A stretch of 40,771 bases of DNA from a virus. Of this stretch, positions 1 to 40,771 are shown piece after piece. The DNA lies in IMG/VR virus record IMGVR_UViG_3300008107_005178, positions 1 through 40,771 of that record. One strand, written 5' to 3'. The notes under the pieces were generated by a model. That model was not told where the DNA came from. It did no database searches and saw nothing but the letters and a program-made list of their open reading frames with translations. A program made the translations under genes and the position numbers. The stretch's first letter is position 1. Each line of letters opens with the position of its first letter.

Positions 1-26
1 CGGTTCGATCCCGGGACGGTCCACCA
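1..26 (+). tRNA. 3' end of a tRNA cut by the window edge
   Basis: The window opens inside a tRNA. A T-loop (GGTTCGATCC), the 3' acceptor strand ACGGTCC, a discriminator A and an encoded CCA are visible. The anticodon lies outside the window, so identity cannot be given. It is the first member of a tRNA cluster that continues with tRNA-Gly six bases later. Confidence 0.85.
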
Positions 27-32
27 AGTAAT

Positions 33-106
33 GCGGGGTTAGTTTAATGGTAAAACAGCAGATTTCCAATCTTCGGTCGAGAGTTCGATTCTCTCACTCC
101 GCTCCA
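33..106 (+). tRNA. tRNA-Gly (anticodon TCC)
   Basis: This is a full cloverleaf with encoded CCA. The acceptor strands GCGGGGT and ACTCCGC pair with one G-U, the T-loop is TTCGATT, and the seven-base anticodon loop TTTCCAA carries TCC. The anticodon stem has one C-T mismatch. The following gene starts eight bases after the CCA, and its AAGGA ribosome site touches the tRNA end, so the two are probably co-transcribed and separated by tRNA processing. Confidence 0.93.
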
Positions 107-114
107 AGGATAAT

Positions 115-801
115 ATGAAATTAATTACAGGCGGTGATAGTTTTTTGGATGGTCAAGAGTTAGCAGATTGGTCTGAAGATTGTGCAAGCAATTTGACTTA
201 CTCTGCATTATTGGCATCTAAATATAATTTAGAATATCTATCCGTAGCAAAATGTGGTTATAGTAATAGTGCTATTGCAAGGACTGTGATTAATACTTGT
301 GAAACAATATCTAAAGATAAAATTATTCTAGTAGGTTGGACATTTGCAAGTAGACAAGAAATATATATTAAAGACCACTGGTACCAATTAGGATGGGATA
401 ACCCTGCTTTGGTAGGTTGGGATTTAGGCGGAATAAAAACAAATTTTAATGATGTAGTACAAAACTATGCAATGTCACACATAGCATTTATGTCTAAAAC
501 TGCCGAAGTTTATACAACATTAAAAGCAATTATATTATTGCAACAGTATTTGAAAAGTAAAAACATTCCTTACATATTTGTTCCTAATGGGGATTTTGAT
601 TTGCAACTAGTTGACGAAGATTGCAAAGTATTGTATAATCTAATTGATTGGGACAATTGGTTTTTATTCCCAAATGGAAAGAGTTTTTATGAATGGGCAA
701 AAGATAGTGATCACACTATTGGTCCTTTAGGACATCCATTAGAAATGTCACATTCACTTGCACTTGAATTAATTGATAAAAAATTTAATCAGTTAATTTA
801 A
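115..801 (+). CDS. SGNH/GDSL-like hydrolase of phage type
   Basis: The 228-residue protein begins with a block I-like motif GGDSF (residues 6-10) and ends with GHPLEMSH (about 206-213), matching the catalytic Asp/Gly-x-x-His block of SGNH hydrolases, so an esterase or acyl-hydrolase fold is likely. The intermediate GxND-type block is not clear. It has no signal peptide or membrane segment. An AAGGA ribosome site supports the ATG. It lies directly after tRNA-Gly in the tRNA cluster. Substrate unknown; modification of glycans or virion components is one possibility. Confidence 0.7.
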   Translation: MKLITGGDSFLDGQELADWSEDCASNLTYSALLASKYNLEYLSVAKCGYSNSAIARTVINTCETISKDKIILVGWTFASRQEIYIKDHWYQLGWDNPALVGWDLGGIKTNFNDVVQNYAMSHIAFMSKTAEVYTTLKAIILLQQYLKSKNIPYIFVPNGDFDLQLVDEDCKVLYNLIDWDNWFLFPNGKSFYEWAKDSDHTIGPLGHPLEMSHSLALELIDKKFNQLI

Positions 802-825
802 ATAAACATAAAGAGTCAATTAAAC

Positions 826-927
826 ATGAACTGGATAAAAAATTTTATAATGCGTATTAAATTAGAATTTCTATACAGAAAACGTTTAAGAGAAATTAAG
901 AAAAAAGATCCATTCATTTACAAATGA
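826..927 (+). CDS. 33-residue basic microprotein
   Basis: A short ORF of 33 codons fills the gap between the SGNH gene and the carbamoyltransferase gene and ends in an ATGA overlap with the latter, which argues for translational coupling. The product is strongly basic, with a tail rich in Arg/Lys ending KKKDPFIYK. There is only a weak purine-rich ribosome site (AAAGAG). Function unknown. Its position and composition suggest a real gene, but no family is recognised. Confidence 0.6.
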   Translation: MNWIKNFIMRIKLEFLYRKRLREIKKKDPFIYK

Positions 928-1796
928 TCATATACGGAATTAATTCCTTAAATCACGATAGTTCGTTAGCAGTTGTGGAAAATGGCAAAGTTATTTTTCA
1001 TGAACGCTCAGGATATTATTTAGAAAAAGAAATAATCAAACGAGCACTAGAACATGGGTATCCAAATTTAATTGTATGGTACGAAAAGCCTTGGCTTAAA
1101 AAGACAAGACAGTTATATGCAGGACAGTATGCAGAAGCATTTGATATTGACAAGTTGCCTAGTTGTTATCTAAGTAGTTTAGGATTAGGAAATTGTAAAG
1201 TTGTGTATGTTTCTCACCATCATAGTCATGCCGCAGGAGCATATTACACAAGTAATTATGAAGATGCCGCAGTTATAGTAGCAGACGCTATTGGTGAATG
1301 GGAAACAATTAGTATATGGCACGGAAAGAAAAATACACTTACAAAATTGTGGAGTGACCGTTATCCGTATAGTTTAGGGTTATTTTATTCTGCTTTTACA
1401 GATATGTTAGGATTTATACCTGTTAAGGAAGAAAATTTGCTCACTCAACTTGCACTAACTGGGAAGCCTATATTTGTAAATAGAGTTGCAAAGTACTTAA
1501 CTGAAAACTGTCACATTGGAATTAACGATTGGGAATTTGAAGATCATGAACGTGCTGACATTGCGGCAAGTGTTCAGTTTGTATTTGAGAACGAAATATC
1601 TAGATTAGCACAACGAGCAAAACAGTTGACTAAATCAAATAATGTTATTTTTACAGGTGGGTGTGCTTATAATAAGCCTGCACAAGACATGTTAAGTTTA
1701 CATTTTGATAACTGTACTGTTCCAAAGTTTCCTGGAGATTCTGGATCAAGTTTTGGTGCAGTTGCCGCGTTTACTAATCGAAATTTAACATTATAA
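924..1796 (+). CDS. Carbamoyltransferase N-terminal domain protein (NodU/CmcH type), short form
   Basis: The 290-residue protein matches the N-terminal Kae1-like domain of O-carbamoyltransferases. It shows an opening GINSLNHDSSLAV, a metal-binding HHHSHAA, ADAIGEW and a late GGCAYN phosphate-loop motif. Family members usually have about 500-600 residues with a YrdC-like C-terminal domain that makes carbamoyl-adenylate; that half is missing here and no frameshifted remainder follows. It may transfer carbamoyl groups to a sugar or nucleotide using a partner, or be a reduced version. It overlaps the upstream microprotein by four bases and is followed by a non-coding stretch. Confidence 0.8.
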   Translation: MIIYGINSLNHDSSLAVVENGKVIFHERSGYYLEKEIIKRALEHGYPNLIVWYEKPWLKKTRQLYAGQYAEAFDIDKLPSCYLSSLGLGNCKVVYVSHHHSHAAGAYYTSNYEDAAVIVADAIGEWETISIWHGKKNTLTKLWSDRYPYSLGLFYSAFTDMLGFIPVKEENLLTQLALTGKPIFVNRVAKYLTENCHIGINDWEFEDHERADIAASVQFVFENEISRLAQRAKQLTKSNNVIFTGGCAYNKPAQDMLSLHFDNCTVPKFPGDSGSSFGAVAAFTNRNLTL

Positions 1797-2138
1797 GATA
1801 ACCCGTCTTACTATTTCTACGTTAAAGAAATAGCGTCCCTGAAACGATAGAACAGGGGGTACACTAGGACCTGACCTTACAGTCTCCCTTTCGGAGATCC
1901 TGAAAACAGCCTAGGGTGGAGACCTACACTCCTTCCAGAAGAAAAAACGTGTGGACAGGGTAACAACTCAGTTTAGGGCCTATGTGGTGTAGGTAGCTAG
2001 ACACTTTATATAAACTCTTTGTAGTAGCTACAATGGAACACCGAGATACTTGTCAATGTCGACCAATGCAAGGACCGGCCATGAAGAGTGGGGCTACCGT
2101 GGATTCAAGCGCCGCAGAGAGTTTTTATAAAGTTTTAT
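1797..2138 (+). ncRNA. Candidate structured RNA, about 340 nt, no family recognised
   Basis: No convincing ORF lies between the carbamoyltransferase stop and tRNA-Asn. The stretch is rich in helices: an 8-bp hairpin (1811-1818/1826-1833), a 5-bp stem (1837-1841/1853-1857), a stem 1864-1868/1910-1914 enclosing a hairpin at 1883-1897, an 8-bp long-range pairing ACCTACAC (1922-1929) with GTGTAGGT (1987-1994), and a 7-bp stem GTAGCTA (1993-1999) with TAGCTAC (2025-2031). Conserved elements of RNase P RNA, 6S, SRP RNA or group I introns were not found. Its place beside phage tRNAs recalls the GOLLD and ROOL large phage RNAs, but it is shorter. Ends are approximate. Confidence 0.6.
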
Positions 2139-2213
2139 TCCCTTGTAGCTCAGTGGTAGAGTAGTTGACTGTTAATCAATTGGTCCGTGGTTCGAGCCCA
2201 CGCTGGGGAGCCA
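2139..2213 (+). tRNA. tRNA-Asn (anticodon GTT)
   Basis: This is a complete cloverleaf with encoded CCA. The acceptor strands TCCCTTG and CTGGGGA pair with one T-T mismatch. The D-arm GCTCAGTGGTAGAG is canonical, the anticodon loop CTGTTAA carries GTT, and the T-arm is CGTGG-TTCGAGC-CCACG. It directly follows the candidate structured RNA and precedes the HAD gene by 16 bases. Confidence 0.93.
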
Positions 2214-2229
2214 AGATAAAGGAAGTTCA

Positions 2230-2730
2230 ATGAACACAATCTATTTAGATATGGACGGAGTAGTAGCAGACTTTGATGCTAAAGTGTCAGAGATACTTGG
2301 CTATACCCGTGAGCCTTATAGCAGATATCCAGATGAAGATTGGCGTAAAATATTAAACTATCCTAGATTCTATAGAGATTTGCCGTTGTGTAAAGATGCA
2401 AAACATCTAGTAACAAGTGTGTTACATATTGCACATCAAAAAGAAATGGATGTAAAATTTTTATCAGCTCTGCCACAGAATAATGATTTTCCTTGGGCGC
2501 CATATGATAAAGTTTTATGGGCACAAAATTATTTCCCCATGATTCCAGTTTGGATTGGTCCGTATAGTCGAGACAAACAAATTAGATCAAAGCCAGGCGA
2601 TATATTGATAGATGACAGACAGTCTAATATTGATGAATGGAATGGTCGTGGTGGTTTTGCAATATTGCATAGGGGAGATGTTGAAGTTACACTAAAAACT
2701 TTGAGGTCTTTTGTAAATGATCAAAATTGA
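2230..2730 (+). CDS. HAD-superfamily phosphatase, 5'(3')-deoxyribonucleotidase-like
   Basis: The 166-residue protein starts with the HAD nucleophile motif LDMDGVVADF and has LSALP (motif II-like) and ILIDDRQSNIDEW (motif IV acidic pair). This arrangement resembles 5'(3')-deoxyribonucleotidases, which remove phosphate from dNMPs, and would fit a phage nucleotide pool role. The ribosome site AAGGAAG is well placed. Its end overlaps the next gene by 14 bases. Confidence 0.8.
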   Translation: MNTIYLDMDGVVADFDAKVSEILGYTREPYSRYPDEDWRKILNYPRFYRDLPLCKDAKHLVTSVLHIAHQKEMDVKFLSALPQNNDFPWAPYDKVLWAQNYFPMIPVWIGPYSRDKQIRSKPGDILIDDRQSNIDEWNGRGGFAILHRGDVEVTLKTLRSFVNDQN

Positions 2731-2923
2731 AATTTGTTCAATCAATGAAGACAAAGCAGGACGCAGACCTAGGGTGCATGGTGACTTTTTATTTTGGCAA
2801 ATGAAAAATAGAAATGTTAAATGCACACTAAGTCATGATAAAATGTATGTCTTCTTTGAAGAGGAAGAAGAATTTGAAAAATTTAAGTCTACATGGAACA
2901 TGCCATTTAGACGTTTATACTAA
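2717..2923 (+). CDS. Small protein with the C-terminal aromatic signature seen in the 17.7-19.5 kb cluster
   Basis: The 68-residue protein has a C-terminal stretch YVFFEEEEEFEKFKSTW. Its pattern (aromatic beta strand, acidic turn, then F-x-x-x-W) resembles the C-terminal signature of the seven tandem small proteins at 17713-19551. It overlaps the HAD gene by 14 bases and lies nine bases before the parvulin gene, so it is part of the same operon. Function unknown. No ATPase, nuclease or membrane motif is visible. Confidence 0.65.
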   Translation: MIKIEICSINEDKAGRRPRVHGDFLFWQMKNRNVKCTLSHDKMYVFFEEEEEFEKFKSTWNMPFRRLY

Positions 2924-2932
2924 GGGAAGAAA

Positions 2933-3202
2933 ATGAAAGTTAAAGCAAGTCATATTTTGTGTGAAACACTAAGTGAAGCTGAATTGGTTAAAACTCAACT
3001 GACTTCACAAGAAGATTTTGCCCGTATTGCTAGGCAAAAAAGTCGTTGCCCAAGTAGTGCCCGTGGTGGCGACTTAGGCGAGTTTGGTCCTGGAATGATG
3101 GTAAAGCCATTTGAAGATGCAACATTTGCTCTTAAAGTTGGCGAAATCAGTATGCCAGTACAAACACAATTTGGATATCACATTATCCAACGTACAGGTT
3201 AA
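2933..3202 (+). CDS. Parvulin-type peptidyl-prolyl isomerase (PpiC-like)
   Basis: The 89-residue protein is a single parvulin domain with no membrane anchor. It begins VKASHILCETLSEAE, contains SSARGGDLGEFGPGMMVKPFEDA and ends with VQTQFGYHIIQ, the three hallmark blocks of the family including both domain histidines. The enzyme isomerises prolyl peptide bonds and may help fold phage proteins. Length matches stand-alone PpiC (about 93 residues). The ribosome site GGGAAG is clear. Confidence 0.92.
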   Translation: MKVKASHILCETLSEAELVKTQLTSQEDFARIARQKSRCPSSARGGDLGEFGPGMMVKPFEDATFALKVGEISMPVQTQFGYHIIQRTG

Positions 3203-3207
3203 TTTAT

Positions 3208-3283
3208 CGCGGGAAGGGTCCGGTCACCAGCGAGGTCTCATAAGCCTTTGCCATCCTTGGTTCAAATCCAAGTCCCGCAACCA
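3208..3283 (+). tRNA. tRNA with CAT anticodon, initiator-like
   Basis: The acceptor strands CGCGGGA and TCCCGCA pair except for the first position, a C1-A72 mismatch that is the hallmark of bacterial initiator tRNA. The T-loop TTCAAAT also matches bacterial tRNA-fMet. The anticodon loop CTCATAA carries CAT and CCA is encoded. Against this, the anticodon stem lacks the three consecutive G-C pairs of initiators and the D-arm is irregular (only a short GGT/ACC stem). Elongator Met or lysidine-modified Ile2 are therefore alternatives. Confidence 0.82.
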
Positions 3284-3300
3284 TTTTTAATGAGGATATT

Positions 3301-3723
3301 ATGTTAGAGTGTTTAATTGTAGGTGATAGTATTGCAGTAGGTATAGCCAACGTTCGTAAAGAATGTGTGTCGTATTCCAAAGGTGGTATTAACAGTTGGC
3401 AATGGGTTAATAAAAACATTCAACATACACCACTACAAGCAAAGTCTGTTATTATCAGTTTGGGCAGTAATGACCACAAAGGTGTTAAAACTGAAAAAGA
3501 ATTGCAGACAATCCGTGAGCTGACCAAAGCTGACAGAGTCTATTGGGTACTGCCTGCTGGCAATCATCCAAAGAGTAATGTTAAAATTGAAGACATTCAA
3601 GAGACTGTTAAAAAGGTAGCGGCACAATACGGAGATGTAGTGTTACCTATTTCAAGATTACAAGCAGACGGGATCCATCCTAGTTGGGCCGGCTATAAAG
3701 ACCTTGCAGATAGATCTAAGTAA
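3301..3723 (+). CDS. SGNH-type hydrolase, phage form
   Basis: The 140-residue protein has the SGNH blocks: GDSIAVG near the N-terminus (nucleophile Ser), GSND in the middle (block III Asn) and DGIHPSWAGY near the end (catalytic Asp and His). All key residues are present in a very compact chain. It probably hydrolyses an ester or acyl group. It has no signal peptide. It lies between tRNA-Met and tRNA-Val and uses a GAGG ribosome site. Confidence 0.85.
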   Translation: MLECLIVGDSIAVGIANVRKECVSYSKGGINSWQWVNKNIQHTPLQAKSVIISLGSNDHKGVKTEKELQTIRELTKADRVYWVLPAGNHPKSNVKIEDIQETVKKVAAQYGDVVLPISRLQADGIHPSWAGYKDLADRSK

Positions 3724-3730
3724 AGAATTT

Positions 3731-3806
3731 GGGTCCTTAGCTCAGTTGGTAGAGCGTCTGCCTTACACGCAGAATGTCGTCAGTTCGAACCTGGCAGGAC
3801 CCACCA
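3731..3806 (+). tRNA. tRNA-Val (anticodon TAC)
   Basis: This is a canonical cloverleaf. The acceptor GGGTCCT pairs with AGGACCC, the D-arm is TAGCTCAGTTGGTAGAG, the anticodon arm is TCTGC-CTTACAC-GCAGA, the T-loop is TTCGAAC and CCA is encoded. Confidence 0.96.
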
Positions 3807-3812
3807 AATTAT

Positions 3813-3841
3813 TTGACAAACATTTCTAAAGGCGCTATAAT
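3813..3841 (+). promoter_or_regulatory. Consensus sigma-70 promoter before the phosphoribosyltransferase gene
   Basis: TTGACA (3813-3818) and TATAAT (3836-3841) are separated by 17 bases, an exact match to the host housekeeping consensus. The expected start point is at or next to the ATG at 3848, so the first mRNA would be leaderless or nearly so. Confidence 0.9.
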
Positions 3842-3847
3842 TACTAC

Positions 3848-4348
3848 ATGACTAAAGAAGATTACCCGTTACCAGCAAGATCAATTGGCTATGATGAAAT
3901 GATGCAGTATTGTGATGCATTGATGGAAAAAGTAGCCAAATACAATCCAGATGAAATTATTGGCGTGGCCAGAAGTGGCATGCCTTTCGCTACATTTATT
4001 GCACAAAAATTAAATTTAGATTTGGGTTATTACAATCCCAAACACGGACATTTTGTTCCTGCAAAAAGCACTAGCAAACGAATCGTGTTTATTGATGAAA
4101 ATTTTGTGAGTGGTGGCACTCAAAAACAAATTCATAGTTTTATGAAAGAGCACAATCCAACTATTGAGTATACTCTTGGTTGCGTAATGCTTGATTTATT
4201 TTGTCCAGACAAGGCTTGTTTGTATGGAAAAATGTTAGACTTTTGGGCTGATGATATGGCTTGCTTTTTTAAGCCAATCTCAATTGACGAACGTGGCGTA
4301 AGGTTTAGAGATGACAACAAATTCAAAACAGTTACAGATTGCATTTGA
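3848..4348 (+). CDS. Phosphoribosyltransferase-like protein
   Basis: The 166-residue protein has the PRPP-binding signature RIVFIDENFVSGGTQ (acidic pair followed by SGGT) and an upstream GVARSGMPFA, the usual type I PRTase order. It may act in base salvage, but the base specificity is not evident. The chosen ATG leaves almost no leader behind the consensus promoter and no ribosome site is visible, so translation may be leaderless. Its 3' end overlaps the next gene by 38 bases. Confidence 0.8.
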   Translation: MTKEDYPLPARSIGYDEMMQYCDALMEKVAKYNPDEIIGVARSGMPFATFIAQKLNLDLGYYNPKHGHFVPAKSTSKRIVFIDENFVSGGTQKQIHSFMKEHNPTIEYTLGCVMLDLFCPDKACLYGKMLDFWADDMACFFKPISIDERGVRFRDDNKFKTVTDCI

Positions 4349-4736
4349 TTTAGACGGAGTTTTAGTTCCGGACTGTGATCAAATTCCTTTTATCAAAGGA
4401 TTAGAAGATTTTTACGGACTTACAATGTATATGCGTCCAATCTTTAATCCAAAAGGAGAATACGCAATTATTACAGCTAGACCGTCCGAATATAGAAATA
4501 TCACTTGGACATGGTGTAACAAATACTTGTTTCCATTGCCAGCGCAATTGTTTCACGAACGTACTAACGAAACTGGCGGTGCTTACAAAGCCAGTGTTTT
4601 AAATAGCAATACAGACATACAGACATTTGTAGAAAGTGACGAAGGTATTGTCGCCTATCTTCGTAAGAACGTAACAACAGGTTGTAACATTATTCATCTA
4701 GACGAATATTTGGGACAACACTTTATGCGGGAGTAG
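4311..4736 (+). CDS. HAD-like phosphatase or kinase-phosphatase domain protein
   Basis: The 141-residue protein opens with the HAD nucleophile motif IAFDLDGVLVPD and has a motif II-like IITARPSEY. The late acidic motif is replaced by VESDEG. It starts inside the upstream PRTase gene behind an AAGG ribosome site. Its stop codon lies inside the following tRNA-Gly, so mRNA and tRNA share ten bases. Likely part of a nucleotide salvage pair with the PRTase. Substrate unknown. Confidence 0.75.
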   Translation: MTTNSKQLQIAFDLDGVLVPDCDQIPFIKGLEDFYGLTMYMRPIFNPKGEYAIITARPSEYRNITWTWCNKYLFPLPAQLFHERTNETGGAYKASVLNSNTDIQTFVESDEGIVAYLRKNVTTGCNIIHLDEYLGQHFMRE

Positions 4737-4802
4737 CTCAGCTGGTAGAGCATTACCTTGCCAAGGTAAATGTCGCGAGTTCGAACCTCGTCTCCCGCTC
4801 CA
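4727..4802 (+). tRNA. tRNA-Gly (anticodon GCC)
   Basis: This is a complete cloverleaf with encoded CCA. The acceptor GCGGGAG pairs with CTCCCGC, the D-arm is TAGCTCAGCTGGTAGAG, the anticodon loop is TTGCCAA and the T-loop TTCGAAC. Its 5' end overlaps the last ten bases of the HAD gene; the TAG of the conserved TAGCTC element is that gene's stop codon. Confidence 0.96.
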
Positions 4803-4812
4803 AGAAACACGG

Positions 4813-4850
4813 CCCTGAACATAGTATATAATACTTGCTTCAGGGTTTTT
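4813..4850 (+). terminator. Rho-independent terminator after the tRNA cluster
   Basis: A CCCTGAA/TTCAGGG stem encloses a second small stem (AGTAT/ATACT) and is followed by TTTTT. It closes the first tRNA-rich transcription unit. Confidence 0.8.
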
Positions 4851-4894
4851 CATTAAACTAGCAGTTTTCTTACATTAGGTATAAGTAAGATTAT

Positions 4895-5338
4895 ATGCTA
4901 ACTTTAATACAAGACATCACTAATCCGATTTTAGATTACATCAAGGACGACCCAGTTCGCCCTGAGTTGTCTGTTGATTTTAGAATTGGTAAGCATAAAT
5001 TTGTGAGTACTCTTGTAGAAGAAGATAAACCTAAAGCTATCGTTTGCGTTAGCTTACACGATTTTATTCCTAGTTCAGTAAGTGAATTGGTCCAGGAATC
5101 AAATGTTCCAACTACAGCAATTTTTTACACCATTTGGAGTTACGCTCCTGGTGCTGGAGTTGAACTCTTACGTGAGACCGTGCGTCAAATCAAGCAAACA
5201 TTCCCAACTATAACAAGATTCGTTACACTAAGTCCTAAAACAGAAATGGCTCGCCGATTCCATTTAAAGAATGGTGCAGTTGTTTTCCGTGAAAATGAAG
5301 AAACAATCAACTACGAGTACATCAGCGTAAGTGTTTGA
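4895..5338 (+). CDS. Phage protein with a possible GNAT-like acyltransferase fold
   Basis: The 147-residue soluble protein has conserved-looking blocks IWSYAPGAGVELL and RFVTLSPKTEMARRFHLKNGA. The second resembles the C-terminal part of acyltransferases that act near malonyl-CoA decarboxylase or GNAT folds. The family is not confidently recognised and no catalytic residues can be named. It follows a terminator and stands alone, with a weak ribosome site and a possible TATAAG -10 element about 15 bases before the ATG. Confidence 0.5.
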   Translation: MLTLIQDITNPILDYIKDDPVRPELSVDFRIGKHKFVSTLVEEDKPKAIVCVSLHDFIPSSVSELVQESNVPTTAIFYTIWSYAPGAGVELLRETVRQIKQTFPTITRFVTLSPKTEMARRFHLKNGAVVFRENEETINYEYISVSV

Positions 5339-5349
5339 TCATTAATTTG

Positions 5350-5410
5350 TTCAATGAACATCATTGAAAAATAAAATAGCAAAAACCTATTAATTCGTTT
5401 GATTAATAGG
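5350..5410. repeat. Two inverted repeats upstream of ahpC
   Basis: The first repeat is TTCAATG-AACAT-CATTGAA (5350-5368). The second is CCTATTAAT-TCGTTTG-ATTAATAGG (5386-5410), a perfect 9-bp arm pair. The ahpC promoter's -35 element begins in the loop of the second repeat, so it could be an operator or hairpin regulating ahpCD. No T-run follows either, which makes simple terminators unlikely. Confidence 0.6.
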
Positions 5411-5427
5411 ATAATTACATGTATAAT
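5399..5427 (+). promoter_or_regulatory. Sigma-70 promoter of ahpCD
   Basis: TTGATT (5399-5404) and TATAAT (5422-5427) are separated by 17 bases. The -35 lies in the loop and right arm of the inverted repeat, which suggests repression or activation at this point. Confidence 0.75.
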
Positions 5428-5483
5428 AAGAGTATGAATAAAATTCTTATTCTTAAGGTTTTCAACACACACAAGGAGAAGAT

Positions 5484-6041
5484 ATGAAAACAGTTGGACA
5501 TAAACTAGAAAAATTTGCAGTAACAGGTGTTAAGCCAGGACAACCAGAAGATGCTTTCTTTGAAATTACAGATGAATCATTTGCTGGTAAGTGGAAAGTA
5601 ATCGTTTACTATCCAAAGGACTTCACATTCGTTTGCCCTACAGAGATTGTAGCCTATGACAAACTAGCCAGTGACTTTGCTGATCGTGATGCAGTGTTGC
5701 TAACAGGTAGTACAGACAACGAGTTCTGTAAAGTTAGCTGGCAAAATGCACACGCTGATTTGAAGAAAATTACTCACACTCAGTTTGCTGACACACAGCG
5801 TTGGAATGATGAGACTATGGAAGACTTGAGTCTAATTAATCAGCTTGGTGTATTCTATGCGCCCGCCGGAGCAGCTCTTCGTGCTACTTTTATTGTTGAT
5901 CCTGATAATGTCATTCAGCACGTTACTGTCAACAACTTGAACGTTGGTCGTAGCCCAGAAGAAACACTTCGTGTACTAGACGCATTGCAAACTGGCGAGC
6001 TATGTGCGTGTAACCGTACAGTAGGCGGAGAGACTTTATAA
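5484..6041 (+). CDS. ahpC: Alkyl hydroperoxide reductase AhpC (2-Cys peroxiredoxin)
   Basis: The 185-residue peroxiredoxin has the peroxidatic Cys51 in FTFVCPTE and C-terminal resolving cysteines in GELCACNRTVGG. It reduces H2O2, organic peroxides and peroxynitrite. The C-terminus and the adjacent ahpD match the AhpC type recycled by AhpD instead of AhpF. AAGGAG is well placed before the ATG. The stop overlaps the start of ahpD by one base (TAATG). In a phage it would shield the infected cell from oxidative damage. Confidence 0.95.
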   Translation: MKTVGHKLEKFAVTGVKPGQPEDAFFEITDESFAGKWKVIVYYPKDFTFVCPTEIVAYDKLASDFADRDAVLLTGSTDNEFCKVSWQNAHADLKKITHTQFADTQRWNDETMEDLSLINQLGVFYAPAGAALRATFIVDPDNVIQHVTVNNLNVGRSPEETLRVLDALQTGELCACNRTVGGETL

Positions 6042-6547
6042 TGGCATTCATCGACGCTATCAAAGAAGCGTTGCCAGACTACGCAAAGGACACTAAGTTA
6101 AACTTGGATGCAGTCCTTTTGCGTAGTACATTAGATGCTGATGTGGCCATGGGTTGTGCTGTAGCCGCGTTGGCCGCAACTGGTAACGGTAAGGTACTGG
6201 CTGTATTACTAGCTGATGCTCCTGTTCACGCAGATTCAGCAATGACAGCCGCAAGCATTATGGCACAGAACAATGTATGGTATCCATATATTGAAATGGC
6301 TGATGATCCTGCTCTTAAAGGATTGCCAGCACAGTTACGTATGAATGCTATCGCTAGTCATGGTGGAACTACAAAGTCAAACTTTGAAGCATTTAGTTTG
6401 GCAGCTAGTATTGTTGGCAAATGTCACTTTTGTGTTAAGGCACACTATGAAACATTGAAGACAGAAGGCTACACTGTAGAGAACTTACGTGACATTGGAC
6501 GTATTGCCAGTGTAATGAATTCGGTTGCTAAGGTATTGAATAGTTAA
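6041..6547 (+). CDS. ahpD: Alkylhydroperoxidase AhpD
   Basis: The 168-residue protein has the catalytic CHFCVKAH motif (Cys128, Cys131, His135) of the carboxymuconolactone decarboxylase/AhpD fold. The length is close to that of mycobacterial AhpD. It regenerates AhpC by thiol-disulfide exchange. Translation is coupled to ahpC by a TAATG overlap. The pair forms a self-contained peroxide reductase needing only a lipoamide-type reductant from the host. Confidence 0.93.
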
Positions 6548-6573
6548 TAAATACTTGTCAGGAGGACACAACC

Positions 6574-6732
6574 ATGAAACAGAAAAAGCTTCTAGCTAAA
6601 CTGTACAAGGCTTGCGTCGACCACGATACAGAAACAGTTTCCGAACTACGTAAAAAAGAGTTCGCTAAGATACTGAAACACAAGGCCGAGGGCAAACCAT
6701 TTACACGTAAATGGACTTTGGTACAGATTTAA
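6574..6732 (+). CDS. 52-residue basic protein
   Basis: A short ORF with a strong AGGAGG ribosome site starts at ATG 6574. The product is lysine-rich ([30 protein letters not shown]) and probably helical, with no cysteine cluster or membrane segment. It sits between ahpD and the Pho-box-like promoter. Function unknown; nucleic-acid binding is possible from charge alone. Confidence 0.7.
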
Positions 6733-6737
6733 CATAA

Positions 6738-6769
6738 CTGTAACACGACTGTAACATAAATGTTATACT
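6738..6769 (+). promoter_or_regulatory. Pho-box-like activator site with -10 element before plcP
   Basis: Two 7-bp direct repeats CTGTAAC (6738-6744 and 6749-6755) are separated by four bases. This is the 11-bp-period layout of a PhoB box (family consensus CTGTCAT-N4-CTGTCAT). They stand in place of a -35, eight bases before TATACT (6764-6769), the geometry of PhoB-activated promoters. Each repeat departs from the consensus at position 5, so PhoB binding is inferred. Confidence 0.65.
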
Positions 6770-6791
6770 TAGAGCGATAAATATTAGCACC

Positions 6792-7676
6792 ATGCTAAAA
6801 ACTTATCGCTCTATTTTTATTAGTGATGTACATTTAGGAACACGCGACAGTAAAGCTGAACAACTCAACAACTTTCTCAAACATAATACATGCGAAACAC
6901 TTTATCTAGTAGGAGATATATTAGATGTGTGGCGCATACAACAAAACAAATGGCGTTGGAAGCAAAGTCATACCAACGTTGTAAGACGTATACTTGGACA
7001 CGCTAAACGTGGCACACGAGTAATCTACGTAGCAGGCAATCACGATGAATTCTTAAGACCACTCATGCCATACGGTATTAACTTTGGCAATGTAGAAGTG
7101 GTTAATCAATTTGAACACATAGGTGTAGATACTAAACACTATCTAGTCACACATGGCGACTTGTTTGACGGTATTACTCGTCTTGCACCTTGGATAGCAT
7201 TTTTAGGTGACAAGGCCTATGACTTTATCTTATCCGCTAACAGTAAGTTCAACTGGCTCCGTCACCGTATGGGGTTTGGTTATTGGAGTTTAAGTAAGTA
7301 TCTTAAGAGCAGAGTAAAGAAAGCAGTAGACTTTATATTCCAGTTTGAAAAGAATCTAGTGGTATACTGTAGGAAACGTGGATTTGATGGTGTTATATGT
7401 GGGCATATACATCACGCAGAGATTAAAGAAATAGACGGTATCATTTATATGAACGATGGTGACTGGGTTGAAAGTTGTACAGCACTTGTAGAACATCATG
7501 ACGGTCGATGGGAAATAGTAACTTGGACTAGAGAGAGCGATGATGTGGATACTGATCCTAATAGCGGTACATATAAACAATCCAAAAGATCAACCCGGAA
7601 AAGTAGAGATAATGTTTCCGGATCAGCAAAGCTGCCAGAAGGCACTGAACACAATGACCTGGCAACTAAAGTTTGA
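6792..7676 (+). CDS. plcP: Metallophosphoesterase of the PlcP phospholipase C type
   Basis: The 294-residue protein carries the calcineurin-like blocks DVHLG, GDILD, GNHDE, THGD and CGHIHHA. The overall layout, including KAYDFILSANSKFN and GDWVESCTALVEH, matches COG2908 proteins often named UDP-2,3-diacylglucosamine hydrolase but shown in some bacteria to be PlcP. PlcP cleaves phospholipid head groups to diacylglycerol during phosphate starvation. The next gene is the matching glycosyltransferase, which favours PlcP over LpxH. No ribosome site precedes the ATG. A hydrophilic C-terminal tail of about 45 residues follows the domain. Confidence 0.85.
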   Translation: MLKTYRSIFISDVHLGTRDSKAEQLNNFLKHNTCETLYLVGDILDVWRIQQNKWRWKQSHTNVVRRILGHAKRGTRVIYVAGNHDEFLRPLMPYGINFGNVEVVNQFEHIGVDTKHYLVTHGDLFDGITRLAPWIAFLGDKAYDFILSANSKFNWLRHRMGFGYWSLSKYLKSRVKKAVDFIFQFEKNLVVYCRKRGFDGVICGHIHHAEIKEIDGIIYMNDGDWVESCTALVEHHDGRWEIVTWTRESDDVDTDPNSGTYKQSKRSTRKSRDNVSGSAKLPEGTEHNDLATKV

Positions 7677-7697
7677 AAGTTTTAAGGTAGAAGGCAG

Positions 7698-8705
7698 ATG
7701 TCAAAAACAATCTTAATAGTCACAGACAATTTACCGGAGCAGATCAATGGCGTTGTCACAACATATAAAAATATTGAGGCTTGTGCGGTTTTGGATGGTT
7801 ATCGCGTTGTTTACATTACTCCCGGGGACTTCCGCTACTTTGATTGTCCTGGCTACAACGAAGTCAAGATTGCCTATCCAAGGGCGATGGGCAAGAAGAT
7901 TGAGGAGATCAATCCGGATTATATCCACATCGCCACAGAGGGTCCTATTGGTCTGTTTGCTAGAAAATATCTTTCAAAACATAATTATAGGTACAATACT
8001 GCTTATCATACTAAGTTCCCTGAAGGACTTAGAGCCCTATTTGGAATCCCTGAGGCAATTACTTGGCCTTTGGTAAGATGGTTTCACAAACATAGTGGTC
8101 GTGTGTTGACTACTACAGATACAATGGTTAAGGAGTTACAAGCACATGGATTTGATGGAGATGTTATCCCGTGGACTAGAGGTGTTGATCGTAGTATATT
8201 TTATCCTGGTCTCAGCCGCAACGCTGATAGGATTACTCTTGTATGCGTTAGTCGTGTATCTAAAGAAAAAACTCTCGAAGATTTTTTCCAATTAGACTAT
8301 CCTAGCGCACATAAAATTATGGTAGGCGATGGCCCTATGCTAGAAGAGTATAAGGAACTATATCCTAACGTAGAATTTGTAGGAGCCAAGCGTGGACAAG
8401 AACTAGGCGATTACTATCGTCAAGCAGATGTGTTTGTATTTCCAAGTAAGTGGGAAACATTTGGTTTGGTAATGATTGAAGCAATGGCTTGTGGAACTCC
8501 TGTTGCGGCTTATCCATGTCAAGGACCTTTAGACGTAGTTGACGAAGGCATTACAGGATGTATGAACGATGACTTAAAGCAGGCAGTCAAGGATGCGCTA
8601 ATGTTGGACAGACAGCGAGTTTGGGAAGGTAGTGCTCGTTGGACTTGGGAAAATGCTTGGGCTATTTTCAAAAATAATTTAGTAGATAAATCGGGCACAA
8701 GATAA
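7698..8705 (+). CDS. Family 4-type glycosyltransferase, Agt-like glycolipid synthase
   Basis: The 335-residue GT-B enzyme has an N-terminal acceptor domain (TDNLPEQINGVVTTYKN, then TEGPIGLFARKY and YHTKFPE) and a C-terminal nucleotide-sugar domain with VGDGPMLEEY and an E-x7-E block ETFGLVMIEAMACGTP. The layout matches the diacylglycerol glycosyltransferase (Agt) encoded beside plcP in bacteria that replace phospholipids with glycolipids. It starts 21 bases after plcP behind AAGGC, so the two form an operon: PlcP supplies diacylglycerol, this enzyme adds sugar. Confidence 0.82.
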   Translation: MSKTILIVTDNLPEQINGVVTTYKNIEACAVLDGYRVVYITPGDFRYFDCPGYNEVKIAYPRAMGKKIEEINPDYIHIATEGPIGLFARKYLSKHNYRYNTAYHTKFPEGLRALFGIPEAITWPLVRWFHKHSGRVLTTTDTMVKELQAHGFDGDVIPWTRGVDRSIFYPGLSRNADRITLVCVSRVSKEKTLEDFFQLDYPSAHKIMVGDGPMLEEYKELYPNVEFVGAKRGQELGDYYRQADVFVFPSKWETFGLVMIEAMACGTPVAAYPCQGPLDVVDEGITGCMNDDLKQAVKDALMLDRQRVWEGSARWTWENAWAIFKNNLVDKSGTR

Positions 8706-8790
8706 GGTGTCGCTGGAATTCGTAACCAGTAATTAATTTTACGATAGTGGATTAATGATATTCACTATGTACTTTATGGTAGTTTTACCG

Positions 8791-8829
8791 TATAATGTTT
8801 ATAAGTACTAATGCAATACAAGTACTTAT
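8791..8829 (+). promoter_or_regulatory. pqqA promoter -10 and leader inverted repeat
   Basis: TATAAT is at 8791-8796, with no good -35 at the usual spacing. Just downstream is a perfect inverted repeat, ATAAGTACT (8801-8809) and AGTACTTAT (8821-8829), with an 11-base loop. The repeat lies at the predicted transcript start, so it could be an operator or a 5' hairpin stabilising the short pqqA mRNA. The poor -35 suggests an activator. Confidence 0.6.
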
Positions 8830-8852
8830 TTTGTTAACAAAGGAGAACTACT

Positions 8853-8924
8853 ATGTGGACTACACCAACAGCAACTGATATGCGTTTCGGTTTTGAAGTT
8901 ACAATGTACGTAATGAATCGTTAA
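8853..8924 (+). CDS. pqqA: PqqA, precursor peptide of pyrroloquinoline quinone
   Basis: The 23-residue ORF starts MWTTPTATDMRFGFE and ends with VTMYVMNR. It matches PqqA in length, in the MW start, in R-x-G-x-E-V-T-x-Y spacing and in the terminal N-R. Glu15 and Tyr19 are the two residues cross-linked by PqqE to make PQQ. A strong AGGAG ribosome site sits seven bases before ATG, and a terminator follows. No pqqB-E genes are present, so host enzymes would have to process it. Confidence 0.92.
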   Translation: MWTTPTATDMRFGFEVTMYVMNR

Positions 8925-8942
8925 TATTCAAATAGTAAGTCT

Positions 8943-8974
8943 AAAACCGTTGTATTCGTACAACGGTTTTTTAT
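8943..8974 (+). terminator. Strong terminator after pqqA
   Basis: A perfect 12-bp stem AAAACCGTTGTA/TACAACGGTTTT with a TTCG tetraloop is followed by a T-run. It isolates pqqA as its own short transcript and separates it from the next promoter. Confidence 0.93.
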
Positions 8975-8977
8975 TGA

Positions 8978-9006
8978 TTGACAAAACCAGAACCTGATGC
9001 TATAAT
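8978..9006 (+). promoter_or_regulatory. Exact-consensus sigma-70 promoter
   Basis: TTGACA (8978-8983), 17 bases, TATAAT (9001-9006). It drives the SWIM-type protein gene and probably the small genes after it. The -35 starts within the T-tail region of the pqqA terminator. Confidence 0.93.
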
Positions 9007-9032
9007 ATATACATTAGCAAAGAAAGGTTAAC

Positions 9033-9368
9033 ATGGAAGCAATAAAAGAAATAACTGATTGGGGTAAACATACTACTCCAAACCACACATATCTTTTGGA
9101 TGGTACCACATTGATTGCTTATATTAAGCAAGGTGACCAATCCCCATTCTTTTTTAAAAACGGTATCAAAAATTTTAGCAAAAGTGGACGCAAGTTCATT
9201 AAGGCAGACAAGAAACTGTTTGGCACAACAGCCAAAAGTGATTTGATTGAAGTTAACGGATCCAAAGGTAATGTTTACTTTGTGGATAAAGAAGCAAAAA
9301 CTTGTACGTGTCCTGGATTTACTTTCCGTGGATCGTGCAAACACATTGGAGAATTTTGTGGTCACTAG
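9033..9368 (+). CDS. Small SWIM-type zinc finger protein
   Basis: The 111-residue protein ends with a CTCPGFTFRGSCKHI segment, fitting the SWIM zinc motif C-x-C-xn-C-x-H. SWIM domains bind DNA or proteins. The N-terminal 90 residues form a beta-rich, lysine-containing region of unknown function. AAAGG supports the ATG. The next gene starts inside its last codons (GTG 9358). Confidence 0.75.
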   Translation: MEAIKEITDWGKHTTPNHTYLLDGTTLIAYIKQGDQSPFFFKNGIKNFSKSGRKFIKADKKLFGTTAKSDLIEVNGSKGNVYFVDKEAKTCTCPGFTFRGSCKHIGEFCGH

Positions 9369-9579
9369 AACTAGAGAAGTTGTTATTACAAACAAGTGCC
9401 AGTGTCGTCAATGTGGCGACATTATTGAAAGCAAACATAGACACGACTTTGTATCATGCAAGTGCGGTGCTATCTTTACAGATGGCGGGAAATCGTACAT
9501 TCGTCGTGGCGCAAAAGATTTAACAGACATAATTGATATGTCTGAAACGTATATGGAAGAATATGAAGCAAATTGGTAA
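9358..9579 (+). CDS. Small zinc-ribbon protein, GTG start
   Basis: The 73-residue protein has two zinc-knuckle pairs, CQCRQCGD and CKCG, followed by FTDGGKSYIRRG, a compact zinc ribbon. The start is GTG at 9358, eleven bases inside the upstream gene and behind a GGAG site, giving coupled translation. A longer in-frame ORF from 9247 is rejected because it only reads the SWIM gene in another frame. It may bind nucleic acid; no named function. Confidence 0.75.
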   Translation: MVTRTREVVITNKCQCRQCGDIIESKHRHDFVSCKCGAIFTDGGKSYIRRGAKDLTDIIDMSETYMEEYEANW

Positions 9580-9595
9580 TTAGATATGGATTGTA

Positions 9596-9796
9596 ATGTA
9601 TAAAGTAATAGGAAAAGAAGAAACACTTAAAGTTCTTACACTTGCTGAAGCAATGAATGTTGCAAAGCATATGAATGAATACGTAACCATTGTTGGAAAA
9701 GATTTTGAAATCGTTGGCATATTTGGTGCTGACACAGTAGACGAAGGTAAGCTGCCAAACGGTCACGACTACACCTGGAAGAAGCGGAGAATTTAA
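9596..9796 (+). CDS. 66-residue conserved-type small protein
   Basis: A small soluble alpha/beta protein begins MYKVIGKEETLKVLTLAEAM and contains a VTIVGKDFEIVGIFG hairpin. It starts 16 bases after the zinc-ribbon gene and ends directly before the next ORF, so it belongs to the operon driven from 8978. No family is recognised. The ribosome site is weak. Confidence 0.65.
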   Translation: MYKVIGKEETLKVLTLAEAMNVAKHMNEYVTIVGKDFEIVGIFGADTVDEGKLPNGHDYTWKKRRI

Positions 9797-9991
9797 ATGC
9801 AAGTATCAAGCGTACAACAACATCAAATACAACAGTATAATCTTGAACAACGTCGTCTTCAAGAAAAACGAGAAGAAGACTATCGTAAACTTGTAGAACG
9901 TAGAAATTTTGAACAAATTGTTGCAGAACGTATTGAAAGAAATATTCGACTAGATTTAGAAAAAGGTCGAAACATTGACATAGAATGTTAA
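9797..9991 (+). CDS. 64-residue charged helical protein
   Basis: Starting immediately after the preceding stop, the product is almost entirely helix-forming, rich in Gln, Glu and Arg, with likely coiled-coil character (NLEQRRLQEKREEDYRKL). No catalytic motif is visible. It could be a small structural or regulatory peptide. The zero-base spacing supports the operon assignment; coding status is moderately secure. Confidence 0.6.
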   Translation: MQVSSVQQHQIQQYNLEQRRLQEKREEDYRKLVERRNFEQIVAERIERNIRLDLEKGRNIDIEC

Positions 9992-10001
9992 GGAGAGAGT
10001 T

Positions 10002-10472
10002 ATGCCTTGGATCGAAAACGTAGCCGCAGATGATATCCCAAAACGGTTTCATCACGAAGCTGGCGAAAACTCAATGCTGATCAGCATTGTGGACCCAGCC
10101 TCTTGGCGACCTACTCCTGCTCATAAATTTAAAGAGATCCATAACTTTGAGTTCTTAGATGTGGAAGAATCTGATCAAGTGCTAGAAGAAGCAATGAAGT
10201 GTAGCCAAGAGCAAGCCGATGAACTTGTTCGATTGCTACAACATGCATTGGATAATCGTATGAATGTGGTTGTCCATTGCTATGCAGGTATTTGCCGTAG
10301 TGGTGCAGTTTGCGAAGTTGGAGTCATGCTGGGCTTCCAAGATACTGGGCGTTTCCGTAGTCCAAATCTTTTGGTCAAACATCGTATGATGAAGGCTTTG
10401 GGCTGGACATATGACGCTGACGAAAAGCCCAATATTGATGATTGGCGCACTATGCGACCTATTGGGGACTGA
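10002..10472 (+). CDS. Dual-specificity / tyrosine phosphatase-like protein
   Basis: The 156-residue protein has the PTP signature HCYAGICRSG (His92, Cys93, Arg99), the C-x5-R loop of cysteine phosphatases. The general acid may be Asp54 in FLDVEESDQ. It may dephosphorylate host proteins or nucleotides. AAGGAG precedes ATG at a good distance. It is followed by a separate promoter for the tRNA-like RNA. Confidence 0.85.
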   Translation: MPWIENVAADDIPKRFHHEAGENSMLISIVDPASWRPTPAHKFKEIHNFEFLDVEESDQVLEEAMKCSQEQADELVRLLQHALDNRMNVVVHCYAGICRSGAVCEVGVMLGFQDTGRFRSPNLLVKHRMMKALGWTYDADEKPNIDDWRTMRPIGD

Positions 10473-10486
10473 TTTTACCAATTTGG

Positions 10487-10514
10487 TTGACAAAGTACTA
10501 TAAGGTAGTATAAT
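10487..10514 (+). promoter_or_regulatory. Consensus promoter for the tRNA-like RNA
   Basis: TTGACA (10487-10492), 16 bases, TATAAT (10509-10514). The expected start falls at about 10521-10522, the first base of the tRNA-like acceptor stem, so the RNA would need no 5' trimming. Confidence 0.88.
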
Positions 10515-10521
10515 TATACAT

Positions 10522-10628
10522 GTGGCCGTGAGCAAATAGGAAAAGCTCCAAGCTCGCTGGGAAGCGATGCTATGGGTCGGGCAACGTCTTAGACAACGCC
10601 CTTGGAGGTTCAAACCCTCCCGGCCACA
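10522..10628 (+). ncRNA. 107-nt tRNA-like RNA without encoded CCA
   Basis: GTGGCCG (10522-10528) pairs perfectly with CGGCCAC (10621-10627) as an acceptor stem. A T-arm GGAGG-TTCAAAC-CCTCC directly precedes the 3' strand. A D-arm AGC...GCT holds the conserved GG in its loop. In place of a seven-base anticodon loop there is an extended hairpin (TCGCT-GGGA-AGCGA), and a large variable arm GGGC...GCCC follows. The 3' end reads A-CAT, not CCA. It could be a class II tRNA gone divergent, an unusual tRNA-Ser, or a tRNA mimic. Confidence 0.7.
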
Positions 10629-10657
10629 CATTTTTAACTCACACACAGGTATTTAAA

Positions 10658-11005
10658 ATGAAAATTTTAGCAGTTTTGATCACCATGGTTTTTGCATCTC
10701 AAGCAATGGCCCAAGTATCCCAAGATCCATCTAATATTCCTTCAGAACAACTGTTTGACTTTACCAAACGTCTTACTAATAGCACACAAGTTAGCATTGA
10801 AACAGCGAGCAATGTCAAAGAAGCATGTGATAGAAAGGCCATGTCTTACCAAATTAAGCCAGCTTATGTTAACCCTATGGCATGCAGTTTCTGGACTAAA
10901 ACCTCTTGTGTAATTATTGTTGGTGAAAAAACAAGTTTGGACACTTTAGGGCATGAAATTAGGCATTGTTTTCAAGGCCACTGGCACAAATGGGTATCAA
11001 AATAA
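10658..11005 (+). CDS. Secreted small protein with an HExxH zinc motif
   Basis: The 115-residue protein has a clear signal peptide (MKILAVLITMVFASQAMA, cleavage after AMA). Its C-terminal motif LGHEIRHCFQG carries His-Glu-x-x-His, as in zincin metallopeptidases. Four cysteines could form disulfides in the periplasm. A possible role is envelope modification or lysis, or superinfection control; none is shown. The start follows the tRNA-like RNA by 29 bases with a CAGG ribosome site. Confidence 0.75.
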   Translation: MKILAVLITMVFASQAMAQVSQDPSNIPSEQLFDFTKRLTNSTQVSIETASNVKEACDRKAMSYQIKPAYVNPMACSFWTKTSCVIIVGEKTSLDTLGHEIRHCFQGHWHKWVSK

Positions 11006-11058
11006 GCTAGAATTTGACTTAAATTTGGGTAAATATAGTCAAATGAACAGCGGAACCT

Positions 11059-11649
11059 ATGAGCAAGCTACAAGCACAATCATCTAATCACGACAGCGAA
11101 ACACTAATTGATTTATTCTTACAGGACAAAAGTATTCACTTTCTAAGTGGAGCAATTGATGAAGAAAATATCACCAAAGCCATAAAATGGATCATTTATG
11201 AAAATTTCAGTTCGCAAGATCAAAACAAACTTTTGACCCTATATATTAATAGCACTGGGGGCAGTCTTTATGATTCCCTTGCCTTAATTGATATTATGAA
11301 AGCCAGTGTTCGTCCAATTAGAACTATTGCTGTAGGCAGTATCATGAGTGCGGCATTTTTAATATTTGTATCTGGACATAAAGGACATAGAATTGTGTCT
11401 GAAAACTGTGGCATAATGTGCCACCAATTTAGCGACAGTACTGAGGATTCTAAGTATCATGACATAAGAGCAGGCCTCAAAGAAGCCGATCTTTGCAATG
11501 AAAGAATGCTATCAGTATTGCGTTCTGCAAGTGGTATGAATAATACCAACATCAAAAAGAAGTTGCTCAATTCAACTGATGTTTACCTAACTGCACAAGA
11601 GTTAGTGGACCTTGGTCTATCTGATAAGATATTAGAAAAAAGAGCTTGA
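11059..11649 (+). CDS. ClpP-like serine protease
   Basis: The 196-residue protein follows the ClpP fold. Catalytic Ser lies in GSIMSAAFLIF (the family usually has ASMGAF), His in IMCHQF, and Asp in NSTDVYLTAQE before LVDLGLSDKIL. All three triad residues can be placed, though the Ser block is altered. A phage copy could pair with host ClpX/ClpA or process prohead proteins; T4-type phages use an unrelated gp21 for the latter. The ribosome site GCGGAAC is weak. Confidence 0.85.
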   Translation: MSKLQAQSSNHDSETLIDLFLQDKSIHFLSGAIDEENITKAIKWIIYENFSSQDQNKLLTLYINSTGGSLYDSLALIDIMKASVRPIRTIAVGSIMSAAFLIFVSGHKGHRIVSENCGIMCHQFSDSTEDSKYHDIRAGLKEADLCNERMLSVLRSASGMNNTNIKKKLLNSTDVYLTAQELVDLGLSDKILEKRA

Positions 11650-11674
11650 CTTTAACCAACCATTCAGTTATAAT
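11646..11674 (+). promoter_or_regulatory. Near-consensus promoter for the RNA leader upstream of rpoZ
   Basis: TTGACT (11646-11651), 17 bases, TATAAT (11669-11674). It overlaps the clpP stop codon. Transcription should begin near 11681, giving a leader of about 290 nt before rpoZ. Confidence 0.9.
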
Positions 11675-11680
11675 TAAATT

Positions 11681-11960
11681 TGACAGTAAGGGAAACTGCA
11701 CTGTCCGGCAAGGTAAAAGGGAGATGAGGAATAGCATACAGTTAACGACTTAAAATCGTTTACTGAACTTAGGCTTGATAGCCGCTCGTAACTTAGTGAT
11801 CTAGGATAATTTAAGCGAAAGCTCTGTTCATTGTTACCTAGAAATATTAAGTTCTCTGTTTGTTGTATGTTGTAAGCGAAAGTTAATCACTGGAGCATTT
11901 GTCATTTGCACATTGTCCAGCTATTTGCTTACCTTTTTACTGAACCGTCTTTAACATAAC
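11681..11960 (+). ncRNA. Structured RNA / long leader upstream of rpoZ, family not recognised
   Basis: No ORF fills this stretch. It begins at a strong promoter and contains clear helices: GACAGT/ACTGTC (11682-11687/11700-11705), a 10-position hairpin CAGTTAACGA/TCGTTTACTG with one mismatch and a CTTAAAA loop (11739-11765), AGTGAT/ATCACT (11795-11800/11886-11891) enclosing CTAGG/CCTAG (11801-11805/11837-11841), and a small AGC-GAAA-GCT tetraloop hairpin. It ends with a T-rich patch at 11934-11939. It may be an independent small RNA or a regulatory leader controlling rpoZ. The CTTAAAA hairpin resembles a Leu-TAA anticodon arm, but no acceptor or T-arm exists. Confidence 0.6.
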
Positions 11961-11973
11961 GATAGGTATATAA

Positions 11974-12213
11974 ATGAAATCAAAATTTGAAAGTCGTGGC
12001 CCAACACTTGACATGGATACATGTGTAGAAAATTCAGGCGGAAATAGATTCAATATGGTTTTGATTGGCGCCATCAGGGCCAAAGAAATTAAGCGACAGA
12101 ATTCACACAGTGATCGATTTGATCACACTCATCCTATAGTAACTGCTCTTTTGGAAATACAAGAAGGCAAAATTGGTATGGAACAACTTGACAAGATTCC
12201 TAAGAAAAAGTAA
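11974..12213 (+). CDS. rpoZ: RNA polymerase omega subunit
   Basis: The 79-residue protein matches omega in its core: GGNRFNMVLIGAIRAKEIKR aligns with the family NRFxLVLxAxxRAR block, and IVTALLEIQEGKIGMEQL with the second conserved helix, ending near a KIP motif typical of betaproteobacterial forms. Omega assists beta-prime folding and forms part of the ppGpp site. It starts with an AGGT site behind the structured leader and is followed by the coiled-coil gene. A phage copy could replace or compete with host omega. Confidence 0.85.
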   Translation: MKSKFESRGPTLDMDTCVENSGGNRFNMVLIGAIRAKEIKRQNSHSDRFDHTHPIVTALLEIQEGKIGMEQLDKIPKKK

Positions 12214-12236
12214 ACTGTAGTCACAAAGGAAATAAA

Positions 12237-12809
12237 ATGAACATCACACTTCGAAAAGCAAATACTCTGCAAAACGCCATTGCAGAAGCTATCAAACAAA
12301 TTAAAATTCAAACTTCAGTTACCATCAACGAGTTTGAAGTTTTGGAAACAAAACTAAATGATGCAAACAAAGAGTTGTTTGCCAACGACAAACGCAGAAG
12401 TGATCTGCTGGTAGCGCAATTCAGTATTCGAGGACTTGTTGGATCTGCAAATGCAACTAGTGGTGTAGATTCCAAACTGACACAAGCCGCTTACATTGAT
12501 AAAAGAATTTCACAGTTGACAGATATTGTTGGCAGTGACAAACAAATTTCTCTTGATGTTATCAAGGGCAAGTTGGACAAGATCCGTAACCGGAAGGAAG
12601 AAAGCCGTGCTAGTTTGTATGGGCGTGAAGACGATGTAACAACTCCAGTACAAACTGCTGATCAATTGGATGCAGTTAAGACACTGGTCCAAGATCTTAG
12701 AAAGCAAAAACAAAAACTCAACGATGAAATTCTTGAGTTGAACGTTAGGACTGAGATTTCATTGACTGGTGACATTGTTGAAATCCTTAAGAAGGAAAAT
12801 CTTCTTTGA
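12237..12809 (+). CDS. Coiled-coil phage protein
   Basis: The 190-residue, mostly helical protein has long Lys/Glu-rich segments (for example IRNRKEESRASLYGRE and LRKQKQKLNDEILELNVR), indicating coiled coils at both ends. No catalytic motif is seen. AAAGGA supports the ATG. Its TGA overlaps the TTG start of the deaminase gene, so the two are translationally coupled. Function unknown. Confidence 0.7.
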   Translation: MNITLRKANTLQNAIAEAIKQIKIQTSVTINEFEVLETKLNDANKELFANDKRRSDLLVAQFSIRGLVGSANATSGVDSKLTQAAYIDKRISQLTDIVGSDKQISLDVIKGKLDKIRNRKEESRASLYGREDDVTTPVQTADQLDAVKTLVQDLRKQKQKLNDEILELNVRTEISLTGDIVEILKKENLL

Positions 12810-13261
12810 TAAAAGAAAAGTTTTTGCAAGCCTATATGGACGTTGCTGAACGTTTTTCAAAACTCAGTCATGCACGTAGGCTTCATGTAGGTGCTATTGT
12901 GGTCAAGGATGATAGGATTATTTCTATTGGCTACAATGGCATGCCCGCAGGTTGGGACAATGATTGTGAAGACGAAGTTGTACTGGAGCAAGACGAAAAA
13001 TTTGTCAAAGTTCTAAAAACTAAACCAGAGGTATTACATGCGGAAACTAACGCAATTGCCAAACTGGCTAAGTCTAACGAATCTGGTTTGGGTGCTAGCA
13101 TGTTTATTACCCATGCTCCATGTTTGGACTGTGCCAAACTTATCTACCAAAGTGGTATTAGCAGTGTTCTATATCGGGACGCTTATAGGGATACTAATGG
13201 TATTACATTCCTTGAGAAGTCGGGAATAACTGTTATTCAAATTAAAAAGGAAGAAAAATGA
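12806..13261 (+). CDS. dCMP deaminase-like zinc enzyme
   Basis: The 151-residue protein has the zinc-dependent deaminase motifs HAETNAI (zinc His and catalytic Glu) and PCLDCAKLI (P-C-x-x-C). The long insertion between the N-terminal strand and HAE is typical of phage dCMP deaminases, which make dUMP for thymidylate synthesis. The start is TTG, inside an overlap with the upstream stop; the next gene overlaps its TGA. It works with DHFR and ribonucleotide reductase in this window. Confidence 0.9.
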   Translation: MIKEKFLQAYMDVAERFSKLSHARRLHVGAIVVKDDRIISIGYNGMPAGWDNDCEDEVVLEQDEKFVKVLKTKPEVLHAETNAIAKLAKSNESGLGASMFITHAPCLDCAKLIYQSGISSVLYRDAYRDTNGITFLEKSGITVIQIKKEEK

Positions 13262-13431
13262 AACCAACTTCAAGCTATCGTATGAGTGGGCTGACTAAAA
13301 TAAGTCTAGCCACTGGCAAGTTCACAGATGCACATCAAAAGGGTGCATGGAAACGTGCTCCGCTTCAAGCAGAACTAGCCGCACAAGTAAAACCTACTCG
13401 TGAAAAAGGTAATAGAAAAAATAATGATTAA
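13258..13431 (+). CDS. 57-residue basic protein after the deaminase
   Basis: A short ORF starts in the ATGA overlap with the deaminase stop. The product begins MKPTSSYRMSGLTKISLATG and ends with a Lys/Arg/Asn-rich tail. No known motif is present. The overlap supports its being expressed from the same mRNA. Function unknown. Confidence 0.65.
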   Translation: MKPTSSYRMSGLTKISLATGKFTDAHQKGAWKRAPLQAELAAQVKPTREKGNRKNND

Positions 13432-13436
13432 ATAAG

Positions 13437-13580
13437 TTTATCCGCAAAGGTAAACTGATATAATCAGTTGCTAGGGTGAGAGGCCCTACAGGTCTAGACG
13501 CAGGACATTGTTGTGGGTGCGTCAAAAGAGTTGTTTATACAGAGTTTGTATAAATGATATTATGTTAATTTAAGGAAAGA
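13437..13580 (+). promoter_or_regulatory. Promoter and structured leader of the cold-shock gene
   Basis: TTTATC (13437-13442) and TATAAT (13459-13464) form a modest promoter; the -10 sits in a perfect repeat ACTGAT-ATA-ATCAGT. The leader then shows TAGGG/CCCTA, GACGCA/TGCGTC, and an 8-bp hairpin TTTATACA-GAGTT-TGTATAAA just before the AAGGA ribosome site. Long folded leaders that sense temperature are known for cold-shock genes; that role here is inference. Confidence 0.6.
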
Positions 13581-13587
13581 ACGTAAA

Positions 13588-13791
13588 ATGGTAACAGGAA
13601 AAGTAAAATGGTTTAACGATGCCAAAGGTTTTGGATTCATTACACCGGACAATGGCGGAGCAGACCTTTTTGCTCATTTCTCTCAGATCAATTCAAGTGG
13701 TTTCAAAAGCCTACAAGAAGGTCAGAGTGTAAGATTTGAAATCACGATGGGTATGAAAGGTGAGCAGGCTAGTAACATTCAGCCAGCTTAA
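13588..13791 (+). CDS. Cold-shock domain protein (CspA family)
   Basis: The 67-residue protein is a complete cold-shock domain: [15 protein letters not shown] with RNP1 (KGFGFI) and LFAHFSQI with RNP2. It binds single-stranded RNA or DNA and can act as an RNA chaperone or antiterminator. Its length equals that of bacterial CspA proteins. It is followed after a few bases by the acceptor piece of the tmRNA and may share its transcript. Confidence 0.95.
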
Positions 13792-13794
13792 AGA

Positions 13795-13859
13795 ATTGTT
13801 GTAATCCCTTCAAAGTGAAGGCATTCTGGACGCGGGTTCGACTCCCGCCAGGTCCACCA
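13795..13859 (+). ncRNA. ssrA: Permuted tmRNA: acceptor piece
   Basis: The end of this piece reads GGACGCGGGTTCGACTCCC followed by GCCAGGTCCACCA, nearly the same as the 3' end of bacterial tmRNA. CAGGTCC (13849-13855) pairs with GGGCCTG at 13949-13955, the 5' end of the coding piece, across the gap. A hairpin CCTTC/GAAGG lies upstream of the T-arm. Because the acceptor part precedes the coding part, the gene is circularly permuted and makes a two-piece tmRNA. The 5' boundary is approximate. Confidence 0.88.
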
Positions 13860-13872
13860 TAAGGAGACTGGT

Positions 13873-13947
13873 ATGAATGACAATCTAGGAGACCTAGCAA
13901 TAGGTGTAATAGTTGTACTCGTAATATTTGCTCTAGTCCTTTTATGA
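13873..13947 (+). CDS. 24-residue membrane microprotein inside the tmRNA intervening segment
   Basis: Between the CCA of the acceptor piece and the first base of the coding piece is an ORF with an AAGGAG ribosome site and ATG. The product begins MNDNLGDLAIG, continues as a single hydrophobic helix of Val/Ile/Leu, and stops one base before the coding piece. Whether it is translated before the intervening RNA is removed is unknown. Confidence 0.55.
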   Translation: MNDNLGDLAIGVIVVLVIFALVLL

Positions 13948-13948
13948 T

Positions 13949-14166
13949 GGGCCTGACATTGGTTTCGACAGGGTGAGATAATAGAGACGGCAACACAGTA
14001 GGCGATGACTGTAAATCAAGCAAAAATCGTAAATGCAAACGCAAATACAACCGAAGCAGAAGTAATGACTTTCGTCTGGGATCTTCCAGCTAACGAAAGC
14101 CGTTACGCTCTAGCAGCCTAAGAAACTGCACTTCCGGGGCATCTATGCCTTGTCAAATAAAATAGT
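13949..14166 (+). ncRNA. ssrA: Permuted tmRNA: coding piece with a 28-residue tag
   Basis: It begins GGGCCTGACATTGGTTTCGA, the conserved tmRNA 5' end, and contains a tag reading frame from GCA 14035 to TAA 14119-14121. The tag starts ANANTTEAE and ends ESRYALAA, so it carries the standard ALAA degron read by ClpXP. At 28 residues it is much longer than the 10-residue E. coli tag. No acceptor sequence follows; a terminator does. It works with the upstream acceptor piece and SmpB in ribosome rescue. Confidence 0.9.
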
Positions 14167-14193
14167 GAAAGGACCTTCGGGTCCTTTCTTTTT
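14167..14193 (+). terminator. Terminator of the tmRNA unit
   Basis: A 9-bp stem GAAAGGACC/GGTCCTTTC with a TTCG loop is followed by TTTTT. It ends the transcription unit holding the cold-shock gene and tmRNA. Confidence 0.93.
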
Positions 14194-14216
14194 GGTTGAA
14201 TCCCTGTAAAAATCAC

Positions 14217-14245
14217 TTGACTTCTAGGTAAAACCATGCTATAAT
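14217..14245 (+). promoter_or_regulatory. Near-consensus sigma-70 promoter
   Basis: TTGACT (14217-14222), 17 bases, TATAAT (14240-14245). The predicted start coincides with ATG 14252, so that ATG is unlikely to be used; the next one has a proper ribosome site. Confidence 0.9.
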
Positions 14246-14275
14246 ATACACATGTTAAACACAAAAGGTAATAAC

Positions 14276-14692
14276 ATGGTTGAGCAGACGATTAATAATG
14301 AGCTTGCACATTTTGGGATTCAAGCAGAAATTATTACCAAACAATTTAAAACATACAAAAGTATTCCGTCTAAACACAACGGAGTATATGTTGTCTCTGA
14401 AGGAGACAATGTTGTATATGTGGGCAAAGGTTGGGTGCGAGCCCGCCAGAGCAAACATTGGGAGAAAGCACTAGCTGACTTCAAACATGGTACTAACGAT
14501 ACTAAGGGCTGGAAATGGTTGCGTGAAAATTATTCAACCTATAACTTGACTCCTGAAAATTGGACTGTACAATATATCATCCTGCATAAGGAAACTGAGT
14601 TGACTGCTATGGAAGGTGCGTTGATACACCGACTGCAACCACTAGCAAACGACGAAACTTTTAATGACAATGCTCGTACTTTGAAAGGTTAA
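14276..14692 (+). CDS. GIY-YIG domain protein
   Basis: The 138-residue protein has GVYVVSEGDNVVYVGKG, the paired beta strands of the GIY-YIG nuclease fold, followed by KHWEKAL and a later MEGALIHRLQPLAND in which Glu and Asn match the metal and structural residues. It is stand-alone, without a DNA-binding domain. ATG 14276 is chosen over 14252 because AAAGG precedes it and 14252 lies at the transcript start. Possibly a homing-type or DNA-damaging nuclease. Confidence 0.82.
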   Translation: MVEQTINNELAHFGIQAEIITKQFKTYKSIPSKHNGVYVVSEGDNVVYVGKGWVRARQSKHWEKALADFKHGTNDTKGWKWLRENYSTYNLTPENWTVQYIILHKETELTAMEGALIHRLQPLANDETFNDNARTLKG

Positions 14693-14693
14693 C

Positions 14694-15905
14694 ATGAGTG
14701 TTCAAAATTCTCTTCCCGGTTCTATTGTTAAAAAGCTAACTCCAGCAGAAGTTTGGAACGCTCGCTACAATACTAATACTAGTGTGTTTGTAAATGCCAA
14801 AGCTCGCATTGATGAATACTGTAAAGCAGTTCCAGGCGCAATGACTGAATTGCTTAATGTTATTAAAGACTTTAAGAAAGCTAACCCTTCTCTTACTCGA
14901 AAAAATATGCGTCTTGCCAAAGCCGCTGATGCTAAATTGAGTAATGTTCGAATTGACGACACTATGAATCGTCCTTTGGACTGGGACCACGTTTTGACCA
15001 TTTTGCGTAACTATAACGCAACTCGTGTACTGGCTATTAACGTATATCAAGATCCTGAACTTCCAGGTTGTTTGATTGCTTGGGACGGCCAACATACCAC
15101 AATCGTACTGTATATTATCTATTGTATGATTTTTGAGGAATCTGCAAGTACTGTAGATATCCCAGTTGTTATTAGTCCTACAAATAATAAAGCAGAAATT
15201 CGTGAGAACTTTATTATTTTGAACACTGAAGAAAGTAAAGGTGGGGGCAAAAAGAATTTGGATCCGCTTGACTTGTACAGCCAAAAAGTGTTTGGTGTTC
15301 GAATGGACGGTTCCAATAATCTTGATTGGCGTAGTGCAGAATTAAAGCAACAACTGTTGGAAACAGCTGGGTTGTTTTTAACAAGTACTGCATATCAAAA
15401 TACAGCTGATGATGGTGCTATTACACAAGTGGCTGCAATTATTGAAGAAGACTTTGAAATTGTAAACAAGTTTTGTAGCTATTGGATTGAACGTAAGAAG
15501 TTTGAAAATCGTTACGTTGAATCTAAAGAACTTATTATGCTCAACAATTTCTTCCGTGCTTGTAACGAAGATCCTAGTGTTGTAGTTGATGCTAAATTTA
15601 TTGAAGACATGACCAATATCTTTTGGAACACATTTGAATGTGAGTTCACTGGACAAAAAGGTCTTAACAAGTTTTGGCGTAAACTAGATGTTGCTTACAA
15701 CAACTGGTATGACAAAGTGTACAAGGAGCCAGAGGTTGGTGAGGAAGACTTGCGACCAAAGCGTTTGGACATGACCAAAAATGGTAAGCATCAAGACTCT
15801 TATGGTACTACATTTATGATTTATGTTTTGAAGAAACATGGATTTAAACAAACGTTGCCAAAGCCACTTAATGAGTTTAAGCCTGCTAAAAATGATCTTT
15901 GGTAA
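14694..15905 (+). CDS. ParB/Srx-like phage protein with a DGQH motif
   Basis: The 403-residue protein contains LIAWDGQHTTIVLYI, matching the DGQHR-type motif of ParB/sulfiredoxin-fold proteins in phages. An N-terminal helical region precedes it and a long helical C-terminal part follows. Such proteins may bind nucleotide or DNA, or modify DNA; the role here is unknown. It starts one base after the GIY-YIG stop. Its own stop abuts the stop of the opposite-strand PAAR gene with no space between. Confidence 0.7.
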   Translation: MSVQNSLPGSIVKKLTPAEVWNARYNTNTSVFVNAKARIDEYCKAVPGAMTELLNVIKDFKKANPSLTRKNMRLAKAADAKLSNVRIDDTMNRPLDWDHVLTILRNYNATRVLAINVYQDPELPGCLIAWDGQHTTIVLYIIYCMIFEESASTVDIPVVISPTNNKAEIRENFIILNTEESKGGGKKNLDPLDLYSQKVFGVRMDGSNNLDWRSAELKQQLLETAGLFLTSTAYQNTADDGAITQVAAIIEEDFEIVNKFCSYWIERKKFENRYVESKELIMLNNFFRACNEDPSVVVDAKFIEDMTNIFWNTFECEFTGQKGLNKFWRKLDVAYNNWYDKVYKEPEVGEEDLRPKRLDMTKNGKHQDSYGTTFMIYVLKKHGFKQTLPKPLNEFKPAKNDLW

Positions 15906-16175
15906 TTAAGGGCCAGCTATTACATTAGCTTGACCACTAACGATTAGGTGACCACAGGCAGCTGTGTCACCTATTCTTGCGACTGGAATTCCACCAGCAT
16001 AGACTGTAGCACTTCCACTTGCAATCAAACTACCACCATGTACACCTGTTCCATGTGGAGAAATAGCATCGCCAATTCTCGCCACAGGAGATCCACCTGC
16101 TAACACTGTGGCCATGCCTGATACTATAAGTCCGCCTGCGGCGTCGCCAATGCGTGATATAGGTTGAGCTGCCAT
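15906..16175 (-). CDS. PAAR-repeat spike-tip protein
   Basis: The 89-residue Gly/Ala-rich protein has repeated units such as ISRIGDAAGG, VARIGDAISPHG and VARIGDTAACGH. His and Cys are placed for the single metal site of the PAAR cone. It caps the tail-tube spike, as T4 gp5.4 does, and helps pierce the host envelope. It is the last gene of the leftward structural block, two bases after the 239-residue protein. Confidence 0.92.
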   Translation of the reverse strand: MAAQPISRIGDAAGGLIVSGMATVLAGGSPVARIGDAISPHGTGVHGGSLIASGSATVYAGGIPVARIGDTAACGHLIVSGQANVIAGP

Positions 16176-16177
16176 AA

Positions 16178-16897
16178 TTAAATAGTAGTTGGAGTTGGTG
16201 CAACTCGTCCTGCTATTCCAGCAGACTGTTGGTTTAAACTGACTTGGAATAATCCTAAGACAGCTCTAAGTGCAAGTGATCTACTTGGTACGTCAACTGA
16301 TGCATTAACAAGAGTTGCCATGGTACTTAACGCTGTACCAATTACACTGAGACTAGCATTGATGGCAGCGATTGGTCCAGCATAGTCTGGAAATCCTGTA
16401 CCAACAAATACCGCAGTGCCTGTTCCTATTGATCCAGATACGAAACTAGTAAGAGCAGATGTAGCTTGACTTGATGCAAGACCTGCGGCTGCGGCTAGAC
16501 CAGTTAATGTTCCAGTTACAGCCATTGCACCTCCTAAAGGATTTGGTGTAACAGTGGCAGCTGGGGTGCCTGCTGGTGTAGGTAGTCCATTGGCTGTAAG
16601 AGCTTGAGTTACGATTTGGTAATTATATGGATCAAGTAAATCTTTAACTCTAACTCCGCCTGTTGGTTCTATGATAGTTTGCAAAGAGGTTGCTAAAGAT
16701 ACCACAGAGCTTGCGATCCCTGCAAGGGAGCCTGCGGTAATATATAAATCTAAACTACTATCTGGAATGCTAAGAACTACCCCTCCCATTGGTGCCAAAG
16801 GAAGTGCAGTAGCAGTTCCAGGACCGTTTTGAACTCCAGCAACAGAGTAATTTGGGAAAACTATCTCAAAGGTATTAATTCTTGGTATCGTTGGCAT
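16178..16897 (-). CDS. Ala/Gly/Thr-rich structural protein
   Basis: The 239-residue protein has low charge, many Ala, Gly, Thr and Ser, and alternating hydrophobic helices (AGLASSQATSALTSFVSGS). No enzyme motif is seen. It lies upstream of the PAAR gene in the same direction behind a GATAAATA late promoter, so a baseplate or tail component is likely. A GAGGA ribosome site precedes the ATG. Confidence 0.65.
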   Translation of the reverse strand: MPTIPRINTFEIVFPNYSVAGVQNGPGTATALPLAPMGGVVLSIPDSSLDLYITAGSLAGIASSVVSLATSLQTIIEPTGGVRVKDLLDPYNYQIVTQALTANGLPTPAGTPAATVTPNPLGGAMAVTGTLTGLAAAAGLASSQATSALTSFVSGSIGTGTAVFVGTGFPDYAGPIAAINASLSVIGTALSTMATLVNASVDVPSRSLALRAVLGLFQVSLNQQSAGIAGRVAPTPTTI

Positions 16898-16917
16898 CTA
16901 TTATATCCTCTTTTGGA

Positions 16918-16925
16918 TATTTATC
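16918..16925 (-). promoter_or_regulatory. T4-type late promoter
   Basis: On the minus strand this reads GATAAATA, 21 bases before the start of the structural gene. The same element with nearly the same context (CTGATAAATATC) precedes the tail fibre gene at 29481-29488. Confidence 0.65.
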
Positions 16926-17223
16926 AGCCTACAACTTTAATACCTGTGGTGCCTTCAATGTATTGTTCAGCGGCCTTTTTCATAGTAGGAGTCATTACCA
17001 TTATGCGCTTTTTGGATATCTGTATTCCGTTGTCATTTTCAGCGGTGATTAACCAAGGAGTCATTCCAACGCCTTGTGCTCCATAGCTCAATGTCATTGG
17101 TCTACTTACTGTAATGAATGCGTCATCTTCTGAATCTAAACGTGCTATTAGTTCTTCAGCAGTACTGAGCTTAATAGTTACTACATCACCTGATTTTGCT
17201 GGTTTCTTAATTAAAAAAGTCAT
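16924..17223 (-). CDS. Small beta-rich phage protein, possibly Sm-like
   Basis: The 99-residue protein opens KKPAKSGDVVTIKLSTAEEL and continues with strands including DDAFITVSRPMTLSYG and ITAENDNGIQISK. The pattern of short strands is reminiscent of an Sm/Hfq-like barrel, as proposed for some phage proteins, but no diagnostic motif is certain. It overlaps the DHFR gene by 17 bases, so the two are co-expressed. Confidence 0.65.
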   Translation of the reverse strand: MTFLIKKPAKSGDVVTIKLSTAEELIARLDSEDDAFITVSRPMTLSYGAQGVGMTPWLITAENDNGIQISKKRIMVMTPTMKKAAEQYIEGTTGIKVVG

Positions 17224-17716
17224 TTTTTTCCCATATTTCGTAACAAATTTCTACATCATTGTCCACTATATTGTCCTGTACATAATCTAGTGTAAAATGT
17301 CTAGTTAAAACAGCTTCTGGGAATTTGGTGTCACAAGTGTAATCACCATAAATTCTTGTGATATAAACACTGTTGCAAAATGGCAAGAATTGACGATAAA
17401 TCTCAGCTCCACCAATAATCCAAATATCTGATTCAGTTGCTTGCTTTAACTTATTAATTATCGTTTTTGGATCACCTTGAACCTTGATAGCGAAATCGTC
17501 ATCCAACGTTCTAGTAACAATAATATTTTCTCTATTTGGTAGTGGGCGCTTGGGTAAACTTAACCAAGTATTTTTGCCCATAACAATCATGGATCCATCT
17601 GTTAGTTCTTTAAATCTTTTAAGATCCTGTGATAAGTGTGGCCATGGCATTGTACCATCTTTACCAATACCCCAGTGATCATCTACAGCCACAATTGCGT
17701 TAATTCGCCGTGTCAT
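17207..17716 (-). CDS. Dihydrofolate reductase
   Basis: The 169-residue enzyme has INAIVAVDDHWGIGKDGTMPW (folate-binding N-terminus), the NADPH-binding IVMGKNTWLSLP, NIIVTR and IWIIGGAEIYRQFLP. It regenerates tetrahydrofolate for thymidylate synthesis. The ATG at 17716 is chosen because it overlaps the upstream stop as ATGA and a GGAAGG site precedes it; an upstream start would add eight residues. Phages often carry this gene. Confidence 0.95.
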   Translation of the reverse strand: MTRRINAIVAVDDHWGIGKDGTMPWPHLSQDLKRFKELTDGSMIVMGKNTWLSLPKRPLPNRENIIVTRTLDDDFAIKVQGDPKTIINKLKQATESDIWIIGGAEIYRQFLPFCNSVYITRIYGDYTCDTKFPEAVLTRHFTLDYVQDNIVDNDVEICYEIWEKNDFFN

Positions 17717-18066
17717 TTGACAGTGCCTTCCTTCCCCCATTTAAGTAAAAAATACGAATAGTCTTTTGCTTTTAGTTTTGCTGTAATGGCAAATGTATGT
17801 CCCCACGACATTGGATTATGATGCCTATGCCACATGGGTGTTTCTATTGCATGAGTCATTACCCACTTTCCTGGTTCGCTTTTTTGCCATGCAATCAAAG
17901 GCTCGGCAGCATACAGCACAGGATCTTCAACATCACCCATATCAAATGTGTGTACAACGACATCATGTACCTCATATACTCTATCTTCTATTTGCATATA
18001 TTTGTATGTCACCTTTTTTGGTGCTTCTCCTAAATAACCATTCGTATTGTTAAAACTGCTAGCCAC
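17713..18066 (-). CDS. Tandem small protein 7 (C-terminal KDYSYFLLKWG)
   Basis: This 117-residue member is the last in transcription order of a run of seven overlapping small genes. Its body contains several His and Trp residues (PMWHRHHNPMSWGHTF) and it ends with the shared signature KAKDYSYFLLKWG. It overlaps the next upstream gene by eight bases and DHFR by four. Function unknown. Confidence 0.7.
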   Translation of the reverse strand: MASSFNNTNGYLGEAPKKVTYKYMQIEDRVYEVHDVVVHTFDMGDVEDPVLYAAEPLIAWQKSEPGKWVMTHAIETPMWHRHHNPMSWGHTFAITAKLKAKDYSYFLLKWGKEGTVK

Positions 18067-18256
18067 GCTGTCCCCATGTTATCAAAAACAATAAATGGTC
18101 TTTTTCATTTTCAAAATAGATAACTTTACTGCCCCAGTTACTTTTTATAAACCATTTACTAGTACCCACTCTATCATTTAGCCATTTGACTATATGTTCG
18201 GGTAATGAATCATTTTCTATTTCTATCCCGTGATATTCTTGATTGGATATTATCAT
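18059..18256 (-). CDS. Tandem small protein 6 (C-terminal EKDHLLFLITWG)
   Basis: The 65-residue protein ends VIYFENEKDHLLFLITWGQ, the clearest form of the cluster signature: an aromatic strand, K-D, then F-L-x-x-W-G. The N-terminal half differs from its neighbours. It is linked to the genes on both sides by short overlaps (four and eight bases). No catalytic residues or membrane helix. Confidence 0.7.
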   Translation of the reverse strand: MIISNQEYHGIEIENDSLPEHIVKWLNDRVGTSKWFIKSNWGSKVIYFENEKDHLLFLITWGQRG

Positions 18257-18468
18257 GCTGAATAACTTAAAGCAAATAAAGTGGCATATTTGTCATCATA
18301 AAATTTAAACACAGTATGTTTTTCTTCAATAAGAGTCCAGTTATCATATTTGGTTTGATTAAAACTAAAATCAAAGTCTATCCCTTGTTTCAAACCTTGT
18401 TGCCTAAGTTCACGAACAATTTCCATAGCCTTGTTTGCATCAATTCCAAATAGTTTGATTTCTTTCAT
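18253..18468 (-). CDS. Tandem small protein 5 (C-terminal DKYATLFALSYS)
   Basis: The 71-residue protein ends VFKFYDDKYATLFALSYSA. ATG 18468 is chosen because it forms an ATGA overlap with the preceding gene; a longer frame would begin eight residues earlier. The N-terminal part EIKLFGIDANKAMEIVREL predicts a strand and helix, so a small alpha/beta fold is likely. Confidence 0.68.
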   Translation of the reverse strand: MKEIKLFGIDANKAMEIVRELRQQGLKQGIDFDFSFNQTKYDNWTLIEEKHTVFKFYDDKYATLFALSYSA

Positions 18469-18746
18469 GAACCCCACTTTAGTAAAAACCATGATGCATC
18501 TTTTTCTAGTTCAAATAAGAATCTTTTTCCTCTAGACCTAAACAGCCCTTTACAATTGTCCTGCATCCAATTTTGAATCTCATATAATAGTATAGATTCT
18601 ACATGTGGCTCAAACTCAATTTCAACCCAACCAATTTCTTTCAGTAAGTCAGCAAGGATGCCAAAGTCTATTTCCTCTGCCATCTGTTTGCCTGCACGAT
18701 TGATAATTTCTTGTTCAATACTATCGTATTCGTATAACATGCCCAT
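18465..18746 (-). CDS. Tandem small protein 4 (C-terminal EKDASWFLLKWG)
   Basis: The 93-residue acidic protein ends KRFLFELEKDASWFLLKWGS, again matching the family signature. The N-terminal region is helical and acidic (DSIEQEIINRAGKQMAEEID). It starts in a TAATG overlap with the preceding gene. Function unknown. Confidence 0.7.
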   Translation of the reverse strand: MGMLYEYDSIEQEIINRAGKQMAEEIDFGILADLLKEIGWVEIEFEPHVESILLYEIQNWMQDNCKGLFRSRGKRFLFELEKDASWFLLKWGS

Positions 18747-19036
18747 TATGAATACCTCAATACAAACAACAACTGGTCTTTGGCATTTCTAAACCAAAAT
18801 TTAGCATTGTTGACATACCAACGCATACTAGGAGTCCATACTCCATCTTTGGCTGTTGGTCCAAGAGTTTTAACACACCATGCTACCATTTCATCCCAAT
18901 CAGCATTATGTCCGTAGAATCCCCAACCCATAGGTTGTACGGTATAGTATCTAGCACCATACACACGCCCTTCGTCCAATACCAATTGATATTCTGGGCC
19001 GCCCATTCTATCGGTTAAAAGTCTTTTCTTTTTCAT
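18746..19036 (-). CDS. Tandem small protein 3 (C-terminal AKDQLLFVLRYS)
   Basis: The 96-residue protein ends KFWFRNAKDQLLFVLRYS. It is rich in Tyr and Trp (RYYTVQPMGWGFYGHNADWDE). Two starts are possible: ATG 19036, inside the upstream gene, or ATG 19006 just after its stop; the second would remove ten residues. Family membership is not affected. Confidence 0.68.
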   Translation of the reverse strand: MKKKRLLTDRMGGPEYQLVLDEGRVYGARYYTVQPMGWGFYGHNADWDEMVAWCVKTLGPTAKDGVWTPSMRWYVNNAKFWFRNAKDQLLFVLRYS

Positions 19037-19301
19037 CTATAATTTCTGAATAACGAAGCAAAAACATCGTACGTTTAGGTTCACTGTAAAAATCTAAATG
19101 TATTTGATGAACCAGTTCCTTATAGCCGCCATCAGGTTTTTTATAGTGTACCCATTCTGAATGTTCTCTAATGGTGAACCCCAAACGCTGTTTCATTTTT
19201 TCTCGTATGAGCAATGTGCTTTTGGAAATGTTTTGATCTTTGACTAGCAGTGTCTTAATATTGCCCCACTGGGCTAATGATAGTTTAATGGCTTTAGACA
19301 T
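19008..19301 (-). CDS. Tandem small protein 2 (C-terminal PKRTMFLLRYS)
   Basis: The 97-residue basic protein has the signature LDFYSEPKRTMFLLRYSE followed by about ten extra residues that overlap the next gene. Its N-terminal part is Lys-rich and helical. It overlaps the first gene of the run by eight bases. Confidence 0.68.
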   Translation of the reverse strand: MSKAIKLSLAQWGNIKTLLVKDQNISKSTLLIREKMKQRLGFTIREHSEWVHYKKPDGGYKELVHQIHLDFYSEPKRTMFLLRYSEIIDEKEKTFNR

Positions 19302-19551
19302 CTGGATATCTCAAAAGAAACAGCATGTATCTTTTTTGATCGACTACTTCAAAGTCTTCAGATATGTTTCCTGATTGATCAAATTTAATTTTAACGCCAA
19401 ATTTTTCTTGTAGATATTGATAGAATCCAGCATTACTAATTAGATGCCGTAATTCAGGATTTGATTCTAGATAATCATGACGGCATTCACGTATCCTTCG
19501 CCAATAGGTATTACGCTGCCTTTTCTGTTTTTTATCAAAAGATTTCATCAT
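19294..19551 (-). CDS. Tandem small protein 1 (C-terminal QKRYMLFLLRYP)
   Basis: This is the first gene of the run. The 85-residue basic protein starts MMKSFDKKQKRQRNTYWRRI and ends FEVVDQKRYMLFLLRYPDV with the shared signature. A near-consensus promoter (19575-19604) lies just upstream with a leader of less than 20 bases. Function unknown; it sets the cluster apart as an early-type operon inside a late region. Confidence 0.7.
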   Translation of the reverse strand: MMKSFDKKQKRQRNTYWRRIRECRHDYLESNPELRHLISNAGFYQYLQEKFGVKIKFDQSGNISEDFEVVDQKRYMLFLLRYPDV

Positions 19552-19574
19552 GTCAAAATAGTATTTGTAATAAT

Positions 19575-19604
19575 ATTATACATGATAGATGAGAGTTACG
19601 TCAA
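19575..19604 (-). promoter_or_regulatory. Sigma-70 promoter of the tandem small-gene operon
   Basis: On the minus strand TTGACG (19604-19599), 18 bases, TATAAT (19580-19575). The -35 overlaps the end of the upstream gene. The leader to ATG 19551 is very short. Confidence 0.8.
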
Positions 19605-20083
19605 ATGTTTTTGACTTTGCTTGGCTTCTTTTTGTAGTAACGTTTTGGTTTGTCCACTGCGGGAGAAGTGTACATCATTTTCTTTGCCTGTTCAGCTCGC
19701 TCAATTGCCGCATTAACTTGTTCTGGGGTGGGATCCAAAACATCAAACTCTTCTTGTTGAACGCCTAAGGTATTAACTTCTTGACTATATGGAAGTTCAA
19801 TCCCAATTTTACCTAGATATTTCTTAGTGCTAAAAGTATGCTCTTTTAGAGTACGATACATACCAATTGGGCCAGTAGCATCCTGACTCATGTTTTCCCA
19901 AGTTCTAACTTCAAGCAAAGGATCTATTTCAGTTGGAATTTCAACAATATAGAATTCAAACTCTTTACTATATCCCGCATGTTCCAAATCAAAAATATCA
20001 ATTACTTTACCTTTGGTTAACTTTCCATTTCCCAAATGAATCCAAGTTGGATCATTCATTTCATACTGTTTTTTAATTTTCAT
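19601..20083 (-). CDS. Phage protein with Lys-rich C-terminal tail
   Basis: The 160-residue protein has a beta-rich front (WIHLGNGKLTKGKVIDIFDLEH) and a helical, basic tail (KPKRYYKKKPSKVKN). The opening resembles short SH3-like barrels, but no family is recognised. It follows the DUF3307 gene by six bases. Its end overlaps the promoter of the tandem cluster. Confidence 0.65.
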   Translation of the reverse strand: MKIKKQYEMNDPTWIHLGNGKLTKGKVIDIFDLEHAGYSKEFEFYIVEIPTEIDPLLEVRTWENMSQDATGPIGMYRTLKEHTFSTKKYLGKIGIELPYSQEVNTLGVQQEEFDVLDPTPEQVNAAIERAEQAKKMMYTSPAVDKPKRYYKKKPSKVKNI

Positions 20084-20089
20084 ATTCTA

Positions 20090-20470
20090 TCACGTGATGA
20101 TTAAAAATACCCACGCTGTAATTCCTATATAAGTTAAACAATGTAACAATTGGTCTAGTCCAAGCCAGAACCAAAAAGATCTGTCTAAAGGAGTATATTT
20201 GTACCTGTTACCAATTTTCATCTTAGCCCAATCAATATGATAGTGCAAAAATGCATCAACAAATGCTAATTGTAATATAACAATAATTTGTGGTATAATT
20301 GGTAATAGCACAAATGCAGTCAACATGCCATGTACAAATGCATGATGTAATCCACCAGAGGCACCATAGATGCCTTTGGTTTCTATCATGTACTGTGATT
20401 GGAATACAAAGTCTGCAAGAAAATGTTTAACTAAAAAAAGTGCTAGTAGAACTAGCAAAGTCAATTCCAT
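20090..20470 (-). CDS. DUF3307-type membrane protein
   Basis: The 126-residue protein has about four membrane segments. Its conserved residues are those of DUF3307: HFLADFVFQS, a GLHHAFVH block, FVDAFLHYHIDWAKMKI and WLGLDQLLHCLTYIG. Biochemical function of the family is unknown. ATG 20470 is chosen because AAGGAC lies upstream and it begins right after the stop of the Bax inhibitor gene. It is probably co-transcribed with that gene. Confidence 0.85.
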   Translation of the reverse strand: MELTLLVLLALFLVKHFLADFVFQSQYMIETKGIYGASGGLHHAFVHGMLTAFVLLPIIPQIIVILQLAFVDAFLHYHIDWAKMKIGNRYKYTPLDRSFWFWLGLDQLLHCLTYIGITAWVFLIIT

Positions 20471-20471
20471 G

Positions 20472-21164
20472 TTAGTCCTTACGACCACCAAACAATTGTA
20501 GCAAACTTAGGAACAAGTTGATAAAGTCCAAGTAAAGGCTAAGTGCTCCTGCTACTTCAGCTCTACCATCGTTTTCTATACTAACCATTTCACGAATCTT
20601 TTGTGTGTCATAGGCAGTAAGCCCAAGGAACACAATAACAGCAATGGCACTGATTACCATTTGCATCACAGTACTACCAATAAAAATATTGATAATGCTA
20701 GCAATGATGATAGCAATTAACCCAATAAACATAAACTGACCAATGCTATCTAAATTCTTTTTGGTAAAATATCCATAACCACTCATAACACCAAATAGTA
20801 CTGCGGCGCTCATAAACGCTGATACAATACTGCCCATGTTATAAACTACAAAGATTGTAGCAAAGCTCAATCCCATAAGGGCCGCAAAGCCATGTAAGAA
20901 CAACTGCAACGCACTCTTACTCATACGTTCCATTGCAACGCTAACACCAAGAATGGCAACTAGCGGAGCAAAAATTACAAGCCACTTCATTGCACCTGTA
21001 AAAAAGAATTCCATCAAAGTTGCATTGCTACCCACAAGGTAGCTTACAATCATAGATGTAATTACTGCCAAACCCATGTGTCCGTAAACACGAGCCATAG
21101 CACTGTTGATTTGTGCCGCTGAGCGGAAAGTTGACAGACCGCCAGTATAACTTGATCCAAACAT
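20472..21164 (-). CDS. Bax inhibitor-1 / YccA family membrane protein
   Basis: The 230-residue protein has about seven hydrophobic helices and the C-terminal signature LTAYDTQKIREM followed by ALSLYLDFINLFLSLLQLFG, as in bacterial YccA/YbhL. YccA inhibits the FtsH membrane protease; the family also includes eukaryotic calcium-leak channels. A phage copy could protect membrane proteins from FtsH or control lysis timing. It has its own strong promoter and a palindrome in the leader. Confidence 0.93.
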   Translation of the reverse strand: MFGSSYTGGLSTFRSAAQINSAMARVYGHMGLAVITSMIVSYLVGSNATLMEFFFTGAMKWLVIFAPLVAILGVSVAMERMSKSALQLFLHGFAALMGLSFATIFVVYNMGSIVSAFMSAAVLFGVMSGYGYFTKKNLDSIGQFMFIGLIAIIIASIINIFIGSTVMQMVISAIAVIVFLGLTAYDTQKIREMVSIENDGRAEVAGALSLYLDFINLFLSLLQLFGGRKD

Positions 21165-21190
21165 AATTAACTCCTTACTTGATAAATTGT

Positions 21191-21206
21191 ATATCTATAT
21201 AGATAT
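21191..21206. repeat. 16-bp palindrome in the Bax inhibitor gene leader
   Basis: ATATCTATATAGATAT is a perfect 16-bp palindrome lying just downstream of the promoter at 21214-21242 and before the ATG at 21164. The position is right for a repressor operator. It is AT-rich, so chance occurrence in this genome cannot be excluded. Confidence 0.55.
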
Positions 21207-21213
21207 TTTAGAT

Positions 21214-21242
21214 ATTATACAACATAAATTGATAAAAGTCAA
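21214..21242 (-). promoter_or_regulatory. Sigma-70 promoter of the Bax inhibitor-DUF3307 unit
   Basis: On the minus strand TTGACT (21242-21237), 17 bases, TATAAT (21219-21214). It overlaps the stop codon region of the preceding gene. Confidence 0.88.
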
Positions 21243-21244
21243 TA

Positions 21245-21634
21245 CTAAATGTCGCCAGACTTTGCCATTTTGAGCAACAAGCTATAGTGCTCGTAGGCTT
21301 TCTTAACTGCTGGGTAAGTATTCTTCAAGTGCTGTTCTTCTTCTTTTTGTTCCATCAATGTCTCAAACATATTGTAATGTCCTTTACTAGACATGTGATT
21401 GAACACTTGTTCTTCAAATCCAGCAAGTCGTTCAAGTTCACTTTCGGTAATTTCTACAGTGTATAACGTTTCAGTTTCAAAAACAAAATGATTGTTATTA
21501 AATTTGTTATAGTCATCCTCATAGGCAAACAGTTGGGTATTTGTTTTAGTATGTCTATATGCACGTTTGTTAGTATCTAGTACTCTCACTCCGTGTCTTC
21601 TTAAAAATTCGTTTGTTTTATTCTGTTGGGTCAT
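21245..21634 (-). CDS. Small helical phage protein
   Basis: The product has about 129 residues, with a basic N-terminus (FLRRHGVRVLDTNKRAYRH) and an acidic middle. Its C-terminal helix YPAVKKAYEHYSLLLKMAK resembles the end of the neighbouring protein (YNHYKMLEAL). An ATG at 21634 is preferred to an upstream GTG. It overlaps the upstream gene by 17 bases. Function unknown. Confidence 0.65.
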   Translation of the reverse strand: MTQQNKTNEFLRRHGVRVLDTNKRAYRHTKTNTQLFAYEDDYNKFNNNHFVFETETLYTVEITESELERLAGFEEQVFNHMSSKGHYNMFETLMEQKEEEQHLKNTYPAVKKAYEHYSLLLKMAKSGDI

Positions 21635-22094
21635 CTTGGATATCACACAAAGCTTCTAACATTTTATAGTGATTGTATGCTTTTTGTAAAGCCTCAAATT
21701 TTTCTAATTTTTTTGGATCAGGAACTAGAATAGCCAAACGCTTTTCCATTGTTTCCATCCAAGTGGTTAGACTTTTACCTTTGAGTTTTACATCGCCATC
21801 AAAGTCGGCGTCACCCTTAACTTGTATACTTGGCGTGCCTATACCAGTGACTATGCCAGTGCCTGCAATGCCTGCACCAGTTGTCCAAGTGTTGTTACTA
21901 GTCAAATAAGAACCACTAGTTCCATTAGTAGTAAATGTATATGGACTACTATAAGTTGTTATTGGTGACGTAATTGACGTTGTACCACTACCAGTTAATG
22001 TGATAGTGTCTATGCCACTAGTTGACATAGTTGTGTCGTACGTACTATTATAACCGCCCAAATCGATAATATTTGTATCTAAAGTATTAGCCAT
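21618..22094 (-). CDS. Phage protein with Thr/Ser/Gly-rich repeat and helical tail
   Basis: The 158-residue protein has a low-complexity, beta-type N-terminal half (TLTGSGTTSITSPITT) and a conserved-looking C-terminal half VKGDADFDGDVKLKGKSLTT followed by a helix with MEKRLAILVPDP. The KGD...DGDV...KGKSL pattern looks like a short beta-roll that might trimerise; a fibre or virion role is possible. It overlaps glutaredoxin by eight bases. Confidence 0.65.
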   Translation of the reverse strand: MANTLDTNIIDLGGYNSTYDTTMSTSGIDTITLTGSGTTSITSPITTYSSPYTFTTNGTSGSYLTSNNTWTTGAGIAGTGIVTGIGTPSIQVKGDADFDGDVKLKGKSLTTWMETMEKRLAILVPDPKKLEKFEALQKAYNHYKMLEALCDIQDDPTE

Positions 22095-22329
22095 TTTCCT
22101 GTCCAGACTCTTCTAAATGTTTACGCAATTCTTGGAACCCTCCAATCAGTTGCTCACCTAAGAAGATCTGTGGAACAGTTCGAGCTGTAGGAACAGATTC
22201 TAATAAATCTTCTCGGGTATACCCTTCACCAATTTTTCGCTCCTCAAACTCAATACCTTTTTGTTTCAACAATGCCTTAGCCTGATCACAGTAGGGGCAT
22301 TGATTTTTACTCCAAACAATCGCTTTCAT
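22087..22329 (-). CDS. Glutaredoxin
   Basis: The 80-residue protein has the CPYC active site (NQCPYCDQAKALL), the TVPQIFLGEQLIGG cis-proline and glutathione-binding block, and the right length for a class I glutaredoxin. It donates electrons to ribonucleotide reductase, whose two subunits lie just upstream in the same block. Phage glutaredoxins commonly pair with phage NrdAB. Confidence 0.95.
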   Translation of the reverse strand: MKAIVWSKNQCPYCDQAKALLKQKGIEFEERKIGEGYTREDLLESVPTARTVPQIFLGEQLIGGFQELRKHLEESGQENG

Positions 22330-22340
22330 TTTTCTTTACT

Positions 22341-22529
22341 CTATGTTAATTTAATTTCTCTAGGTGTTCCTACAACTGACCCTTTACCATATTGAGCTTC
22401 ACCTAACCGTTTGGCCATTGCGCTTGAGCTAGCCTGTGTGGTTGTTTTGATCAACATGGTATTACCAGAACTCTGTTTCACTCTAACGGTGAATTCGTAT
22501 ACCTTTAAAAAGTCAGTTGCCTTAACCAT
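22341..22529 (-). CDS. 62-residue protein between nrdB and glutaredoxin
   Basis: The small basic protein starts MVKATDFLKVYEFTVRVKQS and contains QASSSAMAKRLGEAQYGKG. A short alpha/beta fold is likely. It is the conserved-looking spacer gene of the nrdB-grx segment. No function is recognised. Confidence 0.65.
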   Translation of the reverse strand: MVKATDFLKVYEFTVRVKQSSGNTMLIKTTTQASSSAMAKRLGEAQYGKGSVVGTPREIKLT

Positions 22530-22548
22530 AGTTATTAATCTTTATATG

Positions 22549-23649
22549 TTAAATTGTAGGAAGTGATTCGTAATCGACATTATCACTCATTACACCAATT
22601 ACATAATTAGTGCTTTCACTTTCCTGTAATGCTGTTTGTTTCTTACTGGTATCACTGTGCTTGTTGAACCAAGGGATTGGAGTGGTCTTTGATGCAGGGT
22701 TCCAATACTTTATACCAATATCTTTTAGTGCTCCTACTGCTGTGTAGTCTACAAAGTCTTTAAGAATGTTTGCATTCAATCCAATAACTGGACCTTTCTT
22801 AAACAAGTACTCAGCCCATGCTTTTTCTTCAGCAATCACATCCTTGTAAATTTGAATAACTTCATGCTCGCAATCTTTTGCGGCTTGTGCAAAACGTGGA
22901 TCTTCTTTGATCACTTGATTAATCAAGAAGGCTGTCCAACCTTTGTGTAATAGTTCATCTTGTAGAATTAAACTGATGATGTTACCATTGCCGATAAAGA
23001 TCTTGTTCTCAACCATGGCCAAACTTGTAGCAAAGCTAACCATAAAGCGGAACGCTTCAAGTCCATAGCTGGCATGTAATGCCAAGTAAATTGCCTTGAT
23101 ATGTTCGTGCTCATCAATTTGTTCGCCTGCTTCTTTACGGCAATTAATCAAATGCAACTTGTCATAGTACAAGCCAATACTTGATGCCATGCTGACAATT
23201 TCTTGTGTGTCGTGGATAGTATTGAATACATCTTTTGGCACGTTGTAGATGTTGCGGATGATGTGGCTGTAACTGCGGCTGTGAATGTTGGTTTCGAAGA
23301 ATGTCCAGTTGTATACTAGTGCTTCCAGTTCAGGAAGGCTTACGACCGGAGTAAAGATTTGACTTGGGCCGCGGCCTTGCAAACTGTCAAGAGCAGTTTG
23401 CCTAAGCAAGTTACTAGTGAAGATATGTTTAACTGCATCGCTTGCTTCCTTAAAATCATTTGCATCTTTACTTAGACTGATTTCTTCTGGAACCCAAAAG
23501 AAACCTCTAGCTGTTTTTTCAAAGTCTGAAATCTTGTTATACTTGACTTCTTCAAAGCGTTGGATAGTAACTGGCCCAGCTGGGTCTAAGAACATCTTAC
23601 GGCTGAGATAGTCTGTTTTTTGTAATAGGTTGTATTGTTGTTTACTCAT
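22549..23649 (-). CDS. nrdB: Ribonucleotide reductase small subunit, class Ia
   Basis: The 366-residue protein has the di-iron and radical site blocks: ALEALVYNWTFFETNIHSRSYSH-type region (Glu, His and the radical Tyr in HSRSYSH), IYLALHASYGLEAFRF and LQDELLHKGW. With NrdA it makes dNDPs from NDPs. The length matches class I R2. Its ATG overlaps the aldolase stop by four bases. Confidence 0.97.
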   Translation of the reverse strand: MSKQQYNLLQKTDYLSRKMFLDPAGPVTIQRFEEVKYNKISDFEKTARGFFWVPEEISLSKDANDFKEASDAVKHIFTSNLLRQTALDSLQGRGPSQIFTPVVSLPELEALVYNWTFFETNIHSRSYSHIIRNIYNVPKDVFNTIHDTQEIVSMASSIGLYYDKLHLINCRKEAGEQIDEHEHIKAIYLALHASYGLEAFRFMVSFATSLAMVENKIFIGNGNIISLILQDELLHKGWTAFLINQVIKEDPRFAQAAKDCEHEVIQIYKDVIAEEKAWAEYLFKKGPVIGLNANILKDFVDYTAVGALKDIGIKYWNPASKTTPIPWFNKHSDTSKKQTALQESESTNYVIGVMSDNVDYESLPTI

Positions 23650-24305
23650 TTATAATTTCCTGACGCAAGTACAATCTTGCAAATATGTTCTAATCTTTCT
23701 ATGTGCTCATATGCACGCCACGGGCTTGTATCAATAGCAACTACTCCATGACCTTTAATGCCTACTATGTCATAGGCAATATTACCATCACGATCTAATT
23801 GCAAATTTTTATGACATTGATCAGCAAGTTCTTGACTGATAGGAGGTACATCTCCTACATTAGGTGCTACTTTGGTATAACGATTAAGTTCTGGAAAGGC
23901 ATTGCTAATGGTGCTGAGATCAATACCGGCATGCATTGCGGCAATACAGTATGTAGGATGCACATGAACTACCACACGTACTTCATCTTTGTGCTGGCCC
24001 ATTTCTCGTTGTAGTCCAAAGTGTAAAGGTAATTCACCACTTGGTCTTAGGTTAGCACTGATATCAGTATAAGGCAAGTCTCTCCAATTGTAGTTAAAAC
24101 TAGCACTACCACTACCACTTTGAATAGTTCTATCAATACTGATCTTTTTAAATTGATCAGGCTGTAGAGTTTGTTTACGCACACCACTAGGAGTGATATA
24201 AAAGTGATCACGGTCGTGGTGACGTATTGACACATTACCATCACGACTGGTAATCCAGTTGCGCTTGTAAGCATCTACCATTATGTCACAAATCGTTTCT
24301 AACAT
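23646..24305 (-). CDS. Class II aldolase/adducin family protein
   Basis: The 219-residue protein has the family's zinc and substrate blocks: SRDGNVSIR, ITPSGVRK, PSGELPLHF, VVHVHPTYC (two metal His) and IKGHGVVAI. Members act as fuculose- or ribulose-phosphate aldolases/epimerases or methylthioribulose-1-phosphate dehydratase. Which sugar phosphate is used cannot be told. It is inserted between nrdB and the superoxide dismutase gene with overlapping ends. Confidence 0.88.
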   Translation of the reverse strand: MLETICDIMVDAYKRNWITSRDGNVSIRHHDRDHFYITPSGVRKQTLQPDQFKKISIDRTIQSGSGSASFNYNWRDLPYTDISANLRPSGELPLHFGLQREMGQHKDEVRVVVHVHPTYCIAAMHAGIDLSTISNAFPELNRYTKVAPNVGDVPPISQELADQCHKNLQLDRDGNIAYDIVGIKGHGVVAIDTSPWRAYEHIERLEHICKIVLASGNYK

Positions 24306-24834
24306 TTATATGATCCCAGTTAATAATTTTCCATTGATTCTCTAAGTATTTCTTTTTGTCTGCTTGATAGTCTAATGCCCAGGCATGCTCCCACCAATCA
24401 ATCAACAATACAATATCTTTTTTAATTTCGTGATTCTTAATAGTTTTAATTTTGCCATCTCGAGCTAGATAAACCCATCCACTGCCTTGTATGCCCATTG
24501 CTACTTTGGCAAACTCTTCTTTAAACTTATCAAAAGATTTATAATGTTCTTCAATGAAATTTAATATGCCATCTTTTGGTTTGTTGTTGCTAGGCTTTTG
24601 ATATTGCTGAAACAAGATATTGTGTAGAAACACTCCTGCTTCATTAAACCTATCATCACCTTCGCCCTTGTTGTAACGTTCAGCGTATGTCTTGGCTAAT
24701 TTACCATAGTGATAGTTAATTGTATCTTCTGATATTGAAGGTACTAATGCGTTAGCATCATAAGGTAAACTTTTAATTTCTAACTTATCAGGCTTACCTT
24801 CTAGTAAGACATTTCTAATAAAACTATAGGTCAT
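24286..24834 (-). CDS. Iron/manganese superoxide dismutase
   Basis: The 182-residue protein has metal ligands in INYHYGKLAKTY, VFLHNILF and IDWWEHAWALDYQ (Asp and His), the Fe/Mn-SOD pattern. It converts superoxide to peroxide, which AhpCD in this window can remove. It is slightly shorter than typical SODs (about 192). Its placement inside the nrdA-nrdB operon fits protection of the oxygen-dependent tyrosyl radical enzyme; that link is inference. ATGA overlap with nrdA. Confidence 0.93.
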   Translation of the reverse strand: MTYSFIRNVLLEGKPDKLEIKSLPYDANALVPSISEDTINYHYGKLAKTYAERYNKGEGDDRFNEAGVFLHNILFQQYQKPSNNKPKDGILNFIEEHYKSFDKFKEEFAKVAMGIQGSGWVYLARDGKIKTIKNHEIKKDIVLLIDWWEHAWALDYQADKKKYLENQWKIINWDHINVRNDL

Positions 24835-27149
24835 AACTTACAACTCTCACAATCACCTTCTTCGTCAAAGTCAATTGGATCTAGCATAGTGGGAGCATCT
24901 TCAGCTTTCATTTTACTTCCAGCTTTGTTAATCAAACTGTAGTAGAATGTCTTCAATCCCCACATGTGTGCTTGCATCAAATTCTTAGCAATCAATGTAG
25001 TTGGAACTTTACGATCTGCCCAGTGTGCTGGATTGTAGAATGTGTTTGTACTAATTGATTGATCAACATAAGCGGCTAGGACTGCGGCAGTTTTTAAGTA
25101 ACCATCACAGTCTTTCTGTTCCCACATAAGTTGATACTTGTTTTTAAGTTTATGGTATTCAGGTACAACTTGTGTAAAGCTACCTGCTTTACTTTCCTTA
25201 GTACTGATCAAGCTCATTGGCATTTCAATACCGTTAGTGCTGTTGATCACAACGCTAGAACTTTCAACAGGAGCAATAGCCATAAGTGTAGCATTACGCA
25301 CACCATACTGTTTCATATTGGTACGCAAAATTTCCCAATCAAGTTCAGGAGCAAAGTTTGCTAATTCATTTACGCCTTTGGCACGTAGTTCCCAAGGGAA
25401 TGTTCCTTGACCATAACGTGTCTTGTGACTGTCCAAACATGGACCACGTTCCTTAGCCAGTTCAACAGTAGCTTCAGTTAAGTAGTAGGCTTGATGTTCC
25501 ATCCAACTCTTAACGTCTTGTAGTGCATCCTTTTCGCCATACTTCAAACCACGCTTGGCATGCCAGTAGGCCAAGTTAGTAACACCAATGCCTAATGGTT
25601 GAATTTCGTCATTAGATAATTTACTTTGAATACTTAAAAAGTCTTGGTAGTCTAGGATGTTGCATAGACTACGTTGTAATATGCGACAGGCTCTACGCAT
25701 GTCTTCTGGGTTACGGAACGCACCCCAATTAATACTGCCCAACGTACATAACGCTATGCGCCCGGCCGGGTCATCCAACCTCTTAAATGGACGTGTGGGC
25801 AATAAAATTTCACAGCAAAGATTACTTTGATAGATAGTATGATACTCAGGATCAAATGGACCTTGATTCATAACATTGTCTACAAACACTAGATAGATGC
25901 GACCAGTGTCAGTGCGTTCTTTTAGTATGCCTGACTTGAATACTTCTTCAGCAGCCATTGTTTTCTTACGCAGACCTTTTTGTCCTTCGTATTTTACATA
26001 CAGCTCTTCAAACTTTTCTGTGTTTGAATAGAATGCTTCGTATAGATCAGGTACTTCATTAGGATCAAAGAAAGTAATATTTTCTTTATTTTTAAACCTA
26101 CGCCAAAAGAAAGCTGATAGTACAACTCCGTAGTCCATGTGTCTAACGCGAGTTTCTTCAGTTCCTTGATTGTTTTTAAGAACAATAAGATCATCAAACT
26201 GCAAATGCCAGATAGGATAAAAAACTGTAGCACTTGCATTGCGAATGCCACCTTGGGAGCAAGAACGTAAGTCACCAAACCATTTCTTTAAAAAAGGAAT
26301 CATGCCTGTGTGCATGATCTCACCGCCTCTAATAGGCGAACCTAATGGACGTAAGCGTCCAATTTCTAAGCCAATGCCAGCACGTTTACTGGCATACTTG
26401 GCCATCATCTCACCAGAAGCAAATATGCTATCCAAATCGTCGTCACTGCGGATAAGCACACAACTAGAAAACTGTTTAGTTGGAGTGCCAAGCCCTGCCA
26501 ACACAGGTGTAGCAAGAGTAAACAAACCATCGGATGCCGCTTGATAGTATTCTTTAATGTAACGCATTCTTGCGCTATTCGGCTCTTCCTTATGGAACAC
26601 AGTTGCTGCCGCAACCATGTATCTAACTTGTGGAGTTTCATAAATTTCCTTTGTCGCACGATTGCGTACCAAATACTTCTCTATTAACTGCTCAATACTT
26701 GCATAACCATACTCTTCATCTTTGGCATGGTCAATCATGTCATTCATCTTGTTCCAGTCTTCTTCAGTGTACCACTCAAGAAGCTCTGCTGTATATAAAC
26801 CTGTTGCAACATTCTTCTTAACAATGTCATAAAGGTGAGGGGGCTCGTAGTCGCCATATACATCCTTGCGCAACATACTCAAGCGTTGCTTGCCTGCCAC
26901 ATATTGATAGTTAACATGACCAACGTCTGGATTGTGTTCTACGTCAATTAAATCCACAATGGCACGTAGGGTAATTTCATCAATCTCTTCAGTGGTGATA
27001 CCATTATAAAAGTGTGGTTGTGCTTTAATTTCTATCATTGACTGGCTAACGTCTGCTATACCTTTGCAAACTTTTGCCACTTGCGCTTGCCATTTTTCTA
27101 TCAGTAACGGTTCTTTCGCCCCGCTTCTTTTAGTTACTGTAATTGTCAT
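24831..27149 (-). CDS. nrdA: Ribonucleotide reductase large subunit, class Ia
   Basis: The 772-residue protein has an ATP-cone N-terminus (TVTKRSGAKEPL), the catalytic block SNLCCEILLP, the substrate-site QGGIRNASATVFYPIWH, and a C-terminal CESC redox pair served by glutaredoxin. ATG 27149 with an AGGGAT site is preferred over the longer frame starting at 27212, which adds 21 non-conserved residues. A CATAAATA late-type element lies 30 bases upstream. Confidence 0.97.
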   Translation of the reverse strand: MTITVTKRSGAKEPLLIEKWQAQVAKVCKGIADVSQSMIEIKAQPHFYNGITTEEIDEITLRAIVDLIDVEHNPDVGHVNYQYVAGKQRLSMLRKDVYGDYEPPHLYDIVKKNVATGLYTAELLEWYTEEDWNKMNDMIDHAKDEEYGYASIEQLIEKYLVRNRATKEIYETPQVRYMVAAATVFHKEEPNSARMRYIKEYYQAASDGLFTLATPVLAGLGTPTKQFSSCVLIRSDDDLDSIFASGEMMAKYASKRAGIGLEIGRLRPLGSPIRGGEIMHTGMIPFLKKWFGDLRSCSQGGIRNASATVFYPIWHLQFDDLIVLKNNQGTEETRVRHMDYGVVLSAFFWRRFKNKENITFFDPNEVPDLYEAFYSNTEKFEELYVKYEGQKGLRKKTMAAEEVFKSGILKERTDTGRIYLVFVDNVMNQGPFDPEYHTIYQSNLCCEILLPTRPFKRLDDPAGRIALCTLGSINWGAFRNPEDMRRACRILQRSLCNILDYQDFLSIQSKLSNDEIQPLGIGVTNLAYWHAKRGLKYGEKDALQDVKSWMEHQAYYLTEATVELAKERGPCLDSHKTRYGQGTFPWELRAKGVNELANFAPELDWEILRTNMKQYGVRNATLMAIAPVESSSVVINSTNGIEMPMSLISTKESKAGSFTQVVPEYHKLKNKYQLMWEQKDCDGYLKTAAVLAAYVDQSISTNTFYNPAHWADRKVPTTLIAKNLMQAHMWGLKTFYYSLINKAGSKMKAEDAPTMLDPIDFDEEGDCESCKL

Positions 27150-27178
27150 TCTTATCCCTACATCTATTGTTAGATTAT

Positions 27179-27186
27179 TATTTATG
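27179..27186 (-). promoter_or_regulatory. Possible late-type promoter before nrdA
   Basis: The minus strand reads CATAAATA, one base off the T4 late consensus TATAAATA, at a suitable distance from the nrdA ATG. The AT-rich context makes this a weak call. Confidence 0.4.
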
Positions 27187-27215
27187 GTATAGATTTCTCC
27201 AATACCTGTCATTCT

Positions 27216-27641
27216 TTACTTGTAGTCCTGTAATGGTACAACCATTTGTAAAACTAATTCTTTGGGTAATTCTGTTTCTTCTACTATCTCACCGTATGGG
27301 TAGTTAAGTATTTTATTATCAATTGAACATATATTATAAACTACTTTTTTGTCAATGTCTAGATACTGTTTAATCACTATCTCAGAGTCTTTAAAACGTT
27401 CAGTCAATTTGAGCGTGTGCCCAATCATAACAGCAATGGTTAAATCATTATACTTGCCGTCTTTAATTACTTGCCAAGGATCAGGCCATGTTTCAGGTCT
27501 ATATGGATCAAGATGTCTGTTTACCAGTGGAGCTTTAGTCCAAAACTTAATAGTTTCTTCCAGCGGCTTTTCTAATTTCTCAATTTGATTTCGAAATTTT
27601 TTCCAGGAAACGAATTGTGTTTCGTAGTCGTCAAAAAACAC
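27216..27641 (-). CDS. Phage protein, unknown function
   Basis: The 141-residue soluble protein uses a GTG start. It contains PETWPDPWQVIKDGKYNDLT followed by helices with IAVMIGHTLKLTERFKDSE. No catalytic motif is recognised. It lies between the tail fibre gene and nrdA with no obvious promoter of its own. Confidence 0.65.
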   Translation of the reverse strand: MFFDDYETQFVSWKKFRNQIEKLEKPLEETIKFWTKAPLVNRHLDPYRPETWPDPWQVIKDGKYNDLTIAVMIGHTLKLTERFKDSEIVIKQYLDIDKKVVYNICSIDNKILNYPYGEIVEETELPKELVLQMVVPLQDYK

Positions 27642-27666
27642 TTATGAACCTATTTTGTCTTTCTAT

Positions 27667-29457
27667 TTAAAAGTCTTGATAACCAGAATCAATGGTTACT
27701 GTATAATTTATCGTTGCATTACCACCTGGACCGGCTGGATTGATATAACGTACTACTAGCGTAGGCTTAGTAGTCAATACTGGAGTTTTCACTCCACCAT
27801 TGTCAACAATCTGAATAGCAGTCATGTTTAACACAGTGGCAATGAATCTAATGTTGCCACCAATAGTTTGACCGTAAGTATCTGTTGGTCCAGTGTATGT
27901 AAAATTATCTGTAATAGAAGGGGTAATAGGACCAGATGTCATATCTGGATGTGCATTAACAACTATTTGTCCTACTCTATATAAAGTGCTTGAACCTTTT
28001 CTAATAGAATAATTAATTGTTAATTTAGTTGAGCCCCAGCATGGTGCTTTAACTAATATTTTTGGTGTAAGTTCTTGTGTGTTAAAAAATAGTGTAGTTG
28101 ACTTTGAACTGTACTGTACACTGTCAACTCCTAGTACGTCTGGTAGATATGCTACCATAGAACTATTCAATCCAGTTTTGTTTTGATCTAGATTGTTTAC
28201 GTCAATGCTACGTTGGAAGTAATCACCAACAGTGTCACACTCAGGAACTCTAAAATCAATAACAGGAGTTACTGGTTGACTTTGTTCTAAACTATTGTTA
28301 CCTACGTCTAAGTATGTGTTAGCAATACTTCTGTGTCCTTTACTAGATGCAGTAGCAAATACTTTAATTGCTTCTCCATCAATTTTGTCAAAAGTACAAT
28401 GCTCAACAGTATAGTATTGAGGGCCAGCACTTCTGCCTGTAATGTTTGTGCTATTCTTTGCTAAGGTGAATGCTCTATAAAGATTTTTAAAATAGCAATC
28501 TTTAAATTGAATGTTGTTGGTATCATAGTCACTGTACACAGCATGTGATACATTGCTAAACTCGCACTCTATAACTGTTACGTACTCACTTGTAACTGCA
28601 CCAATGCCTCTAAATTGAATAGCACTGCTAGCACCAAGTGTGTCTTCACCATCGTTGTTTTGCCACACTCCTTGGAATTTGCAACGTCTAATACTTGATT
28701 GAGTCAAGCAATCAAGTAGTGCAATAGGAGTATCTGTTTGACTACCGTCTTTTCTTTTAAAACTAAATCCAGATATAAAGACATTAGTTGGAGCAGTGTT
28801 GTCGTTGAAATCAATTGGACTACTATCCATTAATTTGTATACGCCTGGAGTACTATTGTTGGCTACTGTTCTTAACGTATTCTTAGTGTCAACGTCTTGC
28901 AGAATAATTGCTTTGTCAATGCCTTCTCCAATAAGAGTAGCATTAGATGGAATGTAAAGTTCACTGGTGATTTTATATGTGCCAGCTGGAAAGTACAAAG
29001 TACGTCTGCTTCTTACGGCAGTTTTGTTACTACTGTTTAAAAAGATTTGATCAATGGCTCGTTGTATCGCAGCCGTGTCATCTGTACCAACACCGTTTTC
29101 ATAATCACCTAATGCACCAAAGTCACGAACATTGACTATGTCGTCTAACTTTTGTTGCAGGCTACGTCCGTATGGAGTATTTGGGTTACTGCCAGTTTGT
29201 ACAATGCTATTACCATTGTTATCTAATTGATAACCTTGATAAGAGTACGCACCCAACAGATTAAAAATGTTGCTACGTTCTGTAAGTATTTCTGTATTGC
29301 CAACGAAAGGAGCACCTTCGCCCACACTACCATTACCAACGTATAATTGTTGTGTGTCTACTGCCCAGCCAAATTCTCCACCACTTAACTGTGGTAAATT
29401 GGTTTGACTCTTCTTGCCCCTACGAACTTGGATCTTCGATATCTGTACAACGGCCAT
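27667..29457 (-). CDS. Tail fibre / tailspike with pectate-lyase-type beta-helix
   Basis: The 596-residue protein has an N-terminal phage attachment module (KIQVRRGKKSQTNLPQLSGG, then GEFGWAVDTQQLYVGN), a start-of-helix block VNVRDFGALGDYENG with DDTAAIQRAID typical of pectate-lyase superfamily spikes, and a long Asn/Thr-rich parallel beta-helix. It probably binds or cleaves host surface polysaccharide. It is preceded by a GATAAATA late promoter. Confidence 0.9.
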   Translation of the reverse strand: MAVVQISKIQVRRGKKSQTNLPQLSGGEFGWAVDTQQLYVGNGSVGEGAPFVGNTEILTERSNIFNLLGAYSYQGYQLDNNGNSIVQTGSNPNTPYGRSLQQKLDDIVNVRDFGALGDYENGVGTDDTAAIQRAIDQIFLNSSNKTAVRSRRTLYFPAGTYKITSELYIPSNATLIGEGIDKAIILQDVDTKNTLRTVANNSTPGVYKLMDSSPIDFNDNTAPTNVFISGFSFKRKDGSQTDTPIALLDCLTQSSIRRCKFQGVWQNNDGEDTLGASSAIQFRGIGAVTSEYVTVIECEFSNVSHAVYSDYDTNNIQFKDCYFKNLYRAFTLAKNSTNITGRSAGPQYYTVEHCTFDKIDGEAIKVFATASSKGHRSIANTYLDVGNNSLEQSQPVTPVIDFRVPECDTVGDYFQRSIDVNNLDQNKTGLNSSMVAYLPDVLGVDSVQYSSKSTTLFFNTQELTPKILVKAPCWGSTKLTINYSIRKGSSTLYRVGQIVVNAHPDMTSGPITPSITDNFTYTGPTDTYGQTIGGNIRFIATVLNMTAIQIVDNGGVKTPVLTTKPTLVVRYINPAGPGGNATINYTVTIDSGYQDF

Positions 29458-29480
29458 TTTAATATCCTCTAACTATCAGA

Positions 29481-29488
29481 TATTTATC
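29481..29488 (-). promoter_or_regulatory. T4-type late promoter of the tail fibre gene
   Basis: The minus strand reads GATAAATA within CTGATAAATATC, 24 bases before the ATG, the same arrangement as at 16918-16925. Confidence 0.65.
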
Positions 29489-29491
29489 AGG

Positions 29492-30223
29492 CTATTCATG
29501 ATAATTCTTGTAGTAGTCCTCAACTTTATCAAACCACATGTCTTGATACTTGTTAAATTCGTGCGGTAATAGGTCAAACTGCTGATATACTTCGCCACCT
29601 ATTTTAACAGAATCGTCACCGCGACTGCACATAAACACAACACCCCTGCGAATGTCAGTTTTGTAAACTTCATTGTGTGCTAAAATATACGCAGTTAATT
29701 GAAGTTTGTAATCCTCGACCCATTCTGCTTTTTTAGGCTTGTTAGTTTGTTTGTGATCCATTACTGCTGGCTCACCGTCATACACACCCACTAAGTCAGT
29801 TGTACCTGAATACAAGCCTGGAAAGTAAAGACTTTGTTCCATAGCCCATACTTCATTAACTTTGCTCAGTCCATGATGAATAATAGTGTCTGCCATGGCA
29901 TTGGCTTTGACATGCACGGGATTGCTACCAGGCATACGTTCTATACCTGCTAAGAATCTTTCTAAGTTGGCATGCATAGCTGTACCAACTCCTGCGGCTT
30001 CTGTAGTAATTTGTCTAGCTTTGTCTTCGCCTACACGCTTGCGCCATTCATTGAGCGCAGTCATGTCTTTTGTTTTTCCTAGTATAGTTGTAACGCTAGG
30101 AACTTCATCACCGTCTGGGGTGACATAAACACGTTTGCCTGCTAGATTGATTTGTTTACAATTCTTATACTGGAATCGTTCTACAAATGGGGGAGGTTTA
30201 ATTATAGTTGTTGTAATATCCAT
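29492..30223 (-). CDS. PD-(D/E)XK nuclease, RecB/Cas4-like exonuclease
   Basis: The 243-residue protein shows GVGTAMHANLERF (motif with catalytic His), SGTTDLVGVYDGEPAVMDHK (the D-x-n-D-x-K metal and catalytic residues) and QLTAYILAHNE (motif with Gln and Tyr). It is probably a DNA exonuclease used in recombination, repair or host DNA breakdown. It has its own exact-consensus early promoter inside the late region. Confidence 0.88.
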   Translation of the reverse strand: MDITTTIIKPPPFVERFQYKNCKQINLAGKRVYVTPDGDEVPSVTTILGKTKDMTALNEWRKRVGEDKARQITTEAAGVGTAMHANLERFLAGIERMPGSNPVHVKANAMADTIIHHGLSKVNEVWAMEQSLYFPGLYSGTTDLVGVYDGEPAVMDHKQTNKPKKAEWVEDYKLQLTAYILAHNEVYKTDIRRGVVFMCSRGDDSVKIGGEVYQQFDLLPHEFNKYQDMWFDKVEDYYKNYHE

Positions 30224-30231
30224 ATAACAGA

Positions 30232-30260
30232 ATTATACGTTATTACTTGTTAGTTGTCAA
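30232..30260 (-). promoter_or_regulatory. Exact-consensus sigma-70 promoter of the nuclease gene
   Basis: On the minus strand TTGACA (30260-30255), 17 bases, TATAAT (30237-30232). The -35 lies in the end of the upstream gene; the leader is under 10 bases. Confidence 0.92.
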
Positions 30261-30627
30261 GACTTTTTTCTGCGGCGCGACTGGCGGCTTGTTGAGTAGT
30301 TTTGGAAATACCTTGATCAGTTTTTTCTAAGTCTGGCTGTGCTTGTGCAGTGTCATCTGGTGCGGCAGAATCTGTACTTAGAGTAATACCTTGACCATCA
30401 TAATTTGAAATTATTTTAGACAGTGTATCACTTTTTTCTAAAACTTTATCAATGATTAATCTGTTGACGCTACCATAAGATCCGTTCTTCTGTAGCCAGT
30501 TGTTCAATGCTTCATAAGGTATCTTTGCGGGACTACCTTGTTTATTGTAGTCGCGCAAAAATAAATTTAGAATGTTTTCTAAATCAGATATGAAGTCGTT
30601 ACTTTGATCAAACTCACGTAATAGCAT
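30250..30627 (-). CDS. Virion-type phage protein, unknown
   Basis: The 125-residue protein has an N-terminal helical region (LREFDQSNDFISDLENILNL) and an acidic, Ala/Gln-rich tail (DSAAPDDTAQAQPDLEKTDQ). It overlaps the scaffold-like gene by one base. No fold is recognised. Its place among structural genes suggests a head or assembly role. Confidence 0.6.
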   Translation of the reverse strand: MLLREFDQSNDFISDLENILNLFLRDYNKQGSPAKIPYEALNNWLQKNGSYGSVNRLIIDKVLEKSDTLSKIISNYDGQGITLSTDSAAPDDTAQAQPDLEKTDQGISKTTQQAASRAAEKSLDN

Positions 30628-31382
30628 TACTTGGCCAATTTAAACATCAAATTGTTAGCTTCCATAATAGAAGGGCGACGGAATTGAACGCTTTCACGTT
30701 TCTCACGTCCTGCAACTTCTGGACCACCTGCGGCTGCGTCAGCGGCTGCAAAGTCATCTGTTGGTTCAGCTTCGATGTCATTGTCAAATTCTGCTTCTGG
30801 CTCCATTGGCATTTCTGCTTCTGGCTCAGCACCAATAGTTGTTGCTGGAGCTTGTCCAGTTAAAATTCCTACACCGCCTTCAACTGCGGCACGTGTACCT
30901 TGTAAGTGTTGCATGGCAGCTTCTAGTGCTGGAGTTACTAGAGCACCAAATTGTTCTGCGGCATCAGCACCAATGTTATCTTTGATATCATCAGCTAGGG
31001 CAACCATTGTCTTAGTCATCATTGCGCCAACATCTTCAAGCATGTTCTTAATTTTGTTCTGCATGTCAATTGCGGCTTGAACAACCCCAGCTTGTTTTGG
31101 ATCAACGTTTTCGTTCAATCCTGAAGCTTCGTGTCTTTCAATGATATGTTGATTGATAACATCAAGAATTAAACGATCTCTTTGAAAAGTTTCGTTTTGT
31201 AGTGTTTCATTGAAACGACTGTTACTTTCCACTTGACTTAGCTTTGTGCGGATCTTATTGCGGAAGTCCTCAAGCTGTTCCATAGTGTACTTTTCTAGGT
31301 TAACTTTTGCGCCATAACTTTTGGCCAAGTTTTCATTTAGCAATTTGCTAGTAACTTTGTTGTCGAAATCTGTGGTTTTCAT
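30627..31382 (-). CDS. Scaffold-like or virion protein with acidic tail
   Basis: The 251-residue protein is helical for most of its length and then has a Glu/Pro/Ala-rich acidic stretch (EPEAEMPMEPEAEFDNDIEA), followed by a short basic end. This composition resembles prohead core or scaffold proteins of T4-like phages. No enzyme motif. ATG 31382 is followed directly by KTTDFDNKVTS. Confidence 0.65.
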   Translation of the reverse strand: MKTTDFDNKVTSKLLNENLAKSYGAKVNLEKYTMEQLEDFRNKIRTKLSQVESNSRFNETLQNETFQRDRLILDVINQHIIERHEASGLNENVDPKQAGVVQAAIDMQNKIKNMLEDVGAMMTKTMVALADDIKDNIGADAAEQFGALVTPALEAAMQHLQGTRAAVEGGVGILTGQAPATTIGAEPEAEMPMEPEAEFDNDIEAEPTDDFAAADAAAGGPEVAGREKRESVQFRRPSIMEANNLMFKLAK

Positions 31383-31408
31383 TCTATTGTCCTAAGTGTA
31401 AGTTATCA

Positions 31409-31891
31409 TTATTTAGCAGTTTTCTCAAGGCTCTTAACTGTGTTCAGTAAGCGCAAGTATGTTGAGTTAACGTTATCTATATGATTTTTATGTTTAAGTT
31501 TAGATTCTGATAATCTAATACTGTAGTGACTCATACCAAATACATCCTGCTGTTTAGATGATTTCGTATATCGCTTATCAAAAAGTTTTATATCAAATTC
31601 AGTATAGCCAGCAATTTTATCGTCCTGTAACCACTCTGGTTTGACTGCTCGTTTTAGAGCTATTGCATTGGCCACTATCACGGCTGTTTTCATATAGGAA
31701 ATATTTTTATGAATTGGCTCTTTCCATTTGTCTAATATGGCGTAACCATCTTCTAATAAAACTATTTCGTAATCGTCAAGCTGTAGTCCACGCTTGGTCT
31801 TGATTGGCACTACAACTCCCTTTTGACGTAGGGATAGTTTGACTGCTTGTTTTAGTGATTGTAACTTATTGAGTAATGCGTCTTGTTCCAT
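31409..31891 (-). CDS. Phage protein, unknown
   Basis: The 160-residue protein starts MEQDALLNKLQSLKQAVKLS; ATG 31891 is chosen because AGGA lies upstream and it follows the previous stop by one base. The longer frame begins 19 codons earlier inside the upstream gene. The body has GLQLDDYEIVLLEDGYAILD followed by basic helices. It may be a structural or assembly factor. Confidence 0.65.
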   Translation of the reverse strand: MEQDALLNKLQSLKQAVKLSLRQKGVVVPIKTKRGLQLDDYEIVLLEDGYAILDKWKEPIHKNISYMKTAVIVANAIALKRAVKPEWLQDDKIAGYTEFDIKLFDKRYTKSSKQQDVFGMSHYSIRLSESKLKHKNHIDNVNSTYLRLLNTVKSLEKTAK

Positions 31892-31892
31892 C

Positions 31893-32219
31893 TTATTGTC
31901 CTGAAAGTTGTCGCATTCTTTGAATTTCTTCTTCAGTGTCAGCACCAATAGGTTCTTGTTGTGCTGCCGCTAGTTGTTGCATGGCTTGTTGTTCTTGTGC
32001 ATCGTCTGCTTGTACTGCCTGCATACTAGCTCCACCAACTACTTGTGCTATTTGTGGCAGAGCATTTTGAATAGCGGTTCCTGGATCAACTGGTACGGGC
32101 ACAGGAGGAATCAAAGACTGTGCTTTTTTAGGATCAGGCATCCCAGTCATTGGATTAATCCGTGCGCTCAGAGGCATGGCATGTTGTAACTTTTCACTAA
32201 CTATTTCATTCCAACGCAT
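31893..32219 (-). CDS. Pro/Gln-rich protein with capsid-targeting-like N-terminus
   Basis: The 108-residue protein begins MRWNEIVSE, similar to the targeting peptide MRAHEFITE of other genes here, then becomes Pro-, Gln- and Ala-rich (SLIPPVPVPVDPGTAIQNAL). Low complexity and the N-terminal peptide suggest packaging into the head. The end couples to the next gene by TAAG-ATG. Confidence 0.6.
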   Translation of the reverse strand: MRWNEIVSEKLQHAMPLSARINPMTGMPDPKKAQSLIPPVPVPVDPGTAIQNALPQIAQVVGGASMQAVQADDAQEQQAMQQLAAAQQEPIGADTEEEIQRMRQLSGQ

Positions 32220-32220
32220 A

Positions 32221-32451
32221 TTAAGTCTTCATTAAAATTACAACTATGACACTTATGATACCTGCAACAACTGTGCCTGCGGTACCAATTAGAACTTTAG
32301 TCATACTGGATTGACTGTCTTGAATAGCGGTAGCTAGTTTGTTTACCTTTTCTTCGATGGAAGTCAAGCGTGTTTCTAACTGTTGATATCTTATGGCACA
32401 AAGTTCAACGTGTGCTTCTAAGTTTTCTTTTTCAATTTCCGTACTAGCCAT
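32221..32451 (-). CDS. Coiled-coil protein with C-terminal membrane helix, holin-like
   Basis: The 76-residue protein has an N-terminal amphipathic coiled coil (RYQQLETRLTSIEEKVNKLA) and one C-terminal membrane segment (VLIGTAGTVVAGIISVIVVIL) ending in Lys. This resembles XhlA-type haemolysin/holin-like proteins. It may act in lysis, but no endolysin is adjacent. AAAGGAG precedes the start, and three spaced repeats lie in the leader. Confidence 0.6.
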   Translation of the reverse strand: MASTEIEKENLEAHVELCAIRYQQLETRLTSIEEKVNKLATAIQDSQSSMTKVLIGTAGTVVAGIISVIVVILMKT

Positions 32452-32488
32452 TTGGCATGATCTCCTTTGTTAACGGATTCGTTACTTG

Positions 32489-32530
32489 ATGCCTAATCAA
32501 TGCCTGTTATATGCCTATACATTATTTATT
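32489..32530 (-). promoter_or_regulatory. Late-type promoter and three phased repeats before the holin-like gene
   Basis: AATAAATA on the minus strand (32530-32523) is followed in the transcript by three copies of AGGCAT (plus-strand ATGCCT at 32489, 32500 and 32511), spaced exactly 11 bases apart. The repeats would lie in the mRNA leader and could bind a regulator. Confidence 0.5.
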
Positions 32531-32891
32531 GTAAAAGGCTAACAAAAGTGTTGGGCTGTCTGCCAATAGTTTTAATTATTGGCTGTTTTATTGCTTTAAT
32601 TTCGTCTAAACCTGTGATTATTGGCACAGTATCTAAATCATTCTTTAATAAACCTACAGGATCAGTACCATCATGATAAACATCATCTCTATCAGTGTCA
32701 ATGATCATGGTCCATTCCCCGTCTTTTTGTACGGGAGGCTGTACTATAGAAAAAATTGATCTAATGCCAAAAACCTGCATGAATGTAGTAAAGTTTCTAT
32801 ATTGATTGAGAGGCTTTTCAGATCCCATGTCAATTCTCTTTACTCCGGTGTTTGTTATATCTATTACTGTGCGTATTTGAATTCTTGCCAT
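32526..32891 (-). CDS. Virion-type phage protein, unknown
   Basis: The 121-residue protein contains RIQIRTVIDITNTGVKRIDM and DGEWTMIIDTDRDDVYHDG; the strand-rich layout suggests a structural protein. It lies between the holin-like gene and the terminator after the 111-residue protein. No enzymatic residues are seen. Confidence 0.6.
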   Translation of the reverse strand: MARIQIRTVIDITNTGVKRIDMGSEKPLNQYRNFTTFMQVFGIRSIFSIVQPPVQKDGEWTMIIDTDRDDVYHDGTDPVGLLKNDLDTVPIITGLDEIKAIKQPIIKTIGRQPNTFVSLLQ

Positions 32892-32907
32892 GCTTATATT
32901 TAACAGG

Positions 32908-32940
32908 CAAAAAGAAAGGGCCCTTATAAAAAGAGCCCTT
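32908..32940 (-). terminator. Leftward terminator after the 111-residue structural gene
   Basis: On the minus strand a stem AAGGGC/GCCCTT (32940-32935 with 32921-32916) is followed by TCTTTTT. The adjoining AACTGTT-T-AACAGTT palindrome lies just before it. Confidence 0.7.
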
Positions 32941-32964
32941 AACTGTTTAACAGTTAGTTACTGA

Positions 32965-33300
32965 TTAACGATCTTTAAATTCAGCTACAACAGCTAAAGT
33001 GATGTCAGCAACGTAGTCACCAGAACTTGTACCAACTGTACCAGTACCTTGTAGTGCTAGGTATACTGGGTCTGTACCAATTGTTCCTGCTACGCCTGCT
33101 ACTGTGAAAGCGTCTGGACCGTTTTGGTCTGTACCAGTACCGCTACCACCTGCATTGCCTAGAGCCTTGATAAGTGCGTCTAGTTCTGCTTGTGTGTGGC
33201 TACCAGTGCCTTTGTTTACGCTAACGATTAGGGTACGACCACCTAGTGCGTTACCATTCTTTGTAATATAGTTTGTGCTTGAAAATCCAATACCAGCCAT
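32965..33300 (-). CDS. Small Gly/Thr-rich structural protein
   Basis: The 111-residue protein has a Gly-rich, strand-forming composition (GRTLIVSVNKGTGSHTQAEL, GTDPVYLALQGTGTVG). No enzyme motif. It has its own exact TATAAATA late promoter and its own terminator, which fits a highly expressed virion decoration or head protein. The ribosome site is AAGGAG. Confidence 0.65.
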   Translation of the reverse strand: MAGIGFSSTNYITKNGNALGGRTLIVSVNKGTGSHTQAELDALIKALGNAGGSGTGTDQNGPDAFTVAGVAGTIGTDPVYLALQGTGTVGTSSGDYVADITLAVVAEFKDR

Positions 33301-33353
33301 TTTAATTCTCCTTATGATCTATGGCATCACTACGCTCAGTAGTGTGTTACTTT

Positions 33354-33361
33354 TATTTATA
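33354..33361 (-). promoter_or_regulatory. T4-type late promoter (exact)
   Basis: The minus strand reads TATAAATA, the exact T4 late promoter, upstream of the 111-residue structural gene. A CACTAC-GCTCA-GTAGTG hairpin lies in the leader. Confidence 0.75.
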
Positions 33362-33391
33362 CAGCTAAGGAAAAATCAGTGGAAATGCCGG

Positions 33392-33691
33392 TTAATCTGG
33401 GTCTTTTGCATCGCCCTCAATGATTTTGAGCGATCGAGCAGTTTCTTTGCTGTCCCTAATCTTGCGTATACCACGTGTAAACTTAGCAGGATCAGCACTT
33501 CGAATACTGTTGATAAAACGTTTTTCTAATTCAAATGCAGTTTCAGGGTCAAACTGCTCTTTAATGAGGGCAATTAAGTTAACTGCACTATCAATAATAT
33601 GATTAGCCCGACTTTCTATGACGCTCTCCGAATGCTTTTTTGCGGCAAATTCGTTGAGTTCTTCCAGCAGACTTCTCGTTGTACGCTTCAT
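33392..33691 (-). CDS. Small helical phage protein
   Basis: The 99-residue helical protein starts MKRTTRSLLEELNEFAAKKH and contains FELEKRFINSIRSADPAKF. It is the first gene of the leftward block, divergent from the plus-strand block at 33830. No family is recognised. Its basic/acidic helices might form a dimer. Confidence 0.65.
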   Translation of the reverse strand: MKRTTRSLLEELNEFAAKKHSESVIESRANHIIDSAVNLIALIKEQFDPETAFELEKRFINSIRSADPAKFTRGIRKIRDSKETARSLKIIEGDAKDPD

Positions 33692-33829
33692 CTAAGTTCC
33701 TTTGAAATATTTAACCGCTTATCAATCACGCTTGGATCAATATCTAAGCTCAAAAGGCATTACCGATGCCGCACAGTTGGAAGGCTATATTCAGCAATTC
33801 AACTACAATTCTCACAAGGAAAACTTAGT

Positions 33830-33949
33830 ATGAAAAACTTTTTAAATTCAGTTGGCAATTTTTTATTAGCAGTAGGCGAAGCAAGATATGCTTCTTGGCT
33901 AGCACGTCAAGGACGAATAGAAGAAGCTAAAGCAATGATGACAAAGTAA
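33830..33949 (+). CDS. 39-residue microprotein
   Basis: This short ORF starts with AAGGA upstream of ATG 33830. The product is helical, beginning MKNFLNSVGNFLLAVGEARY and ending RQGRIEEAKAMMTK, with a partly hydrophobic N-terminus. An in-frame longer ORF from 33599 lacks a start signal and crosses the opposite gene, so it is rejected. It heads the block with the cupin and hydrolase. Confidence 0.65.
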   Translation: MKNFLNSVGNFLLAVGEARYASWLARQGRIEEAKAMMTK

Positions 33950-33998
33950 CTTTGTTGCGCCGCAAGGCATATATACATACACACAGGAGCTTTTATAA

Positions 33999-34415
33999 AT
34001 GACCACAAAGTTTTCACACGTTAAGCATAATGAGAATGAGTTTGTAGGCGGAGGTTTACGTGACTTTTTCTTATATAGAGATTTAGGTGTCAAGGATGCC
34101 ACTAACGGGCGTGTCCTAGCACACATCACTAAAGCCAATTTACCACCAGAAGGTTCGGGCGGTACAGGCTGGCACATCCATGTGGCAGAGTTCCAAATCG
34201 TTTACATGTTAAAGGGTTGGGCCAAGTTCATGTACGAAGATAAAATCCACTTAGTTGAAGCGGGCGATTGTGTACAGCAACGTCCAGGCATCGTACACTA
34301 CTTGTATGACTACAGCCCAGACATGGAGTATTTGGAAATCATTACTCCAGCAGACTACGGAACAGAACCTGCACAAGGACCTTGCGATATACCCGCACCA
34401 ACTCCTTGGGAGTAG
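33999..34415 (+). CDS. Cupin-domain protein
   Basis: The 138-residue protein has cupin motif 1, WHIHVAEFQIVYMLKGWAKF, with metal-type His and Glu, and motif 2 around PGIVHYLYD. Cupins bind metals and act as dioxygenases, isomerases or binding proteins. The specific reaction is unknown. AGGAGC precedes the ATG. It is adjacent to an alpha/beta hydrolase with three bases between. Confidence 0.88.
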   Translation: MTTKFSHVKHNENEFVGGGLRDFFLYRDLGVKDATNGRVLAHITKANLPPEGSGGTGWHIHVAEFQIVYMLKGWAKFMYEDKIHLVEAGDCVQQRPGIVHYLYDYSPDMEYLEIITPADYGTEPAQGPCDIPAPTPWE

Positions 34416-34418
34416 ACT

Positions 34419-34994
34419 ATGAATCTAGTTTATATTCACGGGGCCAGCGCCACAAGTGAAAGTTTTAATTATATTAGAAGCAAACTGGGCAAGGGCATAG
34501 ATATCGAATACGATAGTCGTAATGGCTTTGAAAACAATCTAAACATGATGCAACTACAATTGGAAGATGTTACAGACATTGCATTTATAGCACACAGCTT
34601 GGGCGGGATTTATTCATTACATTTGGCCAACGCCATGCCCAATCAAGTAGTAGGTGCTGTTACACTAAGTACACCATACGGTGGTGCAGAAGTTGCAGAA
34701 GTAGCCAAGTTCTTCTTACCATTCAGCAGACTAATGCGCGATATTGGTCCTAGTAGTTGGGCTATGAAACAAGCGGATCGTATTAAAATACAGCATCCGT
34801 GGACCAATATTGTTACCATGAAAGGTCAAAGTCCTTTCCTAGCTGAACACAACGATGGTGTTGTTACGATTGCTAGTCAAAAGTATCACAAAGATATGGA
34901 ATTAGTAGAAGTAGATTACAACCACTATGAAGTTGTGCTTAGTGATGTGGTTGTTAAACTTATTAAAGAACGAGTAAAAAAGTTCAAAAAATAA
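34419..34994 (+). CDS. Alpha/beta hydrolase, lipase/esterase-like
   Basis: The 191-residue protein has the oxyanion motif YIHGASAT, the nucleophile elbow AHSLGGIY (Ser), a likely Asp in NDGVVTIAS and His in NHYEVV. The triad order is canonical. The short form lacks a lid domain and a signal peptide. It might act on acyl or lipid substrates inside the cell. It is followed by a good promoter for the next gene. Confidence 0.88.
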   Translation: MNLVYIHGASATSESFNYIRSKLGKGIDIEYDSRNGFENNLNMMQLQLEDVTDIAFIAHSLGGIYSLHLANAMPNQVVGAVTLSTPYGGAEVAEVAKFFLPFSRLMRDIGPSSWAMKQADRIKIQHPWTNIVTMKGQSPFLAEHNDGVVTIASQKYHKDMELVEVDYNHYEVVLSDVVVKLIKERVKKFKK

Positions 34995-34995
34995 G

Positions 34996-35024
34996 TTGCT
35001 TTATAATCACTAGGCATATATAAT
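34996..35024 (+). promoter_or_regulatory. Sigma-70 promoter
   Basis: TTGCTT (34996-35001), 17 bases, TATAAT (35019-35024). It drives the 90-residue protein gene, which is closed by a bidirectional terminator. Confidence 0.78.
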
Positions 35025-35080
35025 AGTACAACAGCGAACAATAAGTAACTGTTGACAGACATACACACAAGGAGATTATT

Positions 35081-35353
35081 ATGTCACAATTCGAAACACC
35101 AAAACTACCAGAAGTAAAATTCAACAAGAACGGCTATGAAATCCGTACAGACATCTTGGGCATGGCAAAAAGCCTAGTACAAGACGACTTCCATGCCAAA
35201 TTCCAAGGTTGGGAAATGACTGCTACTCGCGATGAGAAGACTGGTCAAATTGTTAATACCGTACAAATGCCAGAGTTTCCAGGACTAGATAAAGTTCTTG
35301 AAACTGCTGAAAAGATGTACGCATTTGTTAATGCTGGCGTTAATAAGAAGTAA
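35081..35353 (+). CDS. 90-residue phage protein
   Basis: The small protein starts MSQFETPKLPEVKFNKNGYE and ends with a helix KVLETAEKMYAFVNAGVNKK. It has no metal or catalytic motif. It has its own promoter, an AAGGAG ribosome site and its own terminator, which suggests strong, separately timed expression. Confidence 0.72.
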   Translation: MSQFETPKLPEVKFNKNGYEIRTDILGMAKSLVQDDFHAKFQGWEMTATRDEKTGQIVNTVQMPEFPGLDKVLETAEKMYAFVNAGVNKK

Positions 35354-35369
35354 TTAATTTTACTCGTTA

Positions 35370-35394
35370 AAAAGCCACCCTAGGGTGGCTTTTT
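35370..35394. terminator. Bidirectional terminator between convergent genes
   Basis: AAAA-GCCACC-CTAG-GGTGGC-TTTT forms a stable hairpin with A and T runs on both sides, so it can end transcription of the plus-strand gene and the converging minus-strand structural gene. Confidence 0.9.
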
Positions 35395-35412
35395 AATTGA
35401 CTGCGTAATTGA

Positions 35413-36117
35413 TTATTGATTTTCAATACTTACTGTATCAGAAGTTGCAGAACCAAATGTCCACTTAACTTTTGCACCTGTTGCGAAATCTCCGTTATCA
35501 GAAACTTTTCTAGTTAAAACAGCCATACGTGATGTTAACTTTTGCACAAAATAAGCATTGCTATTAGCATCAGTTGCAGTGATACTCATTTCGTTAGCAC
35601 CCAAGGCGGCTGATTGTACTAGTTTGCAAACTGCTGTTCCATCACTAGTAGTGATTTTGTAACGCTTGGTACTAACTTGCTTAATAACGTTACCAGTTAA
35701 TACTTCTGAACCTTCTCCAACTTGCGCTTCACACTTAATGCTGTTTTGACGAGCACTTGCACCGCTTGTTAGAGCAACTGTAACGCCGCCACTACCGCTT
35801 GTTAAGCTAGCAGTTTCAGCGCCACCAGCTACAGTATCAGTAACTGTAATAGTTGGTACTGCTGTGTATCCAGAACCAGCACTAGTTATTGCAATGGCAG
35901 CGATATCACCATTGCCATCAATAGTAACTGTACCAGTAGCTGTTTGACCACCAGTTAATTGTGGCGCACTGAAAGTTACTGTTGCACCAGTATTCATACT
36001 AGCCGCGATTGGAGCGGCAATTGTTACACTTGCAACACCTTCACCACCAACGTTGGCAAAGCCAAAGTCTTGATAGTTTGTGTTAGCAAAATATTTTTTG
36101 TTTAATGGACGTCCCAT
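35413..36117 (-). CDS. Structural phage protein with bacterial Ig-type repeats
   Basis: The 234-residue protein begins MGRPLNKKYFANTNYQDFGF and is then Ala/Gly/Thr/Val-rich, with beta-sandwich-like repeats (VTFSAPQLTGGQTATGTVTI). ATG 36117 behind AAGGAG is chosen; the longer frame starts 20 codons upstream without signals. It is probably a virion surface or structural protein. Confidence 0.72.
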   Translation of the reverse strand: MGRPLNKKYFANTNYQDFGFANVGGEGVASVTIAAPIAASMNTGATVTFSAPQLTGGQTATGTVTIDGNGDIAAIAITSAGSGYTAVPTITVTDTVAGGAETASLTSGSGGVTVALTSGASARQNSIKCEAQVGEGSEVLTGNVIKQVSTKRYKITTSDGTAVCKLVQSAALGANEMSITATDANSNAYFVQKLTSRMAVLTRKVSDNGDFATGAKVKWTFGSATSDTVSIENQ

Positions 36118-36189
36118 TTGTTTCTCCTTAATTTGACGTTCTAGGTCTACGCTGTGGGTACAGCATAATACTTGCACCGTGCAAGTTGA

Positions 36190-36822
36190 CTAGATATTTA
36201 GCCGCAATCGATCAACAAATTCAAGTAGATTTTGATGATGTGATCCATTGTGCCAGTGGGGTTTTAAATATGATTTATCATACCAAAATTCTTCGCTTTC
36301 CAAATGGCACCCAATTAAACCTACATTTCTTTGTATAATCGCCATAGGATCACCGTTGCTATACCTAGCCACAACGTCCATATTACTACCAATAAATGTA
36401 GGACCGTCATAAAAATACATCCTTTCATTGTTATCTAACCACTGCACTGGCATCGCCTTAGGATGCGGTCTGCGTGTACAGGTGTTGGGCTGTTTAATAT
36501 ACTGCTCCACTCTAACATCGTTTAATAGGTTAAAATAGTATTGGTCAGCCCAATACGCACCCATACATATTCCTAAATACTTTCCGCCTCGATTTAAGAA
36601 TTGTTTAATTAAGTCTACATTCCATTCTAATAATCTGTCAAATCTATCACAGTCCCCATAGCCGCCAGGAAAACACACAATGTCTACATCATCAAAAAAT
36701 GTAGGATCAACTTCGTCACGGGAAAATAATTTAATTTGATACTGGGGAGTTAATGCTTTGATGATACCATTTGCAGAGTCTACTGCACAAATGGGTTGAT
36801 GTATAAACAATGCAATTTTCAT
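36190..36822 (-). CDS. Class I amidotransferase-like (BPL_N type) protein
   Basis: The 210-residue protein has CFPGGYGD, the nucleophile elbow LGICMGAYWA (Cys) and a late GCHLESEEFW with His and Glu. This is the layout of the glutamine amidotransferase-like domain found at the N-terminus of some biotin-protein ligases. The donor and acceptor are not known. Its ATG overlaps the small upstream ORF as ATGA. Confidence 0.82.
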   Translation of the reverse strand: MKIALFIHQPICAVDSANGIIKALTPQYQIKLFSRDEVDPTFFDDVDIVCFPGGYGDCDRFDRLLEWNVDLIKQFLNRGGKYLGICMGAYWADQYYFNLLNDVRVEQYIKQPNTCTRRPHPKAMPVQWLDNNERMYFYDGPTFIGSNMDVVARYSNGDPMAIIQRNVGLIGCHLESEEFWYDKSYLKPHWHNGSHHQNLLEFVDRLRLNI

Positions 36823-36983
36823 TTATTGAAAAATAAAGTGCTCACTTCAAGATACCATTCCGGGGCACGACTCCCATAATATCTAGCCCAGCAGCCGGGC
36901 ACACCTGAAGTAACGCTAACGTTCCTAAGGTAGGTGTTCTTATACGCTAAAACTACTGCCACATCCGCATGTGGACTGCGCAT
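36819..36983 (-). CDS. Possible overlapping small protein downstream of erpA
   Basis: A 54-residue frame begins in the last codons of erpA (ATG 36983) and ends in an ATGA overlap with the amidotransferase-like gene. The part beyond erpA includes [20 protein letters not shown], which looks protein-like. The start lies in erpA's other frame and lacks a ribosome site, so it may be translated by coupling, start elsewhere, or be absent. Confidence 0.4.
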
Positions 36984-37266
36984 TTGGATTACGTATGACA
37001 AATTGACTTCCTGTTAGATCATCAGTGTAATCAATTTCAGCACCTTGTAAGTACTGCATACTCATACCATCTATAATTAAATTGTATTTTGTATCTAAAG
37101 GAACAACAAAGTCATCGTCATTTTGTTGGTCATCAAAGGTAAAGCCATATTGGAATCCACTACAGCCTCCACCTTGTACAAAAGTACGCAACATTAATTT
37201 TGGATTGTTCTCTTCAGCTAACAAATCCAATACTTTAATTTTGGCTGACTCAGATACTTTTATCAT
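36940..37266 (-). CDS. erpA: A-type iron-sulfur carrier, ErpA-like
   Basis: The 108-residue protein has [11 protein letters not shown] (Cys35) and the C-terminal [16 protein letters not shown] (Cys100 and Cys102), the three ligands of IscA/ErpA proteins. The end is nearly identical in pattern to ErpA. It passes Fe-S clusters to apo-proteins. In a phage it could support host or phage Fe-S enzymes during infection. It overlaps the upstream gene by 17 bases. Confidence 0.93.
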
Positions 37267-37759
37267 TTTTACTCTTCATTTGCTTAATTGTTGCTTCGGC
37301 TAATAATATCATTTGACGCATGTCTTCAATGCTTTCGCAATTCCATCGACGTAGTGCTTTTGCTTTTGGAGTAGGACGGCCTTTGTCGTCCTTCATTGGA
37401 CCTTTGTTGCCTGACATACGAGCACAAAAACTCTTACGGCGTTTAGCTGCCTTACTACCAGGCTTTAGTTTGCTAGGCTTAGTGGTCACTGCTGTTTGCA
37501 ACTTACTACCTGGGTTCTCTCTACGATAGGCTTTGACAGCTTTTTTACTTAGACCATCAGTCTTGTCTCGTCTGTTGACTTTGTTCCAGTCTTCTGATAT
37601 ACCGCAGTCTGGACAAGTCATCTCCATCGCTGTGGATTCGTTATGTTTTTTCTTACCAGCACAATGTGCCTTTTGACTGAACCCTTTAGGATGAGAACAG
37701 TTGATACTGCTCTTATACTTTTGGCTCCAACCTTCTGTTATAAATTCATTCGCTCTCAT
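37250..37759 (-). CDS. Basic Cys-containing protein with capsid-targeting-like N-terminus
   Basis: The 169-residue protein starts [10 protein letters not shown], close to T4 internal-protein targeting peptides. It then has a Cys2-type knuckle ([10 protein letters not shown]) and a very basic C-terminal half ([33 protein letters not shown]), a domain seen in phage and algal virus proteins. High Lys/Arg content suggests DNA binding. It may be packaged and injected with the DNA. Confidence 0.72.
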
Positions 37760-37835
37760 AAGGTATTCCTTCTAATCCGCAACCAAAACGTGCAAGGCTT
37801 TCATATAGAGAAACTAATAGTTCTTTTAGACTCAT
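37746..37835 (-). CDS. 29-residue microprotein between two internal-protein-like genes
   Basis: The ORF begins in an ATGA overlap with the stop of the 234-residue ParB-like gene and ends 14 bases inside the next gene. The product starts MSLKELLVSLYESLARFGCG, a short amphipathic helix with one Cys. Overlaps on both sides support expression. Function unknown. Confidence 0.5.
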   Translation of the reverse strand: MSLKELLVSLYESLARFGCGLEGIPYESE

Positions 37836-38536
37836 TTGTTTTTACCTGCTTTCATATTGGCTAACCAATGTGCCATACGTTGTTTTTCGCCTGTACTATT
37901 TTTGGCAGTCTTGCGCAAGTCACTAACACTGGCTTTGGTATTTACTCCGCTACGTTTGGCCAAGCCTTTACGTCCTGGATTCTTCCCATCTGCAAAGTTT
38001 TCCTCTACACCTTGTTTGCTAGGAACTCGAAATGCCCAAATAGTTGCTTTACCGTCCCTTGCCATCATAGCAGTAAGTCTTGTATTACCACCAATAAGTT
38101 CTTTTTGACCATCACTATAAACAGCAACAATAGGCATTTCAACTGTGCCTTTTTCAAGTTGTGCTAGGGCACGTTTTTGTTTTTCCGGATGTAATAATTT
38201 AAAACTATCTGGATCAGCGGCATCTGTGTTGTTGATATTTTGAGCATTGTTGATAGTTATTGCCTTGCCTTTCCGAGCAAGTTCGATCCAAGCATCTTTA
38301 CCTAACTTTACAAACTCTGGATAGCGTTCTGCTTCTTCCCATTCATTACTAAAATTTGGTTCTACAAATTTCATACCATCTGCAAGTTCATGTATGCTTT
38401 CTCCGCCATCGCCTCCACCGTCACCACTATATCCAACACTTGATCCATATAGTCCATAAGGACCAGGACCATATGCCGCCCACTTAGGTTGTTTGCGTTT
38501 CTTTTTTCTTTCAGTGATAAACTCGTGGGCTCTCAT
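37832..38536 (-). CDS. ParB-like fold protein with capsid-targeting-like N-terminus
   Basis: The 234-residue protein begins MRAHEFITERKKKRKQP, then has a Gly/Tyr-rich linker, a ParB-type motif KELIGGNTRLTAMMARDG, and a basic tail (GRKGLAKRSGVNTKASVSDL). ATG 38536 overlaps the upstream stop (TGATG); the longer frame adds nine residues. It may be a packaged DNA-binding or nuclease-like protein. Confidence 0.75.
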   Translation of the reverse strand: MRAHEFITERKKKRKQPKWAAYGPGPYGLYGSSVGYSGDGGGDGGESIHELADGMKFVEPNFSNEWEEAERYPEFVKLGKDAWIELARKGKAITINNAQNINNTDAADPDSFKLLHPEKQKRALAQLEKGTVEMPIVAVYSDGQKELIGGNTRLTAMMARDGKATIWAFRVPSKQGVEENFADGKNPGRKGLAKRSGVNTKASVSDLRKTAKNSTGEKQRMAHWLANMKAGKNK

Positions 38537-38712
38537 CAAGTTACCTTCGTTGGATTGCAACAAAATCTTGGATCACACCAGTCATGTTGTGGATCGTATT
38601 CTTGTCCAATATAACCAGCGTAGGCTAAACTCATGCCAATGCCGTATATGGCAAAACCTGTGATCATACTTTTACACAGGGCTGTAAGGGTTGCGCGGTT
38701 TATCATATCCAT
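38536..38712 (-). CDS. 58-residue single-pass membrane protein
   Basis: A short ORF starts at ATG 38712 with AGGA upstream and ends in a TGATG overlap with the next gene. One hydrophobic helix (MITGFAIYGIGMSLAYAGYI) is followed by a Cys/Asp/Pro-rich tail with CDPRFCC. The tail may be periplasmic. A lysis or envelope role is possible but unproven. Confidence 0.62.
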   Translation of the reverse strand: MDMINRATLTALCKSMITGFAIYGIGMSLAYAGYIGQEYDPQHDWCDPRFCCNPTKVT

Positions 38713-38740
38713 CGTCCTCAGGGTATACTGGGTAGTCCAT
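38672..38740 (-). CDS. 22-residue Pro/Tyr/Asp-rich microprotein
   Basis: A tiny ORF begins in a TAATG overlap with the secreted nuclease gene and lies nested with the start of the 58-residue membrane protein in another frame. The product begins MDYPVYPEDDGYDKPRNP. Evidence is limited to the overlap and composition. Confidence 0.4.
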   Translation of the reverse strand: MDYPVYPEDDGYDKPRNPYSPV

Positions 38741-39180
38741 TACTGACACCAGCTTTGTTTGGCATCGCCGTAGTATTCACGAGCTAGGCCGTTAGCAATA
38801 AGTCCCTGACGAATGCTCTGTCCGTTTACCAAGATATCTCCCAATATACGGCCACCAAACTTATCCCATCCATAGATAATAACTTGGTGTTTGTTTGAGG
38901 ATTGTAGGGCTTGAGTTGTAAATTTACTCGCCAATTGGGCTCGCTGGTCTTCTTGTGGACATTGAGCTCTGTGTCCTTTTTCTGGCGTGTCGACTCCGTA
39001 GATTCTAACAGCAAGTTCGGGTTTAAGCGGCTGTGGGAGAAAGGGTGCGGCGATTACAATAGTATCGCCATCACTCACTCGTAAAATTTGTGCATCATAT
39101 GTTGCTGATTTTGCAGGCATCTTGTTCTGTGCAAGTGCTAGCATGGGCACTGCCAGTAAAACTAATAATAACTTTTTCAT
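38740..39180 (-). CDS. Secreted staphylococcal-nuclease-like enzyme
   Basis: The 146-residue protein has a signal peptide (MKKLLLVLLAVPMLALA) and a thermonuclease domain: VSDGDTIVI, VRIYGVDTPEKG (catalytic Arg and Glu), YGWDKFGGRILGDI (second Arg) and LIANGLAREYYG. It would cleave nucleic acid in the periplasm, perhaps destroying incoming DNA from other phages or recycling nucleotides. It sits behind an exact late promoter. Confidence 0.92.
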   Translation of the reverse strand: MKKLLLVLLAVPMLALAQNKMPAKSATYDAQILRVSDGDTIVIAAPFLPQPLKPELAVRIYGVDTPEKGHRAQCPQEDQRAQLASKFTTQALQSSNKHQVIIYGWDKFGGRILGDILVNGQSIRQGLIANGLAREYYGDAKQSWCQ

Positions 39181-39205
39181 TATAACTCCAATAATAGTAT
39201 CTGAT

Positions 39206-39213
39206 TATTTATA
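39206..39213 (-). promoter_or_regulatory. T4-type late promoter (exact) before the secreted nuclease
   Basis: The minus strand reads TATAAATA, 26 bases before the nuclease ATG. The match and spacing equal those of T4 late promoters. Confidence 0.75.
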
Positions 39214-39802
39214 CTGTTTTTTCAGTGTATTCACACTTGTTCCAACCTAATAAGAACTGTGCTTTCCAATCATTTTGTGCAAATCCTTTTAAATTTTGCC
39301 AATTAGATCGTTCTGCCCATATACGTTGTGCGGCGTCTTGCCAGTCAGTATGACGCACTGCGTACTCCATGTATATCATACGATTTTTAAAGTGCTCATA
39401 ATCAATACTGTCAAACTCAACATGTAATACTTCAAATAGAGTACCGTCAGGTGCTATACCGTCTAACGCAAAGTCAAATCCCCACTTGGGACGAGTACGC
39501 AACAAATAGTTGACAGTAGGAATTGTTGACTGTAATTGTTTTAATTGCTCTTGTGCTTCGCCACCATAGTAGCATCTGCAAAGGAACATACAATGATCTA
39601 AAATGAGTTCTGAATCAGTACGCTCTAATTTAAACCAAGGTTCTTGCCAGCAGGTGTGATTCAGTATAGGATTGTTAATGGGATAACCCATTTGGGCATA
39701 AAACTTCTGTTCTGCCTTGTTGAGTTCAAATCCGTCTTTGTCATAGTATTGAAAATCTTCAGCAGTCACTAGTGCAGTGTTAATACAAATAGGGTTAGAC
39801 AT
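39209..39802 (-). CDS. Phage protein, unknown function
   Basis: The 197-residue protein is rich in Trp, Tyr and Cys and contains KWGFDFALDGIAPDGTLFEV and FKNRMIYMEYAVRHTDW. ATG 39802 is preferred; a GTG 13 codons earlier is possible. No family is recognised. It follows two proteins with capsid-targeting-like ends. Confidence 0.65.
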   Translation of the reverse strand: MSNPICINTALVTAEDFQYYDKDGFELNKAEQKFYAQMGYPINNPILNHTCWQEPWFKLERTDSELILDHCMFLCRCYYGGEAQEQLKQLQSTIPTVNYLLRTRPKWGFDFALDGIAPDGTLFEVLHVEFDSIDYEHFKNRMIYMEYAVRHTDWQDAAQRIWAERSNWQNLKGFAQNDWKAQFLLGWNKCEYTEKTV

Positions 39803-39849
39803 CAATTTTATATCTTGTCTAGCAAACAATTTTTGCTCCACTAATTTTA

Positions 39850-40242
39850 TTAGGCGTGCATTCCAAAGTTTCCGCTCATTCTAACTTGCTCAATATTATT
39901 GCGTGTTGCATAATCATCTATACGCATGGCTAATTGAAAGTCTAAAATAGTCAGACCTTTGACATCAAATGTAGTAGTCTTCACAGTGACCTCTGCAACA
40001 TCCTGTGTTACTTCAGCAAAGTGATCCATCTTTTCACAGAGCTGGTTAATAACACTTGTAAACTCTAAAGCATGCCTATGATCGTTGGCTACATATTTGG
40101 CTTGCAGTGTAAGATGATCTAACATTTCCCAATCAGGCAAATACTTAGATTTAAGATCGTTTAAGGCATCGTTTTTAGGTTTAAATTCTTCAAGATTATC
40201 TTTTCTAAATTTACCTTCAATCACGTTGATCCAATTTCTCAT
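39850..40242 (-). CDS. Helical protein with capsid-targeting-like N-terminus
   Basis: The 130-residue protein starts MRNWINVIEGKF, similar in spacing to T4 targeting peptides (a hydrophobic-x-Glu cleavage site near residue 9). The rest is helical with a beta segment (DVAEVTVKTTTFDVKGLTIL). It starts in an ATGA overlap with the previous gene. Probably a virion protein. Confidence 0.65.
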   Translation of the reverse strand: MRNWINVIEGKFRKDNLEEFKPKNDALNDLKSKYLPDWEMLDHLTLQAKYVANDHRHALEFTSVINQLCEKMDHFAEVTQDVAEVTVKTTTFDVKGLTILDFQLAMRIDDYATRNNIEQVRMSGNFGMHA

Positions 40243-40664
40243 TGTGTACGATCCTTATTATCTATTGCGCCACCTGTAACCCAAGCAGTACAACTACGGG
40301 TACCTGCGCATTTGAAATGTAAAAAGTTACAATATCCTAAATCTGCTCGATGTATAGTAGCCATAGCGTCAGTTTCTTTGCTGTTGCCTTTGATACCTTC
40401 TTCAATACATGCCCACATTTTATCACTTACATCAAATGCCGCACAGTTACCACACTTCATTGTCTTGGCAGTCTTTTCCGTTATGTTCCAACGTTTGGCA
40501 GCATCTTTCCAATATGAGCCAGGCTCATCTGGGTTGGCTGGACCGTAGTGATAATCATCAATGGCCTTCTGACGATTCTTCAAGTTAACATCTATGTCGT
40601 AGGTAGCAATAGGACAGCCCTTGTTGGCTGCTTCTACGATGTTAATATATTTTCTGTAGGTCAT
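40239..40664 (-). CDS. Cysteine-rich phage protein with capsid-targeting-like N-terminus
   Basis: The 141-residue protein begins MTYRKYINIVEA, resembling T4 internal-protein leaders. It contains PANPDEPGSYWKDAAKRWN and a cysteine set CGNCAAF, WACIEE, GYCNF, KCAG and SCTAWV that could bind a metal or Fe-S cluster. Such proteins recur in marine T4-like phages but their role is unknown. It overlaps genes on both sides as ATGA. Confidence 0.72.
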   Translation of the reverse strand: MTYRKYINIVEAANKGCPIATYDIDVNLKNRQKAIDDYHYGPANPDEPGSYWKDAAKRWNITEKTAKTMKCGNCAAFDVSDKMWACIEEGIKGNSKETDAMATIHRADLGYCNFLHFKCAGTRSCTAWVTGGAIDNKDRTQ

Positions 40665-40771
40665 CTCTGTTCAATCCAACTTAGACTGGCCACGGCTTTT
40701 TTGTTGGCATTTTTAGCGGCAATGGCGATTGTTACCGTATCGCTGACTGTGCCCATACTGCCTCGTCCTAA
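40661..40771 (-). CDS. 3' end of a protein cut by the window edge
   Basis: Only the last 36 codons are present, including GTVSDTVTIAIAAKNANKKA and ending LSWIEQR. The stop overlaps the start of the next gene as ATGA. Too short to assign. Confidence 0.6.
   Translation of the reverse strand, partial: LGRGSMGTVSDTVTIAIAAKNANKKAVASLSWIEQR

Follow-up and report, generated by a model that had tools for sequence, protein, structure and literature searches.

A stand-alone pqqA gene in phages, a probable means of supplying methylotrophic hosts with the precursor peptide of PQQ

Results

Genes surrounding pqqA

The stretch of DNA analysed, hereafter the window, comprises the 40,771 bases of IMG/VR virus record IMGVR_UViG_3300008107_005178. 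This 40.8-kb virus contig encodes tail and virion proteins, a head-maturation protease, an exonuclease and phage-like NrdA and NrdB (ribonucleotide reductase), as well as four tRNAs, a class II aldolase and an Fe-S carrier. A permuted (two-piece) tmRNA of the betaproteobacterial type was located at 13756-14191 with Rfam models RF01850 and RF04321. On the minus strand, a match to the Rfam freshwater-2 RNA was found at 36115-36186, at the 5' end of the gene at 35413-36177. An oxidative-stress set is present in this one phage, consisting of the AhpC-like and AhpD-like genes (5484-6547) and of genes for an Fe/Mn superoxide dismutase and a glutaredoxin-like protein (24286-24834, 22087-22329).

The pqqA gene is located on the plus strand at 8853-8924, and its larger neighbours on the same strand were assigned with Pfam. 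Upstream are an AhpC-like peroxiredoxin (5484-6041), an AhpD-like protein (6041-6547), a calcineurin-like phosphoesterase (6792-7676) and, just before pqqA, a family 4 glycosyltransferase (7698-8705). Downstream follows a SWIM zinc-finger protein (9033-9368), whose relatives keep pqqA upstream, and synteny is also conserved on the other side, with pqqA downstream of glycosyltransferase relatives in many related phage contigs. The SWIM gene is preceded by a putative promoter at 8978-9006 (+ strand) with a perfect TTGACA-17-TATAAT arrangement. It differs from the pqqA promoter described below, hinting at different expression classes for the two genes.

The window belongs to a large T4-like phage, whose host is most likely a Methylophilaceae methylotroph. 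Two candidate host markers were rejected: the best matches of AhpC in a class-level sample pointed to no single family, and comparison of the tmRNA DNA with family and order samples gave short conserved stretches only, with no signal of the host at family level beyond the beta-type of the tmRNA.

The pqqA gene and its transcription signals

PQQ is built from the Glu15/Tyr19 pair of the peptide PqqA, which is consumed one for one per PQQ formed. The open reading frame at 8853-8924 encodes a 23-residue precursor peptide, MWTTPTATDMRFGFEVTMYVMNR, followed by a stop codon. The peptide matched the full Pfam PqqA profile PF08042 (positions 1-19; E-value 7.5e-10, 39 bits against a curated cut-off of 21.1 bits) and the NCBIfam profile TIGR02107 (37.9 bits, cut-off 20 bits), while the same search gave a Pfam PqqA match in none of 14 control genomes. 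Glu15 and Tyr19 are both present, as are W2, P5 and the R-x-G-x-E-V-T core, and the length of 23 residues and the E-x3-Y pair agree with what is expected of PqqA (about 22-29 aa). The window thus holds a genuine phage-borne pqqA at this position. The initial annotation had recognised the frame as PqqA with Glu15 and Tyr19 and had proposed alignment to PqqA profiles as a check; translation and both profiles bear it out. It had also noted that pqqB-E do not lie nearby, and indeed none of pqqB, pqqC, pqqD or pqqE was found in the 40,771 bases.

Judging from its flanking signals, pqqA is predicted to be transcribed on its own. The -10 element TATAAT (8791-8796), which shows little or no variation among 11 relatives, has no consensus TTGACA partner at -35. 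About 19 nt upstream of it, alignment of the 11 syntenic relatives revealed a conserved box, TAATGATATTCACTATGTA (8753-8771), of which the form common to the phage lineage of the window is TAATGATWTTCASTATRTR. Allowing up to three mismatches, this box has one match in the window (chance mean 0.32), and it occurs at 15 of 144 phage pqqA loci, all of them from the window's own lineage. A ribosome-binding site, AAGGAG (8840-8845), is placed 7 nt before the ATG and is invariant in the relatives. The gene is followed by an intrinsic terminator at 8943-8970, a 12-bp stem and a T tract, with a folding z-score of -5.2 (none of 200 shuffled sequences folds equally well). Terminator-like hairpins were found within 110 nt downstream of pqqA at 73 of the 144 phage loci, which are not all independent, compared with 5.9% of random positions. 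The -10 element, ribosome site and strong terminator had been pointed out before, and these positions and scores agree with that description.

A feature absent from the initial annotation is a leader hairpin at 8801-8829, with a 9-bp stem (ATAAGTACT/AGTACTTAT) beginning 4 nt after the -10 element; the 5' end of the transcript is expected at or near this position. All 11 syntenic sequences compared have a hairpin of 6-10 bp just downstream of the -10, and the stem shows compensating changes, TAAGTAC/GTACTTA in one group versus ACATAC/GTATGT in the other. Judged by folding energy alone, the leader hairpin of the window is not significant (z = -1.15), and a role in message stability is therefore a guess.

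Distribution of pqqA among phages

When 50,697 phage records were searched with the peptide by tblastn, 12 matched, nine of them being Methylophilales phage isolates: P19250A (pqqA at 28085-28153), Venkman, MEP301, MEP401, MEP402 and four Melnitz. pqqA is therefore present in every Methylophilales phage isolate examined (n = 9), a tally that leaves out MEP431-434 (genus Pelagivirus), HIM624-A and Venkman EXVC038S. The isolate lineages are unrelated, with MEP401 and MEP402 belonging to the Zobellviridae and the four Melnitz phages to the Kyanoviridae. HTVC008M, a relative of Melnitz infecting SAR11, has no pqqA. At the position of the match, nothing is annotated in five isolates, and Melnitz and spring-water phage ctXG6705, which accounts for another match, have only hypothetical proteins on the opposite strand. 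Gene callers miss phage pqqA.

The last two matches are Acinetobacter records. Acinetobacter phage MD-2021a was rejected as a pqqA phage, since the full pqqABCDE in the record examined points to bacterial contamination; the sequence bearing this name (CAKLQF020000010.1) consists of bacterial chromosomal DNA that includes the entire pqqABCDE operon.

Scanning IMG/VR with a DNA pattern yielded at least 120 contigs with pqqA, with clean 23-aa frames among the matches listed. Based on flanking genes, 144 phage pqqA loci could be sorted by heuristic clustering into 27 context clusters, 12 of which have more than one member. Among relatives of the genes neighbouring pqqA in the window, a glycosyltransferase-bearing group with contigs up to 367 kb, 17 of 85 loci contain pqqA. 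A search for the same locus in related phages, suggested by the initial annotation, thus recovered the gene from related and unrelated phages alike.

A scan of virus contigs with an alphaproteobacterial-type pattern (E-x-C-x-G-x-E-V-T core) returned four contigs only, L354 (265,895 bases), L355, L356 and L357, and no pqqB-E were found near the gene in the stretches fetched.

Across 125 distinct 23-codon phage pqqA genes, pN/pS was 0.18, and W2, P5, R11, G13, F14, E15, T17 and Y19 were invariant. This invariance is partly a product of the scan pattern, which demanded W2, R11, G13, E15, V16, T17 and Y19; it did not demand P5, F14 or the surplus of synonymous changes. Identity to a sampled host peptide was found for 4 of 63 phage peptides, with the host sample drawn from a narrower pattern. 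By these comparisons, phage pqqA is under purifying selection and has kept its expression signals.

Copies of pqqA in the hosts

In a scan of genomes with the Methylophilaceae-type pattern, nearly all records returned were of Methylophilaceae or of related Betaproteobacteria. All 120 genomes from the family of strain LSUCC0665 (Methylophilaceae) contain pqqA, with 1-12 copies per genome (mean 4.2) and two or more in 113 of them. The phage gene thus has metabolic homologues in the presumed host family. By comparison, pqqE scored above its cut-off in all eight Methylophilaceae genomes tested and was single-copy in seven. In these hosts the gene for the precursor is multiplied and that for the modifying enzyme is not.

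Most Methylophilaceae-type host copies also stand apart from the other pqq genes, 99 of 120 loci being without pqqB-E in the fetched stretch (at most 8 kb). The missing pqqB-E beside the phage gene are therefore ordinary. Their lack was ruled out as proof of viral origin, as orphan copies in the host look alike. That pqqA is carried on a genuine phage genome follows from the phage genes in the window and from its presence in purified isolates.

Link to methanol dehydrogenase

Among the 45 phage contigs with pqqA that were tested, a single one, 72 kb long, encodes a PQQ alcohol dehydrogenase. The enzyme is XoxF-like, with XoxF as the best PDB match and a WDYDG motif, and its gene is followed by one for formate dehydrogenase alpha (FdhA). 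The NrdA of this contig is 81% identical to that of the window. In IMGVR_UViG_3300025120_009955 (L341:3989-8783, contig about 33989-38783), the gene for formate dehydrogenase alpha comes directly after that for an XoxF-like methanol dehydrogenase, with pqqA 3 kb further; DnaK- and GroEL-like genes are also found on this contig.

A search with this dehydrogenase recovered XoxF-like methanol dehydrogenases from five phage contigs. In the three longest of these (72, 104 and 23 kb), pqqA lies at about 0.2-6 kb from xoxF, in one case about 0.2 kb downstream; the two without pqqA are fragments of 17.7 and 11.4 kb. In the related contig L351, a gene similar to the phosphoesterase gene of the window sits between xoxF and pqqA, and in L351 and L352, both of them XoxF phages, an AhpC-like gene follows pqqA, as judged by sequence similarity. 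In the window itself, a 40.8-kb fragment, a methanol dehydrogenase was not seen. The link to this enzyme is strengthened by the XoxF-type dehydrogenase that relatives of the window phage carry near pqqA.

Discussion

The initial annotation knew of no established account of pqqA in phages. This did not hold: PqqA and methanol dehydrogenase were reported in 2020 from Lake Baikal in the T4-like VP_266, with Methylophilaceae as predicted host and the same role proposed (PMC7678222), and viral pqqA has been listed among phosphorus-cycling genes (PMC13188868, 2026). Phage pqqA is hence already a known kind of gene. In open papers on Methylophilales phage isolates, PQQ is not mentioned except once as a medium ingredient, at 1 nM in the published medium for strain H5P1. 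Within the open-licence literature, the presence of pqqA in all identified isolates, its breadth, its missed annotation, the argument from copy number and the phage with xoxF, fdhA and pqqA appear to be new.

We consider phage pqqA to be an auxiliary metabolic gene by which the PQQ pathway of the host is dosed with the substrate it consumes, with a probability of about 0.8. During infection, pqqA would be transcribed as its own short message from the promoter of the phage lineage, with the leader hairpin first and the terminator hairpin last. The peptide would be taken up by host PqqD and cross-linked between Glu15 and Tyr19 by host PqqE, after which a host protease, PqqB and PqqC would trim and oxidise it to PQQ. 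One extra pqqA gene could raise PQQ output; the higher PQQ flux through host enzymes that the initial annotation had proposed is an inference. The additional PQQ would keep methanol dehydrogenase running, and with it the supply of energy and formaldehyde during phage replication.

A limiting supply of PqqA is plausible, because the peptide is used one for one and the hosts have several pqqA and usually one pqqE. In Methylovorus MP688, PqqA availability is rate-determining for PQQ (Ge 2015, as cited in PMC11317620), and Hyphomicrobium, a PQQ producer grown on methanol, has five pqqA copies of which two are highly expressed (PMC9851590). According to Toyama and Lidstrom (1998), as cited in PMC11317620, pqqA is dispensable in M. 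extorquens, a species that has orphan copies. As the hosts already have several copies, the added effect of a phage copy could be small. Dosing with the substrate is nevertheless the simplest reading, since PqqA is consumed, is multiplied in the hosts and can be rate-determining, and since phages with a methanol dehydrogenase also add pqqA. Other explanations fit less well.

It is improbable that the peptide acts otherwise, be it as a decoy that ties up PqqD/PqqE and reduces PQQ in the host, or in signalling or a lanthanide-related function. An alternative role in lanthanide uptake has been raised for orphan pqqA genes (PMC11317620), and a decoy would likewise need the conserved residues that bind PqqD/PqqE. 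However, the Glu15/Tyr19 pair that is cross-linked does not vary in the 125 distinct phage genes, and relatives with their own methanol dehydrogenase near pqqA point to more PQQ and not less.

Somewhat less credible still is passive cargo, in which a tiny host gene present in many copies often enters phage genomes and persists there for some time without a role. Scattered stand-alone copies are plentiful in the hosts, and the distribution in the glycosyltransferase-bearing group is patchy (17/85). Against this stand the pN/pS of 0.18, the retained leader, ribosome site and terminator, the occurrence of pqqA in each of the nine identified isolates, which represent several lineages, and the small share of phage peptides matching sampled host peptides (4/63, with the narrower host pattern).

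Misbinning of bacterial DNA as viral, affecting either the contig or the stretch with pqqA, is suggested by the Acinetobacter records and by host copies lying mostly apart from pqqB-E too, so that the absence of these genes proves no viral origin; it is very improbable given the phage genes of the window and the synteny recurring in independent contigs, and is essentially refuted by the purified isolates.

Returning to pqqA as a source of substrate for host PQQ synthesis, Methylophilales phages probably top up the cofactor supply of their hosts. The chances are even that phages of PQQ-dependent methylotrophs have acquired substrate dosing repeatedly and use it in general. Nearly all methylophage lineages would then carry pqqA on its own, with XoxF and formate dehydrogenase as additions in some large T4-like members, and through these the virus itself would push the oxidation of methanol towards CO2 in the cells it infects. 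If the phage peptide becomes PQQ, pqqA would be among the smallest auxiliary metabolic genes known, bearing on a cofactor that bacteria abundant in lakes and oceans need to oxidise methanol. As cultured phage-host pairs exist, such as Melnitz or Venkman with OM43 strain H5P1 and P19250A with IMCC19250, a viral push on the flow of methanol carbon is directly testable.

The closest known case is VP_266, which resembles the window phage in being T4-like, in its predicted Methylophilaceae host and in encoding PqqA; as in relatives of the window phage, a methanol dehydrogenase is encoded as well. VP_139, related to VP_266, has a ribonucleotide reductase. Among the two populations, a class II aldolase was also reported. 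That report concerned one representative contig, without a survey or isolates, and states that P19250A lacks these genes, whereas P19250A was found here to encode pqqA (PMC7678222). The orphan pqqA genes of methylotrophs such as Methylovorus MP688 and Methylorubrum extorquens are similar to the phage gene in being single, located away from pqqB-E and encoding a short product of the same family, and they feed the shared PqqB-E pathway. Phage pqqA differs from these host copies by its location in phage genomes, its promoter region specific to the phage lineage and its peptides, which are mostly not identical to those sampled from hosts. Cyanophages carry auxiliary metabolic genes such as psbA. 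There, as proposed for pqqA, the virus supplies a fast-consumed component of host energy metabolism; psbA encodes a protein subunit that turns over, whereas pqqA encodes a peptide substrate that is consumed to make a cofactor.
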